Source of the DNA: Methanocorpusculum labreanum Z
GTDB lineage: Archaea > Halobacteriota > Methanomicrobia > Methanomicrobiales > Methanocorpusculaceae
Direction of reading: 5' to 3'
DNA: 64,000 nt
Assembly: GCF_000015765.1 (NCBI RefSeq)
Contig: NC_008942.1
Coordinates: forward strand, 248,001-312,000
The position numbers and the translations under genes were made by a program. The notes under the pieces are model-generated. The model was not told where the DNA came from. It did no database searches and saw only the letters and a program-made list of their open reading frames with translations. Positions 1-64,000 of the stretch are shown in pieces (the first letter of the stretch is position 1; each line of letters begins with the position of its first letter).

Positions 1-1149
1 GGGGGACATTGCCCTGAGTTTTGCCACCGTTTCTGTGAGTGCGGTGATCACATATTTCACATCGTCTTCCGTCGTCCGTTCGCCGACGGTAAGCCGGATG
101 GACCCGTGTGCGATCTCGTGGGATATTCCCATGGCGGTTAAGACATGAGATGGTTCAAGGGATGCCGAGTTACAGGCACTTCCGGTCGAAGCACAGATGC
201 CCTTCATGTTCAGAAACAGAAGAATTGATTCTCCTTCAATATACTCGAAGATAATGTTCGTGTTGTTTGGAAGACGTTTTGTCGGATGGCCGTTTAAGTG
301 TGTTGCCGGGATTTTGAGAAGTTCACGAGTAAGTTCATCACTCAGAGATGCAAGTCGTTTCGTCTCCACCGGCATCATTTTGATTGCCCGTTCTACCGCA
401 GCGCCGAGGCCCACGATGCCGGGAACATTTTCAGTACCTGCCCGGCGTTTTTTCTCCTGAGCCCCGCCGTGGATAAAGTTCTGGATCCGCGTTCCTTTCC
501 GGATGTAAAGGGCTCCGGTACCTTTCGGTCCGTAGAATTTGTGACCGGAGAGCGAGAGAAGATCAATATTTTCGGCAACCACATCTATTGGAACATGGCC
601 AACTGCCTGAACCGCGTCGGTGTGGAAATATATTCCATGATCTCTCGCGATCTTTCCGATCTCGGCAATCGGTTGAATCGTTCCGACCTCGTTGTTTGCA
701 TACATAACCGAGATGAGAATCGTGTCCGGGCGAATCGCTTTTTCGACCGCCTCTGGAGAAACCATACCGTATTTGTCTACCGGAAGATAGGTTATTTCAA
801 ATCCGCGTGATGCGAGCCATTCACAGGAATGCAGAATTGCATGATGCTCAATCGCTGTTGTGATGATATGTTTTCCTTTTCTTTCATTGGCAAATGCCAC
901 ACCTTTCAGCGCCCAGTTGTCCGATTCGGTCCCGCCGTTGGTAAAGAAAATTTCATCAGGCTGAGCATTGATCGCTGATGCCACCTGTTTTCGGGCTAGA
1001 TCAATGACACTCTTGTTGGACTGCCCAATAGAATAAACTGAAGAGGGATTGCCGAATTGTTCGGAGAAATAAGGTAGCATTGCCTCTACGACCTCTTTTG
1101 CGGTGTAAGTCGTAGCAGCATGGTCCATATAGATGATTTTTTTACCCAT
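1..1149 (-). CDS. Cysteine desulfurase (NifS/IscS family), C-terminus cut by window
   Basis: PLP enzyme that takes sulfur from cysteine for Fe-S cluster and thio-cofactor assembly. Translating the minus strand from the ATG at 1149 gives about 383 residues starting MGKKIIYMDHAATT, typical of NifS/IscS. The PLP-lysine context SGHKFYGPKG and the active-site loop STGSACNSAS with the catalytic cysteine are both present. The family is usually about 390-400 residues, so only the last few are missing beyond base 1. It is divergent from the Mrp-type Fe-S carrier gene, which fits a shared Fe-S assembly role. NifS and IscS cannot be separated from this alone. Confidence 0.93.
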   Translation of the reverse strand, partial: MGKKIIYMDHAATTYTAKEVVEAMLPYFSEQFGNPSSVYSIGQSNKSVIDLARKQVASAINAQPDEIFFTNGGTESDNWALKGVAFANERKGKHIITTAIEHHAILHSCEWLASRGFEITYLPVDKYGMVSPEAVEKAIRPDTILISVMYANNEVGTIQPIAEIGKIARDHGIYFHTDAVQAVGHVPIDVVAENIDLLSLSGHKFYGPKGTGALYIRKGTRIQNFIHGGAQEKKRRAGTENVPGIVGLGAAVERAIKMMPVETKRLASLSDELTRELLKIPATHLNGHPTKRLPNNTNIIFEYIEGESILLFLNMKGICASTGSACNSASLEPSHVLTAMGISHEIAHGSIRLTVGERTTEDDVKYVITALTETVAKLRAMSP

Positions 1150-1153
1150 GGTG

Positions 1154-1166
1154 TTCACGCCGTGAA
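1154..1166. promoter_or_regulatory. 13-bp palindrome in the cysteine desulfurase leader
   Basis: TTCACG-C-CGTGAA is a perfect inverted repeat between the start codon at 1149 and AT-rich TATA-like sequences at about 1168-1200, read on the minus strand. Its position fits an operator for a regulator of Fe-S assembly. That role is inferred from position only. Confidence 0.35.
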
Positions 1167-1341
1167 TTTCCTTACTATATTATTTCGCCGTTATTATATC
1201 TAAATATTCGTGACAGGAACATGTTGGATGTCGTGTGAAAGCGAATGCTTCTTCCTACTGGATCGGAAAGGCCTGAATTTTTGAACCCGATTACTCAATC
1301 CAAAAAGACTATACTGTAATCCACACAACAGATAATGCAAT

Positions 1342-1368
1342 AAGTTATATAGACTTACAATTCAGGAG
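1342..1368 (+). promoter_or_regulatory. TATA box and ribosome binding site of the Mrp gene
   Basis: AGTTATATAG at about 1342-1351 resembles an archaeal TATA box. GGAG at 1365-1368 lies six bases before the ATG at 1375, so the mRNA should have a short leader and an SD-directed start. Confidence 0.55.
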
Positions 1369-1374
1369 AAAATC

Positions 1375-2241
1375 ATGAGCGATCAGCCAGAAGGATGTGA
1401 TGGTCACTGTGATAGCTGTTCACAGAAGACCGATACCTGCCAGAAACCCAAAAAAGCCGATATCAGCGTTAAACATGTAATCTTAGTTCTTTCAGGAAAG
1501 GGTGGTGTTGGAAAGAGTACGGTCTCCGTCAACCTTGCATATGCCCTTTCGAACCACGGATATCAGACCGGTCTTCTTGATCTGGATATTCACGGTCCAA
1601 GTATTGGAAAGATGCTCGGTATCGAGGATCTCCGCCTTCAGGCAATAGGAAACAAGATCATGCCGGTCAAAATCACCGGCTCGCTGAAAGTAATCTCCAT
1701 GGCGCTTCTCTTAAATGAGACCGACAGTCCGATCGTCTGGCGTGGTCCCATGAAAGCCGCTGCGATTCAGCAGTTCCTTGGCGATGTTGAATGGGGCGAT
1801 CTCGATTATCTCGTTGTTGATCTCCCGCCCGGAACCGGTGACGAGGCATTGAATATTGTGCAGTTTGCGCCGAACGTTGAAGGAGCAGTCATTGTTACGA
1901 CTCCTCAGGATGTTGCGGTTTTGGATTCCACCAAAGCGATCAAGTTCGTTGAAATGATGGATCTCCCGGTTCTCGGTGTCATCGAGAATATGTCTGGAAT
2001 GGTATGCCCGCACTGTGGTGAAATCGTCGATCTCTTCGGAAAAGGCGGAGGAGAGAAGGCAGCCAAGCAGTACAATGTTCCCTATCTTGGCGCTATCCCA
2101 ATCGATATCGAGATGAGAAAGGCCGGCGATGAAGGAAAACCATTCATTGTGAGAAAACCGGGCGAGACGAGTCCTACCTGGGATGCAGTTGACGCTGTCA
2201 TGGAAAACCTCATCGCCGAGGTAGAAAAACGCGAAGCATAA
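1375..2241 (+). CDS. Mrp/Nbp35 (ApbC)-family Fe-S cluster carrier ATPase
   Basis: P-loop ATPase of the MinD/Mrp group that carries and delivers [4Fe-4S] clusters in the cytosol. The 288-residue protein has a Cys-rich N-terminus (C8, C12, C15, C22), the deviant Walker A GKGGVGKST at residues 41-49, and a C-terminal CPHC pair near residue 205 that would bridge the cluster between subunits. Length and order match archaeal Nbp35-type Mrp proteins. The start is set by GGAG six bases upstream. It is one base from mfnD, so it probably heads that transcript, and it is divergent from a cysteine desulfurase. Confidence 0.93.
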   Translation: MSDQPEGCDGHCDSCSQKTDTCQKPKKADISVKHVILVLSGKGGVGKSTVSVNLAYALSNHGYQTGLLDLDIHGPSIGKMLGIEDLRLQAIGNKIMPVKITGSLKVISMALLLNETDSPIVWRGPMKAAAIQQFLGDVEWGDLDYLVVDLPPGTGDEALNIVQFAPNVEGAVIVTTPQDVAVLDSTKAIKFVEMMDLPVLGVIENMSGMVCPHCGEIVDLFGKGGGEKAAKQYNVPYLGAIPIDIEMRKAGDEGKPFIVRKPGETSPTWDAVDAVMENLIAEVEKREA

Positions 2242-2242
2242 T

Positions 2243-3148
2243 ATGACAGTTCTCATCGCCGAATATACTGCAGTTCGTGACCCGGCTCTTGCCCCGGAGG
2301 GCAAAGCCATGGTCTCTGCGCTGAAAAAAAGTTTCGAAGCCTGCGGGCATACGGTTGTCATGCCGACTGGAAGCGATTTTGATGCTGAGATAGCACGTCT
2401 GGCCCCGGATTGTGAATACGGTCTGGTCATTGCCCCGGATGAAGTTCTGGCAAAATATACGCACACGCTGGAGCTTGCCACCCACAACATCGGTTCTGAC
2501 AGTACTGCGGTCGCGGTTTGTGCGAGCAAACGGCTCTCCGGTAAACTACTCGCGAAGGTCGGTATTGATGTGCCGGCTGAAGTCCCCGCTGATTACCCAG
2601 GCAAACGCGTGATAAAACCGATTAAAGGCGCAGGTTCCGTAGGCGTCAGGATCGCAAAAGACGGCGAACTGCCTGGAGACGGCGAGATGTCCGTTGAGTA
2701 TCTTGAAGGCGAACATTTCAGCGTCAGTATCATCGGCAGCCGCGTTGTAGGAGAAGCCTGCGGATTTTACAGCGGTCTCCCGCCGATCTTCCTGACGATC
2801 AACCGTCAGCTCTGCGAGGTCAGGGAGGATGGGACATTCGCGTATCACGGCGGAGAAACGCCGGTCCACCCGCCCCGCGAGGCTGAGATGATCGAAGTTG
2901 CCAAAAAAGCGATCGAGACCCTCGGATGCCAGGGATATGTCGGTCTTGACATGATCGTCGGTGAAAAGATCTGGGTCGTCGATGTTAATCCCCGCCCGAC
3001 AATGAGCATCCTTGGCATCGTGCACGTCATCGAAGAGGAGACTGCCGATCTTCTGCTGAAGGCGACGGTTGGTCTGCCGCCGGAATGCGTTCATTATAAC
3101 GGCAAAACCGCAAAATTCGATGATGTCGGCGGAGTAGTTGTAGAGTGA
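2243..3148 (+). CDS. mfnD: MfnD, tyramine-glutamate ligase (ATP-grasp)
   Basis: ATP-grasp ligase expected to join gamma-glutamate to tyramine in methanofuran biosynthesis. The 301 residues show the ATP-grasp pattern: K-P-I-K-G-A-G-S near residue 128, an acidic SVEYLEGEHFSV strand, and the metal-binding end VVDVNPRPT near residue 250. It lies between the Mrp gene (one base away) and a gene recognised as mfnF, whose GTG overlaps this stop codon. MfnD and MfnF act in the same pathway, which makes MfnD more likely than a generic ATP-grasp enzyme. The identification comes from context and motif, not alignment. Confidence 0.85.
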   Translation: MTVLIAEYTAVRDPALAPEGKAMVSALKKSFEACGHTVVMPTGSDFDAEIARLAPDCEYGLVIAPDEVLAKYTHTLELATHNIGSDSTAVAVCASKRLSGKLLAKVGIDVPAEVPADYPGKRVIKPIKGAGSVGVRIAKDGELPGDGEMSVEYLEGEHFSVSIIGSRVVGEACGFYSGLPPIFLTINRQLCEVREDGTFAYHGGETPVHPPREAEMIEVAKKAIETLGCQGYVGLDMIVGEKIWVVDVNPRPTMSILGIVHVIEEETADLLLKATVGLPPECVHYNGKTAKFDDVGGVVVE

Positions 3149-4086
3149 TCGGGATCGACGTCGGAGGTGCCAACCTCAAAATCGTTGACGAGTCCGGTGT
3201 GCATATTCACTACTGTCCTTTGTGGAAAGAATCCGATCTGGCAGAGATCATCAGCACCTATGCAGAAAAAGAGAATGCTGCGGTGGTAATGAGCGGAGAG
3301 CTTGCCGACGGTTTCTTCAATAAAACGGAAGGCATCTCCTTCATAGTTGATGCGGTATTGAAGACATTTCCCGATGCAATTTTCTACGGGACCGATGCAA
3401 AATTCCATACAAAAGCATGCCCCGAGCTTGCAGCTGCCAATTGGCTTGCCTCGGTGGATCTCCTTCGAAGGACCTATCCGAACGGAATGATGCTGGATAT
3501 CGGGAGCACTACAGCAGACATCGTTCCCTTTTCCAGATTCGATCATCTCATCGGTATGACTGATACGATCCGGCTTCAGGCAGGATATCTTGTTTATACC
3601 GGCATGCTGAGAACGCCGGTGGCCACTCTTGCAAATTCGGCAGAGATTGAAGGGGTCGTAACTCCCTTTTCCACCGAGTATTTTGCCTGTTCGGGAGATG
3701 CCCACTTTATTCTCGGACACATCGGGACCGATGTCTATTCATCGGCGACGCCGGATGGAAAAGAGGTTTCGCGCGAAGCCTGCCTTCGCCGCCTTGCCCG
3801 AACGGTCTGTGCTGATTTAGAAGAGATCGGGGAGGATGGTGCCCTCAACATAGCCGAGTCCTTCTGGAATGCCCAGAGAAATCTTGTCTGCAGTGCGGTG
3901 GAAAAAGTACGAAATGATGTCGGGGCCGACATTCTTCTAACCGGGGGAATCGGATCTTCAGTATTCGCTCCGTTACTTGGAGGAGTTGATCTTACTGCAG
4001 CGCTTGGCATGCCGGCAGATGCATTACCCGCCTACGCCGTAAGGGAGATCGCGGCTTTATCGGGCACATTGCCCGAGGCTGTGTAA
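3145..4086 (+). CDS. mfnF: MfnF-like methanofuran biosynthesis protein (hydantoinase/ASKHA fold)
   Basis: Member of the family long annotated as H4MPT-linked C1 transfer pathway protein. The MfnF members couple the furan-methanol phosphate unit to the tyramine-glutamate part of methanofuran. The 313 residues show ASKHA-type phosphate loops: IGIDVGGANLK at the N-terminus, MLDIGSTTADIVP near residue 115 and LLTGGIGSS near residue 270. The start is GTG inside a GTGA overlap with mfnD, which indicates translational coupling. A T-rich stretch follows the stop. Confidence 0.85.
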   Translation: MIGIDVGGANLKIVDESGVHIHYCPLWKESDLAEIISTYAEKENAAVVMSGELADGFFNKTEGISFIVDAVLKTFPDAIFYGTDAKFHTKACPELAAANWLASVDLLRRTYPNGMMLDIGSTTADIVPFSRFDHLIGMTDTIRLQAGYLVYTGMLRTPVATLANSAEIEGVVTPFSTEYFACSGDAHFILGHIGTDVYSSATPDGKEVSREACLRRLARTVCADLEEIGEDGALNIAESFWNAQRNLVCSAVEKVRNDVGADILLTGGIGSSVFAPLLGGVDLTAALGMPADALPAYAVREIAALSGTLPEAV

Positions 4087-4091
4087 CCCAC

Positions 4092-4099
4092 TTTTTTTT
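4092..4099. terminator. T-run between convergent genes
   Basis: Eight T residues directly follow the mfnF stop. Archaeal transcription often ends at such T-runs without a hairpin. The run touches the stop codon of the convergent gene, so it can serve only the plus strand. Confidence 0.4.
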
Positions 4100-4784
4100 A
4101 TTTGATTTTTGATTTCTGTTTTTTCTGTTTCTGGAACTCGGCCGTTGTATTTCTCCCGTCAAGAGGGGGTCTATAGGATGAAGGATACCCGCTTGATGCC
4201 AGGATATCCTGGGACGAGATCGATCCTTTCGGCCCCGAGATCTCTTTTGTCATCAGCGAGATAAATGAGTTCGGCAGCTGCATGCCGTACAAAAAGTTTG
4301 CTGGAGGTATCGGCAGATTCGACAATGCATAATTCCTGACCGATCCCCGGTCGATTTCTATGCCAAGCGCCTTCATTATCTCTGCGGTGTGAGAGTAGGA
4401 ATGGAGTCTCGCAAGAGATATCGCCATATCCACGATCGCCGAACCGAGTCTGGTGTCTGGATAAAACGGTTCCTGTGCATAAATGAGATGTCCGCACTTT
4501 TTACACTTAAACCGTCTGATGTTTACCATGATCCTTTTCTTTCCCATCGGGGTTCGAAGCGTCACATAGAGTTTTTTCTTGGTATCGTAAGCTTGCGGTT
4601 TTCCCCCGCAGAGAGGGCAGGGTTTTGCTGTAGCAAAAAGCGTCCCGTCCAGTGAAGAAATACCAACAAGAACGGTGGTCATAAGAAGGGATGGGATTTT
4701 TATCTGCTGGCGGGGCATATCTATGATTAATAGTGGGTAAGAAAAGGTAATCAAATCTCTGGAAGATTTTGGCGTTATCTTCAT
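4098..4784 (-). CDS. zf-ISL3-like zinc-ribbon/HTH protein lacking a DDE domain
   Basis: The 228-residue product has CPLCGG near residue 57 and CKKCG near residue 95, spaced like the N-terminal zinc ribbon of ISL3-family transposases. A helix-turn-helix-like stretch follows (residues about 115-150, including SYSHTAEIMKALGIEIDRGS). No catalytic DDE domain follows; the last 70 residues are low-complexity and basic. It could be a domesticated DNA-binding protein or the remnant of a transposase. Start at 4784 is supported by a purine-rich SD sequence (GGGAGGGGG) about six bases upstream; an internal ATG at 4718 has none. It is convergent with mfnF and divergent from the next gene. Confidence 0.6.
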   Translation of the reverse strand: MKITPKSSRDLITFSYPLLIIDMPRQQIKIPSLLMTTVLVGISSLDGTLFATAKPCPLCGGKPQAYDTKKKLYVTLRTPMGKKRIMVNIRRFKCKKCGHLIYAQEPFYPDTRLGSAIVDMAISLARLHSYSHTAEIMKALGIEIDRGSVRNYALSNLPIPPANFLYGMQLPNSFISLMTKEISGPKGSISSQDILASSGYPSSYRPPLDGRNTTAEFQKQKKQKSKIK

Positions 4785-4812
4785 AATCTTCCCCCTCCCA
4801 TTTCTTACTCAC

Positions 4813-5373
4813 ATGAAAATAAAAGGCATAACTGTCCGCCTCCCGCCTCTCCTTCTTGCAGCAACCGTCTTTTTTGCAGTTATGTGTGCAATGACCTACG
4901 GCTCCACCAAAGATCTTATCTATATCTATATTGGTCTCCCGCTGTGTGCCCTACTCATAGGTTTCCCTCTCTGGATGTCTTATACGAACGAAAAACAGGT
5001 CCTTCGTGAGGCCCCGCAGTATCTTCAGCATGCAAAACTCGTCAGAGCCCGTCAGCTCTCTTCGACGATGAGGGGAAATATTGTGGTCGTTGAAGGAAAA
5101 GTCCTCAAAGTCACCGGGCTCATGATGAACAAACCCTCCTACCTGATTCAGGATCCGACCGGTCAGCTCGTGGTAAAACGATTTGCCCTGCCCGATCCGC
5201 TTGTTGGTGTCGGAGCAAACGTCGAGGTTCTCGGGCGGGTCTTTGGGAAAGCTACCAATGCTCAGTCGCTTTATATCAATGCCCTTACGATAAAACCAGT
5301 CTCATCCTTACGGGATGTTCAGGACGAGGCACAATCCGATGCAGAAAAGATCCGGATTAAGAAACTCAATTAA
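4813..5373 (+). CDS. Membrane-anchored OB-fold protein, function unknown
   Basis: The 186 residues have two predicted membrane helices (about 10-28 and 35-55). A soluble domain (about 75-165) then resembles a nucleic-acid-binding OB-fold of the single-strand-binding/tRNA anticodon type: a VVVEGKVLKVTG strand, SYLIQDPTGQLVV and VEVLGRVFG. The C-terminus is charged. I do not recognise a named family. It sits head-on upstream of the nif3 gene with a 16-base gap, so the two may be cotranscribed. No clear SD precedes the ATG, so a leaderless start is likely. Confidence 0.75.
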   Translation: MKIKGITVRLPPLLLAATVFFAVMCAMTYGSTKDLIYIYIGLPLCALLIGFPLWMSYTNEKQVLREAPQYLQHAKLVRARQLSSTMRGNIVVVEGKVLKVTGLMMNKPSYLIQDPTGQLVVKRFALPDPLVGVGANVEVLGRVFGKATNAQSLYINALTIKPVSSLRDVQDEAQSDAEKIRIKKLN

Positions 5374-5389
5374 TATCTGACCTCCTATT

Positions 5390-6118
5390 ATGAGTATGGA
5401 TAAAGACGCGTTCATTGCTCTTCTGGAAAAAATCGCACCGCCGGATATGGCAGAGGATTTTGACGAAGGCCGCATTGGTCTGCTTGTCGAGGGAACGAAT
5501 CATATCGAAAAGATTGGCTGTGCTTTGGATGCCACGCCGTACGTCTGCAGACGGGTAGCTGAAGAACGATTTGATGCCTTGATTGTTCATCATCCGGCAT
5601 TTTGGAATCCGATGCACGGCGTGACCGGGCGAAATGCTGAGATCCTCCGTCCTTTGCTCGAAAATAATATCAATCTTTATGCCATGCATTCGAACTTCGA
5701 TCACGCAGAAGGCGGGATCAACGATGTTCTTGCCAGAGAGATCGGACTCTCAGACTGTGTGAGAATGGACAAAACGCCCAACTCGATCGGCGTTGTCGGG
5801 ACCATGACGAAAAGTTTCAGCGAGATCTCCCGCATTCTCGGCTGCGCTCTGCGTGTATGGGGGGATGTTTCCGGCGTCACCAGACTGGCGGTTGCCGGCG
5901 GTTCGGCCTTTGATCCGGAATTAATCGAAGAGGCCGTGTCTCTTGGTGCAGAAGCCTACATGGCGGCCGAATTAAAGTATAATATCGCTCTTGAATCGCC
6001 CATTCCCTGTATCGAAGCAACCCATTACGCTCTGGAAGCTCCGGGTATGCGTGTACTTGCGGAAACTCGTGGATGGGAATATATCGCTGCCCCTCCCCTC
6101 ACATCGATTATTCAATGA
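5390..6118 (+). CDS. NIF3/YbgI-family metal-dependent hydrolase-like protein
   Basis: NIF3 proteins are conserved dinuclear-metal proteins of unsettled function, sometimes annotated as GTP cyclohydrolase I type 2. This 242-residue form shows the metal ligands in VHHPAFW (about residue 65), HSNFDHAEGG (about 105) and EATHYALE (about 212). Length matches the short archaeal version without the inserted PII-like domain. ATG at 5390 is used; a second ATG at 5396 is possible. The stop overlaps the next start as ATGA. Confidence 0.88.
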   Translation: MSMDKDAFIALLEKIAPPDMAEDFDEGRIGLLVEGTNHIEKIGCALDATPYVCRRVAEERFDALIVHHPAFWNPMHGVTGRNAEILRPLLENNINLYAMHSNFDHAEGGINDVLAREIGLSDCVRMDKTPNSIGVVGTMTKSFSEISRILGCALRVWGDVSGVTRLAVAGGSAFDPELIEEAVSLGAEAYMAAELKYNIALESPIPCIEATHYALEAPGMRVLAETRGWEYIAAPPLTSIIQ

Positions 6119-6450
6119 TCAATCCGTTCCAGATCTTAAAACAGGAAGGCGAGCTGAATGATGTTGTGCGCAAAGCATTCATCGATGCATACGGGAAGCG
6201 GGGAATGGAGGCCGTTGATGCGGTCAAAGAACAGCGGGTGAAAAAGTACCGGGATTACTTTGTTGTCGTAGGTAATACGGATGAGTACTTTGTCGAGGGT
6301 TCGTTCTGCAGTTGTAATGCCATGCTGTATGGAAAAGAGTGCTGGCATACTCTGGCAGTAAAAATCGCTGTCGAACTTGGGATGTATGAGTCGTATAATC
6401 TCTGGTATTACAAAAACGGTGTCGACGAGGACGAACCTGAATACGAATAA
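6115..6450 (+). CDS. SWIM zinc-finger protein
   Basis: Small 111-residue protein with a SWIM-type motif: C-x-C, then C-x-H in FCSCNAMLYGKECWH (about residues 66-80). SWIM domains bind zinc and usually mediate DNA or protein contacts. The ATG at 6115 overlaps the nif3 stop (ATGA) and is preferred to an upstream ATG at 6073 inside nif3. The acidic C-terminus (EDEPEYE) has no predicted function. Coupling to nif3 suggests a shared role that I cannot name. Confidence 0.8.
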   Translation: MINPFQILKQEGELNDVVRKAFIDAYGKRGMEAVDAVKEQRVKKYRDYFVVVGNTDEYFVEGSFCSCNAMLYGKECWHTLAVKIAVELGMYESYNLWYYKNGVDEDEPEYE

Positions 6451-6498
6451 CTTTCACGAAACCTATTTTTAAAATGCTTCGACCCCAATCTAATATGA

Positions 6499-7005
6499 AT
6501 GTCCTCAATACTCGTGACCTGCTACAGCAGAACCGGAAAAACCAAGATGCTTGCCGAATCGATCGGCAAGGGCGCAAAACAGGTGGAAGGCGTGAATGTC
6601 GATGTCCTTGCATTCAACCGGGTTACTGCCAGCGACCTTGTCAGATATGACGGAATCATTCTTGGATCTCCGGTATATTTCGGCGGTATTGCTGCGGAAT
6701 TGAAGGAATTCATTGACGACACAACATTTGTGCGCGGAAAACTCGTTGGAAAGGTCGGTGCGGCATTTACGACCGCGGGGGATCGGACCGGCGGAAAAGA
6801 GACGGCTATTTTGTCGATCGTTCAGGCGATGCTGATCCATGGGATGATCGTTGTGGGCGATCCGATCTCGACCGAATCGACCAATGAGGAGCACAACGGC
6901 GGGCATTACGGACTTGCTGCCGACGGTCAGCTTACCGAGAACGATCTTCTGCAGGCCGAGTATTTCGGCAAATATGTGGCAACGGTTGTTTCCCGGATCT
7001 GTTAA
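6499..7005 (+). CDS. Flavodoxin-family protein (WrbA-like)
   Basis: FMN-binding electron carrier or NAD(P)H:quinone oxidoreductase-like protein. The 168 residues start MSSILVTCYSRTGKTKMLAE, the phosphate-binding loop of the flavodoxin fold. GSPVYFGG near residue 50 and the AFTTAGDRTGGKE loop near residue 90 match WrbA-type proteins. A TATA-like TTTTTAAAAT at about 6464-6473 lies close to the ATG, suggesting a nearly leaderless mRNA. It converges on surE with a four-base overlap of the 3' ends. Confidence 0.85.
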   Translation: MSSILVTCYSRTGKTKMLAESIGKGAKQVEGVNVDVLAFNRVTASDLVRYDGIILGSPVYFGGIAAELKEFIDDTTFVRGKLVGKVGAAFTTAGDRTGGKETAILSIVQAMLIHGMIVVGDPISTESTNEEHNGGHYGLAADGQLTENDLLQAEYFGKYVATVVSRIC

Positions 7006-7793
7006 TCGATATCCAAAATCATTTTTTTCAGCTCGGGACATGCCTTGAATGCGGTGTTGTCCATAGAGAGCGGCGTGACCGAGACATAATTTTTCCTGAG
7101 TGCCGTCACGTCCGAGTGTTCTTCCGGGATGTAGATCGGTGTTCCGTTGATCCAATAGTAGGGTTTTCCTCTTGGATCGATTCTTTTTTCGACGGATGTT
7201 TCAAACAACCGTTCGCCAAGTACGGTTACTTTATAGCCCTCGATTTTTTCCGCCGGGATATTGATATTGATCAGTTTGCTCTCCGGTGGCATCCCCTTTT
7301 CCAGAAAGAGTCTGGTGAATTTTGTGACGACGTCTTTGCTCTGGGTGAAATCCGTCGTATGGGACCTTGGGTCAGCAAATTTGTTTCCCTCATCATTCAT
7401 TTGAAGTGAATATGCGATTGCGGGAACGCCCTGATTGACCGCTTCCATCGCAGCACCCACGGTGCCTGAAGTCGTGATCGATTCAAATGAGATGTTTTCT
7501 CCCAGATTAATGCCGGAGACCACAAGATCCGGTCTAAGTCCAAGTCCGTAGAGGCCGAGAAGAAGTGCATCTGTTGGACGCCCTTCAACGGTGTATGCCT
7601 GCGTTCCGTGCATGGTAACCTCGTTCATCCTTAACGGCTCGAAGATCGATATCGATCTGCCGACCGCGCTTTGCTGGGTTGCCGGCGCGACGACCGTAAC
7701 GTCAGCGAATAGGGACATGGCGTCGTATGCAGCCCAGAGGCCGCCTGAGTTGATCCCGTCGTCGTTCGTTAAGAGTATTTTTGGTCGTGGCAT
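7002..7793 (-). CDS. surE: SurE, 5'/3'-nucleotidase
   Basis: Metal-dependent nucleoside monophosphate phosphatase. The 263 residues contain the SurE metal site LLTNDDGINSGGL at residues 6-18, the VVAPATQQSAVGRSIS block near residue 35, and VSGINLGENI near residue 93. Length matches archaeal SurE (about 260). It is monocistronic. A TATA-like TTTTATAGG lies about 60 bases upstream on the minus strand at about 7853-7861. Confidence 0.95.
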   Translation of the reverse strand: MPRPKILLTNDDGINSGGLWAAYDAMSLFADVTVVAPATQQSAVGRSISIFEPLRMNEVTMHGTQAYTVEGRPTDALLLGLYGLGLRPDLVVSGINLGENISFESITTSGTVGAAMEAVNQGVPAIAYSLQMNDEGNKFADPRSHTTDFTQSKDVVTKFTRLFLEKGMPPESKLININIPAEKIEGYKVTVLGERLFETSVEKRIDPRGKPYYWINGTPIYIPEEHSDVTALRKNYVSVTPLSMDNTAFKACPELKKMILDID

Positions 7794-7906
7794 TCTTCTC
7801 AGATACGTTTCATTGGTGAGGTATTACACCTTTGGGTTCGGCCAATTCTCCCTATAAAAGAATTCGTATTTGCTATGATATTTACATGCGTCCTGCAATT
7901 CGGAAT

Positions 7907-7915
7907 CTATATATC
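7907..7915 (+). promoter_or_regulatory. TATA box of tRNA-Met
   Basis: CTATATATC ends about 30 bases before the tRNA, the usual archaeal distance. Confidence 0.5.
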
Positions 7916-7944
7916 GGGATACAACATTCTTATTATGCATATTT

Positions 7945-8018
7945 GCTGCGGTGGCCTAGCTGGTTAGGGCGCGGGACTCATAATCCCGAGGTCGGGGGTT
8001 CGGATCCCTCTCGCAGCA
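7945..8018 (+). tRNA. tRNA-Met (CAT), elongator type
   Basis: The cloverleaf can be folded by hand: acceptor GCTGCGG with TCGCAGC (one G-U), D-stem GCCT/GGGC, anticodon stem CGGGA/TCCCG with loop CTCATAA, T-stem GGGGG/CCCTC with loop TTCGGAT, and discriminator A at 8018. CCA is not encoded. G1-C72 argues against an initiator tRNA; a tRNA-Ile2 with modified CAT cannot be fully excluded. A run of nine or more T follows. Confidence 0.9.
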
Positions 8019-8037
8019 CTGTTTTTTTTTGATTTTC

Positions 8038-8676
8038 TTATCCACATATCCCGTAATCGTTCAGGATCTTTACCGTCTCTTTTACTCTTGTCTCAAAATG
8101 CATACTGTTCATAAAATACCTGACCATACACACATTTCTTGCGCCTGCGTCAAGAACACTTATGAGGTTTTCTCCATCGATTCCGCCGATCGCAACAACC
8201 GGGATATCTCCAGCTAATTTAACTGCTTCTGGAATCATTTCAGTTCCAACTACCGGATCCGGTTTTGCTTTTGTCGGGGTCGTAAATATTGGCCCAAATC
8301 CAATGTAATCCGGTTTTAGTTGTACCGCTTCTTTTACCTGTTCAAGATTATGGGTCGAGAGCCCGAATCTGAATACTTTTTCGCCGCAGATTTTTTTTGC
8401 ATCGCAGAGAGATATGTCATCCTGACCAAGATGCAGACCGTCTGCCCCGCAGATAAATGCCAGATCCGCCCTGTCATTCAGTATAAATTTAGTTCCAGTT
8501 CCGTTTGTCACCTGCATGATTTCGTCAGCTGCTTTCAGGATCTCCCGGTCGGATAACGATTTCTCCCGCAGTTGAAGATACTGCACATTATACTTAACCG
8601 CGGTTTCGGCGATTTTCCTGTAGGAAAAAGAGGGTTTGGTGATGATCAGATACAACCCAAAATTGTTTGCCGTCAC
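8038..8676 (-). CDS. thiE: ThiE, thiamine phosphate synthase
   Basis: Couples HMP-diphosphate with thiazole phosphate to give thiamine phosphate. The 212-residue TIM barrel has the characteristic QLREKSLSDREI (about residue 35), FILNDRADLA (about 63), GLHLGQDDIS, YIGFGPIFTTPTKAKP (about 125) and VVAIGGIDGEN. The start is GTG at 8676, overlapping the thi4 stop as GTGA. It is the second gene of a riboswitch-controlled operon. Confidence 0.95.
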   Translation of the reverse strand: MTANNFGLYLIITKPSFSYRKIAETAVKYNVQYLQLREKSLSDREILKAADEIMQVTNGTGTKFILNDRADLAFICGADGLHLGQDDISLCDAKKICGEKVFRFGLSTHNLEQVKEAVQLKPDYIGFGPIFTTPTKAKPDPVVGTEMIPEAVKLAGDIPVVAIGGIDGENLISVLDAGARNVCMVRYFMNSMHFETRVKETVKILNDYGICG

Positions 8677-9440
8677 TTCAGCTCCTCGATAATCAGTTTT
8701 GCCACTTTCTCTCCTGAAAGAAGCATCCCACCGAAGATCGGTCCCATACGGGGCGATCCAAACACTCCGTTTGCTGCCATCCCGCAGACGTAGAGTCCAG
8801 GATAGATCTCTTTGGTATTTTCAACAGTCATTGCCTCTCCCTCGACCGCGTTCAAAGAACACTCGCCGCAGACTTTTCCAGTCGGTGTGTTAAGGGTGAT
8901 GTTGTTCTTTCTTGCAGCAGTTTCCGAGATCATACAGGGATGGCCGGTTGCATCCACCACGATTTTTGCTCTGAAGGAAAGCGGATCTACATGCAGCCCT
9001 TCTCTTACAACCGGACCCCAGTTCACAACAACGCCTGAAACTCTGTTATCCATAAACACCACATCCTCAACGCTCATACCGTTGTGAATCACAACCCCTC
9101 TTTTGGACGCCTGATATATCAGTGCCGAGGTTGCGAGAACACTGTCGCAGACAACGAGATTCTCGTTGTATCGTTTGTAGGGAATTTCCAGTTCGTCCAA
9201 AAGATACACCGCTTCATTCTGAACAGCTATGGATGAAAACAGCATGGCGCCTCCCCACATCCCTCCTCCTGGAGCAAGTTTACTTTCAAACATGGAGACT
9301 TTATATCCTGCATCTGCGAGTTTTACTGCGGCGATAAGTCCGGATGGTCCTGTTCCAACAATTGCTGCATCGAAACACAGATTTTCCTGCAGTCTTGCAA
9401 ACCAGGATTCTGTGATTGCTTTGGTTACTTCCAAATCCAT
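8673..9440 (-). CDS. thi4: Thi4-type thiazole synthase
   Basis: Makes the thiazole half of thiamine; archaeal Thi4 enzymes use sulfide. The FAD/NAD-binding motif VGTGPSGLIAAVKLA and the APGGGMWGG loop are typical of the family. The start is placed at 9440 (255 residues) because GGGAGG lies just upstream; the GTG at 9482 would have to start within the leader. A cysteine follows the DATGH segment (GHPCM); I could not place it relative to the sulfur-donating cysteine of eukaryotic Thi4. The gene is preceded by a TPP riboswitch and coupled to thiE. Confidence 0.93.
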   Translation of the reverse strand: MDLEVTKAITESWFARLQENLCFDAAIVGTGPSGLIAAVKLADAGYKVSMFESKLAPGGGMWGGAMLFSSIAVQNEAVYLLDELEIPYKRYNENLVVCDSVLATSALIYQASKRGVVIHNGMSVEDVVFMDNRVSGVVVNWGPVVREGLHVDPLSFRAKIVVDATGHPCMISETAARKNNITLNTPTGKVCGECSLNAVEGEAMTVENTKEIYPGLYVCGMAANGVFGSPRMGPIFGGMLLSGEKVAKLIIEELK

Positions 9441-9444
9441 TGTG

Positions 9445-9471
9445 TTATCCTCCCTGAATCTGGGCGGATAA
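9445..9471 (-). promoter_or_regulatory. SD-sequestering hairpin of thi4
   Basis: Four bases before the thi4 ATG, the leader RNA can fold TTATCC-G-CCC, loop AGATTCA, GGG-A-GGATAA. This gives nine pairs around one G-A mismatch and buries GGGAGG, the ribosome binding site. Six bases of its 5' arm (TCCGCC, plus 9463-9468) are also complementary to GGCGGA at the 3' end of the aptamer (plus 9503-9508). Two alternative folds are therefore possible. Confidence 0.65.
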
Positions 9472-9495
9472 TGCACGGTCACGTATAGGAAAAGC

Positions 9496-9586
9496 GACTC
9501 CCTCCGCCGGCATTACCCGGATCAGGTTATATGGGTATAATCTCAGCCTCTGCAGTCGGATTGTCCGTCTGCATCAGCACCCCATA
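9496..9586 (-). promoter_or_regulatory. TPP riboswitch (THI element)
   Basis: Read on the minus strand, the leader contains GGGGTGCT, then GGCTGAGAT, ACCC, AACCTGATCCGGGTAATG and CCGGCGGAGGGAG. These are the conserved blocks, in order, of the TPP-binding THI-box aptamer. It lies about 55 bases upstream of thi4, a thiamine gene. A TATA-like CCTTATACC (plus 9604-9612) precedes it at promoter distance. The aptamer identity is direct from sequence; ligand response is inferred. Confidence 0.92.
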
Positions 9587-9736
9587 ATCATATCGGCATT
9601 CATGGTATAAGGAATGCATGTATTGCCGGATGAGAAAAAAAATCAGGAAATATTTTATCTGATCCAAAATTTCTCAATGAAAATCGTTAACACGGCCACA
9701 AGGATTAATCAGTAAGACTCTCTATACTTATCAAAC

Positions 9737-9743
9737 GGAGGTG
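9737..9743 (+). promoter_or_regulatory. Ribosome binding site deciding the start at 9753
   Basis: GGAGGTG lies nine bases before the ATG at 9753. The GTG at 9741 that could open the frame earlier is part of this site, so it is not the start. Confidence 0.75.
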
Positions 9744-9752
9744 CCTCTCACC

Positions 9753-10559
9753 ATGAAAACAATACTGTACTACTTTACCGGCACGGGGAATTCCCTTGCT
9801 GTTGCTAAAGCGATATCCACACGGCTCCCTGACACCGAACTCGTCCCTATCCCCAAACTCATGTTAGCAGGCGAGAAAGTCATTGTTCCGGATGACACCA
9901 ATATTGGTATAGTGTATCCTCTCTACGCTATGGGTCTTCCAAAAATCGTTGTGAATTTTTTCACTCTTCTGGATCTCTCCCATGCAGGCTATGTTTTCTC
10001 CGTCGTTACCGAAGGGGGAAAAAGCGGATCTCCGACAAAACAGATCACCGCCCTGTGTGAAAAAAGCGGGCATATCCTTGATGCAGCCTGGTGGATCCAG
10101 ATGCCTGACAACTATATCCCCTTCAGCGCCCCTCCGGAGAAGTCCGTTGAGAAAACCATCCGGGAAAATGCGCTTCGCAAAGTAGCAGTAATAGTGGAGG
10201 ATATCAAAAACCGCCGGAATTCGATTGTGGGATTCAGTGTACTTGGAAACGTTCTGAAACTGATGTATGTTCCTTTCATCAGAAACATAAACAACTTCGA
10301 CAAAAAATTTGTCGTCAGCCCTTCATGCAACGGCTGCCAGATCTGCGTCAGGATCTGTCCGGTAAACAACATCCGGGCTCTCCCTCATGGGAAAAAGGAA
10401 TGGCTCCACAAATGTGAGGGCTGCCTTGCCTGCCTGCAGTTCTGCCCGGTTGAAGCACTGTCCTGTGGCGGTAAAACAGCCAATCGTCCGCGGTATCATC
10501 ACGCAAATGCAACCGTTGAAGATATGCTTGAGCAGAAAGGCAGTATCGAAACAAATTAA
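9753..10559 (+). CDS. EFR1-type flavodoxin-ferredoxin fusion
   Basis: The 268-residue protein joins an N-terminal flavodoxin-like domain (YYFTGTGNSLAVAKAI phosphate loop) to a C-terminal bacterial-type ferredoxin with two [4Fe-4S] motifs: CNGCQICVRICPV near residue 192 and CEGCLACLQFCPV near residue 226. It should pass electrons between flavin and clusters in the cytosol; the partner is unknown. The last 30 residues are polar. It stands alone between the thi operon and secF, with a TATA-like TCTATACTTA at about 9721. Confidence 0.88.
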   Translation: MKTILYYFTGTGNSLAVAKAISTRLPDTELVPIPKLMLAGEKVIVPDDTNIGIVYPLYAMGLPKIVVNFFTLLDLSHAGYVFSVVTEGGKSGSPTKQITALCEKSGHILDAAWWIQMPDNYIPFSAPPEKSVEKTIRENALRKVAVIVEDIKNRRNSIVGFSVLGNVLKLMYVPFIRNINNFDKKFVVSPSCNGCQICVRICPVNNIRALPHGKKEWLHKCEGCLACLQFCPVEALSCGGKTANRPRYHHANATVEDMLEQKGSIETN

Positions 10560-10586
10560 TCTTTCTTTTTTAATGTATCTGAAGGC

Positions 10587-10594
10587 GTATATAT
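10587..10594 (+). promoter_or_regulatory. TATA box of secF-secD
   Basis: GTATATAT lies about 27 bases before the secF ATG, so the transcript probably begins within a few bases of the start codon. Confidence 0.55.
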
Positions 10595-10620
10595 TCATTG
10601 AACATAAATATTAGTTCAGT

Positions 10621-11526
10621 ATGAAACTTCCCAAATACGACATCAACAAATACGATCCAAAACGTATGATGGCAATACCCGCCGTCCTTTTTGGCCTCGC
10701 TTTGGTGATTGTCGGCATAACTTTTGCATTGACAGGAATGCCTGTCACGCCCGGCATTGATTTTGCCGGCGGAACGGCCGTCACCATCCATACGGATGAT
10801 ACCAAAGAAGAAATTGTTGCCTTTTATTCCGGCTATGATCTGAAATCCATTGACGAAGGTATTGGATCTGGTGGGTATTACCTGAAGTTTGGTCCTATGT
10901 CCAACGAGGACATGATGAAGTTTAACAATTACACTCTCTCGAAATATCCCGAGGCGAGTATTGATCAGATCGGTGCAAACTTTGGGGCAACTCTCCAGTC
11001 CCAGGCAATGTGGGCGATTTTATTTGCCTTCATTGGAATGGCCGTTGTCGTTTTCCTTGCCTTCAGAAAAGTGATCCCGGCTATTACCGTAGTTTCTGCA
11101 GGTATTGCCGATATCACCATAACCGCTGCTGTAATGAATCTTGTCGGTATTGAACTCTCCCTTGCGACAACTGCGGCGCTTCTCATGCTTATTGGTTATT
11201 CTGTTGATAGTAATATCCTATTGACGACGAAAGTCCTTAAGCGTCAGGGGAAGCTTGAGGAAAAAATGGAGGGTGCGTTTAGGACTGGTATCATTATGAC
11301 GACCACAACTCTTGCAGCAATCGTCGCTATGTTTATTGTTGCTTTTATCGGTCAGGTTCCAACGCTCTATTCCATTGCTGCTGTCCTGATCATAGGTCTT
11401 ATCAGTGATATCATCTTTACCTGGGGATTCAATGCTGGAGTTCTGCGCCTGTATCTTTCCGGGTCGGAGAAATCTCAGGCAATGCCGAAACAATCAAAAA
11501 AGGATAATGCAGGTGCAAAACAATGA
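10621..11526 (+). CDS. secF: SecF, protein-export membrane protein
   Basis: SecF/RND-family membrane protein that assists the Sec translocon. The 301 residues have one N-terminal helix, an outside domain starting GIDFAGGTAVTI near residue 44, and a block of five helices with the family motif GYSVDSNILLTTK near residue 193. The C-terminus is basic and cytosolic. In archaea secF precedes secD, as here; the stop overlaps secD as ATGA. Confidence 0.95.
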   Translation: MKLPKYDINKYDPKRMMAIPAVLFGLALVIVGITFALTGMPVTPGIDFAGGTAVTIHTDDTKEEIVAFYSGYDLKSIDEGIGSGGYYLKFGPMSNEDMMKFNNYTLSKYPEASIDQIGANFGATLQSQAMWAILFAFIGMAVVVFLAFRKVIPAITVVSAGIADITITAAVMNLVGIELSLATTAALLMLIGYSVDSNILLTTKVLKRQGKLEEKMEGAFRTGIIMTTTTLAAIVAMFIVAFIGQVPTLYSIAAVLIIGLISDIIFTWGFNAGVLRLYLSGSEKSQAMPKQSKKDNAGAKQ

Positions 11527-13016
11527 GTTCCAAGAAATCCCCCGCTCCGAAAAAAGCGAAGAAAGAATATTCCGGATGGCCGGCAGTGATTCGTGATCCC
11601 CGGGTCATTCTCGTTCTTGTTCTGGTTGCCTTGTCGCTCGCGGCGATCTTTGTGCCGTTCGGTGACCGGGAAGGTATTACGAACCTGCAGTTTGGTCTCG
11701 ACCTTGACGGTGGTTCATGGATCCAGCTTGAGTTCCAGTCGGAAGTCGTTACTATCGGTCAGGGCGATGATGTGAATGCCGTGGCTGAAAGTGTTGGAAA
11801 AACACTCGACTGTACGGTAATTCCTATCAGTGCGACAAAGATAGAGGTCCAGAAGTCGGCAACAGTGGATGAACTTCGTGCCGCAGTGGAAGCTGCCGGA
11901 GGAACGTATGTCGGGTCTGAGCCGGGAGTCGGCGCGGATACGGCCGCCACGATCAAGCGGATTCTTGAATCCAAGTTAAACAGCCTTGGAACAAGTGATG
12001 TGAAAGTCAACACGCTCACGAATATGGATGGTATTTCCCAGTATGTTCGTATCGAGATGGCGGGTGTTGATATGAATACCGCCCAGGAACTTGTCGGGAC
12101 ACAGGGTCTCTTCGAGCTTCGTATCGTTACAACCGGAAATGAAACGGCCCATGTCTTATACGGTGATTCGGTGGTATCAGTCCAGACACCAACCCAGAAT
12201 CCGGCCGGTTCCGACAACTGGGGTGTTGCATTCAATATTGATAATGCCGGTGCCGAGGCCCTTCAGCAGGCCTGTATACAGTATGGTGCCACCACCAACC
12301 CTGCAGATCATGAACTGGTCATGTATCTTGACGGGAACCTTGTCTACAGTGCTCCGCTTTCATCCGAGCTGGCAGCGTCAATTGCCAAGAATCCGGTGAA
12401 CAAACTGTATGCCGGCACTGGTCACGGTGACGAAGGGAAAGCCCAGGCACAGGAGCTTGAAATCCATCTGCGTGCCGGTGCTCTCCCAGTCCAGGTTCAG
12501 ATTGCCGGATCAGGTTCAACATCCGCCGTCCTTGGGGACTACTTTAAGATCGTGTGTCTGATTGCAGCAATAGCGGCCCTTGCGGCCGTGGCCTTAATGG
12601 TCTATCTCAGATACCGGACTCCTGAAATCGTTCTCCCGATGATCGCGACTAATGTCTCCGAGATCATTATCCTTCTCGGTATTGCCGTTTTCATCCAGCA
12701 GCTTGATATCGCAGCCATCGCGGCGTTGATTGCGGTTCTTGGAACGGGTATAGATCAACTGGTCATCATCACCGACGAGGTCATGCATGAAGGCCGCGTT
12801 CCATCACAGGCTCTTTATCTTAAACGGCTGAAACGTGCTCTCGTCATCATCATGACTTCGGCCGCCACGGTCATAATCGCCATGTTCCCGCTGATTATCA
12901 TGGATCTTTCCACACTCAAGGGATTTGCCATCATCAGTATCCTCGGTATCCTGATCGGTGTTCTTCTTACACGTCCTGCCTATGGTAAGATTGTGATGGA
13001 GATCATGGCAAAATAA
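11523..13016 (+). CDS. secD: SecD, protein-export membrane protein
   Basis: Partner of SecF in protein export. The 497 residues start with a lysine-rich tail and one helix (about 25-45), then the SecD signature LQFGLDLDGGSWIQLEF (about 58-74). A large outside domain leads to a C-terminal helix bundle with GTGIDQLVIITDEV near residue 400. Size fits archaeal SecD, which is shorter than bacterial forms. ATGA overlap with secF indicates coupled translation. A T-rich stretch follows the stop. Confidence 0.95.
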   Translation: MSSKKSPAPKKAKKEYSGWPAVIRDPRVILVLVLVALSLAAIFVPFGDREGITNLQFGLDLDGGSWIQLEFQSEVVTIGQGDDVNAVAESVGKTLDCTVIPISATKIEVQKSATVDELRAAVEAAGGTYVGSEPGVGADTAATIKRILESKLNSLGTSDVKVNTLTNMDGISQYVRIEMAGVDMNTAQELVGTQGLFELRIVTTGNETAHVLYGDSVVSVQTPTQNPAGSDNWGVAFNIDNAGAEALQQACIQYGATTNPADHELVMYLDGNLVYSAPLSSELAASIAKNPVNKLYAGTGHGDEGKAQAQELEIHLRAGALPVQVQIAGSGSTSAVLGDYFKIVCLIAAIAALAAVALMVYLRYRTPEIVLPMIATNVSEIIILLGIAVFIQQLDIAAIAALIAVLGTGIDQLVIITDEVMHEGRVPSQALYLKRLKRALVIIMTSAATVIIAMFPLIIMDLSTLKGFAIISILGILIGVLLTRPAYGKIVMEIMAK

Positions 13017-13027
13017 TTTTTTTTATT

Positions 13028-14326
13028 TTATTGAGTGTTTTTCTGATTTTTCATTGAAGTAACGAGTTTATGTAGTTTCGAAAGTATTTCCTGATGTCCT
13101 GCGATCTTCACCATGACCGTGTTGTCTTCGATGGTAGGATCCGACTGGATATGGTCAGTCGGAACATCTGAAAGAATGGCAACGATCCAATCCAAGACTT
13201 TTCCATGATTCGTGATCCCTCCATGTTCTGTATCTATCTTTAACAGACGGCTGTTTCCTTTCTGGTCTTTTCCAAGCGTTTCCAGATACCCATACATGGT
13301 TGCCGACTCCTCGGGAACTGATCCATCACCTGCATGATCATATATTATGTGAGTTATCTCGGGATTCAACGGGTCATCTGAAAACATCAGTGACCGGATG
13401 GTCTGGCGGTTGATACCGACAGCAAAGTATGATCTTTCGAGATCGGTGATGATCCGGCTGTTGTTTTCTCGTCTGAGGGTCTGCTCTTCGCCAAAGATTT
13501 TTTTCAGAATCATCTCATACTGATTCCCGGGAATCGGATTGTACACATTCACACCGGCCTCCCGTGTAATCCCTGCCGGGGTATAATACGGCTCCCCCTC
13601 AGAAAATATGTTTTCCCTCTCCCTCATGTCATCGCTGAATGGAATATTTTCCGTGTAGAGATATGGCGGATGAAGGCCTGTATAGGCATCGGTTGGAATA
13701 AGTTCCGCGGCCGAGGGAAAACTTGTCCGTACATCCCTGGTAATTTTCGTTACTGTATCAAGCACACTTCCTGGAATGTACGTCATTTCACCGGTCAATG
13801 CCGTGTTTATCGTGTCAGGGGAGCCTTCATAGGGGGTCGCAAGGATAATGGCTTTTTCAATATTTTCATTTCCGTAACCTTCGAGATATGCTGAAACGAT
13901 CAGCCCGCCGAGACTGTGGGCAATAAGATCGACCTTGGCTTCGCCGGTAATATTTTGGATGTTTTGAATCTGGTTATGTAACAGATCGGCGGAGTCTGCT
14001 ATGGTCTGACGAAAATCATAGGAATAAAAGTAGACACCATTTTCCGGGAATACGTCACAGAGCAGGTCAACGATTTTTTTATAGGGGTATTCGAACGGTC
14101 CCAAAGCTCCGTATTCACGCTGATTTTCCGGGAGGATCACCTGATCGATTTCGTTGTTTTTTACCGTCAGGGTATTTTGCATCCCCATCATCTCGCCGAG
14201 TTTTGTAAGTTTGAGCGAATATTCAACCCAGACAAGACTGCCGGTCTGATCATAAAGCCGGCTGCCCATAATGCCGGGTATGAATATAATCGGAGATTTT
14301 GCAGTTTTGGTTCTTGTTTCTGTCAT
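13028..14326 (-). CDS. LCAT/lipase-like alpha/beta hydrolase
   Basis: The 432-residue protein resembles the lecithin:cholesterol acyltransferase family of esterases. It opens with FIPGIMGSRLYD (oxyanion region), has the nucleophile elbow AHSLGG near residue 138, a DHAGDGSVPE segment with the likely catalytic Asp, and EHGGITNH with the likely His near residue 385. No signal peptide is visible, so it is probably cytosolic. The substrate is unknown. It converges on secD and is divergent from carA. Confidence 0.82.
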   Translation of the reverse strand: MTETRTKTAKSPIIFIPGIMGSRLYDQTGSLVWVEYSLKLTKLGEMMGMQNTLTVKNNEIDQVILPENQREYGALGPFEYPYKKIVDLLCDVFPENGVYFYSYDFRQTIADSADLLHNQIQNIQNITGEAKVDLIAHSLGGLIVSAYLEGYGNENIEKAIILATPYEGSPDTINTALTGEMTYIPGSVLDTVTKITRDVRTSFPSAAELIPTDAYTGLHPPYLYTENIPFSDDMRERENIFSEGEPYYTPAGITREAGVNVYNPIPGNQYEMILKKIFGEEQTLRRENNSRIITDLERSYFAVGINRQTIRSLMFSDDPLNPEITHIIYDHAGDGSVPEESATMYGYLETLGKDQKGNSRLLKIDTEHGGITNHGKVLDWIVAILSDVPTDHIQSDPTIEDNTVMVKIAGHQEILSKLHKLVTSMKNQKNTQ

Positions 14327-14450
14327 GATATCTGGAATGCCTCTTGGAATGATGAGTAATACAGCGAGGCTCTGTGTCTCGCACGAGTGAATGTATGGTT
14401 ATTGGGGGTAATGAATATATCCCGGGGCGACAAAAACTATTGTCCTTCTC

Positions 14451-14488
14451 AAAATATATTGTTTGATAAACACAACACAATATATTTT
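14451..14488. promoter_or_regulatory. Perfect 12-bp inverted repeat upstream of carA
   Basis: AAAATATATTGT at 14451-14462 and ACAATATATTTT at 14477-14488 are exact inverted copies separated by 14 bases. A third related half, ATATTGTGT, lies at 14516-14524. The region between the lipase and carA genes is very AT-rich and probably holds both promoters. The repeat may be an operator or simply facing TATA boxes. Confidence 0.45.
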
Positions 14489-14578
14489 CTAAATTAAATA
14501 TATTTTTAAAAATTAATATTGTGTCATCATTGATTAGTCTTATTATCTATCCTGCCGACATGTATGTGGTACAAAATC

Positions 14579-15640
14579 ATGAAGGCTGTCTTAGGACTTG
14601 AAGATGGGACAATCATCACCGGAACCGGCTTTGGCGTTGAAGGCTGCGCCTCCGGCGAACTGGTTGTCACCCTTGTATCTACAGGATACATGGAAGCCCT
14701 TAGTGACCCGAGTGTCGCCGGACAACTATTGATGTTCGGCTATCCACTTGTTGGAAACTACGGAGCAAACAAAGATCAGCTCCAGCATGACAAAGTTCAC
14801 GCTGCGGGAACAATTGTGCGTGAACTCTGCGTTCATCCAAAACACCAGCCGACACTTGGCGAATTCTTTGAGGATAACGGCCTTATTGGAATCGAAGGTG
14901 TCGACACGCGGATGCTCACAATAAAACTGCGTGAACAGGGCGTTATGCGTGCGACCCTTATCACCGGTTCAGATGACGGATACAAGGCCGTCACCATGGC
15001 TCAGACCGCTCCGGTCCAGGAAACCCGCGAACTTATTCCCGGTGTAACCTGCAAAGCCCCCTACCACATCGAAGGAAAAGGCAAAAAGATCGCCGTCCTC
15101 GATCTCGGATGCAGAAAATCAGTATTCACCAGTCTGAAAAACCGCGGCGCAGACATCTATGTCTACCCATACGGAACCCCGGCTGATGTGATCATGGCAG
15201 ACAAACCAAGCGCGCTCTTCTTAACGAACGGCCCGGGTTATCCGTTTGCCGCACCGAAAGCAATCTCCTGCGTCAAAGATATCCTTGGAACCATCCCGGT
15301 ACAGGGAATCTGTATGGGTGCAGAGATCATTGCGGCGGCTCTCGGCGGTCAGGTTGAAAAACTCAAACTTGGTCACCGCGGAGCAAGCCAGCCGGTGAAA
15401 TTCTCCGACGGCACCGTTGCCGTAACTTTCCAGGGACACGGCTACGCAGTAGTCGCCGACAGTCTTCCGGAAGGCTGTGAAGTAAACTGTGTCAATGCAA
15501 ACGACGGCACGGTCGAGGGATTTGTCAACAACGACCTCGGCGTGTACTGTGTACAGTTCCATCCGGAACACGATGGAATCTACGACGGCGTGGAAAAACC
15601 AATTTACGATATCATGTACAGAGGAATCCCAGATGCCTAA
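14579..15640 (+). CDS. carA: CarA, carbamoyl-phosphate synthase small chain
   Basis: Glutaminase subunit that feeds ammonia to CarB for arginine and pyrimidine synthesis. The start at 14579 (MKAVLGLEDG, 353 residues) matches the usual CarA N-terminus; the ATG at 14564 adds only five residues. The class I glutamine amidotransferase half has GICMGAE with the catalytic Cys (about residue 245) and FHPEHDG with the His/Glu pair. It overlaps carB by eight bases. Confidence 0.95.
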   Translation: MKAVLGLEDGTIITGTGFGVEGCASGELVVTLVSTGYMEALSDPSVAGQLLMFGYPLVGNYGANKDQLQHDKVHAAGTIVRELCVHPKHQPTLGEFFEDNGLIGIEGVDTRMLTIKLREQGVMRATLITGSDDGYKAVTMAQTAPVQETRELIPGVTCKAPYHIEGKGKKIAVLDLGCRKSVFTSLKNRGADIYVYPYGTPADVIMADKPSALFLTNGPGYPFAAPKAISCVKDILGTIPVQGICMGAEIIAAALGGQVEKLKLGHRGASQPVKFSDGTVAVTFQGHGYAVVADSLPEGCEVNCVNANDGTVEGFVNNDLGVYCVQFHPEHDGIYDGVEKPIYDIMYRGIPDA

Positions 15641-18600
15641 AAACACCTCACTCAAAAAAGTCCTGCTCATCGGATCAGGACCGATCCAGATCGGACAGGC
15701 TGCCGAGTTTGACTATGCAGGAAGCCAGGCATGTAAAGCTGTGCGTGAAGAGGGCATCGAAGTTGTATTAGTCAACTCCAACCCGGCTACGATCCAGACC
15801 GACCCCGAAACTGCGGATAAAGTCTATGTTGAACCGCTGAAAGCAGATATCATTGCCGAGATCATCAAAAAGGAAAAACCGGATGGTATTCTCTCAGGTA
15901 TGGGAGGCCAGACCGGTCTGAACCTTACGGCTGAACTCTATGAACTTGGTGCCCTTGAAGGCGTACAGATTCTTGGAACGCCGCTTGAAGCAATCTATCA
16001 TGGTGAAGATCGTGATCTCTTCAAGAAACTCATGCTCGAGATCGGTGAACCTATCCCGAAGAGTTTCATCTTAACCAAAATCGAGCAGCTCGACGAGGCA
16101 TACGAAGAAGTCGGTCTCCCCGCAATCATTCGTCCGGCATACACACTTGGCGGAGCCGGTGGAGGAGTTGCGAACACCAAAGAGGAACTCAGAACGATCG
16201 TTGAACACGGTCTCACCAAATCCCGTGTCCACCAGGTCCTGATCGAAGAGTCGGTCAAGGGCTGGAACGAGATCGAGTTTGAGGTCATGCGTGATGCGGC
16301 AGACACCTGTATCATCATCTGCGGAATGGAAAACGTCGATCCGATGGGTGTCCACACCGGAGAGTCCGTTGTCGTCGCTCCGATCCTGTCCCTCACCTCA
16401 GACGAGTTTGGCATCATGCGCCGGGCCGCAATCAAAATCATCCGTGCCCTCAACGTGCAGGGCGGATGCAACATCCAGTTTGCCTTCAACAACGGTGATT
16501 ACCGTGTCATTGAAGTCAACCCGCGTGTCTCGCGTTCCTCGGCACTTGCCTCGAAAGCGACCGGTTACCCGATCGCCCGGGTCGCTGCAAAAGTCGCCAT
16601 CGGTCTGCACCTCGATGAGATCATGAACACGGTTACCGGCTGCACGCCGGCCTGTTTCGAGCCGGCTGTTGATTACGTCGTGGTCAAAGTCTCCAGATGG
16701 CCGTTCGACAAATTCAAGACCGCTGATAGGACCCTCACCACTTCGATGAAAAGTACCGGAGAGGTCATGGCAATCGGCCGTACCGTTGAAGAAGGATTCA
16801 AGAAAGCTCTCCGCTCGCTTGATACGGATATCTACCGGCACACCGATCTGAACGAGATCAGAATGATCCTCTCCCGCCCGACCGATGAGAGATTCCCGAC
16901 CCTCTTTGATGCCTTCCGCCTTGGAATGACCGTCAAGGAAGTCTACGACCTCACCCAGATCGAACCGTTCTTCTTAGAGAAGATCCAGAACGTCGTGGAC
17001 ATCGAACTTGAACTCCGCGACCACCCCACTGAAGAGCTTGTCAAGACCTCCAAGAAGTTTGGATTCTCCAACGCAGAGATCCGCGAGCTTACCGGCTGGA
17101 ACATCTATAAGATCGAGAGTCTTGTCGGCCTTCCGACCTACAAGATGGTCGACACCTGCTCTGCCGAGTTCCCGGCAAAGACGCCCTACTACTACTCCAC
17201 CTGGGAACAGGAGTGCGAACTTACCCAGTCTGATCGGAAAAAGATCCTCATCCTCGGTTCCGGAGCTATACGCATTGGTCAGGGAATCGAGTTCGATTAT
17301 TGTACGGTTCACGCAGTCAAGTCCCTGCGTGAGGAAGGCATCGAGGTCCATATCTTAAATAATAACCCGGAGACGGTTTCAACCGACTTCGATACCTCGG
17401 ACCGTCTCTACTTCGAACCGATGCAGCTTGAAGATGTCGTCAATATCCTGAGAAAAGGTGACTATGACGGTGTTATGGTGCAGTTCGGCGGTCAGAACTC
17501 CGTGAACCTCGCCATCCCAATTCAGGAAGAGATCAAACTCTTCGGTCTGAAGACCAAGGTCCTTGGAACGAGCCCCGACAATATGGATGTTGCCGAAGAC
17601 AGAAACCGGTTCAGCGTTCTGTTAGATCAGAACAACATCCCGTCACCGGCAAATGGTTCCGCCTACTCCGAAAAGGAGGCATACGCAATTGCCAACAAGA
17701 TCGGATACCCGGTCTTAGTTAGACCAAGCTACGTTCTCGGCGGCCGTGCAATGGAACTTGTTCACGATGAACTTGAACTCCAGACCTACATTAAAGAGGC
17801 CGTTCGTGTTTCCAACACCCACCCGGTCTTGATCGACAGATATCTCGACAATGCAACCGAGCTGGATGTGGACGCGGTTTCTGATGGAGAAACGGTCCTT
17901 ATCGGCGGTGTGATGGAACACATCGAAGAAGCCGGTGTCCACTCCGGAGATTCGGCATGTGTCATCCCGACCCAGACCCTCACTCCCGAGCAGATCGCAA
18001 CCGTCAAAGACTACACGAGAAAGATTGCTCTCTCCCTCGGTGTAGTCGGTCTGATCAACATCCAGTATGCGATCCACAAAGGAACGGTCTATGTTCTTGA
18101 GGCAAACCCGCGTGCAAGCAGAACGGTTCCGTTCGTCTCGAAGGCAACCGGTCTCCCGCTTGCAAAGATCGCGGCCAAACTCATGCTTGGAAAGAAACTT
18201 GCAGACCTTGGCTACCAGGAGAAAGAGATCAGTCACGTCGCGGTCAAAGAAGTTCTTCTTCCGTTCTCCAGACTGCCGGGCGTTGACCCGATCCTCGGTC
18301 CGGAGATGAAGAGTACCGGTGAAGTCATCGGTATCGATTACGACTTCGGCAGAGCTTTCTACAAGGCAAGCCAGGCAGCTGACAATACCATCCCGCTGAA
18401 AGGAAATGTCTTCATCTCAGTTACCAATGATCAGAAGACTGAGATCCTGCCGATTGCCCGCAAGCTCTACGATCTCGGATTCTCACTCTACGGTACGGAA
18501 GGCACGGTCAAGTTCCTTGCGCAGAACGACATCCCAATGAATCTTGTCAGAAAGGTTCAGGAAGGCTCACCGAACATTCTGGATATGATCCGGGCACTGG

Positions 18601-18794
18601 ATGTGCATCTCCTTATCAACACACCCGGCGATAAAAATGCACGGGCAGACCACCTGCAGATCATGCGGGCAAGCATCGACTACTCGATCCCCTATATCAC
18701 GACCATTTTCGGAGCAGAGGCGGCCGTGCAGGCAATCGAGTCGATGAAGACCAACACGATCACCGTCGAACCGCTGAGTCACTACCACAGCTAA
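15633..18794 (+). CDS. carB: CarB, carbamoyl-phosphate synthase large chain
   Basis: ATP-grasp enzyme that makes carbamoyl phosphate from bicarbonate, ammonia and two ATP. The start is the ATG at 15633 (MPKNTSLKKVLLIGSGPIQ, 1053 residues); the frame is open further upstream, but only inside carA. Two homologous ATP-grasp halves are visible, one beginning IGSGPIQIGQAAEFDY and one LGSGAIRIGQGIEFDY near residue 535. The last 120 residues form an MGS-like regulatory domain (LYGTEGTVKFL). Confidence 0.96.
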   Translation: MPKNTSLKKVLLIGSGPIQIGQAAEFDYAGSQACKAVREEGIEVVLVNSNPATIQTDPETADKVYVEPLKADIIAEIIKKEKPDGILSGMGGQTGLNLTAELYELGALEGVQILGTPLEAIYHGEDRDLFKKLMLEIGEPIPKSFILTKIEQLDEAYEEVGLPAIIRPAYTLGGAGGGVANTKEELRTIVEHGLTKSRVHQVLIEESVKGWNEIEFEVMRDAADTCIIICGMENVDPMGVHTGESVVVAPILSLTSDEFGIMRRAAIKIIRALNVQGGCNIQFAFNNGDYRVIEVNPRVSRSSALASKATGYPIARVAAKVAIGLHLDEIMNTVTGCTPACFEPAVDYVVVKVSRWPFDKFKTADRTLTTSMKSTGEVMAIGRTVEEGFKKALRSLDTDIYRHTDLNEIRMILSRPTDERFPTLFDAFRLGMTVKEVYDLTQIEPFFLEKIQNVVDIELELRDHPTEELVKTSKKFGFSNAEIRELTGWNIYKIESLVGLPTYKMVDTCSAEFPAKTPYYYSTWEQECELTQSDRKKILILGSGAIRIGQGIEFDYCTVHAVKSLREEGIEVHILNNNPETVSTDFDTSDRLYFEPMQLEDVVNILRKGDYDGVMVQFGGQNSVNLAIPIQEEIKLFGLKTKVLGTSPDNMDVAEDRNRFSVLLDQNNIPSPANGSAYSEKEAYAIANKIGYPVLVRPSYVLGGRAMELVHDELELQTYIKEAVRVSNTHPVLIDRYLDNATELDVDAVSDGETVLIGGVMEHIEEAGVHSGDSACVIPTQTLTPEQIATVKDYTRKIALSLGVVGLINIQYAIHKGTVYVLEANPRASRTVPFVSKATGLPLAKIAAKLMLGKKLADLGYQEKEISHVAVKEVLLPFSRLPGVDPILGPEMKSTGEVIGIDYDFGRAFYKASQAADNTIPLKGNVFISVTNDQKTEILPIARKLYDLGFSLYGTEGTVKFLAQNDIPMNLVRKVQEGSPNILDMIRALDVHLLINTPGDKNARADHLQIMRASIDYSIPYITTIFGAEAAVQAIESMKTNTITVEPLSHYHS

Positions 18795-18814
18795 TCCCCT
18801 CTCTTTTCTTTTTT

Positions 18815-19990
18815 TTATCTGGTTATCAGCACAAATACTGACGTCAGTACCGACAGGGCAAGGCAAAGACCAAAACCAATCTGGTATCCTGCAAGCGTTA
18901 TTACGATCCCGCTGACAAGAGGGCCCGATGTATGACCGATGTCCATGATCGAGGAAAGGGCCCCGAGAGATGCGCCGAGTTCGTTCTTTTCTGCAGTGTT
19001 AGCAGCATACACGTTGGTCGCTACTGTAGAGAGCGACATCCCGATCCCAAAAATACTGCTTAGAACGAGGAGGATCCAGAAGTTTATTGTTAAACCCATG
19101 ATTCCAAGCGAGATACCTGTTATGAGCATACCCGCTGCGATCTGTTTTTGTGGATTTCCCGTGTCTGCACGTCTGCCGAAGAACGGCTTGGTGAGTGCGA
19201 TGACCACCACCTGCACGGCAAAAATGACGCCGGTCTGCCAGGCAGGAACGCCGATCAGGAGCAGATAGACAGGCAAGAATGTTTCAAACGTGCCAAAACA
19301 GAAGTAGGTTATCATCTCTGCTGTGGATGCAGCACGAAGCCCTTTGTTCGAGAGAAATGTCTTCAGACTGTTTGTAAAATCGGCAACGGTTACTTTTTGC
19401 ACGCTCCCATGCGTATCACGGAAGAAAAGGATCAGAATAAACACCGGTACTGCAGCACAAAACGCTGCGAGATACACCATATGATAGGCGGTGAATCCCG
19501 GTGCCAAGGCAAATAATGTGATAATTGTTCCGCCAATCAGCGGAGCTGCCGTCCTGCCGACGAGTGTGGCAGAACTGTATGTCCCCATCATTACGCCTTT
19601 TCTGTTGCCGAATTTTTCTGCGATCGCCGCTCCTACCACCGGTCCAAGGATCGCCGTCGCCAAGCCGTGAAAGAATCTGATGGGGATAAGAAATACCGGG
19701 TCCGTTATCAGAAGATAAAGCAGGGGAGCTATAAGAAATATGCATCCTGAGACGATAAGGAGTTTTCTTCGGCCAAGCCTGTCGGAGATCAGGCCTACGG
19801 GAAAACTGAAGAGAATGCCGGCGAGAGGGGATACGGCGGCGATAAGGCCGAGGTAGGCATCATTTGCTCCAAGAGACGCTGCATATAAGGGGAGAACGGG
19901 ATTTTTTGAAATCGTTGTCGAGAATATCGCGAAGCAGCCGATTATGCAGAAGTAGATGATGAACTTTTTTTGTATAGTATCTTCTGACAT
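18815..19990 (-). CDS. MFS transporter
   Basis: The 391-residue product is hydrophobic throughout with about 12 predicted helices. The MFS loop signature GLISDRLGRRKLL lies between helices 2 and 3 (about residue 62), with a related GRRADTG in the second half. The substrate cannot be told from sequence; the general pattern fits drug-efflux or sugar-type carriers. It is convergent with carB and divergent from a small zinc-ribbon gene three bases beyond the largest frame. Confidence 0.82.
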   Translation of the reverse strand: MSEDTIQKKFIIYFCIIGCFAIFSTTISKNPVLPLYAASLGANDAYLGLIAAVSPLAGILFSFPVGLISDRLGRRKLLIVSGCIFLIAPLLYLLITDPVFLIPIRFFHGLATAILGPVVGAAIAEKFGNRKGVMMGTYSSATLVGRTAAPLIGGTIITLFALAPGFTAYHMVYLAAFCAAVPVFILILFFRDTHGSVQKVTVADFTNSLKTFLSNKGLRAASTAEMITYFCFGTFETFLPVYLLLIGVPAWQTGVIFAVQVVVIALTKPFFGRRADTGNPQKQIAAGMLITGISLGIMGLTINFWILLVLSSIFGIGMSLSTVATNVYAANTAEKNELGASLGALSSIMDIGHTSGPLVSGIVITLAGYQIGFGLCLALSVLTSVFVLITR

Positions 19991-20073
19991 TTGTGTTGAT
20001 ATTTATCGGCATGTTATATAGGTTTGGCTATCCACCGACACGCATAATATCTTTCCCGCCCAAAAAATGCATT

Positions 20074-20232
20074 ATGTGTTCAGCAGGCGGACCTGTCGAT
20101 GTTGACCTCAATGACCCCTTAAAGGGCAGAGGCAAGAAGTATAAATGCAATGACTGCGGGGCGACCTTCACCGGGCTTGGCAAACACCCGATGTGCCCGA
20201 CCTGTCAGTCAGACGACGTTACCGAGATGTAA
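20074..20232 (+). CDS. Small zinc-ribbon protein
   Basis: A 52-residue protein with CNDCG and CPTCQ pairs (about residues 28-45) forming a zinc ribbon. The ATG at 20074 is preferred because upstream in-frame codons translate to unlikely sequence and a TATA-like GTTATATAG lies at 20013-20021. It is followed after five bases by the next gene, so they form an operon. The function is unknown; such ribbons often bind nucleic acid. Confidence 0.65.
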   Translation: MCSAGGPVDVDLNDPLKGRGKKYKCNDCGATFTGLGKHPMCPTCQSDDVTEM

Positions 20233-20237
20233 TCGTA

Positions 20238-20741
20238 ATGACCGGTGACCTTCGCGTTCCTTTCCTAGGTGACCATCCGCTCATCATCCGGGGAACCACC
20301 TCTTTTCTTTTAATCGCAAAAGTCGTTGAAAAATTTCCTCTTCTGATCGAAACCGACGCAGACGAGATCGTCCAGGGCGTCTATCCCGGTGATCTGATTA
20401 TCGTCTCGGCACCGGAAGGTGGCGAGGTCCTTCCGGCTCTTTATCTTCTTGAGATGGTTCGAACATACCATCTGCCGGTGATCGCTCTTCCAAAAACCCA
20501 TCCGGCAGGAAAGCGGCTATCGTATGTTGTCTCGGCCGCCGAAAAAATCGAGATGCGCTGTGATATCAGACGCGGCACCCACCCCGAGCAGCATCTTCTC
20601 TGTTCAGCCGATGAATTCACCGGCATGACGCTGTATTTGGAAGGGAATGAACTCGTCATCGAACATCCGCGGTCCGGGGTTTCCCTCGCACGTCTCCAGT
20701 GGTCCCCCTCATTTACCGAAGAAGGGCTGGTTGTAGACTAG
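20238..20741 (+). CDS. Conserved unknown protein, cotranscribed with zinc-ribbon gene
   Basis: 167 residues with no motif I can name. The frame has strong coding character: regular secondary structure, acidic strands (LLIETDADEIVQGVYPGDLIIVSAPEGG) and a central LPVIALPKTHPAGKR. The ATG at 20238 gives a five-base gap to the zinc-ribbon gene and is preferred to the internal frame start at 20193. It is probably a soluble cytosolic protein. Confidence 0.65.
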   Translation: MTGDLRVPFLGDHPLIIRGTTSFLLIAKVVEKFPLLIETDADEIVQGVYPGDLIIVSAPEGGEVLPALYLLEMVRTYHLPVIALPKTHPAGKRLSYVVSAAEKIEMRCDIRRGTHPEQHLLCSADEFTGMTLYLEGNELVIEHPRSGVSLARLQWSPSFTEEGLVVD

Positions 20742-20881
20742 GATGCCGTAAATACGCGTGAAGACTGACAATATTTTTTTATTATCCTTTACAGGCCCCG
20801 TCCCTCTCTTTTGGAAAACGGTTAGCATGCTGATAAAAATTCAGTAAGAGCGTATCGGTAAAAAAATGTGTTTATCCGAAT

Positions 20882-21502
20882 TTAACGGATAAGAGCTGCT
20901 GCGCGGTCTGCTGCAGAGCTGACCGACTCGGATTTGATGATCTCGATTCTGCGGACCGGGAAGATTGGCTTGCATTCTGCGAACATCTTCTTGGAAAGTT
21001 CGCCTTTCAGCATAGCAGAAACAAAGGACTCGAAGTCGGCTTCCTTTGCGGAATCTTCAACGACCTTCACCATCTTTGCACGAAGCTCCTGAACCTGGGA
21101 AAGTCTTGCGTGGTTGATAGTGAATGCGGTGATCGTGACCTGAAGTTCGCGGGTACTGCCAAGGGGCGTGACCGTGATCGTGCTGTCGACGCGGGAGGCC
21201 CGTTTCTTTACCATTGCACGAACGAACTCTTTGGTCATCTCGTGACCATTGAACTGGGTGTATGCTGCATCGCCTGCAACATTCATGATCTTAAAGGATG
21301 CACGAACATTCTGTTTGGAATAGTCCTGGATAAGTTCGCCCAGACTAACCGTCAATACACGGCCCGGAACGTTTTCCGGATTTGAAGAGATGATCTCTCC
21401 AATGAACTGCTTGCCGAGGAACTCCGGTGCATGAACTTTATACCAGTTCTTTGCCTTCCAGCCCTCGACTTTGCGTCCGCCACTCTGCTTTTTTCTTGCC
21501 AT
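20882..21502 (-). CDS. rps3ae: Ribosomal protein eS1 (S3Ae)
   Basis: Small-subunit ribosomal protein found in archaea and eukaryotes. The 206 residues show the basic N-terminus (KVEGWKAKNWYKVHAPEFLG), the central FNGHEMTKEFVRAMVKKR and the C-terminal FPVRRIEIIKSE of the family. It is the last gene of the rps15-DHH-pcc1-rps3ae run, three bases after pcc1. Confidence 0.95.
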   Translation of the reverse strand: MARKKQSGGRKVEGWKAKNWYKVHAPEFLGKQFIGEIISSNPENVPGRVLTVSLGELIQDYSKQNVRASFKIMNVAGDAAYTQFNGHEMTKEFVRAMVKKRASRVDSTITVTPLGSTRELQVTITAFTINHARLSQVQELRAKMVKVVEDSAKEADFESFVSAMLKGELSKKMFAECKPIFPVRRIEIIKSESVSSAADRAAALIR

Positions 21503-21505
21503 GGT

Positions 21506-21757
21506 TTATTCACCTGTAGTATTTTTTAACGTATTCTCTTCGCAGATCGTCTCGATGAGCCGTTCTGCAACCGAGAGATTCATCAGATAATCATCAACTG
21601 TCGCAATAACCGACCGAAGCGACTCGCCGTTCACCCTCGCCACAATACACCCGTCCTCAAAAGAAGTTTCAATAAACCCGCCGTTATCCGGCGAAAGAGA
21701 TTTTTCGATATCATCTGCACGCAGATTTTTCGATCTGATCTCGCCGGAAATTTTCAC
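21506..21757 (-). CDS. pcc1: Pcc1 subunit of the KEOPS tRNA-modifying complex
   Basis: KEOPS makes the t6A modification of ANN-decoding tRNAs; Pcc1 is its small dimerising subunit. This 83-residue protein has the Pcc1 ending SLRSVIATVDDYLMNLSVAE, with the strand-helix pattern of the family. It starts with GTG overlapping the upstream stop as GTGA. Placement between a DHH-family gene and rps3ae is common in Methanomicrobia. Confidence 0.85.
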   Translation of the reverse strand: MKISGEIRSKNLRADDIEKSLSPDNGGFIETSFEDGCIVARVNGESLRSVIATVDDYLMNLSVAERLIETICEENTLKNTTGE

Positions 21758-22953
21758 GCTAATGCCTCCAGTGATCTGATAAACTCAGTCTCGCAGGCAA
21801 GCGGGAACTCGCCGCCTGCCCGGGTCTTATGACCTCCGCCCTTTCCGCCGAATGTTTTTGCGGCAGTCACGATGAACTGCTCAAAATCCACGTCTGCGGA
21901 CCGGGGTGCTCTCGCTGAGATTTTCAGATAAGATTCTCCTCTGCAAAGAACGAAAAGAGGCCGGTTTTCCGACTCGGCAAACATGTCGGCGACATCGCTT
22001 ACCGTATCGACGGAATCGACCATCCATGCATTCTTTGTTATCTGTTTGGCTGAATCTGCGGCAGCGATCACCTTTTTCTTAAAAGAAAGGGCAATCTCCC
22101 AGGCTTCTTTCAGCAGGGAAGCATCCCCGCATGCCAGTCCGAACGCGATCTCGGTTTTGCCTGCTTTGCCGCAGGCATCGATGACCATCGTCAGAGAATG
22201 GGCATTCTGGATGCTTTCACGCTCAAGATCCCAGGTATCACCGTAGAGATTCATCAGAGCATCATATGAGGCATTTGATCGTGCGATGATTTCCGATAAA
22301 AGACAGCCGAGATAGGCCTCGTCCGAGGTCTTCGCCGAACAGATCTTTGCGACCTCCTCAGACTCTCCGCTGTTTCCGGAAAGGCCCGGAAGATACGGAG
22401 AGGCTGCCGTTTCGATCTGTTCTTTGGTTGTCCTGCCGGGAAGAAGGATTCCTTTCCCCGGATTTATCAGATTATTCGCTATCCCCTCGCCGATGATCTT
22501 TTCATTCATACCGGCGAGTTTCTGACCATCCCCAATGATGCCGAGAAGAACCAAACCTGCAAGGTCACGGTTATCTGAAAGGGCATTCGCGACCAGATAG
22601 GCGCAGCCGGCAGCGGAAAGTTCCGTTTCGCCGTCTACGCCGAACAGCCGCGGGTTGATATGGTACTTCGAGGTGGTGTAAGGCACGTGGTGATCGATGA
22701 TCATTGTCGTCTCCGGTAATCCGGCGCACGACGCACCCAGGTCACAAAGAAGGGAAATGTCCGGATTCGTGACATCGGATTCGGTAAGAACAGGTAAGAA
22801 CCTGAGCCTAAACGCGATGCCTTCCCGTTTTAAGGCGATGGACATGATTGCCGCCGAGGATATGCCGTCCGCATCGTGATGGGTGTACATTTCCACGTAC
22901 TCCATTCCTCTCAGGCGGTCGGCGATCGTTTTGGCGGCTTCTTCAAGTGACAT
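21754..22953 (-). CDS. DHH-family phosphoesterase (archaeal RecJ-like)
   Basis: The 399-residue protein has the DHH motifs YTHHDADGISSAA (about residue 20) and MIIDHHVPY (about 88), and the DHHA1 C-terminal GGGHKTRAGGEF. Such archaeal proteins are single-strand exonucleases or oligonucleotide phosphodiesterases. One family is linked to the CMG replication helicase; which type this is cannot be settled here. It is 13 bases from rps15 and overlaps pcc1. Confidence 0.88.
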   Translation of the reverse strand: MSLEEAAKTIADRLRGMEYVEMYTHHDADGISSAAIMSIALKREGIAFRLRFLPVLTESDVTNPDISLLCDLGASCAGLPETTMIIDHHVPYTTSKYHINPRLFGVDGETELSAAGCAYLVANALSDNRDLAGLVLLGIIGDGQKLAGMNEKIIGEGIANNLINPGKGILLPGRTTKEQIETAASPYLPGLSGNSGESEEVAKICSAKTSDEAYLGCLLSEIIARSNASYDALMNLYGDTWDLERESIQNAHSLTMVIDACGKAGKTEIAFGLACGDASLLKEAWEIALSFKKKVIAAADSAKQITKNAWMVDSVDTVSDVADMFAESENRPLFVLCRGESYLKISARAPRSADVDFEQFIVTAAKTFGGKGGGHKTRAGGEFPLACETEFIRSLEALA

Positions 22954-22966
22954 GAGTTATGATGAT

Positions 22967-23425
22967 TTATCTGGACAGAAGAATCTCTGCAGTCTCCGGC
23001 TTGTAGACCCAGCCGAGCGGTAAGCGTTTGGTACCAACATAGTACTTTACGAGTCTGCGGACCTTCGCTTCGGTCAGCTGGAGCTGACGTTTGTTGTGAA
23101 GGTCTTTTCTGTTCTGCTCAAGGTGTTTTCTCATCATGAGTGCCTTGTGCATAAGGTTACGCAGATCTTCGGGGATGTCGGTGTCAAGGTCGTTCTCACG
23201 AACGATGGCATTGATTCTCTTGCCGGTTGCGAGTTTTACGTTCGGGACTCCGTGTTTGTCACGGAGAACGAGACCGATCTGTGCACAGGTAAGACCTGCT
23301 TTGCGCAGCTCGACGATTTTACCCTCGATCTCTTTGACATCGGAGTTGGACCAGGCAGGGACTTCTTTTCTGTATGGTCTGACAGAGGATGCAATTCCTC
23401 TTCTTCTAGCATGCATTCGTGCCAT
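22967..23425 (-). CDS. rps15: Ribosomal protein uS15
   Basis: The 152-residue archaeal form has the N-terminal extension MARMHARRRGIASSVRPYR and the core ending KRLPLGWVYKPETAEILLSR. GAGGTGAT lies just before the ATG. It heads a four-gene operon with the DHH, pcc1 and rps3ae genes. Confidence 0.96.
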   Translation of the reverse strand: MARMHARRRGIASSVRPYRKEVPAWSNSDVKEIEGKIVELRKAGLTCAQIGLVLRDKHGVPNVKLATGKRINAIVRENDLDTDIPEDLRNLMHKALMMRKHLEQNRKDLHNKRQLQLTEAKVRRLVKYYVGTKRLPLGWVYKPETAEILLSR

Positions 23426-23574
23426 AATTTATCACCTCGCGAATGAGACTGTCCGCCATCCGTACCGGGCGGAGAACCAACCTGACGACGTATTCGCGGA
23501 TACTGGTATTTGACAGGTATGGTCGTAAGTCACGAAAAGAGCAGCATGTATATTACAGCTGACTCGTCGTAATC

Positions 23575-23645
23575 CCAAAGCCATAAGGCAGTGTCTTAGT
23601 AGACAGACACGTCGGACTTACTTCAGTCAGCACCTAAGTGCTTCG
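23575..23645 (-). ncRNA. Cluster of four hairpins upstream of rps15
   Basis: Four consecutive stem-loops occur in 63 bases: GCC/GGC (23580-23589), GTGTCT/AGACAC (23591-23610), GACT/AGTC (23615-23628) and AGCAC/GTGCT (23629-23642). A TATA-like sequence around 23661-23670 would start minus-strand transcription just before the fourth. It could be a structured leader of the ribosomal operon or a separate small RNA. The strand is inferred. Confidence 0.4.
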
Positions 23646-23660
23646 TATATGTTGGAGGGG

Positions 23661-23670
23661 ATTTATAATA
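23661..23670. promoter_or_regulatory. Shared TATA-like element between rps15 leader and 23696 gene
   Basis: TTTATAATAA reads as a TATA box in both directions. On the plus strand it lies about 27 bases before the ATG at 23696, giving a leaderless mRNA. Confidence 0.45.
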
Positions 23671-23695
23671 AGGGTTTGGGACGTACGTACATACA

Positions 23696-24922
23696 ATGAG
23701 TATGCATGAGTATGATGTGATCGTTGTTGGGACAGGACCCGCGGGACTGTTTTGTGCTGCCCATCTTGCCCCGGCGAAGGTTCTCGTCCTGGAAAAGATG
23801 AAACTGCCGGGACGAAAACTTCTGCTGGCCGGTTCCGGTCAGTGTAATCTCACGCATGCCGGTGATGTGAAAACATTCACCGCAAACTACGGGGATCACG
23901 GGAATTTTGTGAAGCCTTCTCTGATGGCGTGTTCTAATCAGGCCGTGACGGATTTTTTCGAACACCGGGGTGTTCCTTTGTTCACAAACGAGAACGGGAA
24001 GGTGTTTCCTGTTTCCCTTCTCGCGGATGACGTGCTGGATGCGTTGCTTTTTGCCTGTGATGAGGCGGGCGTCGAGATCAATTATTCGGAAGGAGTGAAA
24101 TCGATAACCCCGAACATGAACGGGTATTCTGTGGAGACCTCATTTGGGGTATATCGGACGAAGTATGTGGTGATCGCGACCGGGGGGATGTCATATTCCG
24201 GGACCGGTTCGACGGGTGACGGGTATGGTTTTGCAGAATCACTTGGCCATACGATCACCCCTCCCGAGCCGTCTTTGACGCCGGTGTATGTCGATGATCA
24301 TCCGCTCAAAGATCTCTCCGGGATCTCTCTTCCGGCAAAGGTCAGCATCTGGCGCGAGGGGAAAAAACTGCTGACCCGGGAGGGCGATCTGCTGATCACC
24401 CGATTTGGGTATTCGGGTCCGGTGATCCTGGATGCTTCGCGATGGATGCGTGCGGGAGATCTGCTCAAGATCGCGTTCACCCCCCTCTCTCCGCAAGAAG
24501 TGGATGTTCTTCTCAAGGAACGGACTGCCGCATCCGGGGGAAAGCAGATCCAGAATCTGCTGTCCGGTCTTTCCTGTCCGGATCGTCTCATCCGTGCTCT
24601 GGTGGAAGCATCCGGGATTCCCGAAGGAACGACCGGTGGTCAGTTCACGTCGAAGATGCGTGCCGCGCTGGTTGAAAATCTGACGGCATTTCCGGTCAGA
24701 ATTTCCCGGCTTGGCGATTTCAACGCGGCGATGTGCACGGCTGGCGGTGTTTCACTTTCCGAGATCAATAAGAAGACCTGCGAGTCAAAAATCGCTCCGG
24801 GGATATTTTTCGCAGGAGAAGTGATGGATCTGGACGGGGATACGGGCGGGTATAATATCCAGGCGGCGTTTTCGACAGGTTTTGCCGCTGCGAAAACGAT
24901 CCTTAAGTTGTTGTGCGCGTGA
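23696..24922 (+). CDS. HI0933/YhiN-family FAD-dependent oxidoreductase
   Basis: The 408-residue flavoprotein starts with a dinucleotide-binding motif (VVGTGPAGLFCAAHLA) and has the family signature KLPGRKLLLAGSGQCNLTH near residue 40. It ends with GIFFAGEVMDLDGDTGGYNIQ near residue 370, the usual second FAD contact. Members are poorly characterised; some reduce bile-acid or unsaturated substrates, so a specific reaction is not assigned. It is monocistronic with a likely leaderless start. Confidence 0.88.
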   Translation: MSMHEYDVIVVGTGPAGLFCAAHLAPAKVLVLEKMKLPGRKLLLAGSGQCNLTHAGDVKTFTANYGDHGNFVKPSLMACSNQAVTDFFEHRGVPLFTNENGKVFPVSLLADDVLDALLFACDEAGVEINYSEGVKSITPNMNGYSVETSFGVYRTKYVVIATGGMSYSGTGSTGDGYGFAESLGHTITPPEPSLTPVYVDDHPLKDLSGISLPAKVSIWREGKKLLTREGDLLITRFGYSGPVILDASRWMRAGDLLKIAFTPLSPQEVDVLLKERTAASGGKQIQNLLSGLSCPDRLIRALVEASGIPEGTTGGQFTSKMRAALVENLTAFPVRISRLGDFNAAMCTAGGVSLSEINKKTCESKIAPGIFFAGEVMDLDGDTGGYNIQAAFSTGFAAAKTILKLLCA

Positions 24923-24992
24923 GCAAACTTTCTCCCTCGATTTTTGGTGAGGGGGCGTTTTCAGTTTCAAAATACTGCTCTCGATTCAGAAT

Positions 24993-25001
24993 GTTTAAAT
25001 G
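24993..25001 (+). promoter_or_regulatory. TATA box of tRNA-Thr
   Basis: GTTTAAATG lies about 37 bases before the tRNA. Confidence 0.4.
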
Positions 25002-25037
25002 AGTCTGAGTTGTATCTTGTTATCGCAATATTTTGTT

Positions 25038-25109
25038 GCCTCAGTGGCTTAGTGGCATAGCGCGTCCTTGGTAAGGACGAGGTCGCGAGTTCAACTCTCG
25101 CCTGAGGCT
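25038..25109 (+). tRNA. tRNA-Thr (GGT)
   Basis: Acceptor GCCTCAG pairs with CTGAGGC, anticodon stem CGTCC/GGACG encloses TTGGTAA (anticodon GGT), and T-stem GCGAG/CTCGC encloses TTCAACT. The discriminator is T at 25109, and no CCA is encoded. Confidence 0.95.
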
Positions 25110-25182
25110 TCTTTTTCTTTTTCTGAATTTATTACGAGCATAGTTGTCTCCATCCAAAGATTTTCAGGATATTTTTATTCAA

Positions 25183-25369
25183 TAGGAGTTACGCGGTGTT
25201 ATTCCCAATCCAATTCGGGAAGGAGTTTGTTGAGTGTGGAAACCTGAGAAAAACCAACCGCGAATCGGCGTGAATCTGAGCCCTTCGGGCTCTCAGAATC
25301 GGATTTGCTTATCCTCACTCACTCATCTCCCTTTCGAATTGAATCTATCCCAACACCGTGTAAATCCTA
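25183..25369. mobile_element. Hairpin element copy A (MITE-like, 187 bp)
   Basis: Ends are an 18-bp inverted repeat with two mismatches: TAGGAGTTACGCGGTGTT on the left and AACACCGTGTAAATCCTA on the right. Inner arms also match (CCAATTCGGGAAGG against CCCTTTCGAATTG). The core scaffold CCGCGAATCGG and AGAATCGGATTTGC flanks one perfect hairpin, GAGCCC-TTC-GGGCTC at 25278-25292. There is no open frame and no evident target duplication. It lies between tRNA-Thr and the HEPN gene and occupies most of the 397-base gap. Confidence 0.8.
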
Positions 25370-25506
25370 TTTGAGTTATTGAGGTATTGCCTGTGTGAAT
25401 GAGTTCATAAAGTTATGAGTCAATTATGATTGTTAATGGCAGGTCGTGAAGTCATATATTTTTCAAGGAAATGTGATGAGAACATGTATGTAAATGGTAG
25501 ATTCTG

Positions 25507-26862
25507 ATGTCAGCAATAGATCCAGAACCGTTTAATGAAACATATCATTTTGAGAAACTTGAATTTCAAGATCTCGAATCTCCAGATAAAAAAGTTCAGA
25601 TAAATCAAGCAATTGAATTAACGATCAAAAGGAATAGAGATACAGGAGAATTATTTTTATCAGATTTCAGTCTTGATGATAATTTGGATTTTATTCGAAG
25701 AGTTTCCATTCCATTATATGGCCAAAATGGAATATTAAATACTGGGGGGAGCATACCCTCCAAGCTTCTTAATATCATTGGAACAGATAAAGAAACTCAC
25801 AAAAACATCTTGATAGAAGTCCATTCTGTTATTGTTAATATTAATGGAATAAATTCAGTAAAAATAACCGATGAAAACGTAACTTCAATAACTGAACATA
25901 GAGATCATTACTTATACCAAAATCGTAAAATATCCGAGATCCTTCATTCATCATCTATTGCCATAAAAGGCATAGACTATCCGTTTACTATCTGTAATGA
26001 ATCTATTAATGATACACCTCACAATTTAGATTGTGTCTCATTGGTTTATTCTGTAAATAATGACAGATCCTTTCCTCCTCAAAAAATTCAAGATCATCAT
26101 AGACACATTATTGGTTTTTTATTTGGGTGTCCTTTGACAAATTTAGGATATTCGCGATATGATGATTCTGGAAAAGTAATTGAGAAATATGTAATCAATC
26201 CACGTGCTTCAACAATGTTAATGTCTTTGAATACAATATGTCCTCCAATTGATTATGATGATTTACCAGCTTCACAAATTCAGGAAATATTCAATGAAAT
26301 TGTTGTAAATTATTGTAATCTCCCTTTGGATATTTACAACCTTGGGATTATAGCATTATTACATAGATTATGGGGGAGTCGCTTACTTTATTTGGATTAT
26401 AGGCTCATTCTAATTGTAAGCGGACTTGAAATATTTATGAAAATTTGGAGTGGTCAAAAAGGATTAGATTTCAGACCGAAAGATATAATTTGCAAAGATT
26501 GTTTTGAAGCTCTAATATCGAAAGAAATTAAGAATATCAAACAGAACATAGCTGATTGTGATAAAGTATCAAAAGAAGATCGAGATAAATTATATTCAAA
26601 CATTGGGGAGCTTAATAAAGATAAGAAAAAGATAAAACTTTCAGAAATGTACTCTGCTGTTGGGTTGACTCTAGCTGATAACGAGCTCGATATTATACAT
26701 CTCCGAGATGAAATGATTCACGATACGCCCGTAATTCTTGATGGTCAGGTGTCAATACATGCGGATGCTTATCTCGATGCAATAACATTATGTAACCGTT
26801 CACTTCTTACATTGTTTGGCTATACTAGTAAGTATGTTAATTACCGTGAAAAATGGAGGTAA
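25507..26862 (+). CDS. HEPN-domain protein, ApeA-like defence candidate
   Basis: 451 residues, strongly AT-rich compared with its neighbours, which suggests recent transfer. Near the C-terminus R400-D-E-M-I-H405 forms an Rx4H motif inside a helical segment, the active-site pattern of HEPN ribonucleases. A long N-terminal region without recognised motifs precedes it, the same order as in the phage-defence protein ApeA. A CxxC pair (about residue 325) lies between. It is a single gene with no toxin-antitoxin partner, flanked by hairpin element A. ApeA kinship is a motif- and layout-based inference; other HEPN families are possible. Confidence 0.55.
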   Translation: MSAIDPEPFNETYHFEKLEFQDLESPDKKVQINQAIELTIKRNRDTGELFLSDFSLDDNLDFIRRVSIPLYGQNGILNTGGSIPSKLLNIIGTDKETHKNILIEVHSVIVNINGINSVKITDENVTSITEHRDHYLYQNRKISEILHSSSIAIKGIDYPFTICNESINDTPHNLDCVSLVYSVNNDRSFPPQKIQDHHRHIIGFLFGCPLTNLGYSRYDDSGKVIEKYVINPRASTMLMSLNTICPPIDYDDLPASQIQEIFNEIVVNYCNLPLDIYNLGIIALLHRLWGSRLLYLDYRLILIVSGLEIFMKIWSGQKGLDFRPKDIICKDCFEALISKEIKNIKQNIADCDKVSKEDRDKLYSNIGELNKDKKKIKLSEMYSAVGLTLADNELDIIHLRDEMIHDTPVILDGQVSIHADAYLDAITLCNRSLLTLFGYTSKYVNYREKWR

Positions 26863-27100
26863 TGATTTTTATAAATCTAAAATAATGAAAGCAAGGAAAA
26901 ATATTTTTCCGATATATTTTCCGAGTCTGCTCCCTCATTATACTAAGAATTTCTTTTAATCCCCTATTTTCCGATGATATGTGATTTCCCTGAGAATTTC
27001 ACTTATTTGTGCTCATGAGAAATGTGATTGGAGAACTGAATTGTTAGATCCCGCATCTTTTTTATCTCCTCGAAAAAACATCTATCTAAGTGAACCCGCC

Positions 27101-28030
27101 ATGATCCTCAATACCGGAAGCAGAACAGACATCCCTGCCTTCTTCAGCGAATGGTTCTACAATCGTATCACGGAAGGGTATGTCCTTGTCCGAAACCCGT
27201 ATTATCCCCGCAAAGTCACCAAATATCTGCTTGATCCGGGCATAGTGGACTGTATCAACTTCTGCACCAAAAATCCAGCCCCCATGCTTCCACGGATCCA
27301 TGAACTGGATGGATTTGGTCAGTTCTGGTACGTCACCATCACCCCGTACGGAAAAGAGATCGAACCAAATGTCCCATCCATCAATCAGGTGATCGATTCG
27401 TTTCAAAAACTCTCCCACATTGTCGGACTCAACCGGATCGGCTGGCGGTATGATCCGATTTTTCTGACCGAAAAATATTCCCTCGAATATCATCTCGCTT
27501 CGTTTGAAAAAATGGCGGCGGCACTTTCCGGCTATACTGATGTATGCGTGATCAGTTTTCTCGACCTCTATGAAAAAACCAGACGAAACTTCCCTGCCGG
27601 AAAAGAAGTGGAACAAAAGGATCGCCTCGCTCTTGGAAAAGCCTTCTGCGAAATCGGCCGCGAACACGGGATACGTATCAAATCCTGCGCCGAAGGAACC
27701 GAACTGGCACCCTTCGGCGTCGATTGTTCCGGCTGTCTTACCTGGGAGGTCATAGAACGTGCGGTCGGGCAAAAACTTCGTCACGACTCCGGCAGCACAT
27801 CGACACGCAGTTCCTGCTCCTGCCTGATGAACTGTGATATCGGGGCCTACAATACCTGCGGGCACGGGTGTGTCTACTGTTATGCGAATTACGATCCAGA
27901 AACCGTCCGGAAAAACAGGGAACGCCATGACCCATTATCACCGTTTCTTATCGGAACCTCAAGAGACGGCGATATCGTCACCAATGCCCGTCAGATCCGG
28001 TTACGCGACGGGCAGACAGCTCTTTTCTGA
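27101..28030 (+). CDS. DUF1848 radical-SAM-like Fe-S protein
   Basis: The 309-residue protein begins MILNTGSRTDIPAFFSEWF and ends with a cysteine cluster, CGHGCVYCYANYD near residue 270, typical of the uncharacterised DUF1848 family. The spacing C-x3-C-x2-C suggests a [4Fe-4S] site used with SAM, although it lies near the C-terminus rather than the N-terminus. Several further Cys residues (CSGC, CSCLMNC) precede it. The start at 27101 is chosen because upstream in-frame sequence is AT-rich and non-coding in character. Confidence 0.75.
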   Translation: MILNTGSRTDIPAFFSEWFYNRITEGYVLVRNPYYPRKVTKYLLDPGIVDCINFCTKNPAPMLPRIHELDGFGQFWYVTITPYGKEIEPNVPSINQVIDSFQKLSHIVGLNRIGWRYDPIFLTEKYSLEYHLASFEKMAAALSGYTDVCVISFLDLYEKTRRNFPAGKEVEQKDRLALGKAFCEIGREHGIRIKSCAEGTELAPFGVDCSGCLTWEVIERAVGQKLRHDSGSTSTRSSCSCLMNCDIGAYNTCGHGCVYCYANYDPETVRKNRERHDPLSPFLIGTSRDGDIVTNARQIRLRDGQTALF

Positions 28031-28072
28031 GATCGTCCAAAAGAGGAGGGTGTATGGTTAATACACCAAAAT

Positions 28073-28100
28073 GTTAAATATATTTTACTTTCATATATAT
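28073..28100 (+). promoter_or_regulatory. AT-rich promoter region of the beta-helix protein gene
   Basis: Two TATA-like sequences, TTAAATATATTTTAC and TCATATATATG, lie 90-120 bases before the small frame at 28194. The remaining leader has no recognised structure. Confidence 0.4.
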
Positions 28101-28193
28101 GCGAGAATGAGAGAAAAGGATCTCCCGATCTCCTGCAAAAAACAGTTGTGGGAAAACACGGATGGTTACTCTCAAGATTTACGGAAGGAAAAT

Positions 28194-28307
28194 ATGACAA
28201 TCACCTCTCCTCAGGCATCCAATGGATGCACAAAATACCAGACTGGGGGCTCTGTTTCCAGAGCGAACCCGGATCAAAAAAGCACGCCGAATGGTGAGGT
28301 GAGATGA
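28194..28307 (+). CDS. Possible 37-residue leader peptide
   Basis: A short frame starts at ATG 28194, preceded by GGAAGGA at SD distance. It ends in TGA directly abutting the ATG of the next gene, whose own SD (GGTGAG) lies within its last codons. The peptide is polar with one cysteine and no known motif. Translational coupling is plausible, but coding is unproven. Confidence 0.35.
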   Translation: MTITSPQASNGCTKYQTGGSVSRANPDQKSTPNGEVR

Positions 28308-30272
28308 ATGGACTCGTCTGAAAAGCGGATCACCGTCGTTACGTTCGTTCTTCTGGCTCTCGGCATTGGATTTACCTGTTTAATCATGTTTGCTCCAGGT
28401 GTTCTTGGCTTTACGGAAACGACCAGTGTCTCCGATGACGGTCTCACCATCGATATCACCTACACGGACCGGGATCTCGATCCCTCCTACGATGAAACGT
28501 CAGCGACGATTCTCTATCTTGCCGACGGGGCGAGCACTGTTCAAGGATCCGGGGCCTCGGTCTATGATGATGTGATCACCATCACCGATGAAGGCACATA
28601 CATCGTAAGCGGCAGTCTTTCGGATGGTCAGATCGTGATATATGCCGGCGAGAGTGACAAGGTTCAGCTCGTTCTTGACGGTGTTACGATTTCCTGTTCG
28701 GACAACCCGGCGATTTACGTGGCACAGGCCGACAAAGTCTTCATCACCCTGGCCGAAGGCAGTGTAAACACTCTCGAAGACGGCAGTGAATATACCTCGA
28801 CGATCGACGCCAAGGAAGCCAAAGCTACGATATATGCACGAAGCGATCTCACGCTCAACGGTCAGGGAACACTTATCGTGACCGGCAACTATCTCCATGC
28901 GATCGCTTCTCAGGAGGATCTCGCGATCACCAGCGGCACCTATGTATTGACCGCGGTCGGCGATGGTCTCCACGGAAAGAAGTCTGTGAAGATTTATGAC
29001 GGGACAATTACCATAACTGCCGGTGATGAGGGTATCCAGTCTGACCAGACGGATGATGATGAAAAGGGATTCGTTTCGATCGACGGAGGCAGTATTACTA
29101 TCACCTCAACGGGCGATGGTATCGAAGCCGTAACCGTTCTCCGGATCGCCGGTGGTGATATTGATATCACAACAGGTGAAGGAAGCGGGACTGTTATCTC
29201 TGGAAATTCCGGATTTACGGGCAGTGTTCCTGATATGACCACGATGCCTGTTTCGTCGGACATCAATATGACGAGCGATCTGAATATGACCCGCCCGAGC
29301 TTCGACGGAAATATGACTGCCAAGACTGGCGGCGGTCAGGGTTTCGCTCCGGACAGCGGGACAACTACGACCACTGACGACAGTGTGAGCGCCAAAGGTC
29401 TGAAGGCCGACGAGCAGGTTCTCATATCCGGCGGTACAATAACCCTCGACTGCGAAGATGATGGTATCCACTCGAACGGCGATATCACGATATCGGGCGG
29501 CACATTCTCCATCGCTTCGGGTGATGACGGCATGCATGCAGATGATGATCTCGTAATAGATGCCGGATCCATTACCGTCACCCAAAGCTACGAAGGTCTG
29601 GAAGGATCCAACATTACCATCAACGGAGGGCAGATCGACATAACCTCGACCGATGACGGTATGAATGCCGGCGGAGGGTCTGACGGAAGCGGATTTATGA
29701 TGATGGGCGGCGGCGGATTTGATACGGATACCTTCACTTCAACCGTTACGGGAAGCAGTGATCTGCCGACCCTTACGATCAACGGTGGAGTAATTTCCGT
29801 GTTCTCTACCTCAGGCGACGGCGTTGATTCGAACGGCGATCTCACAATCAACGGAGGCACGCTCTATGTCGAGGCAAACAATAACGGAAACAGCGCAATT
29901 GATGCAGGCACCGATTCGGGTGGAACCTGTGTCGTAAACGGCGGAACGGTATTGGCAGTTGGAAGTTCATCCATGGCGGAAGGATTCGCTTCTTCATCAG
30001 GACAGCCCTCTCTCATGTATAACTTCGATACAAGTGCCGCGTCCGGAACCACGATCTCTCTTACCGACGCATCAGGGAACGTCCTTCTCACCTATACGCC
30101 GTCGATCTCGTTCAACTCCGTGATCATCAGTATGCCTGATTTGGCGATCGGTTCGACCTATACGCTTGCGATCGGCTCAATCGTCGAATCTATCACCCTG
30201 AATGAGACTGCCGGATCGTACGGTACGACCTCATCTGGTATGATGGGCGGCGGCGGGTTTTCCCGCTGGTAA
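28308..30272 (+). CDS. Surface beta-helix carbohydrate-binding protein (Cthe_2159/DUF4353-like)
   Basis: The 654-residue protein has one N-terminal membrane helix (about 10-33) and a long acidic repeat region outside. Many repeats follow GGxIxIxSxxDGI (for example ISGGTITLDCEDDGI and INGGQIDITSTDDGM), giving a parallel beta-helix. The related Cthe_2159 binds calcium and polygalacturonate. Aspartate-rich turns suggest calcium binding here too. The C-terminus is Gly/Met-rich (MMGGGGFSRW). It is likely anchored to the cell surface; the ligand is unknown. Confidence 0.8.
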   Translation: MDSSEKRITVVTFVLLALGIGFTCLIMFAPGVLGFTETTSVSDDGLTIDITYTDRDLDPSYDETSATILYLADGASTVQGSGASVYDDVITITDEGTYIVSGSLSDGQIVIYAGESDKVQLVLDGVTISCSDNPAIYVAQADKVFITLAEGSVNTLEDGSEYTSTIDAKEAKATIYARSDLTLNGQGTLIVTGNYLHAIASQEDLAITSGTYVLTAVGDGLHGKKSVKIYDGTITITAGDEGIQSDQTDDDEKGFVSIDGGSITITSTGDGIEAVTVLRIAGGDIDITTGEGSGTVISGNSGFTGSVPDMTTMPVSSDINMTSDLNMTRPSFDGNMTAKTGGGQGFAPDSGTTTTTDDSVSAKGLKADEQVLISGGTITLDCEDDGIHSNGDITISGGTFSIASGDDGMHADDDLVIDAGSITVTQSYEGLEGSNITINGGQIDITSTDDGMNAGGGSDGSGFMMMGGGGFDTDTFTSTVTGSSDLPTLTINGGVISVFSTSGDGVDSNGDLTINGGTLYVEANNNGNSAIDAGTDSGGTCVVNGGTVLAVGSSSMAEGFASSSGQPSLMYNFDTSAASGTTISLTDASGNVLLTYTPSISFNSVIISMPDLAIGSTYTLAIGSIVESITLNETAGSYGTTSSGMMGGGGFSRW

Positions 30273-30325
30273 ACCTTAATTGAAGGTTGCCGGAAGGCCC
30301 TCCTCTTTTTTTGAATAAGTATTAT

Positions 30326-30382
30326 ATCGGATAACGATACTACAATATATCGTCAAGTGATATATCGCTAAACGATGCATCG
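30326..30382. promoter_or_regulatory. Triple ATCG-N5-CGAT operator upstream of padR
   Basis: Three 13-bp dyads occur just before the padR start: ATCGGATAACGAT (30326-30338), ATCGTCAAGTGAT (30349-30361, one half imperfect) and ATCGCTAAACGAT (30364-30376). The palindrome CGATGCATCG at 30373-30382 overlaps the last. PadR regulators commonly repress their own operon, so autoregulation is inferred. Confidence 0.6.
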
Positions 30383-30398
30383 TCAGACGGAACAAATC

Positions 30399-30722
30399 AT
30401 GACACTTACGTTGGAAAAATCTCCCCTCACCGAAGCAGCGTACTATATCCTGCTTTCTCTCTACGAACCGATGCACGGTTACGGGATCATGCAGAATGTG
30501 AAGGTACTCAGCGGCGAACGGGTCAATCTTGGTCCCGGCACGTTGTACGGAGCGATCAATACGCTGCTTGAAAAAGGCTGGATCGTCTCCGCCGGCGAAT
30601 CGGATTCGAGAAAAAAAGAGTATCAGATAACCGAATCCGGAAAAAAAGCAGTGAAATATGAAATACTGAGACTCGAAGAACTTCTTGCAAACGGCAAAAA
30701 AATTACCGGAGTACAAACATGA
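30399..30722 (+). CDS. PadR-family transcriptional regulator
   Basis: The 107-residue winged-helix repressor has EAAYYILLSLYEPMHGYGIMQ in its first helices and the recognition segment LGPGTLYGAINTLLEKGWI, both typical of PadR. The start at 30399 (MTLTLEK) is chosen over the ATG at 30375, which lies within the operator repeats. It overlaps the DUF2812 gene as ATGA. This pair is frequent in Firmicutes, which suggests transfer from bacteria. Confidence 0.9.
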   Translation: MTLTLEKSPLTEAAYYILLSLYEPMHGYGIMQNVKVLSGERVNLGPGTLYGAINTLLEKGWIVSAGESDSRKKEYQITESGKKAVKYEILRLEELLANGKKITGVQT

Positions 30723-31273
30723 AGCATTCAGTGTGGCGATGGATCTCCGATTATGAAAAAGAGGAGAAGTGGCTGAATGAGATGGCGGCAAAAGGCCTGT
30801 CCTTGTACAGTTTTTTCTTTGGGAAATATACCTTCGAAGAGACCGAGCCTGGAAAGTACATCTATAGAATCGAACTTCTGGAAAATCTTCCGAAGTCGCC
30901 GGAAAGCGTTGCATACCTCCGATTCCTGGAAGACACGGGTGTTGTCTGTGTTTCTTCCGTATTCAGATGGGTTTACTTACGAAAAGAGGCGGCCAGCGGT
31001 CCGTTTGAACTCTACACCGACATCGACTCAAAGATAAAACGCCTCTCGACGGTGAAAAATCTCTGGTTTACTTTTGTCTGGCTCGAGTTCATTATTGCCG
31101 GATTTAATCTTGCTCTGGTTATCTATGCATGGTTCGTTATCCGTCAGATACAGTGGCTTAATCTTGGATGTGTGGTTATGCTTGTTGCGATAGGTTTCGT
31201 CCTGCTTCGTCTTGGATTAAAACCATCACGCAAAATAAAATCACTCAGACGCGAACAGCTGATCTGCGAGTGA
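30719..31273 (+). CDS. DUF2812 membrane protein
   Basis: The 184-residue product begins with a soluble part (VWRWISDYEKEEKWLNEMAAKGLSL), the hallmark of DUF2812, and carries two membrane helices (about 115-140 and 145-165). The C-terminus is basic. The function is unknown; it is usually encoded with a PadR regulator and thought to sense envelope stress or drugs. Translation is coupled to padR by ATGA. Confidence 0.85.
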   Translation: MKHSVWRWISDYEKEEKWLNEMAAKGLSLYSFFFGKYTFEETEPGKYIYRIELLENLPKSPESVAYLRFLEDTGVVCVSSVFRWVYLRKEAASGPFELYTDIDSKIKRLSTVKNLWFTFVWLEFIIAGFNLALVIYAWFVIRQIQWLNLGCVVMLVAIGFVLLRLGLKPSRKIKSLRREQLICE

Positions 31274-31584
31274 ATTTGGGAGTGCCGGAGAATTTCCACA
31301 TACATTTCGGTTATTCTCTAAAACCCCAAACTCCTTCGGCCCGGATATATCACGGCCAAACAACAGACAAAGTAGTGCCAAAGGAGGTAGCACAATGTCT
31401 GGTATCAGGTAAAAAATAAACTCGCGCACAGCCTATTTCGACAAAATAAAATCTCATCTGGAAAATATCTTTTTTTGTATGCGCGTTTTGCCCAGTACAC
31501 TGCCCTGACATATATATACGGCCCCATAGTCGCCGCCGTTATTTCTGGAGCAGTCTTTTATTACGACCAAATCTATATTGTAAA
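31274..31584. other. Intergenic stretch without a supported gene
   Basis: It holds a TATA-like CATATATATACG (31508-31519) that probably serves the next MFS gene. A strong SD-like AAAGGAGGT (31379-31387) precedes only a five-codon frame (ATG at 31395). A 62-codon minus-strand frame with a hydrophobic start overlaps it. Nothing else was seen. Confidence 0.4.
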
Positions 31585-32769
31585 ATGCAGAACAGAACAT
31601 TCCGCCCAACACGGTGGACACTGGTATTTTTACTCCTCTCCTCAATGATGATATTAATGGGGGGAGCTGCTGTGGCTCCGGCTTTGCCGGAAATTAGTAG
31701 TGCCTTTCCCGAGGCCTCCGAGGCAACAATAGCCCTCATTATCTCACTTCCAGCTCTTGCGATCGCCTGTACCGGATTTATTATCGGCGCAGTTGTCGAC
31801 AGACTCGGGAGAATCCCCGTCCTTGCAATATCACTTGTCATATTCACGTTAGCCGGAGTTTCCGGATTCTTCCTGACGACGCTTCCGGCGATCCTTGTCG
31901 GACGTTTCATCTTAGGTATCGGTATCGCCGGTATAATCAGTTCGACGACATCCCTGATCACCGATTACTACAACGGCCCCTGCCGGGTACGTGTTCTCGG
32001 CTATCAGGCGGCTGCTATGGGAATCGGCGTCCTGATTCTGGATACGAGCGGGGGACTGCTTGCCGGAATCTCGTGGAGAATGTCATTTCTTATCTACGGA
32101 CTTGGTCTTTTCATTCTGATCGGTACCCTGATCACCATGAAGGAACCGGTCAAACAACAGACGGAGGTCAACCGGAATGCGCCGAAAACCAAAGTGCCGG
32201 TTACCTCGATCGCCCTGATCTATGGAACACTGTTTATCGGAATGATATTGTTCTTCCTGATGCCGACGAAATTCCCGTATCTTGTCTCTGAGATCTCCGG
32301 CGATTCGGCGATCCTGTCCGGCATTCTCCTTGGCGTGATGGGGTGTTTCTCGGCTCTCATTGGGGTCTTCTACTGGAGGATCGCCGGCAAAGTCCACCGG
32401 GTGATGACGCTTGCGCTCTCCTTTATCCTGCTTGGCCTTGGGTACTGTCTGTTTGGCATTTCCGTCTCTCTTGAGACGCTTATCACCGCGGTGATGATTG
32501 TTGGAATAGGAAACGGTCTGTTGATGCCGACGGTCCTTGGCTGGCTCGGCCTTATCACGCCGCCCGCTGTCATGGGAAAAGTGATGGGAGGATATGGGAT
32601 GTCTCTAAACCTTGGTCAGTTCGTCTCTTCCTTTGCCGCCGTACCGATCCTGCTTCTCGCGGCAAGTTACGGACACATGTTCCTGATATTCGGTCTCGTT
32701 TCGCTGTGTATTGGCGTCGTGTACGTTGTCGGATATCTGCACGTCAGACGTAATCCCGATGCAGCCTGA
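31585..32769 (+). CDS. MFS transporter, multidrug-like
   Basis: The 394-residue membrane protein has about 12 helices and the motif GAVVDRLGRIPVL after helix 2 (about residue 67). It also has GRFILGIGIAGIISSTTSLI in helix 4, a pattern resembling drug/H+ antiporters of the 12-TM group. A YNGPCRVRVLG loop follows. The substrate is not predictable. It lies downstream of the PadR/DUF2812 pair but has its own promoter. Confidence 0.82.
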   Translation: MQNRTFRPTRWTLVFLLLSSMMILMGGAAVAPALPEISSAFPEASEATIALIISLPALAIACTGFIIGAVVDRLGRIPVLAISLVIFTLAGVSGFFLTTLPAILVGRFILGIGIAGIISSTTSLITDYYNGPCRVRVLGYQAAAMGIGVLILDTSGGLLAGISWRMSFLIYGLGLFILIGTLITMKEPVKQQTEVNRNAPKTKVPVTSIALIYGTLFIGMILFFLMPTKFPYLVSEISGDSAILSGILLGVMGCFSALIGVFYWRIAGKVHRVMTLALSFILLGLGYCLFGISVSLETLITAVMIVGIGNGLLMPTVLGWLGLITPPAVMGKVMGGYGMSLNLGQFVSSFAAVPILLLAASYGHMFLIFGLVSLCIGVVYVVGYLHVRRNPDAA

Positions 32770-32793
32770 GGACACGGCTCCTCATTTTTTAGA

Positions 32794-33333
32794 TTAGAAC
32801 CTATTTTCGAAATATGTCTCTTTCGATAGGGAAAAACAGTCCTTATCCATCACCAGCCCGTCATACCGCCTCTCCGTCCGGGCAAGTGTGCCTTCATACC
32901 GGAACCCGAGTTTTTCGAGGACACGCCGGGAACGCCCGTTTTCGGGATAGCACGTAGCTGAAATCAGATCCAGATCCATCGTTTCGAACCCGAAAGCGAC
33001 AACGACTTTCGCCGCTTCGGTCATGAATCCTTTTCCCCAGAACTCTTCGCCGAGGGCATACCCGATCATCCTGACCGAATCATTCTCCCGCAGGGGATCA
33101 TCGATCAGACCGATGCTGCCGATCATCACGCCGGTCTCTTTCAGAACGATCCCGAAAACACTCTCCTGCCCAAGATAAATCGCCTGCATGATCGCCCGTG
33201 TCTCTTCCAGGGTCTCGTGCGGCTTCCACCCGGCATCCCGACCGGTGTTCGGCCCCCGTGAATAGGCAAAAATATCTTCAGCATCCGAATCAACGATCTG
33301 ACGAAGGATCAGTCTGTCTGTCTCAATCATCAT
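32794..33333 (-). CDS. GNAT acetyltransferase (RimJ/RimL type)
   Basis: The 179-residue protein starts MIETDRLILRQ, as RimJ/RimL-like N-acetyltransferases do. The acetyl-CoA site appears as GYALGEEFWGKGFMTEAAK near residue 95, followed by ATCYPENGRSRRVLEKLGF. It probably acetylates an N-terminus or small amine; the substrate is unknown. The ATG overlaps the upstream stop as ATGA, so it is cotranscribed with the patatin gene. Confidence 0.88.
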   Translation of the reverse strand: MMIETDRLILRQIVDSDAEDIFAYSRGPNTGRDAGWKPHETLEETRAIMQAIYLGQESVFGIVLKETGVMIGSIGLIDDPLRENDSVRMIGYALGEEFWGKGFMTEAAKVVVAFGFETMDLDLISATCYPENGRSRRVLEKLGFRYEGTLARTERRYDGLVMDKDCFSLSKETYFENRF

Positions 33334-34187
33334 ACCCTTAGAAACGCCTTCAGCTCATCCTGTCTCGCGTCATAATCGGCGATGCCGAGATCATACTGCT
33401 CGTGGATATCCTCTGAGTCTTTGGTCGTTGTTTTCACCTTGCCAGCATGGGACGGAGCAAAGACGAATGCACGTCCCTCCTCCTCCAGTTTTTTGACATA
33501 GGCTATCACCTTGTGATACTCGAGATGCCGTCTGTCGATTTTCTTGACGATCTCCGGATAGTTTCGCAAAATAAGATGATAGAACGGTTTATATTTCTGG
33601 GGCTGACGGTGGAAACTTCGCGGGTTTTCCAGAATCACCACCAGTTTATCGCAGCCGTCGTCGAGTGCCTTCTGCACCGGAATCGAATCGGAAACCCCGC
33701 CGTCGAAATATAATTTACCGTTCAGTTCGATTGGTTTGCACACTACCGGGATCGCGCAGCTCGCCATGATGGCGCGAAAATCATCCTTTTTCATGTCCTC
33801 TTTGGATAAGTATTCGGCTTCGCCGGTTTTTGCGTTGGTCGCCGTCAGATAATACTCCGCGGGATTTGCCGTCAGTGCCTGATAATCCACCGGATCGATG
33901 CCGGTCGAGTTGGTGATCGTGCCGTAGATGTACTGCAGATTGAAGTATGAACCGTGCTTCAGATAGTTCTTCATTCCAAGATACTCGGGGTGATTCTGGT
34001 ATATCGTATAGAAATGCAGGTTTCTCTCCCGCTGGTTTGCGAGATAGGATGCAAGATTGCCGGACCCGGCCGACACACCAATGCATTCGTCGAAAGTAAT
34101 TCCGTCATCCAAAAACCGGTCGAGGATGCCTGCACTGTATGCACACTTCATCCCCCCTCCTTCGACGATCAGCCCGCTTTTACTCAT
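33330..34187 (-). CDS. Patatin-like phospholipase
   Basis: The 285-residue serine hydrolase has the oxyanion glycine string LIVEGGGMKCAYSAG at its N-terminus, the nucleophile elbow GVSAGS near residue 36 and the dyad Asp in DGGVSD near residue 165. These are the features of bacterial RssA/patatin proteins. The start at 34187 is chosen since the family begins a few residues before EGGG. It is cytosolic and presumably acts on membrane lipids or acyl esters. Confidence 0.88.
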   Translation of the reverse strand: MSKSGLIVEGGGMKCAYSAGILDRFLDDGITFDECIGVSAGSGNLASYLANQRERNLHFYTIYQNHPEYLGMKNYLKHGSYFNLQYIYGTITNSTGIDPVDYQALTANPAEYYLTATNAKTGEAEYLSKEDMKKDDFRAIMASCAIPVVCKPIELNGKLYFDGGVSDSIPVQKALDDGCDKLVVILENPRSFHRQPQKYKPFYHLILRNYPEIVKKIDRRHLEYHKVIAYVKKLEEEGRAFVFAPSHAGKVKTTTKDSEDIHEQYDLGIADYDARQDELKAFLRV

Positions 34188-34268
34188 TAGTATTCTTATA
34201 CACGAGATATTCACTTAATACTACTGTATTTATTTCGGGATCACGGGTATTTCATGTAAAAAAAGTGA

Positions 34269-37200
34269 TTATGGTCTGAAGTACTCGACCAGCGACTCGA
34301 AGAGTTTCATATCGAACACGTCGTCATAATTCTTGTAGAGTCCGTCTCCGATACGTTCGGCATGCCCCATTTTACCGAGCACGCGTCCGTCGGGCGAAGT
34401 GATCCCTTCGATCGCCAGCATCGAATCATTCGGATTGTAACGGATATCCGAGGTCGGATGGTTGGTCAGATCGACATACTGCGTCGCCACCTGGCCGTTT
34501 TCGATCAGCTGCTTCAGCACATCGTCGTTTGCGAGGAATCGTCCTTCACCATGCGAAATAGGCACGGCGAACACGTCTCCGACATGTACCTTGGAGAACC
34601 AGGGGGATTTCACGGACGAGACCCGGACCCGGACGATCTTTGACTGGTGTCTGCCGATCGTATTGAACGTCAGCGTCGGCGAATCCGCATCGACGTCGAC
34701 GATCTCTCCATAGGGAACGAGCCCTAACTTGATCAGGGCCTGGAATCCGTTGCAGATTCCAAGAATCAGCCCGTCCCGGTTCTTTAACAGATCATGTACG
34801 GCGTCCTTGATCTTCGCATTGCGGAAGAATGCCGTGATGAACTTGCCAGATCCGTCGGGTTCGTCCCCGCCGGAAAAACCGCCCGGAATGAAGATTGCCT
34901 GGGACTTTGAGATCGCGTCCGCCGCCCGGTCGACCGACTCGGCCGTGTCCTTTGCCGTCTGGTTGTTGATCACGAGGATTTCAGGGATCGCGCCTGATTT
35001 TGCGACGGCCTTGGCGCTTTCGTACTCGCAGTTCGTTCCCGGGAAAACCGGGATCAGGACACGCGGATGGGCAGTCCTCTCACGCGGTTTGAGGACACTG
35101 CGTGTCTCGCACTTGATCTTTTTGATCCTGCCGGACCCCTGCGGGATATTGCACGGATACACCGATTCGAGTTTTGCTTCGTAGATGTTCAGCAGCGTTT
35201 CCAGCGGGAGTTTTACACCTGCATACCGGATGAAAGCGTCCGGCGTCGTTACGCCTAACGGAACCCCGACCTCCGCGTCACCGCTCAGTTCAAGAACAAA
35301 CGCTCCGTAGTTGTATCCGAAGATATCCTTTGGATCAATGCTGCTGTCGTAGGTGAATCCGATCATGTTCCCGAATGCCATTTTTAATACGGCCTCGGCG
35401 ATGCCCCCAAGGGAAGGGGTATAACAGGAGAGAACTTTTCCTTCTCTCATAAGCATCGTTACCAGACGATAATTTGCGGTCAGCGACTCCGCCTTTGGAA
35501 GACCGTTTTCATCAGACTCCGCTTTCAGCAGAACGACCTTGTGGCCCGGGCTCTTGAACTCGTTTGTGACGATGTTTCTGATCTTCTCCGTGGTCACGGC
35601 GAACGAAATCAGTGTCGGGGGGACATCTAGTTTCTCAAAGGAACCGCTCATCGAATCCTTCCCTCCGATCGCTCCGACTCCAAGCCCCATCTGGGCCGCA
35701 AATGCCCCTAGGAGAGCGCTCATCGGCTTTCCCCAGCGTTTCGGATCCTTGCCCGGCTTCTCGAAGTACTCCTGGAACGAAAGATACACGTCCGAAAACT
35801 CAGCTCCGGTTGCGATCAGCTTCGAGACGCTTTCGACAACCGCGAGGTATGCTCCGTGATACGGGCTCTTTTCAGAGATCATCGGATTGAATCCCCATGC
35901 CATCAGCGAGCAGTCATCGGTATCGCTTTTTTCCACCGCGATCTTGTTCACCATCGCCTGGATCGGGGTCAGCTGATATTTCCCGCCAAACGGCATAAGG
36001 ACCGTTCCGGCGCCGACCGTCGAATCGAACCGTTCGGAAAGTCCCTTTCTCGAACAGCTGTTTAGGTCGCCGGCAAGCTTTTCATAATTTTCGGCAAACC
36101 CTTCGCCGACCTCTTTTGCAAACGGCTGGGGGTCCGCGAGTTCGATCTCGATGTGTTTTTCCGTGCCGTTTGTATCCAGAAATGCACGGGAAATATCGAC
36201 GATCTTTTTCCCGTTCCAGTTCATGATCAAGCGCGGATTTTCCGTGACTTTTGCAACGACTGTTGCTTCGAGATTTTCCGCGTGAGCGAGGGAGCGGAAC
36301 GTTTCCGCATCGTTTTTGTCCACGACGACTGCCATTCTTTCCTGCGATTCGCTGATCGCAAGTTCCGTTCCGTCAAGACCTTCATACTTCTTTGGGACCG
36401 CGTTCAGATCGATCTCCAGCCCTTCGGCAAGCTCTCCGATCGCGACCGAAACCCCGCCGGCTCCGAAATCGTTGCAGCGTTTGATAAGACGGGAAGCTTC
36501 CTTGTTTCTAAACAGCCGCTGGATCTTTCGTTCTTCCGGAGCATTTCCCTTCTGGACTTCCGCTCCGCAACTTGTAAGCGAAGCCACCGTATGGGACTTC
36601 GAGGATCCGGCTGCCCCGCCGCATCCGTCTCTTCCGGTCCGTCCGCCTAAAAGAATTACGACATCCCCGTCTTTTGGCACCTCGCGCCGGACATTATCCT
36701 TTGGGACCGCCCCGATAACGGCGCCGACTTCCATCCGTTTTGCCACGTAGCCCGGATGATAGAGTTCATCGACGATTCCGGTGGCAAGCCCTATCTGGTT
36801 TCCGTACGAACTGTAGCCCGCCGCCGCCGTCGAGACGATCTTTCGCTGCGGAAGTTTTCCAAGCAGCGTCTCGCTCACGGGAGTCAGGGGATCTCCGGCT
36901 CCCGTCAGCCGCATCGCCGAATACACATAGGCCCGGCCCGAAAGGGGATCGCGGATCGCCCCTCCAAGACAGGTCGCCGCTCCGCCGAACGGTTCGATCT
37001 CGGTCGGGTGATTGTGGGTCTCGTTTTTGAACAGTAAAAGCCAGTCTTCGTCCTGCCCGTCCACGTTCACCGTGATCTTTACCGTGCAGGCATTGATCTC
37101 GGGAGACTCGTCCAGCTTGTCGAGTTTTCCCGCCTGTTTCAGATATCTCACGGCGATCGTTGCGATATCCATCAGATTGACCGGTTTGTCCCGGCCGACG

Positions 37201-37964
37201 GCTTTTCTGACCGCGAGATACTCGTCGAATGCTTTCTGCAGAAGCGGGCTTTCTGTTCTGACCTCGTCGATCGTCGTTAAAAACGTCGTGTGGCGGCAGT
37301 GATCCGACCAGTAGGTGTCAATCATCCTGATCTCGGTGATCGTCGGGTCACGGTTTTCCTGAATAAAATACTGCTGGCTGAATCTGATATCGTCTTCATC
37401 CATCGCGAGCCCCAGTTCGCGGATGAGGCCGGCAAGACCTTTTTCATCCAGTTTGGTGAATCCGGTAAGTGTTTCCACGGTTGTCGGGATATGGTAGGAT
37501 ACGGAAAGGGTCGCCGGTTTTTCAAGCGAAGCTTCTCTGCTCTCGACCGGGTTGATCACATATTTTTTGATCGCAAGCAGCTGTTCTTTGGTGATTTTTC
37601 CTTTGAGAATATACACCCTGGCGGTGTTTACGAGCGGCCTTTCTCCTTGGGAAATCAGCTGGATACACTGTGCAGCGCTGTCTGCCCTCTGGTCGAACTG
37701 ACCCGGCAGATACTCGACGGCAAACATGGTTTCGTCCTTGGCCGGCTCCAGCCCGTCGTATGTTATATCCAGCTGGGGTTCGGAGAAGACCGTCGACTTT
37801 GCGTAATCGAACAGCGGTTTTTCTATATTTTCGACATCGTACCGGTTGATTATTCTGACCGATGTCAGTTCCTTAATGCCGAGCAGACTCTGCAGTTCAT
37901 TCTGGAGTGAGCGTGCTTCGTTTGCCAGTGCGGGTTTTTTCTCAACAAATATCCTGTAAACCAT
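34269..37964 (-). CDS. purL: PurL, single-chain phosphoribosylformylglycinamidine synthase
   Basis: Fourth step of purine synthesis (FGAR to FGAM). The 1231-residue protein joins PurS-like, two PurM-like ATPase and glutaminase domains. RMIDTYWSDHCRHTTF (about residue 220) and NETHNHPTEIEPFGGAATCLGG mark the synthase; PGTNCEYESA, LGICNGFQAL with the catalytic Cys, and SHGEGRF mark the glutaminase. Most archaea use separate PurS, PurL and PurQ, so this Gram-positive-style single chain is unusual and suggests transfer. The start at 37964 has AAAGGGA upstream. Confidence 0.93.
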   Translation of the reverse strand: MVYRIFVEKKPALANEARSLQNELQSLLGIKELTSVRIINRYDVENIEKPLFDYAKSTVFSEPQLDITYDGLEPAKDETMFAVEYLPGQFDQRADSAAQCIQLISQGERPLVNTARVYILKGKITKEQLLAIKKYVINPVESREASLEKPATLSVSYHIPTTVETLTGFTKLDEKGLAGLIRELGLAMDEDDIRFSQQYFIQENRDPTITEIRMIDTYWSDHCRHTTFLTTIDEVRTESPLLQKAFDEYLAVRKAVGRDKPVNLMDIATIAVRYLKQAGKLDKLDESPEINACTVKITVNVDGQDEDWLLLFKNETHNHPTEIEPFGGAATCLGGAIRDPLSGRAYVYSAMRLTGAGDPLTPVSETLLGKLPQRKIVSTAAAGYSSYGNQIGLATGIVDELYHPGYVAKRMEVGAVIGAVPKDNVRREVPKDGDVVILLGGRTGRDGCGGAAGSSKSHTVASLTSCGAEVQKGNAPEERKIQRLFRNKEASRLIKRCNDFGAGGVSVAIGELAEGLEIDLNAVPKKYEGLDGTELAISESQERMAVVVDKNDAETFRSLAHAENLEATVVAKVTENPRLIMNWNGKKIVDISRAFLDTNGTEKHIEIELADPQPFAKEVGEGFAENYEKLAGDLNSCSRKGLSERFDSTVGAGTVLMPFGGKYQLTPIQAMVNKIAVEKSDTDDCSLMAWGFNPMISEKSPYHGAYLAVVESVSKLIATGAEFSDVYLSFQEYFEKPGKDPKRWGKPMSALLGAFAAQMGLGVGAIGGKDSMSGSFEKLDVPPTLISFAVTTEKIRNIVTNEFKSPGHKVVLLKAESDENGLPKAESLTANYRLVTMLMREGKVLSCYTPSLGGIAEAVLKMAFGNMIGFTYDSSIDPKDIFGYNYGAFVLELSGDAEVGVPLGVTTPDAFIRYAGVKLPLETLLNIYEAKLESVYPCNIPQGSGRIKKIKCETRSVLKPRERTAHPRVLIPVFPGTNCEYESAKAVAKSGAIPEILVINNQTAKDTAESVDRAADAISKSQAIFIPGGFSGGDEPDGSGKFITAFFRNAKIKDAVHDLLKNRDGLILGICNGFQALIKLGLVPYGEIVDVDADSPTLTFNTIGRHQSKIVRVRVSSVKSPWFSKVHVGDVFAVPISHGEGRFLANDDVLKQLIENGQVATQYVDLTNHPTSDIRYNPNDSMLAIEGITSPDGRVLGKMGHAERIGDGLYKNYDDVFDMKLFESLVEYFRP

Positions 37965-38093
37965 ATCAGTATCCCTTTCCTTTACCCGGACGTTCCTATG
38001 CCTATATGTTGGCATGCATGAAGATTAACTGTTCCCGTAATGGTTTTTGAGTGTCCATTACCTTTAAACCTGAGGGTTGTGTATTTTATGTGT

Positions 38094-38297
38094 ATGACGT
38101 CATTTTTCGAGTATCTTACCAAAGACGGGGCGGTTTTATCAACTGCCGTCGTCCTTCTCGGTGTAGTCGTTATTATCGCATCAGCAATTCTCTTATCGGG
38201 TTACAACTTTATCCTGATGCTCGCCGGGATCTTTGTCGGTATTATCATAATTATCATCGGCGGCAAGTATTCTAAATTCAAAAAAGAAGAGAACTAG
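38094..38297 (+). CDS. Small two-helix membrane protein
   Basis: A 67-residue product (MTSFFEYLTKDG) with two hydrophobic helices (about 13-33 and 36-55) and a lysine-rich tail ending KFKKEEN. The start at 38094 follows a TATA-like CTTTAAACC by about 25 bases, implying a leaderless mRNA; an ATG at 38088 is also possible. No family is recognised. Confidence 0.6.
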   Translation: MTSFFEYLTKDGAVLSTAVVLLGVVVIIASAILLSGYNFILMLAGIFVGIIIIIIGGKYSKFKKEEN

Positions 38298-38302
38298 CGT
38301 TT

Positions 38303-38557
38303 TTAGGAGAAGGAAGAGAAAAACTCTTTCAGTTCTTTTTTCGTCTCGGGAGGGAGAGCCGATTTTTTTACGCCTAACACCGCTCCTTCGAGTCCGTATA
38401 ACCGGTGAAGACATGCGGTCTCGTCGATCGATCTGATCATCAGCCAGGCTTTTTTGCTGCCGAGTTCACGCAGCTGTTCAGCTGTGGTGATCCCGACTTT
38501 GTTGAGTTTTTCTTCGGTGTCTTTGCCGATGTTGGGTAATGTTGCAAGTTCACCCAT
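38303..38557 (-). CDS. TfoX C-terminal-domain protein
   Basis: 84 residues matching the C-terminal half of TfoX/Sxy: LPNIGKDTEEKLNKVGITTAEQL forms a helix-hairpin-helix-like start. GSKKAWLMIRS and ACLHRLYGLEGAVLG follow. Stand-alone copies are widespread, and their function is unsettled. It is convergent with the small membrane protein. Confidence 0.85.
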   Translation of the reverse strand: MGELATLPNIGKDTEEKLNKVGITTAEQLRELGSKKAWLMIRSIDETACLHRLYGLEGAVLGVKKSALPPETKKELKEFFSSFS

Positions 38558-38594
38558 GTGGTTTACCTAGCTTATCTATTGGTAGGAGGGGATG

Positions 38595-39155
38595 TTAATC
38601 TTACGCGGGGTTAGTGTAAATCCAATTCAGGAAGGTTAAGGCTGGGTGTGAATGAATAAGAAAAAGAACCGCGAATCTCCGCGAATTAACGCGAATCGCA
38701 TTTTTTCTTGCGCCGTCGTGCTCTGCTCCGGCTGATGCGTGCAAATCGAAGATTTGCGTGCCGCCTCAAACAGGCTATGCCTGGTTGGGCTTCGCCTACG
38801 CAGAATCGCACGCCGTCTGGAAAAGTCCACGAGCTGAAAGCTCGTGAGACGTCTCAAGAGCCTTTGGCTCTTGGACAAATGCTATTGGAAAAACCGGCGT
38901 GCCGGTTTTTCTCTCCGTAAACTTCTCATTTGATGTAATCGAAAAAGAATGAAACAACAGAAAAACCCGCTGGCGGGTTTTTCCCCAGCATTTTTCAAGA
39001 GAGGGTGCGATTCTGCGTAGGCGATCAGCCGGAGCAGAGCACCCGAACGTAAGGAAAATGCGATTCGTGTTTATTCGCGGTATTTTAATCTCATGTTTCC
39101 ACACCCCGCCATACCTTTTCCGAATTGAATCCACCTCAACACTGCATACATTCTC
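38595..39155. mobile_element. Hairpin element copy B (561 bp)
   Basis: Degraded ends (TTAATCTTACGCGGGG, CACTGCATACATTCTC) correspond to those of the other copies. Inside, long inverted arms share CGAATCGCATTTT and TGCTCTGCTCCGGCTGAT (about 38668-38735 and 39016-39085). Between them lie six small perfect palindromes: GCAAATC-GAA-GATTTGC (38741), CAGGC-TAT-GCCTG (38771), CACGAGCT-GAA-AGCTCGTG (38828), CAAGAGCC-TTT-GGCTCTTG (38855), AAAAACCGGC-GT and inverse (38889), and AAAAACCCGC-TG and inverse (38961). It has no coding frame and fills the 666-base gap before sdpR. Confidence 0.78.
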
Positions 39156-39223
39156 TTACCCCAAGCTATTTCGAAATCCATCAATTTAGAAATACATCTA
39201 AATAGTTTCGCAGACAACAGAGT

Positions 39224-39508
39224 ATGAGTAATATGGGATTTCCCGAGACATTCAAGGCATTATCCGATCCGGTCAGGCGCGAGATCCTCACGATTCTGAA
39301 AGAGGGGAAGATGTCTGCCGGAGATATCGCCGGACACTTCGACATGACCGGAGCGACGATTTCGTATCATCTGTCCCAGCTCAAAAAAGCGGATCTTGTG
39401 ACGGAGACGAAGTACAAGAACTTCGTGTATTACGAGCTGAATCTTTCGGTGTTCGAGGAGCTTATGTGTTGGATTTCCCAGTTCAAAGAGGTACAAAATG
39501 AAAATTGA
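39224..39508 (+). CDS. SdpR-like ArsR-family autorepressor
   Basis: The 94-residue winged-helix protein has FKALSDPVRREILTILKEGKMSAGDIA and the recognition helix TGATISYHLSQLKKADLV, typical of SdpR. A TATA-like ATCTAAATAG lies about 25 bases before the ATG, so the mRNA is probably leaderless. It overlaps the sdpI-like gene by 11 bases. In Bacillus SdpR and SdpI form a signalling and immunity pair; here it is inferred to control its own operon. Confidence 0.88.
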   Translation: MSNMGFPETFKALSDPVRREILTILKEGKMSAGDIAGHFDMTGATISYHLSQLKKADLVTETKYKNFVYYELNLSVFEELMCWISQFKEVQNEN

Positions 39509-40139
39509 TAAAACCCTGATAATCACCTCGGTGATCTGTCTTCTGCCAATCATGCTGGGTGTCGTGCTGTATGACCGATTGCCGGATATGATTGCGGTCC
39601 ATTTCGACTTTGCCGGCAATCCGGATAACTGGGCGCCGAAAGCTCTCGTTGTGTTTGGTCTGCCGATCTTTCTCTGTCTGATAAACATCATCTGTAACGT
39701 TTCTACCAGAAAATACGGCGGGGAAAATCAAAGCATGCTGGTGAAGTTCTGCCGCTGGCTTGTTGCGATAATCTCGATTGTGATCGTTCCGATTATGCTC
39801 TTTAAGGCTCTCGGTGCGGATATCCCAATCCAGATCATTGCCCCGGTGCTGGTGGGTGTTGTGTTCGTCGTCATCGGGAATTATTCGCCGAAGACGAAGC
39901 AGAATCCGGTTGTAGGTGTCAGGATTCCCTGGACGCTTGAAAGCGAGGAGAACTGGCGGCGGACCCACCGGTTTGCGGGGTATCTCTGGATGATCGGCGG
40001 GTTTGTACTGATTGTGGCCGCATTCTTCATGTATTACGGGTTTGCTTACATCTGGGCTGCTGTCTTTTTCGGGGTGATCATCTCGATGATCGCGGCACCG
40101 ATCCTCTATTCATACTATCTGCATAAGAAAGGGATCTGA
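39498..40139 (+). CDS. SdpI-family membrane protein (DUF1648)
   Basis: The 213-residue membrane protein has about six helices. Its N-terminal DUF1648 part shows LPDMIAVHFDFAGNPDNWAPK, the hallmark of SdpI. It also has NYSPKTKQNPVVGVRIPWTLESEENWRRTHRFAG, another conserved SdpI segment. In Bacillus SdpI gives immunity to the SdpC toxin; no SdpC-like gene is in this window. GAGGT before the ATG sets the start. Confidence 0.88.
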   Translation: MKIDKTLIITSVICLLPIMLGVVLYDRLPDMIAVHFDFAGNPDNWAPKALVVFGLPIFLCLINIICNVSTRKYGGENQSMLVKFCRWLVAIISIVIVPIMLFKALGADIPIQIIAPVLVGVVFVVIGNYSPKTKQNPVVGVRIPWTLESEENWRRTHRFAGYLWMIGGFVLIVAAFFMYYGFAYIWAAVFFGVIISMIAAPILYSYYLHKKGI

Positions 40140-40237
40140 TTTTTTCAGGAGAAATCAGGCAAAAATCTTTTTTTTCTTCGGGATTGAATTATTGTATCCC
40201 GGATAGATTTATGTAAGTAGAAAGATCAGTCACTTTC

Positions 40238-40888
40238 ATGGTTATTTCCCGAGATAGAAAGAAAGTGAGACGTGAAGAAACATCCTCCCCTGCCGTCAAA
40301 GAAACCAACTGGAATTTTCTCGTAATTGTCCTGTCCACGATTATGGTGTTTATTGGCGTTCCTTCAATGTTTTCTGCCTGCTTTTCTGATTCAATGGAGG
40401 CTTGGGGCACAACGATATTTCTTATCTGTGCGAGTGTGATTGCATTTTTCTTGGGTATCTTATATTGTTACATTCCATCTATTTTGCTCAAGATACCATT
40501 TTCAGGGCGTGCCGCTAAACTCCACTGCTTTTATATAGCTCTAACAATTGCATTTATCCCTTTGGTGATTTACTATAGTTTCACAGGTCATGTGGACTAT
40601 GTCCTTATTTATGTCATCTGTGTATGCTTCCTTTTTCTTATTGGACAAAATATTAATCGATCCTCCGAAATGTGTGTTAGTTTTAACAAATTACCTAATT
40701 TATGGCAGTTAGGTTTAACAATCATTATTATTGGAGGGGTTATTTGTTTGATCGGTGTATTAGCTCATTTTAATATATTGATTCTTGGGGGTATTGGTTT
40801 TATGATTCTTGGGGATGTTCTTTATATTATTGGGTCTTTACCACTCCTGAAAAAAATAATCAATGAAATATGGTGTAACGTAGATTAA
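40238..40888 (+). CDS. AT-rich multi-pass membrane protein, unknown
   Basis: 216 residues with a basic N-terminal tail and about six hydrophobic helices. The charged ends and low GC contrast with the genes around it. It follows sdpI by 98 bases and has its own TATA-like sequence (ATAGATTTATG, about 40204). No motif is recognised. It may be a late arrival associated with the hairpin element just downstream. Confidence 0.6.
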   Translation: MVISRDRKKVRREETSSPAVKETNWNFLVIVLSTIMVFIGVPSMFSACFSDSMEAWGTTIFLICASVIAFFLGILYCYIPSILLKIPFSGRAAKLHCFYIALTIAFIPLVIYYSFTGHVDYVLIYVICVCFLFLIGQNINRSSEMCVSFNKLPNLWQLGLTIIIIGGVICLIGVLAHFNILILGGIGFMILGDVLYIIGSLPLLKKIINEIWCNVD

Positions 40889-41045
40889 CAAAATAATATC
40901 CTCCATTTTTATACGTTTTCAGTATTAAAACAGACTATTTGTACCGGAAAATTAATCCGTTTGTGGGAACATGAAAAAAAACTGATGTAATTATGAGATG
41001 TGCTTCGTTTTCGTGTACGGCATTCATGTGGACACAAGAGAAAAA

Positions 41046-41520
41046 ACTAACCGCGAATCGGCGCGAATCCCGCAAGCCTTTGGCTTGCTCCCAGAATCGG
41101 ATTTGCTTATCCTCACTTTCGCAATCCAGCTTCGCTGTATTGCTCATCCCTCATCGGGAGCGTTCGGGCAAATCCTGTCGGCGCCCCAGCGCCTCCTCAT
41201 GATTATTTTCTTTCTCCGTCTCATTTTGAGTCGGGAGTAAAAAGAAACATTTTACCATTTTTAGGACTGCTCGATGCATATTTCCCTCACAGGAGCCGCC
41301 GGGGCGGCGACAGGATTTGCCCGAACGCTCCCGATGAAGGGACGAGCAAGTCGAGGGCGGGCTGACCCGTAGGGGCAGCCTCAGCCGAGCAAGGCTTTGT
41401 CTTGCGAGAGACTTGCGAGAGTGAGGAATAGCAAATCCGATTCGCTTCGCCCGAAGGGCGGATTCGCGCCGATTCGCGGTTGGTTTAACTCATACATCCA
41501 CACCCATCCCGACTCCTTTC
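41046..41520. mobile_element. Hairpin element copy C (giant hairpin)
   Basis: Outer arms AACCGCGAATCGGCGCGAATCC (41049-41070) and their 22-base exact inverse (41460-41481) enclose inner arms that are a 30-base perfect inverted repeat (41151-41180 with 41308-41337). Each arm carries its own small hairpin in the same slot: GCAAGCC-TTT-GGCTTGC (41072-41088) and CGCCC-GAA-GGGCG (41448-41460). The end CTCATACATCCACACCC matches the other copies, but clear terminal repeats are missing. It accounts for most of the 664-base gap and holds no gene. Confidence 0.78.
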
Positions 41521-41552
41521 TTCATTTAAGAATGCCAGTATACCCTGTCAAC

Positions 41553-43268
41553 CTAAATCACTCCCATCGCCGGCAGGATCGTCTGTTTCTCCCCGAAAAC
41601 CAGCATCCCTGTAAACCCTTCCGGCACAAATCCGCTCTCCATCAGCACCCCGTTTCGCTCCGCCGACACAAAAAACTCCTCCTCCGTCATCTTCACTGGA
41701 GAGAACGTAACCTCCCAGAAATTTGCCAGAGAACCTTTCTTCACCACTGCCGTCTCCCTTTTAACCTCCCCATCCGGGTAGAAAAGTGTAACCATGATCT
41801 CTTTTCCGGCCGCGAAGTTCGTCGTTCCGGAAACCGAAACACTTCGCTCCTTCATCGAAGCGGAGATTGGATCCATACCGATCCAAAACACCATGTCGTT
41901 TGTAAACGCCTTGATCCGCAGATTTGTCTTCCCGTCCGCGCTCAGATCCGTCCACCCCGTCCCGTCATTCAGATAACTCTGGCCCGCTTTTGCAAAGGTC
42001 ACCGTCTCGACCTCCTCTGACACTGCGGAGGTGTCGATCGAGATATTCAGAGGCTCCCTCCCCTCAAGATCGTAGACAACCGAAAAGGTCTGCCCCTTCT
42101 CGATTGGGACCGGCTCATCCAGCCGGATCGTATAGTATCCGGGGAATGCGATTACCCCCTCCTGCTCTGCAAGCAGTGTCCCGGAATCCGGCTCATCCGG
42201 CAGAGGATCGGTGTAAACACGCAGCGTGTAGTTCACCGACTGGTTCGTATCGAGAGATACGGCCTGGATCTCTTCATTCCCGCCGCATGTGAAAATATTG
42301 CTGATGGATGCCGAAGTTTGGGTCAAGGATTCATTCAGAACTAGCGTTCCCCCGTCATACTGATAAGTGTGCCCGACCCATGGCTCGGTTCCGACGAAGA
42401 ACGTGATCGGATAGGTCAGTTCCTCATACGGCATCCAGAAGTAGGTGATGTTCGAGAGATTGCTCCCCCACGAATTCTGGGCCAGCCATGCGCCGTCCTG
42501 TTTTGGCGTCACATAGAACTGCTCTTTAGAAAATGCATCATCCCAGCCGATCAGAATAACTGCATGCCCTCCGGCTGATTCCAGGTCTTCCCTGTTTGTA
42601 TCTCCAAGAGAATACATCCAGTCCCCGTTTTCCAGCTCTTCCAGATAGGGCTCGGCAGGATTAAAGAAAAATCCGACCGCAGGTGCTCCCTTTTCGAGCA
42701 TCATCGTCTTTACGTCTTCGATTTCCGTCGGTGGGATTATAATTACGGAGTCCAGAACGATCTCGTTCTCCGATATCGCCGTGTCTGCTGATGGGGCGGT
42801 ATTGTTCCCGTAGGAATCGAAGGGGGTGGTGGATTCATTGACGGCGCCGAATCCGGCGGCAAGAGTATACATCGCCTGGGTTAGATCTCCCCCGAGAAGA
42901 AGCCCGGAGATGTTGTCCGGCGGATCGATTTCATCGATGTGCGTGGTGTCGCCCGCTATCCCTTCGAGTCCCGGATATGGAGATGCGAGGTCGACCAGTT
43001 CATCACGGTTGTAGGTGTAGTAGACCACCGAAAACGGGGAGAGATCGATGCCGGTGTATGTTTCTGGATCCTGTCTGATCATACTGGACTCAAGCGAACT
43101 GATGCTGGCGAAAGCCCAGCAGACCCCATAGATTCCCTGATCGGTAATCACGGGGGTGAGGTTTACATCCCGCATATCGTAGGAGGACGGCAGGTCTGCG
43201 GCGGCGGGGATGATGAAGAGCGAGGCGAGGAGAAGTCCGAGGAGAAGAAGGCGGGTTGGTATGGACAT
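41553..43268 (-). CDS. Secreted papain-like (C1) cysteine protease
   Basis: The 571-residue protein has a signal peptide (residues 1-25). The C1 catalytic set is Q44 and C50 in ITDQGIYGVCWAFAS, His in SAGGHAVILIGWDD (about residue 240), and Asn in AQNSWGS (about 270). After the protease domain comes a beta-rich C-terminal part with no membrane anchor. It is probably exported by Sec and acts at the cell surface on extracellular protein or peptides. The upstream region carries repeats that may control it. Confidence 0.88.
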   Translation of the reverse strand: MSIPTRLLLLGLLLASLFIIPAAADLPSSYDMRDVNLTPVITDQGIYGVCWAFASISSLESSMIRQDPETYTGIDLSPFSVVYYTYNRDELVDLASPYPGLEGIAGDTTHIDEIDPPDNISGLLLGGDLTQAMYTLAAGFGAVNESTTPFDSYGNNTAPSADTAISENEIVLDSVIIIPPTEIEDVKTMMLEKGAPAVGFFFNPAEPYLEELENGDWMYSLGDTNREDLESAGGHAVILIGWDDAFSKEQFYVTPKQDGAWLAQNSWGSNLSNITYFWMPYEELTYPITFFVGTEPWVGHTYQYDGGTLVLNESLTQTSASISNIFTCGGNEEIQAVSLDTNQSVNYTLRVYTDPLPDEPDSGTLLAEQEGVIAFPGYYTIRLDEPVPIEKGQTFSVVYDLEGREPLNISIDTSAVSEEVETVTFAKAGQSYLNDGTGWTDLSADGKTNLRIKAFTNDMVFWIGMDPISASMKERSVSVSGTTNFAAGKEIMVTLFYPDGEVKRETAVVKKGSLANFWEVTFSPVKMTEEEFFVSAERNGVLMESGFVPEGFTGMLVFGEKQTILPAMGVI

Positions 43269-43318
43269 GATATTGTTGTTCTGACAAACTATAGAGAGGG
43301 GAGGGTATTAAGGTTTGG

Positions 43319-43385
43319 GAAGGCGGGGTGAGCCGTCAGGCTTGCCCTCAGCCGAGCAAATCTTTGAATTGCGACAGCGGGTTGG
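43319..43385. repeat. Fragment of the hairpin element family
   Basis: GGCGGGGTGAGCCGTCAGG and CCTCAGCCGAGCAAATCTTTG resemble the inner part of copy C (41355-41405: GGCGGGCTGACCCGTAGGG and CCTCAGCCGAGCAAGGCTTTG). No ends are visible. It is probably a decayed or partial copy. Confidence 0.55.
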
Positions 43386-43435
43386 AAACGTAGTCGGCGA
43401 CCAACTATTTTCATGTTAATACACAATATCCCCTC

Positions 43436-43727
43436 ATGTAGGATGAATGTAGGATACATGGTGGGTAATATCCCATGAATTATCCTTGAATTTGGGAATA
43501 AGGGGTCATTATGACTCTATGTAGGTAATGTAGGATAAAATGAAATCCATCCTCTCCGGCAGAATATCTCTCAACTCGTATCTCCCTATTCACACAACGC
43601 AAAATCATCCTACATCCCTACATAAAAATACAAATACTCCTCCAAATCCAAAACAAAGAAAAATCCTACCGTAAATCTATGTAGGGTTGAGGATTTTCAT
43701 CCTGCATTCCTCCTACATTACCTACAT
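43436..43727. repeat. Paired ATGTAGG repeats (iteron- or operator-like)
   Basis: Ten or so copies of ATGTAGG(G/A/T) occur in closely spaced pairs. Forward copies start at 43436, 43447, 43519, 43528 and 43679; inverse copies (CCTACAT) lie near 43609, 43617, 43712 and 43721, with a degenerate CCTACC near 43665. Pair spacing is 9-11 bases, about one helical turn. The array lies upstream of the protease gene and against the 3' end of the primase-like gene. Confidence 0.7.
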
Positions 43728-45449
43728 ATCCTTCTGAGGATCCGTAAGGCATGTCTGTTTTTCCACAGGAACGAGTTTATATCGAACACCCAGAGGTGTC
43801 CGGCTCTTCATCAGAAACCGGTCATATCCCGCAAACTTCTGATCCGCAATCTGCGAAATCCATCTCCCCGCCATAACATCCGTCAGCGTTCCGGCGACCG
43901 CTGCATTCACCAGACGATCCGGTGCATAATCCAGAATCGTCTGCGCAGAAACCTGATGCTCCTTACGCTGCTCTCCTTCGCGGATCATCGCAGTCTTCAG
44001 CCCGGCGGCCGTAAACACTTCGCTCCCGAACGCGGCAAACAGCCGGGACAAAAGCTCGCATCCTTCCGTCTCCGCCTCATTCTCCTCAGTCTGGATCTCA
44101 TCCAGATTCGAAAGGACCCTCGAAAACCCTGCTGCATACAGCGACCCGGCGATAACAGAATACCACTGCGGATACTCCGCCAGATTCCCCGGACACGGCG
44201 GAGGAGCCGGCCGGCCCTTCGCGATCCAGTTTTTCAGAAACACCGCGAATGCCCGCACGATTTTTGGGTGCATCTCCTGGGCATAAGCGATCAGCTCATC
44301 CTTTTTCCGGGAAAACCTCAGATCCTGCCAGGGTTTCTGCGCCATAATATTTGTCGCGATCACGCGTCCGCAGACATCCGCCGAGATCTTCAGATGGTTC
44401 CCGTTCACGCAGAACTGCGTAGTCACGGCCCGTTCCACCTGATTCAGCGTTCCAAAGTCGCGAAACGACGCTCTACCGTTTCCCGACGTCGCCGAAAGAA
44501 GAAACTCCGACACAAAATCCGCACCCGGCGGGACATTATCGATGACCGCATACAGCGGACTCTCCTTAACGATCGTCTTATGCAGCTTCTCCATCTCTTC
44601 CGTGCGGGACGGGGCAGGGTAGACCGGCATCTCGGCCCCGAACGCCGCAATCCCGTTGATCTGCTGCAGAAAACTCCCCCCGGTCCGCGGACTGTTTTTC
44701 CGCACGGCATGGATCGGAAACGGACCGGGAAGACTTGGTCGGAGCATCGCGGAAAACAGTGCCGCCAGATTATTTTCATAATCCGCCCGGTCTTTGAACA
44801 AAAACTCGCGATACACCGAATAGATATCTTCCCGTGCACGCGAAAGATCGTCTTCACTGGGAATGTCTGGAGCCTCTTCGATCTCCAGATCCCGGCAGAA
44901 ATACCAGCCGGTCTCTTTCTCAAAGCCTTTCGCGGAAACGATTTCGCCGTTTTGCTTCAGCATTGCGCCGCAATGCACGCCTGTGATCTCCGGCAGACGA
45001 TCCAGCTCCTTTGCCGAAGCCTTCAGCACGCTTTCGAGCAGGTCGAAGGGAAGCGGGATCTCGGTCTTGGATTCATCGCCCGGTTTGTGCCAGGAGGAAA
45101 GCGCTGTGAGCAGAATGCGAAGCCTTCCCCGGTCGAGAGGTGCGATCACTCCGTCCGTGATTTCGCACAGTCTGCCGGCATAGATGCCGACAAAGGAACG
45201 GTTCGCAGTATTATAATACCGGAGAGCCCTTCCGGCGCTTTTTACGGCTGCTGCCGTGTTTGCCGGCAGTTCCCGGGGAACCGGGACCGGCGAGACCGGG
45301 CAGTGTTTACCTTCGGGTTCGTCAGGATCGAAGGTAAGCGTGATATTCGAATGGCTGTTCGTTGGCGGAAAGAAGGTCGAGAGGTCGAGTTCTTCCGCCG
45401 GAGGGGAGAGGGTCCCCTCTCTGATTGGAATCGTCGAATCAATATTCAT
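43722..45449 (-). CDS. Primase/helicase-like protein with degenerate P-loop
   Basis: 575 residues. RLPEITGVHCGAMLKQNGEIVSAKGFEKETGWYF (151-184) resembles the segment before the ATPase domain in phage and plasmid primase-helicases. NNLAALFSAMLRPSLPGPFPIHAV follows, then SPRTGGSFLQQ (253-263) where a Walker A would have GTGKT; lysine is replaced by glycine. AVIDNVPPG may be a Walker B trace (about 300). It looks like a replication protein of an integrated element that has lost ATP hydrolysis. Function is not established. Confidence 0.6.
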   Translation of the reverse strand: MNIDSTIPIREGTLSPPAEELDLSTFFPPTNSHSNITLTFDPDEPEGKHCPVSPVPVPRELPANTAAAVKSAGRALRYYNTANRSFVGIYAGRLCEITDGVIAPLDRGRLRILLTALSSWHKPGDESKTEIPLPFDLLESVLKASAKELDRLPEITGVHCGAMLKQNGEIVSAKGFEKETGWYFCRDLEIEEAPDIPSEDDLSRAREDIYSVYREFLFKDRADYENNLAALFSAMLRPSLPGPFPIHAVRKNSPRTGGSFLQQINGIAAFGAEMPVYPAPSRTEEMEKLHKTIVKESPLYAVIDNVPPGADFVSEFLLSATSGNGRASFRDFGTLNQVERAVTTQFCVNGNHLKISADVCGRVIATNIMAQKPWQDLRFSRKKDELIAYAQEMHPKIVRAFAVFLKNWIAKGRPAPPPCPGNLAEYPQWYSVIAGSLYAAGFSRVLSNLDEIQTEENEAETEGCELLSRLFAAFGSEVFTAAGLKTAMIREGEQRKEHQVSAQTILDYAPDRLVNAAVAGTLTDVMAGRWISQIADQKFAGYDRFLMKSRTPLGVRYKLVPVEKQTCLTDPQKDM

Positions 45450-45606
45450 AAATTAGCTCGTATCCATACCGGCGGGAGGGTTGTTTCTCAGAATGCTGAG
45501 TGTTCTGTTTCAGGCCGGAAGAATGTAATCAGATATATGTTATGAATACATAAGAGCCGAATTTTTTTGTGATTTTTTCGCAAATTGGATATACATATAT
45601 ATGATA

Positions 45607-45981
45607 TCATCCTCTGCCGATTGGCAGGATTTCGATCGTGTATCCGTCCGGATCCTCGAGGTAATAGATACCACTTGCCTCGTTGACCGACTTCACGCAG
45701 CCCATCTTCTGGTGTTTTTCGAGCGAGCCCTGAAAATCATCGGTCGAGAACGCCAGATGTCTTCCGTTGTCGCCCGGCTCATACGGTTTTGTTCGGCCGG
45801 TAACCTGCGTGAGTTCCAGTTTGTGATCCGACTGTCCGTCGCCTAAAAAGACGATCGTAACGTCCCCTGACTCGGGCACGATCCGTTTTACTTCAAAAAG
45901 TCCCAAAGCTTCTGCATAGAACTTCATCGACCGGTCGAGGTCGAGCACGTTGATATTGTTGTGGATCATCCGAAACTGCAT
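45607..45981 (-). CDS. Glyoxalase I-like VOC metalloenzyme
   Basis: The 124-residue protein has the paired beta-alpha-beta-beta-beta units of VOC enzymes. The metal ligands are H in MIHNNINVLDLDRSMKFY, E in LELTQ, H in RHLAFSTDD and E in TIEILP. The sequence resembles lactoylglutathione lyase (GloA), though archaeal thiol substrates differ. GAGAGGTA before the ATG sets the start. Confidence 0.88.
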   Translation of the reverse strand: MQFRMIHNNINVLDLDRSMKFYAEALGLFEVKRIVPESGDVTIVFLGDGQSDHKLELTQVTGRTKPYEPGDNGRHLAFSTDDFQGSLEKHQKMGCVKSVNEASGIYYLEDPDGYTIEILPIGRG

Positions 45982-46066
45982 ACAGATACCTCTCTTTTAA
46001 AATATTTAAGCGATCCGTGGATCAGAAAAAAATGTTGAGATAAAATCTCACGTATATTATTTGGAC

Positions 46067-46228
46067 TTAGATGAAAAGGTTCAGCAGGTAAATTACGACG
46101 CCGATGACGCCCGCGACCACTAAAACAACCGTTGGTTTAATGTGGAACGCTTTGCGGTCATCCGCATCGTAGTAGGTAACCAGACCTGCTGATGAACTTA
46201 GTCCTCTGCCCGAGCTCTTTGCTGCCAT
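46067..46228 (-). CDS. Sec61beta (SecG), preprotein translocase subunit
   Basis: A 53-residue protein found by reading the minus strand: a polar N-terminus MAAKSSGRGLSSSAGLVTYYD, then KPTVVLVVAGVIGVVIYLL as the single C-terminal membrane helix. Archaeal Sec61beta has exactly this arrangement and length. It is part of the SecYE-beta channel that works with the SecDF encoded at 10.6-13 kb. The start overlaps the promoter of the divergent amidohydrolase gene. Confidence 0.92.
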   Translation of the reverse strand: MAAKSSGRGLSSSAGLVTYYDADDRKAFHIKPTVVLVVAGVIGVVIYLLNLFI

Positions 46229-46281
46229 ATCCTATTATATTCATCCTCTACCCATATAAAAGAACAGGAGATCACGGGTTG

Positions 46282-47325
46282 ATGCAGGAGGAGATACTGG
46301 AAGGAATGGCATTCATCGGCGAGGAGTTTACCCCGCAGAATGTCGAAATCGTCATCGAAAACGGGCGTATCTCAGAGATTACCGAGCGGAAAACCACTTC
46401 CACGCAATGGATCGTCCCTGCTTTTTTCAACGCGCATACTCACATCGGCGACACGGTCGGGATGGATACAAAAATCGACCGGCCGCTGGCGGAACTGGTC
46501 GCCCCGCCCAACGGGTTGAAGCACAGACTTTTGCGGGAGACGCCGGCTCGCCGTCTGGTCTCTGCGATGCAGGATACGATTGCTTTTATGAAGGCGACCG
46601 GGACGCTTGGTTTTGCGGATTTCCGGGAAGGGGGAACGTCCGGCGTCGACCTTCTCAATCAGGCGGCCGATCCGTCGGTAGGCATGGTTATTTTCGGAAG
46701 AGACGGCGGCGAGTTTTCCGCCCGCGGATTTGGTCTTTCCAGTGCGAAAGGAACGAAAGAAGAGGAAGAAACGGTCCGCCTCGCAAAAGCTGCCGGCAAA
46801 CTCTTCGCCGTGCATGCAGGCGAGGCGGGCGTTAAGGATATAGATGTTGCTTTTTCCCTCGAACCCGATCTGATCATCCATGCCACGCATTTCACGGGAG
46901 CCCACATCCGGGAAGCGGCCGATTGCGACATTCCGATCGTCATATGTCCGAGATCGAACTGGCTGCTTGGAGCAACTGCCGATTCCCGCCGGCCGCCGGT
47001 TCGTGAAATGCTGGATGCCGGATGCCGGGTTTTTCTTGGGACCGACAATGCGATGTTTGTGGCTCCGGATATGTTTGCCGAGGCAGCCTTTCTCCAAACC
47101 ATATACAAAATCGATTCCGGCAATATCCTTCGGATGATGACGGACGGCTTCTCCCTTCTTGGCCGAAGGAACAGAATCGAGGCGGGAGGGCCTGCCGACC
47201 TCCTCCTTCTTGACGGAGGGTATCCCGGCCGCTGGACGCAGGATCCCCGCACATCTCTCTTAAATCGGGTTGGGTCGCGGGGTATCACTCGGGTCATTTC
47301 CGGGTGGAATACCAACTCTTTATAA
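46282..47325 (+). CDS. Amidohydrolase-family metalloenzyme
   Basis: The 347-residue protein has the amidohydrolase metal motif FNAHTHIGD (about residue 52). It also has FAVHAGEAG (about 175), HATHFTGAH and the final Asp in GTDNAMFVAP (about 255). The pattern is close to cytosine/S-adenosylhomocysteine deaminase-like enzymes; the substrate is unclear. The start at 46282 has GGAG 11 bases upstream; the frame is open further back through the promoter only. Confidence 0.85.
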   Translation: MQEEILEGMAFIGEEFTPQNVEIVIENGRISEITERKTTSTQWIVPAFFNAHTHIGDTVGMDTKIDRPLAELVAPPNGLKHRLLRETPARRLVSAMQDTIAFMKATGTLGFADFREGGTSGVDLLNQAADPSVGMVIFGRDGGEFSARGFGLSSAKGTKEEEETVRLAKAAGKLFAVHAGEAGVKDIDVAFSLEPDLIIHATHFTGAHIREAADCDIPIVICPRSNWLLGATADSRRPPVREMLDAGCRVFLGTDNAMFVAPDMFAEAAFLQTIYKIDSGNILRMMTDGFSLLGRRNRIEAGGPADLLLLDGGYPGRWTQDPRTSLLNRVGSRGITRVISGWNTNSL

Positions 47326-47368
47326 CCTTGGAGGAGTAATTTACTCATAAAGTAGGAGGTTTTAAAAA

Positions 47369-47797
47369 ATGTTTACCAAGATACTTGTTGCGATTGACGG
47401 ATCCGACATCAGCAAGAGTGCATTCAATAAAGCGATTGAACTGGCAAAAATGTCCAAAGCCGAGTTGCATGCGATCTACGTTATCGAGTCGGGCATGATC
47501 TCGCCCGGTCCGGTGGATGCTTCCTGGGAACTGATCTACCAGCGCTTCGAGAAAGAAGGCCGGGATATCATGGAAGAACTTGTCGAGGATGCATCCAAGA
47601 AAGGCGTGATAGTTACGCCCCATCTTGAAGCAGGACATGCCGGCGATACGATCATCAACATGGCTTCCGAACTGGAGTGCGATCTGATCGTTGTCGGATC
47701 CCGCGGAAAGAGCAAACTCGACCGCCTTCTTATCGGCAGTGTTTCTTCACATATCATTACATATGCGAAAACCAACACCCTGATCATCAAAAAATAA
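47369..47797 (+). CDS. Universal stress protein (UspA family)
   Basis: 142 residues with MFTKILVAIDGSDISKSAFNKAIELA at the N-terminus. The nucleotide loop VGSRGKSKLDRLLIGSVSSHI near residue 110 indicates the ATP-binding class. AGGAGGT eight bases before the ATG is a strong SD. It is upstream of a CBS-domain gene in the same direction. Confidence 0.92.
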   Translation: MFTKILVAIDGSDISKSAFNKAIELAKMSKAELHAIYVIESGMISPGPVDASWELIYQRFEKEGRDIMEELVEDASKKGVIVTPHLEAGHAGDTIINMASELECDLIVVGSRGKSKLDRLLIGSVSSHIITYAKTNTLIIKK

Positions 47798-47976
47798 ATC
47801 CCCTCAACTTTTTTCCGCGCGAATATCTGATTCGCCGGCATTTTTCCCTTGAAATCCGCAGCAGGAATGTAAGCGTTATTTATCTCCAGCACTCCAAAAA
47901 ATACACACGGATTTTCTGCAAAAGGAAATCACAGGGGCCGATCATTGTGGCCGGCCCGCATCCAGAGGTGAATATC

Positions 47977-48831
47977 ATGACGGAAATGTTAGCAAAAGAT
48001 TACATGACAAAAGACGTTGTCACGGTCGAGATCCCCTCAGGCCGCGATGATGTTTTACGTATTCTCAAGCGGACCGGAATCAGTGGTGTTCCGGTGGTGA
48101 AAGGTCCGGAGAAGAAACTCCTCGGTATCGTTACCAGAAAGGATATTCTGCGTAAACCGGAGGAGACTCAGGTTGCACTTCTGATGTCATCCGAGCCGCT
48201 GACGATCCGCCCGGAGGTTACCCTCTCGGAAGCTGCAGAAATCATGACGAAGATGAATGTCCGCCGTCTGCCCGTTGTCGAAGGAGACAATCTCATAGGC
48301 ATATTAAGCGTCTCCGATCTTGTCGGCGCAGTTGCCAAACTTCGGGACGTTCGCGAGATTAGACATGGTTTCGTCAGCAAAAGGACGTATGCGATGTGGG
48401 AAGAAACCCCTCTCCCGGTCGTCGGCCGGATCATGGAGCTTGCCCACACCGATGCAATGCCCATTCTCAACTCGGAGAACCAGCTCACCGGTATTATTTC
48501 CGAGCGTGACCTTATCAGATGTTCAAGCATTGAGGATGATGTTCAGACGAGCGACTTTTCGACCGGAACGGATGATGATGAGTGGACCTGGGAAAGCATC
48601 CGCGATAATCACACGATTTCCTACGGCGTCTCCAAAGTCGAGCTTCCAAACCGTCCTGTAAAGGTCTGCATGGTCAGAAAAGTCATTGCCGTCCCCAATA
48701 ATGCGGAAGTCAGCGACTGTGCTCTGCGGATGAAACGCGGCCGGGTCGATCAGATGCCGATCATCGATAACGATCAGCGGCTTTCGGGCATGCTGTTTGA
48801 CCGGGACCTGATCAAGGCTCTCATCAAATAA
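47977..48831 (+). CDS. Quadruple CBS-domain protein
   Basis: 284 residues forming four CBS repeats (starting about 8, 70, 145 and 225), each with the pattern of a conserved MT/V, a short helix, LPVV or MPII, and GI(V/I)(T/S)xxDL. CBS pairs bind adenosyl nucleotides and regulate partner proteins, so this one may be an energy sensor. The start at 47977 has AGAGGTGA five bases upstream; the open frame extends far upstream through the usp gene but that is spurious. Confidence 0.88.
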   Translation: MTEMLAKDYMTKDVVTVEIPSGRDDVLRILKRTGISGVPVVKGPEKKLLGIVTRKDILRKPEETQVALLMSSEPLTIRPEVTLSEAAEIMTKMNVRRLPVVEGDNLIGILSVSDLVGAVAKLRDVREIRHGFVSKRTYAMWEETPLPVVGRIMELAHTDAMPILNSENQLTGIISERDLIRCSSIEDDVQTSDFSTGTDDDEWTWESIRDNHTISYGVSKVELPNRPVKVCMVRKVIAVPNNAEVSDCALRMKRGRVDQMPIIDNDQRLSGMLFDRDLIKALIK

Positions 48832-48901
48832 CTCCTCCATAGGATTCTTTTTTTATTCCCTGATGGGAAGCTATATTAGTGTTCTTCTCCCAGTTTTAAT
48901 T

Positions 48902-49171
48902 ATGACAAAACCGGTATTGTACGACTTCTTCGCCACCTGGTGCGGACCCTGCAGAATTCAGAGCCCAATCGTCCATGATCTTGCCAAAAAAATGGAAGGC
49001 TTGGTTGATGTCCAGATGGTCGATGTGGATGAGCATGGGGACCTTGCCAACAAGTATTCCATCAGTGTAGTCCCGACTCTCATCATCGAAAAGGACGGGA
49101 AGGTCATCCAGCGTCTGGAGGGAGTGACCGACGCTGCAACTCTCGAGAGCCTTTTGAAGGCCCTTATCTAA
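48902..49171 (+). CDS. Thioredoxin
   Basis: An 89-residue thioredoxin with WCGPC at residues 13-17, VVPTLII with the cis-proline near residue 60, and the usual fold pattern. A TATA-like GCTATATTAG lies about 27 bases before the ATG, implying a leaderless mRNA. It is the general disulfide reductant; a redox partner pair may exist with the next gene. Confidence 0.9.
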   Translation: MTKPVLYDFFATWCGPCRIQSPIVHDLAKKMEGLVDVQMVDVDEHGDLANKYSISVVPTLIIEKDGKVIQRLEGVTDAATLESLLKALI

Positions 49172-49230
49172 ACTGAAACGTCTTACCGTTTCACCATTCT
49201 TTTTTACAAACCAGTACCAATACTTTAGGT

Positions 49231-49566
49231 ATGACTCCGATTTCAGTTGAAGTGATTGGCTATACCTACCGGCCCTGCGGTCCGTTTCCCTGCGATAAAG
49301 ACCGGTCCTGCGGGCTTGTTGAGTGTTTCGAGAAGGAGACGCTGGCATTTGCGTTTCCGGCACTGGAAAAAGCGCTGAAAGAGAAGTACGGCGACCGTGT
49401 CTCCCTGATCCTTACGTCGCTGGATGAGGGGATCCCGGAGAGGGTTGTCGAGATTGTGAAAATCGATCACCCGCCGCTGCCGATAATTCTGGTGAATGGG
49501 CACGTTGTGCCGGTTGGGGCTATTTCCGTTCCAAGGATCTCGGAATATATCGATGCGGCACTCTGA
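49231..49566 (+). CDS. Thioredoxin-fold protein with CGPFPC motif
   Basis: 111 residues. The first strand VEVIGYTYRPCGPFPC carries a C-x4-C pair (C16, C21), and two further cysteines are at C27 and C32. The rest resembles the thioredoxin/glutaredoxin fold: LPIILVNGHVVPVG has a likely cis-proline. The unusual C-x4-C-x5-C-x4-C spacing could bind a metal or Fe-S cluster. It is next to thioredoxin. Function is unknown. Confidence 0.65.
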   Translation: MTPISVEVIGYTYRPCGPFPCDKDRSCGLVECFEKETLAFAFPALEKALKEKYGDRVSLILTSLDEGIPERVVEIVKIDHPPLPIILVNGHVVPVGAISVPRISEYIDAAL

Positions 49567-49594
49567 ACCCGCAATATTTTTTTTTAATTTCCCG

Positions 49595-50107
49595 TAGGAC
49601 TTACGCGGTGGGCTTTCTCATGCTTCCATACCCAGCCATATACTTCCCGAATTGTATCTTCAAAATCATCACATATTTCCTGTCTGAATCCTTCACTCCA
49701 GATGAACTACCTGGAAAGCCCAAATGGGCAAAGCCCATTTGAGGCGGCACGCAAGCCGAAGGCTTGCACGCAACGTATAGGGGCCTCAGCAAATAGGATA
49801 TCCCACCGCGGGCCGCTCCGCGCCGGAGTCGCGGCCCCGCACCCCAGGTCAAGAAAAGGGACTGTTCATCTATTTTTCCAGAAAAAAGACATGCAAGATA
49901 AGAAAAACCCGCACGCGGGTTTTTCCTCAGCATTTTTCCAGAGAGGGTGCGATTCTGCGTAGGCGATCAGCCGAAGCAGAGCACCCGAACGCAAGAAAAA
50001 TGCGATTCGCGTTAATTCGCGGAGATTGGCGGTTAAATAACCTCAGGTTTTCAAACCCAGCCGTACCCTTCCCGAATTGGGGTCACAACCACACCGCGTA
50101 AGTCCTA
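49595..50107. mobile_element. Hairpin element copy D (MITE with perfect TIRs and TSD, 513 bp)
   Basis: The ends are a perfect 16-bp inverted repeat, TAGGACTTACGCGGTG (49595-49610) and CACCGCGTAAGTCCTA (50092-50107). They are flanked by the direct 6-bp duplication TTCCCG (49589-49594 and 50108-50113). The core shares the scaffold of copy B (GCGATTCGCGTTAATTCGCG, TGCGTAGGCGATCAGCC). It holds hairpins CAAATGGGC-AAA-GCCCATTTG (49721), GCAAGCC-GAA-GGCTTGC (49751) and AAAAACCCGC-AC with its inverse (about 49903). It has no gene and no transposase. Confidence 0.88.
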
Positions 50108-50147
50108 TTCCCGTAATGTTCTTCGTTAAAATCGGTCTCTGTTCACG

Positions 50148-50396
50148 TTATTCTTTGAGCATAAATGCATGGAACATGGAGGCCATTCCTGCGAGAAATA
50201 ATCCTAACCCGACGACGACTGCCGGAATCTGCAAAATATCCGGTGTGCTGAAAAGTGCCGGGTACATCCCCAGTGCCGCCATAAATACTGCGCCGGGAAA
50301 TGCAATGAAAAATCCACCTGCAAAAAACAGACATCTTTTCTTCCATGTGCTAAGATTTGCGATGAACTTCATTGATCGATGTTTGATACTATGCAT
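50148..50396 (-). CDS. Small two-helix membrane protein
   Basis: 82 residues with two hydrophobic segments (about 25-45 and 58-78) and a basic N-terminus. ATG at 50396 or 50372 is possible; SD support is poor. It has no recognised family. It is separated from the aldolase gene by a short gap and may be its own unit. Confidence 0.55.
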   Translation of the reverse strand: MHSIKHRSMKFIANLSTWKKRCLFFAGGFFIAFPGAVFMAALGMYPALFSTPDILQIPAVVVGLGLFLAGMASMFHAFMLKE

Positions 50397-50462
50397 CTCC
50401 TCATATAATTATTTTCAGCTCTCGACTCTGGCTAAAGATTGAGGTGGGAAAAATAAGAAAAA

Positions 50463-50999
50463 TTATCTGTAGGTTTTCGTCAGATGCAGGACTTTGCAGC
50501 AGTGTTCGGCGAGCGAGGTGTAAAGATAAGCCTGATCCAGATCGCGGCCGGCTGCAAAGGTCCCGTGACCTTTGGCAATGACGATGTTGGCAGATGAAAG
50601 GCCTTTTGCCACTACATCTGCAAGCTGCTGTGATCCGCACGGGCCTTCGACGACCTGGATTGTCGGGGCGAGCAGGTGTCCTTCGCTGTCGATCGTCTCG
50701 ATTTCGGCGTCGGCGAGGAGCGAGAGGGCCACGGCATACGGCGGGTGGGCGTGGACGATCGCTTTGTGTTCCGAGGCATTGTAGACTGCAGTATGCACCC
50801 GCCATTCGCTGGATGCTCCGGGAGTGACCCTGCCGTTTAGGGGCATAAGGACGATCTGTTCGGGGTCCGCGTCGAGGTAGGATCCGGTTTTCGTGATGAA
50901 ATATCCATCATCGGTTCTTACACTCATGTTGCCGAAGTTTCCTCCAACCAAGTGTTCCGCAAACAACCGTTTGCCGATTCGGGGAAAGTCGGGCTGCAT
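50463..50999 (-). CDS. Class II aldolase (L-fuculose-phosphate aldolase-like)
   Basis: The 178-residue zinc aldolase shows GGNFGNMSVR near residue 20, catalytic Glu/His residues in SSEWRVHTAVYNASEHKAIVHAHPPYA and a third His in AKGHGTFAAG. In methanogens such enzymes supply lactaldehyde or act on fuculose phosphate, which would support coenzyme F420 precursor supply. It is one base from argF and so is cotranscribed. Confidence 0.88.
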   Translation of the reverse strand: MQPDFPRIGKRLFAEHLVGGNFGNMSVRTDDGYFITKTGSYLDADPEQIVLMPLNGRVTPGASSEWRVHTAVYNASEHKAIVHAHPPYAVALSLLADAEIETIDSEGHLLAPTIQVVEGPCGSQQLADVVAKGLSSANIVIAKGHGTFAAGRDLDQAYLYTSLAEHCCKVLHLTKTYR

Positions 51000-51000
51000 T

Positions 51001-51918
51001 TTAGTATCCTTGGGTCATCAGCCGAACGAGGATGGCTTTCTGGGCATGCAGCCGGTTCTCCGCCTGATCCCAGACCCCGCTCTGCATGGAATCGATGACT
51101 TCGTCCGTGATCTCCTCGCCCCGGTGGGCCGGAAGACAGTGGAGAACGAGAGCGTCGTCCGCCGCTTTGTTTAACAGGGCGGTGTCGAGCTGGTAGCCGA
51201 CGAAGTCTTTGAGCTTGGTTTCTTTGATGTCTTCTTCGCCCATCGAGATCCAGGTGTCGGTGTAAATTGCGTGGGCATCGCTGACGGCTCTGACCGGATC
51301 ATCGTAGATGGTGACTTTCCCGCCGTTTTCTTTGGCGAACTTCACGGCAGCCGGATCGGGTTCGTATCCTTTCGGGGTTCCGACAGCGATTTCCATGCCG
51401 GTTTGCACGGAGGCCATTATCAGCGAATTACAGACATTATTCCCGTCGCCGATCCAGGCGATCTTCAGCCCGTCCAGCTCTCCGAATTTTTCTTTGAGGG
51501 TTAATGAGTCTGCCATGATTTGGCAGGGATGCTCTTTATCGGAAAGGGCGTTGATCACCGGGATGGATGCGTATTTGGCGAACTCGGTGATCGTCTCGTG
51601 TTTGTAGGTCCGCATGATCGCTCCGTGTACGTATCTGGACATCACCCGTGCCGTATCGGCGACGGTTTCCCCGCGTCCGAGCTGTGTGTCTTTAGCATTC
51701 AGGTAGAGTGCATATCCGCCGAGATCGTACATGCCGACGTCAAACGACATCCGCGTTCTGGTGGATGCCTTTTCGAAGATCATTGCGAGGGTTTTTCCGG
51801 CGAGAAGCGGGTGGGGGACGCCGGCATACCGCTGGCGTTTGAGTCGGGCAGCCAGGGTGAGAATGTCTTCATACTCCTCTGCCGAGAGGTCGGTGATCGA
51901 AAGAAAATCTTTTTTCAT
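51001..51918 (-). CDS. argF: ArgF, ornithine carbamoyltransferase
   Basis: Makes citrulline from ornithine and the carbamoyl phosphate produced by CarAB (14.6-18.8 kb). The 305 residues include the phosphate-binding [12 protein letters not shown] (about residue 53), HPCQIMADS (about 133), and the [11 protein letters not shown] motif with the ornithine-site Cys (about 270). ATGA overlap links it to purD. Confidence 0.95.
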
Positions 51919-53207
51919 GATCTTAATTCCTTCATGTGGGCGATGCGTTTTGCAAACAGCGCCTCTGTTCCGATATCACTCCGGTATCTGACGTTGCCGG
52001 ATACATTCCTGCAGGCTGCTTCCGCATATTTTTCCGCTTCAGCAAGCGAGGCCCCGATCCCAACGTATGCCATCGTGCGGGAGGTCAGGGTCATCAGGAC
52101 ACCGTTTTCCAAAGCGATGTTTGCATAATAGAGAATGGTATTCTCTGCCGGCCCGACGGTGATGACATCGCCTGCATGAGGTTTGTCGGGGTAGTCCATC
52201 GGCACGATATATTTGCAGACCGTGGCTTTCTCCTCAAAGGAGACGTCGTTTGCCGAAAGCGTGCCGTTGATGATGTGTTCTGCGATGGTCAGGAAATCCG
52301 AGGTCAGGATCGACAACACGTTCATCGCTTCGGGGTCACCGAACCGTGCATTGAACTCGATCACTTTCGGCCCGGTCTTTGTGTTCATAAATTGGCCGTA
52401 GAGAATACCTTTGTAAGGACTTCCCTCTTGTGCGAGCGCGTCGATGGTCGCCTGCATGATGGAGATCGCCTTAGCATAGTCGTCTTCGGTAACAAAGGGG
52501 AACTTGTGGTTTTCGAGCGAGTAGGATCCCATCCCGCCGGTGTTGGGGCCGACATCTCCTTCAAAGGCGCGTTTGTGATCCTGAACGAGCGGCATGGGAA
52601 CGAGATGTTTGCCGTCGACGAATGCCATCAACGTGAACTCTTCGCCGAGAAGGCGTTCTTCGAGGATGATGACCTGATCTTTCAAGGTCATGGCGTATTC
52701 GACGGCCCCTTCGCGGTCGACCTGTTCGCCCATGACTTTGACCCCTTTTCCGCCGGTAAGGCCGGTCGGTTTGACTGCAAGATCGCCTGGATATTCGCGA
52801 ATGAATTCGGCGGCTTCTTTGGGGGTATTGCAGAGTTTGTATGCCGGGCAGCCGTCGATTCCGTATTTATTCATGAGGCCGCGGCAAAATCCCTTGTCGG
52901 TTTCGATGCGTGCAGCAGCTTTGACCGGGCCCACACACCCGATTCCTGCTTTTGTAAGGGCATCGACGAGACCTGCTTCGAGCGGGGCTTCGGGTCCGAC
53001 AACGGCATATTGGATATTGTGTTCTTTTGCGAATGCAAGAACTGCGGGTACGTCCGTTTCTGCGTGGATGAAGGATTCGCGGGCTATTTTTGCGATGCCC
53101 GGATTCTTTTTCCCCATGACTGAGTAGAGTTCAACGTTCGCATTTTTGGTGAGTGCTAAGCAGATGGCGTGTTCCCTTCCGCCACCTCCGGCCACTAATA
53201 TTTTCAT
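51915..53207 (-). CDS. purD: PurD, phosphoribosylamine-glycine ligase
   Basis: Second step of purine synthesis. The 430-residue ATP-grasp protein starts [19 protein letters not shown]. It has [12 protein letters not shown] (about 152), [27 protein letters not shown] and [11 protein letters not shown], all PurD hallmarks. It is first in the run purD-argF-aldolase on the minus strand. Confidence 0.95.
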
Positions 53208-53417
53208 ATCCTTATCTATGGCGCGTTAACAGACAAATAATGTTTCCAATAACTTGGTATTTGCGGCTTCATATCACTTCACTGACTGAAAAAATACGAA
53301 CCTTTCTTGTAATGAACTGCCGACTTTGTAATTCGACCATCTCTGAATAAAGATTGTTTCTGGTTTCTCAAATAAACCGGAAAGAAATGATCTTTTAGAG
53401 GCGCGAAAATGAGAAAA

Positions 53418-53927
53418 TTATGCGAGAAGTTCGCTCGCTTTCACGAGCGGGTGCAGCGTGATCCCTTCTGCGGCGAGAAGTTCTTCTGCCCCGCCTTCCC
53501 GGTCAACGACGGTGACGACGGAATCGATCAGCGCTCCGGCTTTCCGCAGTTCTTCGACGCCGTACTTTGATGAACCGCCCGACGTCGTGACGTCTTCGAT
53601 TAACAGGACCCGTTGTCCTTTTACGTTTCCGATGATCATCTGACTTTTTCCATGGTCTTTTGCTGCTGCCCGGATGACGGCGCACGGTTTATTTGCTGCC
53701 AGAGATACGGCCACGGCGAGCGGGACCCCTCCAACGGCGACGCCCGCGATACACTCGAAATCGTATTTTTTCGCGACTTCAGCTGCAATCTCGGAGAGGA
53801 GTTCCGGCTGCATGATCGCCGTTTTTACATCGATGTAGTATTTGCTTTGAGCACCGGACGCGAGGGTGAAATCCCCGAATTCCACTGCCTTATATTGAAT
53901 CAGAAGGTCTAATATTCTGTTTACCAT
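53418..53927 (-). CDS. pyrE: PyrE, orotate phosphoribosyltransferase
   Basis: Adds ribose phosphate to orotate in pyrimidine synthesis. The 169 residues show FTLASGAQSKYYIDVKTA and the PRPP-binding motif VLLIEDVTTSGGSSKYGV near residue 108. The ATG overlaps the carS end by seven bases. The 210-base stretch up to purD shows no structure. Confidence 0.94.
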   Translation of the reverse strand: MVNRILDLLIQYKAVEFGDFTLASGAQSKYYIDVKTAIMQPELLSEIAAEVAKKYDFECIAGVAVGGVPLAVAVSLAANKPCAVIRAAAKDHGKSQMIIGNVKGQRVLLIEDVTTSGGSSKYGVEELRKAGALIDSVVTVVDREGGAEELLAAEGITLHPLVKASELLA

Positions 53928-54508
53928 GGTACGTCCTTTAACCCGAGTAAGTATCCGATAATATTTGTTCCTCTATGTAATAGAGGTGATAGTATGAGGA
54001 TGGCAATAATGGTCGCGATCAGGAATCCGACCGAGTCGAAATTTTCGGTGAACCAATTGAGATTCCCTGTCACGAGTAATGCGAGTGTCATCAGAACAAG
54101 GGATCCAACAACCATATCATACATATCCGCGATCGGCCATTTGGCTCCCCGGTCTTTTCCCAATCTGCGCTTGAAGTAGCTTTTGACCATATCTCCGAGA
54201 AGTGCTCCTGTGGCGAGGGCACATACGGTGATTATCGTCTGTTTCGGCAGGAATTCCAGATTGAAGTAATTATACAGAAAGATCTGCATTAATCCGAATA
54301 TGATACCAACGACAATACCGCCGATCAATCCGCGCCAGGTTTTTCCATCTCCAAGGATCCTCCGTCCGTCTTTGGCGCATTTACCGAAATCGACTGGTGT
54401 CCCTCCGCCGAGCAAAGCTGCGGCAGGATTTGGAATGTATGCCGGTATCATAATCCATACTGCCCATAGACAGGCCATCCCCACAGTCGTTAAAATATCT
54501 GTTATCAA
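53921..54508 (-). CDS. carS: CarS, CDP-archaeol synthase
   Basis: Activates the unsaturated archaeal lipid with CTP ahead of headgroup attachment. The 195-residue membrane protein has about five helices. It has the CDP-alcohol-type motif GGTPVDFGKCAKDGRRILGDGKTWRG (about 35-60), then LLGDMVKSYFKRRLGKDRGAKWPIADMYD. The start codon appears to be TTG at 54508. It is divergent from the tes gene; both act in membrane lipid synthesis. Confidence 0.9.
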   Translation of the reverse strand: MITDILTTVGMACLWAVWIMIPAYIPNPAAALLGGGTPVDFGKCAKDGRRILGDGKTWRGLIGGIVVGIIFGLMQIFLYNYFNLEFLPKQTIITVCALATGALLGDMVKSYFKRRLGKDRGAKWPIADMYDMVVGSLVLMTLALLVTGNLNWFTENFDSVGFLIATIIAILILSPLLHRGTNIIGYLLGLKDVPW

Positions 54509-54577
54509 ACTCTCACTCTCATTCTTTTATAGTTAAACGCGAATTACTATAATAATTATATTTCAAGGGAGTTAACC

Positions 54578-56053
54578 ATGACGCCAATAAAAAGAACGAA
54601 AAGCCTGTGCCCCGTCTGTGGTAAATTGCTTGACGCGGAAATCATTGAGGAGGACGGTGCAATATGGATATACCGGACCTGTCCGGAACACGGTTATGCA
54701 AAGAATCTGTACTGGTCGGATGCCGAGATGTATCGGCGGTTCGACACCTATGACCGTGTGGGAAGGGGTGTGGAAAATCCGAATGTTGACCTTCCGGGAG
54801 AATGTACGACCCGCTGCGGTCTTTGTGCAAACCATAAGTCTGGAACGCTTCTTGCCAACATCGATGTTACGAACCGCTGCAATCTGAAGTGCGAGTTCTG
54901 TTTTGCCAATGCCCGGGCCTGCGGATATATCTATGAACCGACTTTTGATGAAATCACTTCGATGCTTGCGCTTCTCAGGAACGAAAAGCCTGTCCCCTGT
55001 CCGGCGGTTCAATTTTCCGGCGGCGAGCCCACGATGCGTGACGATCTCGTCGATCTCATCAAAAAAGCCAGAGAGCTTGGTTTCAGCCAGGTTCAGATGG
55101 CATCGAACGGCGTCAAACTTGCCCAGAATCCCGAACTTGCAAAGAATCTGCGCGAAGCCGGACTCTCTACCGTCTATCTCCATTTTGACGGCATTTCCAA
55201 AGAGACGAATCCTCTTCTGGAAAAAACTTCGCTTCCGGCAATCGAAAACTGCCGGAAAGTCGGTCTTGGTGTCGTGCTTGTCCCGACGATCATCCATGGG
55301 AAGAATGATCACGAGATCGGCGGCATCATTAAGTTTGCAAGCAAGAATGTCGACATCATCCGGGGTATCAACTTCCAGCCCGTAGCCTTTACCGGCGCGG
55401 CAAAAGAGGATGATGTTCTGCGCGAACGCGTGACCATTCCCGATATCACCCGCTGCGTGGAGGAACAGATGGGCGGCAAGCTCAAATCATCCGATTTCTA
55501 TCCGATCCCGTCCGTCATGACGATCTGTGATCTGATCGAGGCATACACCGGAAAACCCCAGATCATGTTCTGCGCTCACCCTCACTGCGGAGCCGCGACC
55601 TATGGATTCGTGAATGACGAGGGTGATCTCGTCCCGATCACCCGGTTCGTTGATGTTGACAAGTTCTTCGCCGAGGCAAACGTCCTCGCAGAAAAATTCA
55701 AGACGACCGGAAAAACCGGTAAATATCTGGCAATGGCCACCGGTCTTGGCAAGATCAACAAGGCCGTCTCTAAAGAAGAAGTCGAAGGCATCCGGATCGA
55801 TTTAAAGAAACTCATCTACGATGCTCTCGTCAAACATGACTACGACTCGCTTGGAAAATTCCACGAAAATGCTCTCTTCATCGGCTCGATGCATTTTATG
55901 GATGCCTTCAACTACGACACCGAACGGGTATCCCGCTGCTGTATCCACTATGCGACGCCGGATGGAAAACTCATCCCGTTCTGTACGTATAACAGCGGTC
56001 CGACCTATCGGGAAGCTGTCTGGAAGAAAGGCGCAAAACCGCTGTCAGAATAA
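54578..56053 (+). CDS. Tetraether lipid synthase-type radical SAM enzyme (Tes)
   Basis: Tes joins two archaeol chains to make the C40 biphytanyl core of tetraether lipids. The 491-residue protein has an N-terminal CPVCGK zinc-like pair, CTTRCGLC near residue 75, and the radical SAM motif VTNRCNLKCEFCFAN near residue 97. PCPAVQFSGGEPT and a second group of Cys (FCAHPHCG, CCIHY) follow. The pattern matches the Tes/MA_1486 group. Divergence from carS fits a lipid role. GGGAG before the ATG sets the start. Confidence 0.82.
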   Translation: MTPIKRTKSLCPVCGKLLDAEIIEEDGAIWIYRTCPEHGYAKNLYWSDAEMYRRFDTYDRVGRGVENPNVDLPGECTTRCGLCANHKSGTLLANIDVTNRCNLKCEFCFANARACGYIYEPTFDEITSMLALLRNEKPVPCPAVQFSGGEPTMRDDLVDLIKKARELGFSQVQMASNGVKLAQNPELAKNLREAGLSTVYLHFDGISKETNPLLEKTSLPAIENCRKVGLGVVLVPTIIHGKNDHEIGGIIKFASKNVDIIRGINFQPVAFTGAAKEDDVLRERVTIPDITRCVEEQMGGKLKSSDFYPIPSVMTICDLIEAYTGKPQIMFCAHPHCGAATYGFVNDEGDLVPITRFVDVDKFFAEANVLAEKFKTTGKTGKYLAMATGLGKINKAVSKEEVEGIRIDLKKLIYDALVKHDYDSLGKFHENALFIGSMHFMDAFNYDTERVSRCCIHYATPDGKLIPFCTYNSGPTYREAVWKKGAKPLSE

Positions 56054-56062
56054 GGTGGCCTG

Positions 56063-56707
56063 ATGGGATTTTGGAACCGGGAGGGGACGTCCCTTTCGGG
56101 AACTCTTTTTTCATGGGATGAGTTTGCCCGCGTGTCCCGCAAAGGTGCTCTTCTCGCTCTCCTCAAAGAGAAAGGTCAGCTGTATTCTCCCGAAGATCTG
56201 GAGCTGATGCTTAACCGGTATGCAAAAAAGCTGGAGAATGTTCCCAAAGAGTACGGGGATTCTCTCATGCAGTATGCCCGCATCCAGATCGTCGACGGAT
56301 ACCACCGGATGATGACCGACGAGCTTACGCCGATCCATGCTGCAGTTCTGCTTCCTCCCTCGTGGAAAGCATTTACGGCCGACGCACGGAGAGCTGCTTC
56401 GAAAGGAACGCCGGGAGACCGTCTGCGCTCCCTCAAATATCTGATCGCCGCTTATTCCGTTTACATCAAAGACGAACCGGTTCATCCGGTGGGTATGCCG
56501 TTTCCCGGCGGATTTTCCGTGGAACAGTACGACGGTGAGTATTACTGCCCGGTCCGCGCAGTCTGGAATGATATTGATGATGCCTTCTGCAAATACTGTC
56601 CTGCAATCCAAAGCAGGGAGCGCGATCTCCTTTTATCGAAAGCCGAGCGGGATATTGTGACGAAAAAAGAGAAACTCAATAATTATTTCTATAATTTCAA
56701 AGGATAA
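56063..56707 (+). CDS. DUF2115 (UPF0305) protein
   Basis: 214 residues matching the uncharacterised methanogen family DUF2115: [25 protein letters not shown] and FCKYCPA carry the conserved cysteines. It lies nine bases after tes with an SD-like GGTGG, so it is probably cotranscribed. No function is known. Confidence 0.8.
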
Positions 56708-56736
56708 ATCCCGGCATGTTTTACACCTCAAGTCAA

Positions 56737-56750
56737 CCATATATATTTTA
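56737..56750 (+). promoter_or_regulatory. TATA box of the aIF1 gene
   Basis: ACCATATATATTTT lies about 28 bases before the ATG at 56778, one of the clearest promoters in the window. Confidence 0.6.
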
Positions 56751-56777
56751 ACTCGCCGGCACCAACTAACTACTGCA

Positions 56778-57083
56778 ATGAACAGTGGCATCTGCCCGAA
56801 ATGTGGTTTACCAAAGGAACTCTGTATTTGTGAAGAAGTCGCAAAAGAACAGCAGCGTATTAGCGTTAAAGTCAGCAAGAGACGGTACGGTAAAGAAGTG
56901 ACCGTTGTCGATGGTCTCGATCCGTATGAGATCGATTTAGAGGATCTGTCCAAGTTTCTCAAAGGCCGGCTTGCATGCGGTGGCACCGTGAAGGAAAATT
57001 CTATTGAACTTCAGGGAAATCACCGTGACAGAGTAAAAGCTCTTCTGACGTCACGCGGGTACAGTCTCGAAAATATCAATTAA
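56778..57083 (+). CDS. aIF1 (SUI1), translation initiation factor
   Basis: Promotes correct start-codon choice by the archaeal small ribosomal subunit. The 101 residues have an N-terminal zinc pair ([11 protein letters not shown]), as archaeal aIF1 often does, and the SUI1 core [37 protein letters not shown]. Length is typical. It has its own strong promoter. Confidence 0.94.
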
Positions 57084-57148
57084 TATATCCAATATTTTTC
57101 AGTCTCTCTTTTCGTATAGAGGATCGGCTCTTTTGAAAATAAAAAAAG

Positions 57149-57379
57149 TTAGCTGTCAATGAACTCCTTTATCTTCTGATAAAGGAACTCATTCGCTTTT
57201 TCGATCTCCTCTTTCTTTCCCCGAAGTGCCAGCAGTTCGCGTTCGTCGTTCACCATGTTGGCATAATTCAGCGGACGGGTGACACTCACGAGTTCTACGT
57301 CGAACTTGAGTGCGGCGTCGCGGATGATCGTTCTCGGCGTTCCCGGAGGAATGACTAAATCAAATTCTTCGTCTTCCAT
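57149..57379 (-). CDS. Small conserved protein downstream of methanogenesis marker 14
   Basis: A 76-residue acidic protein (MEDEEFDLVIPPGTPRTIIRDAALKFDVELVSVTRPLNYANMVNDERELLALRG) that begins one base after the marker-14 stop, so it is cotranscribed with that gene. I do not recognise its family. Tight linkage suggests a shared role in the methanogenesis-related process of its neighbour. Confidence 0.7.
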   Translation of the reverse strand: MEDEEFDLVIPPGTPRTIIRDAALKFDVELVSVTRPLNYANMVNDERELLALRGKKEEIEKANEFLYQKIKEFIDS

Positions 57380-57380
57380 A

Positions 57381-58871
57381 TTACTTACCTATCTTTTGGC
57401 GTTTTGCCATAATACAATGTCCGCCCCGAACCCCGCCGATCGGGCACTTTGGATTTCCAAGACTGTTCATACAACGGCCCATCAGTGCCGCTCCGCGGGC
57501 GAGTCCGTCGTCTACGAAGACGAGATGATCGACCGGATCGTCATAGATCCCGCGCTCCATTACGCCCTCGAGGATATATTGGGGTTTATTGCCTGAGATG
57601 ATCGCACGTCCGGTGAATCCTATCGAGCTGTTTTTCGGCAGGAAGTTTCTCTTGACGCAGATATCTATGATTTTGAGCGCGACGTTTGCACATACCCTGT
57701 CGATAACCTCTTTGATTACTTCTTTGTTTTCGTTTTTGGCGATTTCTGCTCCGATCGCTTCAAGATCTGCCGTCCGGTCTCCGTTTACACCGATATCGAC
57801 ACCTATCAGAACGATGCCGGAATCCTCGGCAACGTCGGCACAGACCGGCACTTTGCCGAAATGCGTCCGGTCCCGCGGGACTTCGGTGATGTCGATAATT
57901 TCCATGCAGCGGTCAACATAGGGCTGGGCTTTTTTCGTCGCACGGGTCGAGGAAGGTTTGCATTTTTCTCCGAACAGGTCAAGCGCGGTACCTTTCTTTT
58001 TATCGACGAGGCCGGTTCCGCGAATGATTGCATCGGGTATTGCGCCGGCGAGGCCGCAGAAGTTTCCAATCGTTTTTGCAAAAGGATTTTCAGCTTTTGG
58101 ATCAACGTCGCTGGTGATTCGTCCATCAAGCGTTGTCCCAAAGTCCATGGAGATACAGGGATTCCTGAAGTCTACGCCGGTCCATTTGGCGCCTTCCTTG
58201 ATTCCGGCCATTGCGAGCTCTCCCTCCATCTCGTTTGCAACCATCTCAACACCGGTGGATCCGATTGGAGGCATTACGCCGGCGATCGCCCCGGTAAAAA
58301 CGAGCCGGTCGGCGTAGGAAAAGTCCCGGAGTTTTTTTGGGAGGCTGTTGATTCCCATCGGGGGCGTCATCTTTTTCGGCGGGACGCCGGCGAGCAGGCA
58401 TCCGTTAGCGAGCGCCTTGACGAACTCGCCGACCTGATCGGGTGAGTCCATTGCGGCCACGACTCCCGTGCTTCTCACAACGAAATCAAGTTCGTCTTTG
58501 ATGCTCAGATCTGCATCTTTATGGCATTTTATCAGTGTGTCTCTGACAAGTTCGGTGACGGACTCTCTGGTGAGCTCCGTCCCGTCAAGTGTAGCTCCGA
58601 AAATCTCTTCTCCGTTTTTGGGTTTTCTGACGTCTCTGCTCATGGACACGGTTTTGTTGATGATGTAGGATTTCCCGTCATCAAGGCTTGTACCCGTCAG
58701 AATACATTTGGTAGTGGTGTTTCCCATCTCTACGGATGCGACGATAAAATAGGGGTGCGATTTGTATTCGGGTACCTGCATTCCTGCCCCGTGACCGGTC
58801 GAGGGCGGCGGTACACTCTCGACGATCCAGGGTTTCTTTGCAGAGAACCGGTCAAAAAAACCTGCCGACAT
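57381..58871 (-). CDS. Methanogenesis marker protein 14
   Basis: The 496-residue protein resembles hydantoinase/ASKHA-type ATPases. It has VASVEMGNTTTKCILTG (about 45), MGINSLPKKLRDFSYADRLVF, ISMDFGTTLDGRI (about 245), and GFTGRAIISGN. It matches the marker protein found in nearly all methanogens. The fold suggests an ATP-dependent reactivator or scaffold role in cofactor or methyl-CoM reductase maturation, but this is unproven. Confidence 0.85.
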   Translation of the reverse strand: MSAGFFDRFSAKKPWIVESVPPPSTGHGAGMQVPEYKSHPYFIVASVEMGNTTTKCILTGTSLDDGKSYIINKTVSMSRDVRKPKNGEEIFGATLDGTELTRESVTELVRDTLIKCHKDADLSIKDELDFVVRSTGVVAAMDSPDQVGEFVKALANGCLLAGVPPKKMTPPMGINSLPKKLRDFSYADRLVFTGAIAGVMPPIGSTGVEMVANEMEGELAMAGIKEGAKWTGVDFRNPCISMDFGTTLDGRITSDVDPKAENPFAKTIGNFCGLAGAIPDAIIRGTGLVDKKKGTALDLFGEKCKPSSTRATKKAQPYVDRCMEIIDITEVPRDRTHFGKVPVCADVAEDSGIVLIGVDIGVNGDRTADLEAIGAEIAKNENKEVIKEVIDRVCANVALKIIDICVKRNFLPKNSSIGFTGRAIISGNKPQYILEGVMERGIYDDPVDHLVFVDDGLARGAALMGRCMNSLGNPKCPIGGVRGGHCIMAKRQKIGK

Positions 58872-58938
58872 AATACACTGAATCTGTAGGCTATGGAGAA
58901 ATAGGTTTCGTTATTGATTGACAGAGAAAAAAAGAAGG

Positions 58939-59301
58939 TTATTCGAGTTCGTCGAAGACCAGCTCATAGATCCAGTCTTCGAGCATCTTACAGTGTTCGA
59001 CGGTACACTCTTCATCGCATGCTACGCATGGAACGATGTACTCGCCGGCCATCAAAAGGCTTGGATCGACTGCCTGGGATGTATGGACGACGGTGATAAG
59101 ATAGGTGCGTGTTCCGTCTTTTTTCGTCTCCTCCCGGGCGATGAGGCCTGCATCCTCCAGTTTTTTGAGGATGCGCGAACAGGTGCGGCTGTCCACCTCG
59201 ATTGCTTTCCAGAGGTCGCTCTGCAGAACTCCTTTCGGATGCTCCTTGAGATAGGCAAATGTTTTTTCGTCCGCTTCGTTTAGTTCAGCTTCTCTGGACA
59301 T
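58939..59301 (-). CDS. Winged-helix regulator with a C-terminal cysteine cluster
   Basis: 120 residues. The first 70 form a winged helix (GVLQSDLWKAIEVDSRTCSRILKKLEDAGLI) of the MarR/Lrp style. C92, C95, C99 and C104 in a C-x2-C-x3-C-x4-C arrangement follow. The cluster could bind Fe-S or zinc and sense redox state. It lies two bases downstream of the LSm gene, so the two are cotranscribed. Function is inferred from architecture. Confidence 0.72.
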   Translation of the reverse strand: MSREAELNEADEKTFAYLKEHPKGVLQSDLWKAIEVDSRTCSRILKKLEDAGLIAREETKKDGTRTYLITVVHTSQAVDPSLLMAGEYIVPCVACDEECTVEHCKMLEDWIYELVFDELE

Positions 59302-59303
59302 AT

Positions 59304-59537
59304 TTAGTTCAGCGGAGAGATGGTGAGGATGTTGTTTCCGCGGATGACGACGGTGCCGATGTTTCTTCGACCGTTTGCGGTGATCTCAACGGTTTCTTCG
59401 AGGTGAAGATTGAGATACTCGTCCATTGCGACGAGCCGTCCCTCGAATTTACATCCCTCATCTTTTATTTCCACGGAAATTTTTGAGTCAACGAGTGAGT
59501 TGACTTTTTTTATCGGAAGGACAATGCTGGATACCAT
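59304..59537 (-). CDS. LSm/Sm-like archaeal protein (SmAP)
   Basis: The 77-residue product has the Sm1 motif EGRLVAMDEYLNLHL and the Sm2 motif GTVVIRGNNIL, forming the heptameric RNA-binding ring typical of archaeal Sm proteins. It is followed by a winged-helix regulator. A TATA-like CATATAAC lies about 20 bases upstream on the minus strand. Confidence 0.92.
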   Translation of the reverse strand: MVSSIVLPIKKVNSLVDSKISVEIKDEGCKFEGRLVAMDEYLNLHLEETVEITANGRRNIGTVVIRGNNILTISPLN

Positions 59538-59838
59538 ATCTCTAAGTGTTAGTTATATGACGTAATTAATCTGTTCTTTTGAGACTGGACATGGGCTGTT
59601 GTCATACGGAGACATATCGTGATCGCGGCTCTGTCATGGGAATTATTACTCAAACATCTCAATCGCGTATTTACTCATACTCTGTTTTGAATTTTTCCAG
59701 AAAATACCTTGTATAATGTTGAGACTTCTCTCTGGCCGGAAAAAGATAAAAAAATGATTGGGGTGTATCAGAGAGAATAAGTGAATTTTTCACATTTACC
59801 ATTCATCATGTGGTCTTTATTTTCTGCGAGAGACAATC
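59538..59838. other. Intergenic stretch with no supported gene
   Basis: About 300 bases hold the LSm promoter at one side and AT-rich sequence following the methyltransferase gene. No RNA gene, repeat or frame with coding character was seen. Confidence 0.5.
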
Positions 59839-60669
59839 CTATTCTTTTTTCCACCAAATGTGGGCGTATTTTCCATTGTTAGGCAGAGTATACCATCCGT
59901 CATTTTGCATAGTCAAATGTTCGTTGAGGTAGTTTTCTATGATATTTCTCTGTATCTCATCTGTTACTGAAAACTGCCTGACATACATGGAAACAACTTC
60001 ATCAATGTTTTTGTATCTGTCTTTGTCTGTTCTCGCATGGACGGTGAGATTGGCATAAATATTCTCCTGATACAGGGCCTGCCATACAACGTTTGCATAG
60101 GACATCCAGTCAGGATAGTCTTCTTGATACAATAACGTGTAGAGATCTTTCTTGATTTGGCTCCATGATTGTGGATTCAGGAACCAGAAGATGTGGACCT
60201 CCTTGTTTGCGACGGCATTCATTTTCATCAGTGCTTTTTTCAGGTCGGGGACCCCGAGAGCAAATGAGGAGATGACGTAATCGTATGTGCCAATTTCCGC
60301 GGGATCTACGTTTTCCCAGAGTTTTTCAATCCGGGGAATGTCTGCTTTGACGCCGCAATACTGTTTGTATTGTTCCATTGCATCTTTCATGGCTTTGGAG
60401 GGTTCTACAACGGTTACGATATGGCCCTCTTTTGTGAGAGGTACGGCCAGTGTTCCGGGTCCTGCACCAATATCCAGTACGGTACTTCCCGGCGGGAATG
60501 CCAGAGATTGAAGTTGGTCCTGAATGTGCGGGCTTGGGTGCTCTATCAGCCTTTTGACCATATTCTCGGCATTTTCTTTTTCTTGGAAATGCTGGGCGCT
60601 TGATTTGAATCGTGGTTTAATTTCCTGAAGGTGATAATTTTCATTCCATTCTGCGTTTGCATCGTTCAT
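59839..60669 (-). CDS. Class I SAM-dependent methyltransferase
   Basis: 276 residues with motif I VLDIGAGPGTLAVPLTKEG near residue 66 and IVTVVEPSKAM (motif II). DYVISSFALGV follows in the post-motif region. The target is unknown; the C-terminal part is rich in aromatic residues. It is 24 bases downstream of an ABC substrate-binding protein in the same direction. Similar pairings suggest the methyltransferase modifies or makes a metal-chelating compound. Confidence 0.82.
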   Translation of the reverse strand: MNDANAEWNENYHLQEIKPRFKSSAQHFQEKENAENMVKRLIEHPSPHIQDQLQSLAFPPGSTVLDIGAGPGTLAVPLTKEGHIVTVVEPSKAMKDAMEQYKQYCGVKADIPRIEKLWENVDPAEIGTYDYVISSFALGVPDLKKALMKMNAVANKEVHIFWFLNPQSWSQIKKDLYTLLYQEDYPDWMSYANVVWQALYQENIYANLTVHARTDKDRYKNIDEVVSMYVRQFSVTDEIQRNIIENYLNEHLTMQNDGWYTLPNNGKYAHIWWKKE

Positions 60670-60693
60670 AGTTTGACCTCAAAAAAGGATGGT

Positions 60694-61827
60694 TCAGATC
60701 TCCAATTTTTGATAGGAGAGTCCTTCGCGATTTGCCTTTAGTTTTTCATAGACTGGTGCTCCATCGACAAATGTGTATATTTCATCAGCTTTTGCTGCAG
60801 GATCAATGTCTGAAAATGTTTCGGGATAAAGGATCGTTCCGATATAATATGCATTTGCGAGGGTGGTTTCATAATTCACCACATAGAATGTGTGCGGATT
60901 GACCGAATACACCTGACCTGTCTTTACGGCAGTCAGTTCTTTATATGATGGGTCATTTTTCAGTTCATTGATTGCTCCGCCGTTGGCAGCGTTGAGTGTT
61001 GAAAGGTCGACAAAGATAATGTCCGGATTCCAGTCTAGGATCTGTTCTTTTGCTACCTGGACATATCCGATGCTTTCAGATCCATTGACATTTCCGGCAA
61101 CATTGTTGGCTTCAAGTACTGCAAAGGGGTAGTAGTACGGATTTGTTCCATCTATTCCGTGTCCTCCTCTATAGGAAACGCCGGCGATGTAAACAGTCGG
61201 TTTTTCATCATCCGGTATGTTGGGTATACGTGACTGAAGATCTTTTTCGATGGCATCGAAGTAGTTTATCAGGGCTTCTGTTCTTTCCTGTTTATGGAAG
61301 ATTGTTCCGATCATGCGGAAGGTGTCCTGAATTTTATCTGCGTCGGTTACATAGTCTCCGGTGTAGAACATAACCACTGGAATGCCGGTTTTCTCCTGGA
61401 TTTCATTGGCATTTTCCAACGTTGCCGTGAATGTTGAGAGGAAGAGTACTTCAGCTCCCGATGCCATCAGGCTTTCAGCATCTACTTTGCTGCACGCAGG
61501 GCCTAGTGACGGAATCTCCAACATTTCGGGGTGGGCAATTCTGTAGGGTCTTGAGTCTCCAACGGTCGTAGTTGCATTGCAGTCTCCATAATCGACTATT
61601 GCTACGCGGTCCAGATCAACATCGAGATAAACAAAATATCTGAGTGCTCCTGATCCGCTGACAGCGATTTTTTCCGGATTGTCTGGAATCGTGACTGTCC
61701 GTCCCAGTGCATCGGTGATGGTGATCGTTCCGTTATCCGATTGTCCGTTTCCGGAATCAATACAGCCTGCACTAAAACAGAATGCGGTTATGCATAGTAA
61801 TGCGAGCAGTATCTCTATTTTTTTCAT
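60694..61827 (-). CDS. ABC transporter substrate-binding lipoprotein (iron/cobalamin type)
   Basis: 377 residues with a signal peptide ending in the lipobox CFSAGC, so the protein is lipid-anchored outside the membrane. It has the two-lobed TroA/FepB-like fold: ALGRTVTIPDNPEKIAVSGSG, ILDWNPDIIFVDL and the C-terminal helix segments. The ligand may be an iron chelate or corrinoid. No permease or ATPase is present in the window. The start at 61827 is chosen over 61839 because the lysines of the signal peptide begin there. Confidence 0.85.
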   Translation of the reverse strand: MKKIEILLALLCITAFCFSAGCIDSGNGQSDNGTITITDALGRTVTIPDNPEKIAVSGSGALRYFVYLDVDLDRVAIVDYGDCNATTTVGDSRPYRIAHPEMLEIPSLGPACSKVDAESLMASGAEVLFLSTFTATLENANEIQEKTGIPVVMFYTGDYVTDADKIQDTFRMIGTIFHKQERTEALINYFDAIEKDLQSRIPNIPDDEKPTVYIAGVSYRGGHGIDGTNPYYYPFAVLEANNVAGNVNGSESIGYVQVAKEQILDWNPDIIFVDLSTLNAANGGAINELKNDPSYKELTAVKTGQVYSVNPHTFYVVNYETTLANAYYIGTILYPETFSDIDPAAKADEIYTFVDGAPVYEKLKANREGLSYQKLEI

Positions 61828-61920
61828 GTTACTGGTCATAATTGATAGGTTTTTGTTGGTTTTCGTGCTATGCTGTGTCTGAAGATTGCGGGATTTGGGG
61901 TGCTATCCCTATAATCATTT

Positions 61921-61981
61921 TTAATCATTAAATTTAATTTACGAGTAATTAGTGTTACTAAAATAATAATATTATTATTTT
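61921..61981. promoter_or_regulatory. AT-rich palindromes upstream of the ABC binding protein
   Basis: Three palindromes lie within 60 bases: TTAAT-C-ATTAA (61921-61931), TTAGT-GTT-ACTAA (about 61950-61962) and a 22-bp perfect palindrome AAAATAATAAT and its inverse (61960-61981). They may be operators for a metal-responsive repressor. The rest of the 300-base gap is AT-rich and otherwise blank. Confidence 0.4.
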
Positions 61982-62140
61982 TATTGCCATAATTAATTAT
62001 TAATTATTATTTTAAAATAACAAAATGTAAAATATAGGTTACAATGAGTGTGTCATCGTTTCTGAAAAGCGGGGAAGAGAGAAAAAAGTGAACTGAAAGA
62101 TGTAGATGTCGAAGTTCACGAACCAGATAAACTCACATAG

Positions 62141-62641
62141 TTACAGGATGAGTGATCTGACCGTCGGGAGATTGCGGAGTTTCTGGATGGCTTCTGCCGG
62201 AATCACTCCGTCGATGATGATGACAAGGCGCGGTGTTTCGACCACATATGGATCCGTGACGAAGATCTGTCTGAGAGGAAGATCGTAGGATGCGAGGACA
62301 TCGACTGCCGAGGCGACGATGTTTTTGTCGCCGGCGTTATTTGGAAGGATAGTGATTACCGAGAGGCCGAGATTTTTGGCGACGTCTGTGAGGTCCGGGG
62401 TGACCCGGAGACGGGAAAAAAGAGACTGCAGTTCATCGATCTCGCAGATTCTGCGCAGGGTGGAGTCTACGACCCGTCGGTCGACTTTAATCACCCGTGC
62501 GAGCGCGGATGCGGAAATTTCTATGCCGTTTACTACTGCTTTCCCTTCGGCGGATACGCCGAAACCGTTTTCAAGAAGAAAACGGACGACTCTCTGCTGC
62601 GAGGGCGAGTCCTGAAATTGTTCGAGTATTCTCCGCCACAT
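62141..62641 (-). CDS. ACT-domain/HTH protein (amino acid metabolism regulator-like, COG1707)
   Basis: 166 residues. The N-terminal part is helical and HTH-like (QQRVVRFLLENGFGVSAEGKAVVNGIEISASALARVIKVDRRVVDSTLRRI). The C-terminal half resembles an ACT fold that binds small ligands (SVITILPNN and PRLVIIIDG). The start at 62641 (MWRRILEQF) matches the usual family length; the frame upstream is promoter sequence of tRNA-Leu. The match to the COG1707 family is by pattern. Confidence 0.72.
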   Translation of the reverse strand: MWRRILEQFQDSPSQQRVVRFLLENGFGVSAEGKAVVNGIEISASALARVIKVDRRVVDSTLRRICEIDELQSLFSRLRVTPDLTDVAKNLGLSVITILPNNAGDKNIVASAVDVLASYDLPLRQIFVTDPYVVETPRLVIIIDGVIPAEAIQKLRNLPTVRSLIL

Positions 62642-62771
62642 TGTATCTTTGTGTCTATCACGGAACACATAAATACGCTTGCCTTGTTTTTTGAACAGTG
62701 ATGTCCAAGAGCTCTGTGTAAATCCAGCAGATTTATTTACTTGACTGACCCACATGTATAGGTCGCACAGT

Positions 62772-62856
62772 GCGAGGGTAGCCAAGCCAGGTCAACGGCG
62801 CTAGCTTGAGGGGCTAGTCTAGTAGTAGTTCTTGGGTTCGAATCCCATCCCTCGCA
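62772..62856 (+). tRNA. tRNA-Leu (GAG)
   Basis: Class II tRNA of 85 bases: acceptor GCGAGGG with CCCTCGC, anticodon stem CTAGC/GCTAG with loop TTGAGGG (anticodon GAG), a long variable arm, T-arm TTCGAAT, and discriminator A. A TATA-like GATTTATTTAC lies about 32-42 bases upstream. Confidence 0.92.
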
Positions 62857-63079
62857 TATTCATTTGGTCTTCTGCCCATTCAGTTTTCTTTTGTATTTCT
62901 TATGTAAGCTTTCGTTCAGCTGCTTACTGGGCTCTTTTTCCGGTCCAGTATCTCTCTTTGATGACTTTCTTTGAGTATTTTTCCATGAAATATTCATAAA
63001 AGAAGCCGCAGGAGTCTGTCAATTTTCTGCATATCCTTTAATAGTTCCCCGGATATCTTATTATCAGGTACAAAAATCC

Positions 63080-64000
63080 ATGGCAGAAAATCCGGCGACA
63101 GTTTCCGACAGACCCGTTATCGGCCTTGAGAAGGAGCTTCAGGAAATCGACGAGGCCATTGAACGGTTTGGGGATGGTGCACCGGCGCACATCGCGATTG
63201 TTTCCGAACCGCTGGGCGGCCGGACCACTATCGCCAATGAGATTCGGCGCCTATACGGTGAAAGGGTCAACTATCTTCCGCTGAAGTTCGTGATCTCGCC
63301 CGCCTCACTCCCGGATTTTTCAGCCTGTCCTGAGGATATTATCCTGATAGACAACTGCCGGCTGCTTGCAACGCGGAGGATCGGGGGTTTCGATGTCCTT
63401 GATGCGTTTTTGCGTGCCCTGATCTCTTCAAAAAAACTCTTTATTACGACATGGAATATCTACAGCTGGCAGTATCTCTCGGCCGTGATGAACATTGAGG
63501 CATATTTTTCGACCGTTATCGTTCTTGCGAAGATGGACGCCCCCGATCTCAAGAAGGTGATCATGTCCAGGTATAAGCCTGGTGAGATCCGGTTTATCAG
63601 CGACGGGGTAGCCGAGCGCTCAATGTTTTTTTCTCTGGTCCATAAACAGATCCGTTTGCCGCTGAAGGGTACCGAAGTATCAATTCCCTGGATAAAACTG
63701 AACTTTACTCTCATGCTGCGCCGTCTTCCCCGAAAAAAACGCATCCAGATATCCCTCGAGGATCTCATCTTTGAAAAGATCAACAGAATATCCCGGGGAA
63801 CTCCGGGTGTAGCCGTCCTTCTTTGGGAGTCCAGCCTGAACGATAATGTCATCTCTCTGAACTCCATCACCGAGACTCCCTATTCCATCAATCTCGATAC
63901 CAGCGACTCATTCATCCTCACGATCATCCTGTCTATGAAATCCCTGCAGGAGGAGGATCTGACCGCGATTGTCGGGTCGGAGATGGATATCCGGCGTGTC
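63080..64000 (+). CDS. AAA-like P-loop protein, 3' cut by window
   Basis: 307 residues are visible. The P-loop reads SEPLGGRTTIAN at about residue 39, with arginine where a lysine is usual in GKT. The Walker B is DIILIDNC near residue 90. The middle region contains helical segments and a DLKKVIMSRYKPGEIRFI stretch typical of AAA lid domains. The gene runs out of the window, so the C-terminus is unknown. It may be a Methanomicrobia-specific ATPase; function is not recognised. Confidence 0.6.
   Translation, partial: MAENPATVSDRPVIGLEKELQEIDEAIERFGDGAPAHIAIVSEPLGGRTTIANEIRRLYGERVNYLPLKFVISPASLPDFSACPEDIILIDNCRLLATRRIGGFDVLDAFLRALISSKKLFITTWNIYSWQYLSAVMNIEAYFSTVIVLAKMDAPDLKKVIMSRYKPGEIRFISDGVAERSMFFSLVHKQIRLPLKGTEVSIPWIKLNFTLMLRRLPRKKRIQISLEDLIFEKINRISRGTPGVAVLLWESSLNDNVISLNSITETPYSINLDTSDSFILTIILSMKSLQEEDLTAIVGSEMDIRRV

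Follow-up and report, generated by a model that had tools for sequence, protein, structure and literature searches.

A 513-bp MITE in Methanocorpusculum labreanum, its probable IS701-like source and a nested double-hairpin unit

Several described systems lie close to the locus reported here. ISAba11 makes a 5-bp target duplication (PMC7885321), Anabaena variabilis has REP dimers that inserted into palindromes (PMC3733652), and double-hairpin elements are known from fungal and sponge mitochondrial DNA (PMC2800124). M. labreanum Z, with a published genome size of 1,804,962 bp (PMC3035222), was listed with 0 transposable elements in a published comparison (PMC2686161), and we found no paper linking Methanocorpusculum with MITEs. 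Our analysis began from a window of 64,000 nucleotides, positions 248001-312000 of the complete, single-contig M. labreanum Z genome (1,804,962 bp), and concerns one element in it, designated D. We conclude that D is very probably a MITE moved by an ISMesi2-type IS701-like transposase, in a lineage that had received a 56-bp double-hairpin unit, which we call unit A. This would supply the missing driver of a family of repeats where no transposable elements had been listed, with tens of copies outlasting the IS that moved them.

Element D and its family

As the first-pass annotation of the window had described, D is 513 bases long and bounded by a perfect 16-bp inverted repeat, TAGGACTTACGCGGTG (16 of 16 positions identical), with TTCCCG on both sides (Table 1). 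By simple arithmetic, about 0.015 perfect 16-bp inverted pairs within 1 kb would be expected per 64-kb window. We likewise saw no gene inside D, as its two longest ORFs (110 and 86 aa) matched no Pfam family; an Rfam search over the D locus gave no match, and a promoter/terminator consensus scan of D found nothing above shuffles and called no terminator.

Table 1. Features of element D and its flanks (window positions)
Feature	Position	Strand	Basis or remark
Complete MITE D, 513 bp, non-coding	49595..50107		Internal modules common to tens of genomic copies
Left TIR TAGGACTTACGCGGTG	49595..49610	+	Sequence; identical end on IS relic L099
Right TIR	50092..50107	-	Sequence
6-bp target duplication TTCCCG, left copy	49589..49594		Sequence; family statistics
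6-bp target duplication TTCCCG, right copy	50108..50113		Sequence
Subterminal repeat ACCCAGCC..CTTCCCGAATTG	49630..49654	+	Direct pair with 50055-50079; self-match 82% over 38 bp
Second subterminal repeat	50055..50079	+	Self-match; direct pair with 49630-49654
Nested 56-bp double-hairpin unit A, AAGCCC...GCACGC	49716..49771	+	Site 1, between CTGGA and AACGTA; absent in sister copies
Perfect GC-rich hairpin GAAAAACCCGCACGCGGGTTTTTC	49902..49925		Visually terminator-like on either strand; no call in consensus scan
Empty site for double-hairpin unit B (CAGCATTT^TTCCAG)	49928..49941		Filled in other copies
Empty site 2 for unit A (GGCG^ATCAGCC)	49962..49972		Filled in other copies
Empty site 3 for unit A (reverse strand AACCGCCAAT^CTCC)	50021..50034	-	Occupied in other copies, there in the opposite orientation
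Flanking thioredoxin-fold gene, 111 aa	49231..49566	+	Used for empty-site test
Flanking small membrane-protein gene, 82 aa	50148..50396	-	Convergent to thioredoxin-fold gene

Searching the 513-bp D against its own genome returned 89 matching stretches. The TIR pattern with up to 3 mismatches occurred 57 times in the genome (versus 9 for a reversed-pattern control) and 4 times in the window (versus 0.21 expected), and there were more than 20 facing TIR pairs in M. labreanum, spaced 187-829 bp, with at least 20 elements bounded by D-type ends. Such ends were present in 11 of the 25 genus genomes, and among viral contigs the TIR 16-mer matched once, unpaired. Members of the family range from 141 to 829 bp and have mosaic interiors. 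A sister copy at genome positions 1335363-1335820 is 95% identical to D. Two further members lie in the window, one a 187-bp TIR pair (25183-25369) and the other a mosaic with inverted arms and unit A at site 2 (about 38600-39131). Elsewhere, a 210-bp element with poorer TIRs (G000 606702-606911, L037) is flanked by near-perfect 12-base direct repeats, tttttgtttgaa / tttttatttgaa.

Some family arms flank genes, and therefore some copies may have carried cargo. Closely similar PDDEXK_3 genes lie between inverted family arms, as if passengers, at G000 1220996-1221449 (L046) and 1637829-1638288 (L069); a YdjM-like membrane protein gene lies between inverted MITE arms at G000 31742-33094 (L061); and a 593-aa DUF4062 gene, which had no PADLOC match, lies within MITE arms whose two terminal TIRs are degenerate at G000 846345-849121 (2,777 bp; L064).

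We compared flanks for 49 distinct TIR pairs from several genomes, four of them IS copies or relics (950-1,103 bp). Exact 6-bp duplications were found at 11 of the 49 (shuffled mean 1.15, maximum 7 in 5,000 shuffles) and exact 5-bp duplications at 9 (shuffled mean 1.63, maximum 8 in 5,000 shuffles), with no excess over shuffles at lengths 4, 7, 8 or 9; about 29 pairs had no exact 5- or 6-bp duplication. The shuffles paired left and right flanks from different elements, and AT-rich targets were therefore allowed for.

A simple codon-bias gene caller was used to assign gene orientation. Of the 21 M. labreanum TIR elements assigned, 15 lay between convergent genes, compared to 9 among the window's 54 adjacent gene pairs (Fisher p 1.2e-5), a bias that may reflect either target choice (T-rich gene ends) or survival at the sites of least harm. 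The same bias could also arise if the copies were kept for host use, e.g., as bidirectional terminators between convergent genes, and had spread by recombination rather than transposition, and both the strong folding (z = -8.25) and the covarying hairpins would suit such a role. We nevertheless consider host use highly improbable: the duplications and exact TIR boundaries need transposition, insertions are least harmful in convergent gaps and T-rich targets may simply be preferred, and the consensus scan found no terminator in D.

Its TIRs, duplication, lack of a gene, copies and insertion polymorphism together bear out the first-pass reading of D as a complete MITE-like element. That reading missed the composite nature of D, i.e., the nested 56-bp double hairpin; as a MITE, D is an ordinary, well-formed family member, and the double-hairpin unit is its unusual part.

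The probable source transposase and the orthologous site

The first-pass annotation had also noted that no transposase is encoded in the window, and this absence extends to the whole M. labreanum genome, which had no match to PF01609 (DDE_Tnp_1), to NF049921 or to the relic protein described next. When IS with TAGGA-type ends were looked for in the genome and its relatives, an IS701-like, ISMesi2 type was found, present in the genus as relics only. One relic, L099 (1,103 bp, in the congener G004), has TIRs with 0 and 1 mismatch (16/16 and 15/16), a TTTTA duplication, and a broken DDE transposase gene that matches DDE_5, DDE_Tnp_1 and NF049921 transpos_IS701_2 (1e-62). It scored 212 bits against the NF049921 cut-off of 250, while intact relatives scored 395, 383 and 359 bits. 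IS traces within the genus were seen in G004, in G008 and in G010, where one end carries the 16-bp TIR exactly. None of the 25 Methanocorpusculum genomes gave a match above the NF049921 cut-off; drafts among them may hide an intact IS at contig ends, though the M. labreanum sequence is complete. PF04693 (ISC1217) was above its cut-off in L119 and L122 and below it in L126 and the relic, with NF049921 far stronger in all; ISC1217 has TAGG ends and a 6-8-bp duplication.

The 12-bp core of these ends, TAGGACTTACGC, is common to intact IS of the relic's transposase group in other archaea and bacteria, and ends of this type occurred in Methanoregula, Methanothrix, Methanoperedens, uncultured archaea and the sister genus, mostly as pairs about 0.95-1.14 kb apart. 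ISMesi2 of Allomeiothermus silvanus, annotated as IS701-like, has the ends TAGGAGTTACGCAGTT/TAGGACTTACGCAGTT and a 7-bp duplication, and copies on a Methanosarcina barkeri plasmid and in Gloeocapsa have ends close to those of ISMesi2 and 5-bp duplications, so that the ends of all three read [TC]AGGA[CG]TTACGCAG with duplications of 5-7 bp. IS of the ISMesi2 type thus combine TAGGA[CG]TTACGC ends, 5-7-bp duplications and a DDE transposase of about 320 aa.

Canonical IS701, which duplicates 4 bp, was considered as the source and rejected, as duplications are 5-6 bp in the MITEs and 5-7 bp in IS of the group; duplications of 5-7 bp rather than 4 therefore place the source in the ISMesi2-type branch. 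Judged from its sequence, the IS type behind the D family is supported as IS701-like, ISMesi2 type. Outside the TIR, MITE and IS resembled each other marginally at most (16/24 versus a shuffled maximum of 14); this was not used as proof and is among the weakest points of the case.

We then turned to relatives of M. labreanum, in which the thioredoxin-fold gene left of D was present in 23 of 25 genus genomes. Two genomes (G009 and G020) had matching neighbour genes with a short AT-rich gap between them and no element; the closest genome (G023) carried at the D site another repeat, different from D and about 600 bp long, and in G005 there was another TIR element and the membrane-protein gene was missing. 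Since the site is empty in the first two and otherwise filled in the other two, D is no ancestral feature of the region, and elements have landed in the gap repeatedly. The comparison that the first-pass annotation had proposed could thus be carried through for the region, which is not ancestral in all relatives, but not for the flanking 6-mer, as divergence of the short AT-rich gaps of G009 and G020 left no single TTCCCG to be read there; the exact duplication rests on D's own flanks and the family statistics. Across species the D gap holds different repeats (L134 in G005, L132 in G023), making it an apparent hot spot.

The excess of 5-6-bp duplications over shuffled pairings, the empty orthologous site and an IS type with matching ends agree with the footprint of DDE transposition read at first pass. 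We infer that D was mobilised in trans and that the IS was afterwards lost from M. labreanum. An IS701-like (ISMesi2-type) DDE transposase would have bound the TAGGACTTACGCGGTG ends and cut out or copied D, which would then have inserted into the gap of a convergent gene pair; a staggered cut at the target would have given rise to the 6-bp TTCCCG duplication. The transposase would have acted in trans from an IS that survives in the genus as relics only, and the MITE lineage would have received the 56-bp unit A before or between moves, at what are now three MITE sites in the genus. These moves would lie in the past, the genus having yielded no intact transposase.

Some other resident transposase, not IS701-like, might instead have accepted D-type ends and moved the MITEs, which would account for copies that are polymorphic between species even though none of the 25 genomes has an intact IS701-like transposase. 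We think this very unlikely, given that the 16-bp end is matched by an IS relic within the genus, that the 12-bp core belongs to intact IS of the relic's transposase group elsewhere, and that M. labreanum was listed with 0 transposable elements (PMC2686161).

Nested double-hairpin units

Removing about 55 bp from D yields the sister copy at 1335363-1335820, and the missing piece is the 56-bp unit A, AAGCCC[AAATGGGC AAA GCCCATTT]GAGGCGGCAC[GCAAGCC GAA GGCTTGC]ACGC. We identified 61 flanked copies of unit A in the genus, at three places in MITE sequence. Counted as distinct sequence contexts in the fetched loci, and so not as an unbiased sample, site 1 (CTGGA^AACGTA) was filled in 7 and empty in 6, and site 2 (GGCG^ATCAGCC) filled in 15 and empty in 54; site 3, where the orientation is opposite to that in D, was filled in 16 and empty in 64 as ACCGCGAAT^CTCC, and filled in 12 and empty in 3 as ACCGCGAAT^AATCGCG. 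Taking out the 56 bp restored the empty sequence each time, with no target duplication. Chimeric junctions joined the left of site 3 to the right of site 1 or 2, and the left of site 1 to the right of site 2, and show sequence exchange inside unit A, which shuffles the left part of one MITE copy with the right part of another.

Across 24 distinct copies of unit A, 97.8% of cells were paired in the two-hairpin structure; 41 cells were double-changed, compared to 12.3 when shuffled (0/500), far above slid versions. A second unit, unit B, GTCC[AAGAGCC AAA GGCTCTT]GAGACGTCTC[ACGAGCT TTC AGCTCGT]GGAC, fills CAGCATTT^TTCCAG in other copies. The unit B skeleton with different stems was also seen near the site-2 equivalent of a MITE of another interior type (L112, G004:C4:62500-64200).

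Unit A was absent from 207 other genomes of the order, and none of 33 matches to a 16-base unit-A string in viral contigs had the paired two-hairpin skeleton. Y1 transposase (PF01797) was found in 0 of 25 Methanocorpusculum genomes, with control matches in 5 of 14, and the ends of unit A (AAGCCC and GCACGC) do not carry the REP end tag GTAG or CGTC.

Unit A appears to have spread separately from the MITE, and we infer both its mobility and the mechanism of that mobility. Our tentative proposal is of an archaeal mobile 56-bp double hairpin with precise, duplication-free insertion at sites without shared sequence, in genomes without Y1 transposases, by a structure-directed or other route, and acting as an exchange point that joins MITE halves. 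As unit A was seen only within MITE-related sequence, its mobility could amount to a handful of ancient events, multiplied as the MITEs were copied.

Alternatively, unit A may not be mobile at all: it may be ancestral to the MITE and have been lost by precise, hairpin-promoted deletion, with quasi-palindrome correction producing the covariation. All flanked units do lie in MITE-related contexts, truncated units that lost a half-hairpin exist (L117, L169), and template-switch repair can perfect hairpins without selection. We regard such deletion as a serious competitor, though less likely than not, as deletion alone cannot place the 56 bp between three unrelated pairs of neighbouring sequences and in either orientation, and empty contexts outnumber filled ones at site 2 (54 versus 15) and site 3b (64 versus 16), the empties looking identical in many copies. 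It concerns the nested unit only and is compatible with the MITE reading of D. If unit A is indeed mobile, it is a mobile element inside a mobile element. With three sites, filled and empty forms, both orientations and covarying stems, unit A offers a clean comparative set that bears on how tiny double-hairpin repeats spread without an obvious enzyme, a long-standing question for REP-like and mitochondrial hairpin repeats.

Comparison with known systems

ISMesi2-type IS share with the D family the end core TAGGA[CG]TTACGC, with an IS length of about 1.07-1.14 kb and IS duplications of 5-7 bp, whereas D has no transposase, end positions 13-16 read GGTG in D versus AGTT, and the MITE family favours 6-bp as well as 5-bp duplications. 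ISAba11, with its 5-bp duplication (PMC7885321), is by its description a likely relative. MITEAba12 (PMC6382973) is, like the D family, short and non-coding, with IS-matched TIRs, a duplication and IS identity confined to the TIR; however, it is uniform at ~113 bp and has a coresident IS, while the D family is mosaic, spans 141-829 bp, and its IS is absent from the genome.

Unit A resembles REP/BIME repeats (PMC3733652) in its two adjacent stem-loops, variable covarying stems, intergenic position and nesting in other repeats; it differs in lacking the GTAG/CGTC end tag and any Y1/RAYT transposase in the 25 genomes, and in having a fixed 56-bp skeleton at three MITE sites only. With the mitochondrial double-hairpin elements (PMC2800124) unit A shares two hairpins, presence or absence between close relatives and complementary stem substitutions; the two covarying hairpins are seen directly, and the three sites suggest mobility. 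Unit A, likened to these elements by description, differs in residing in an archaeal chromosome, nested in MITEs.
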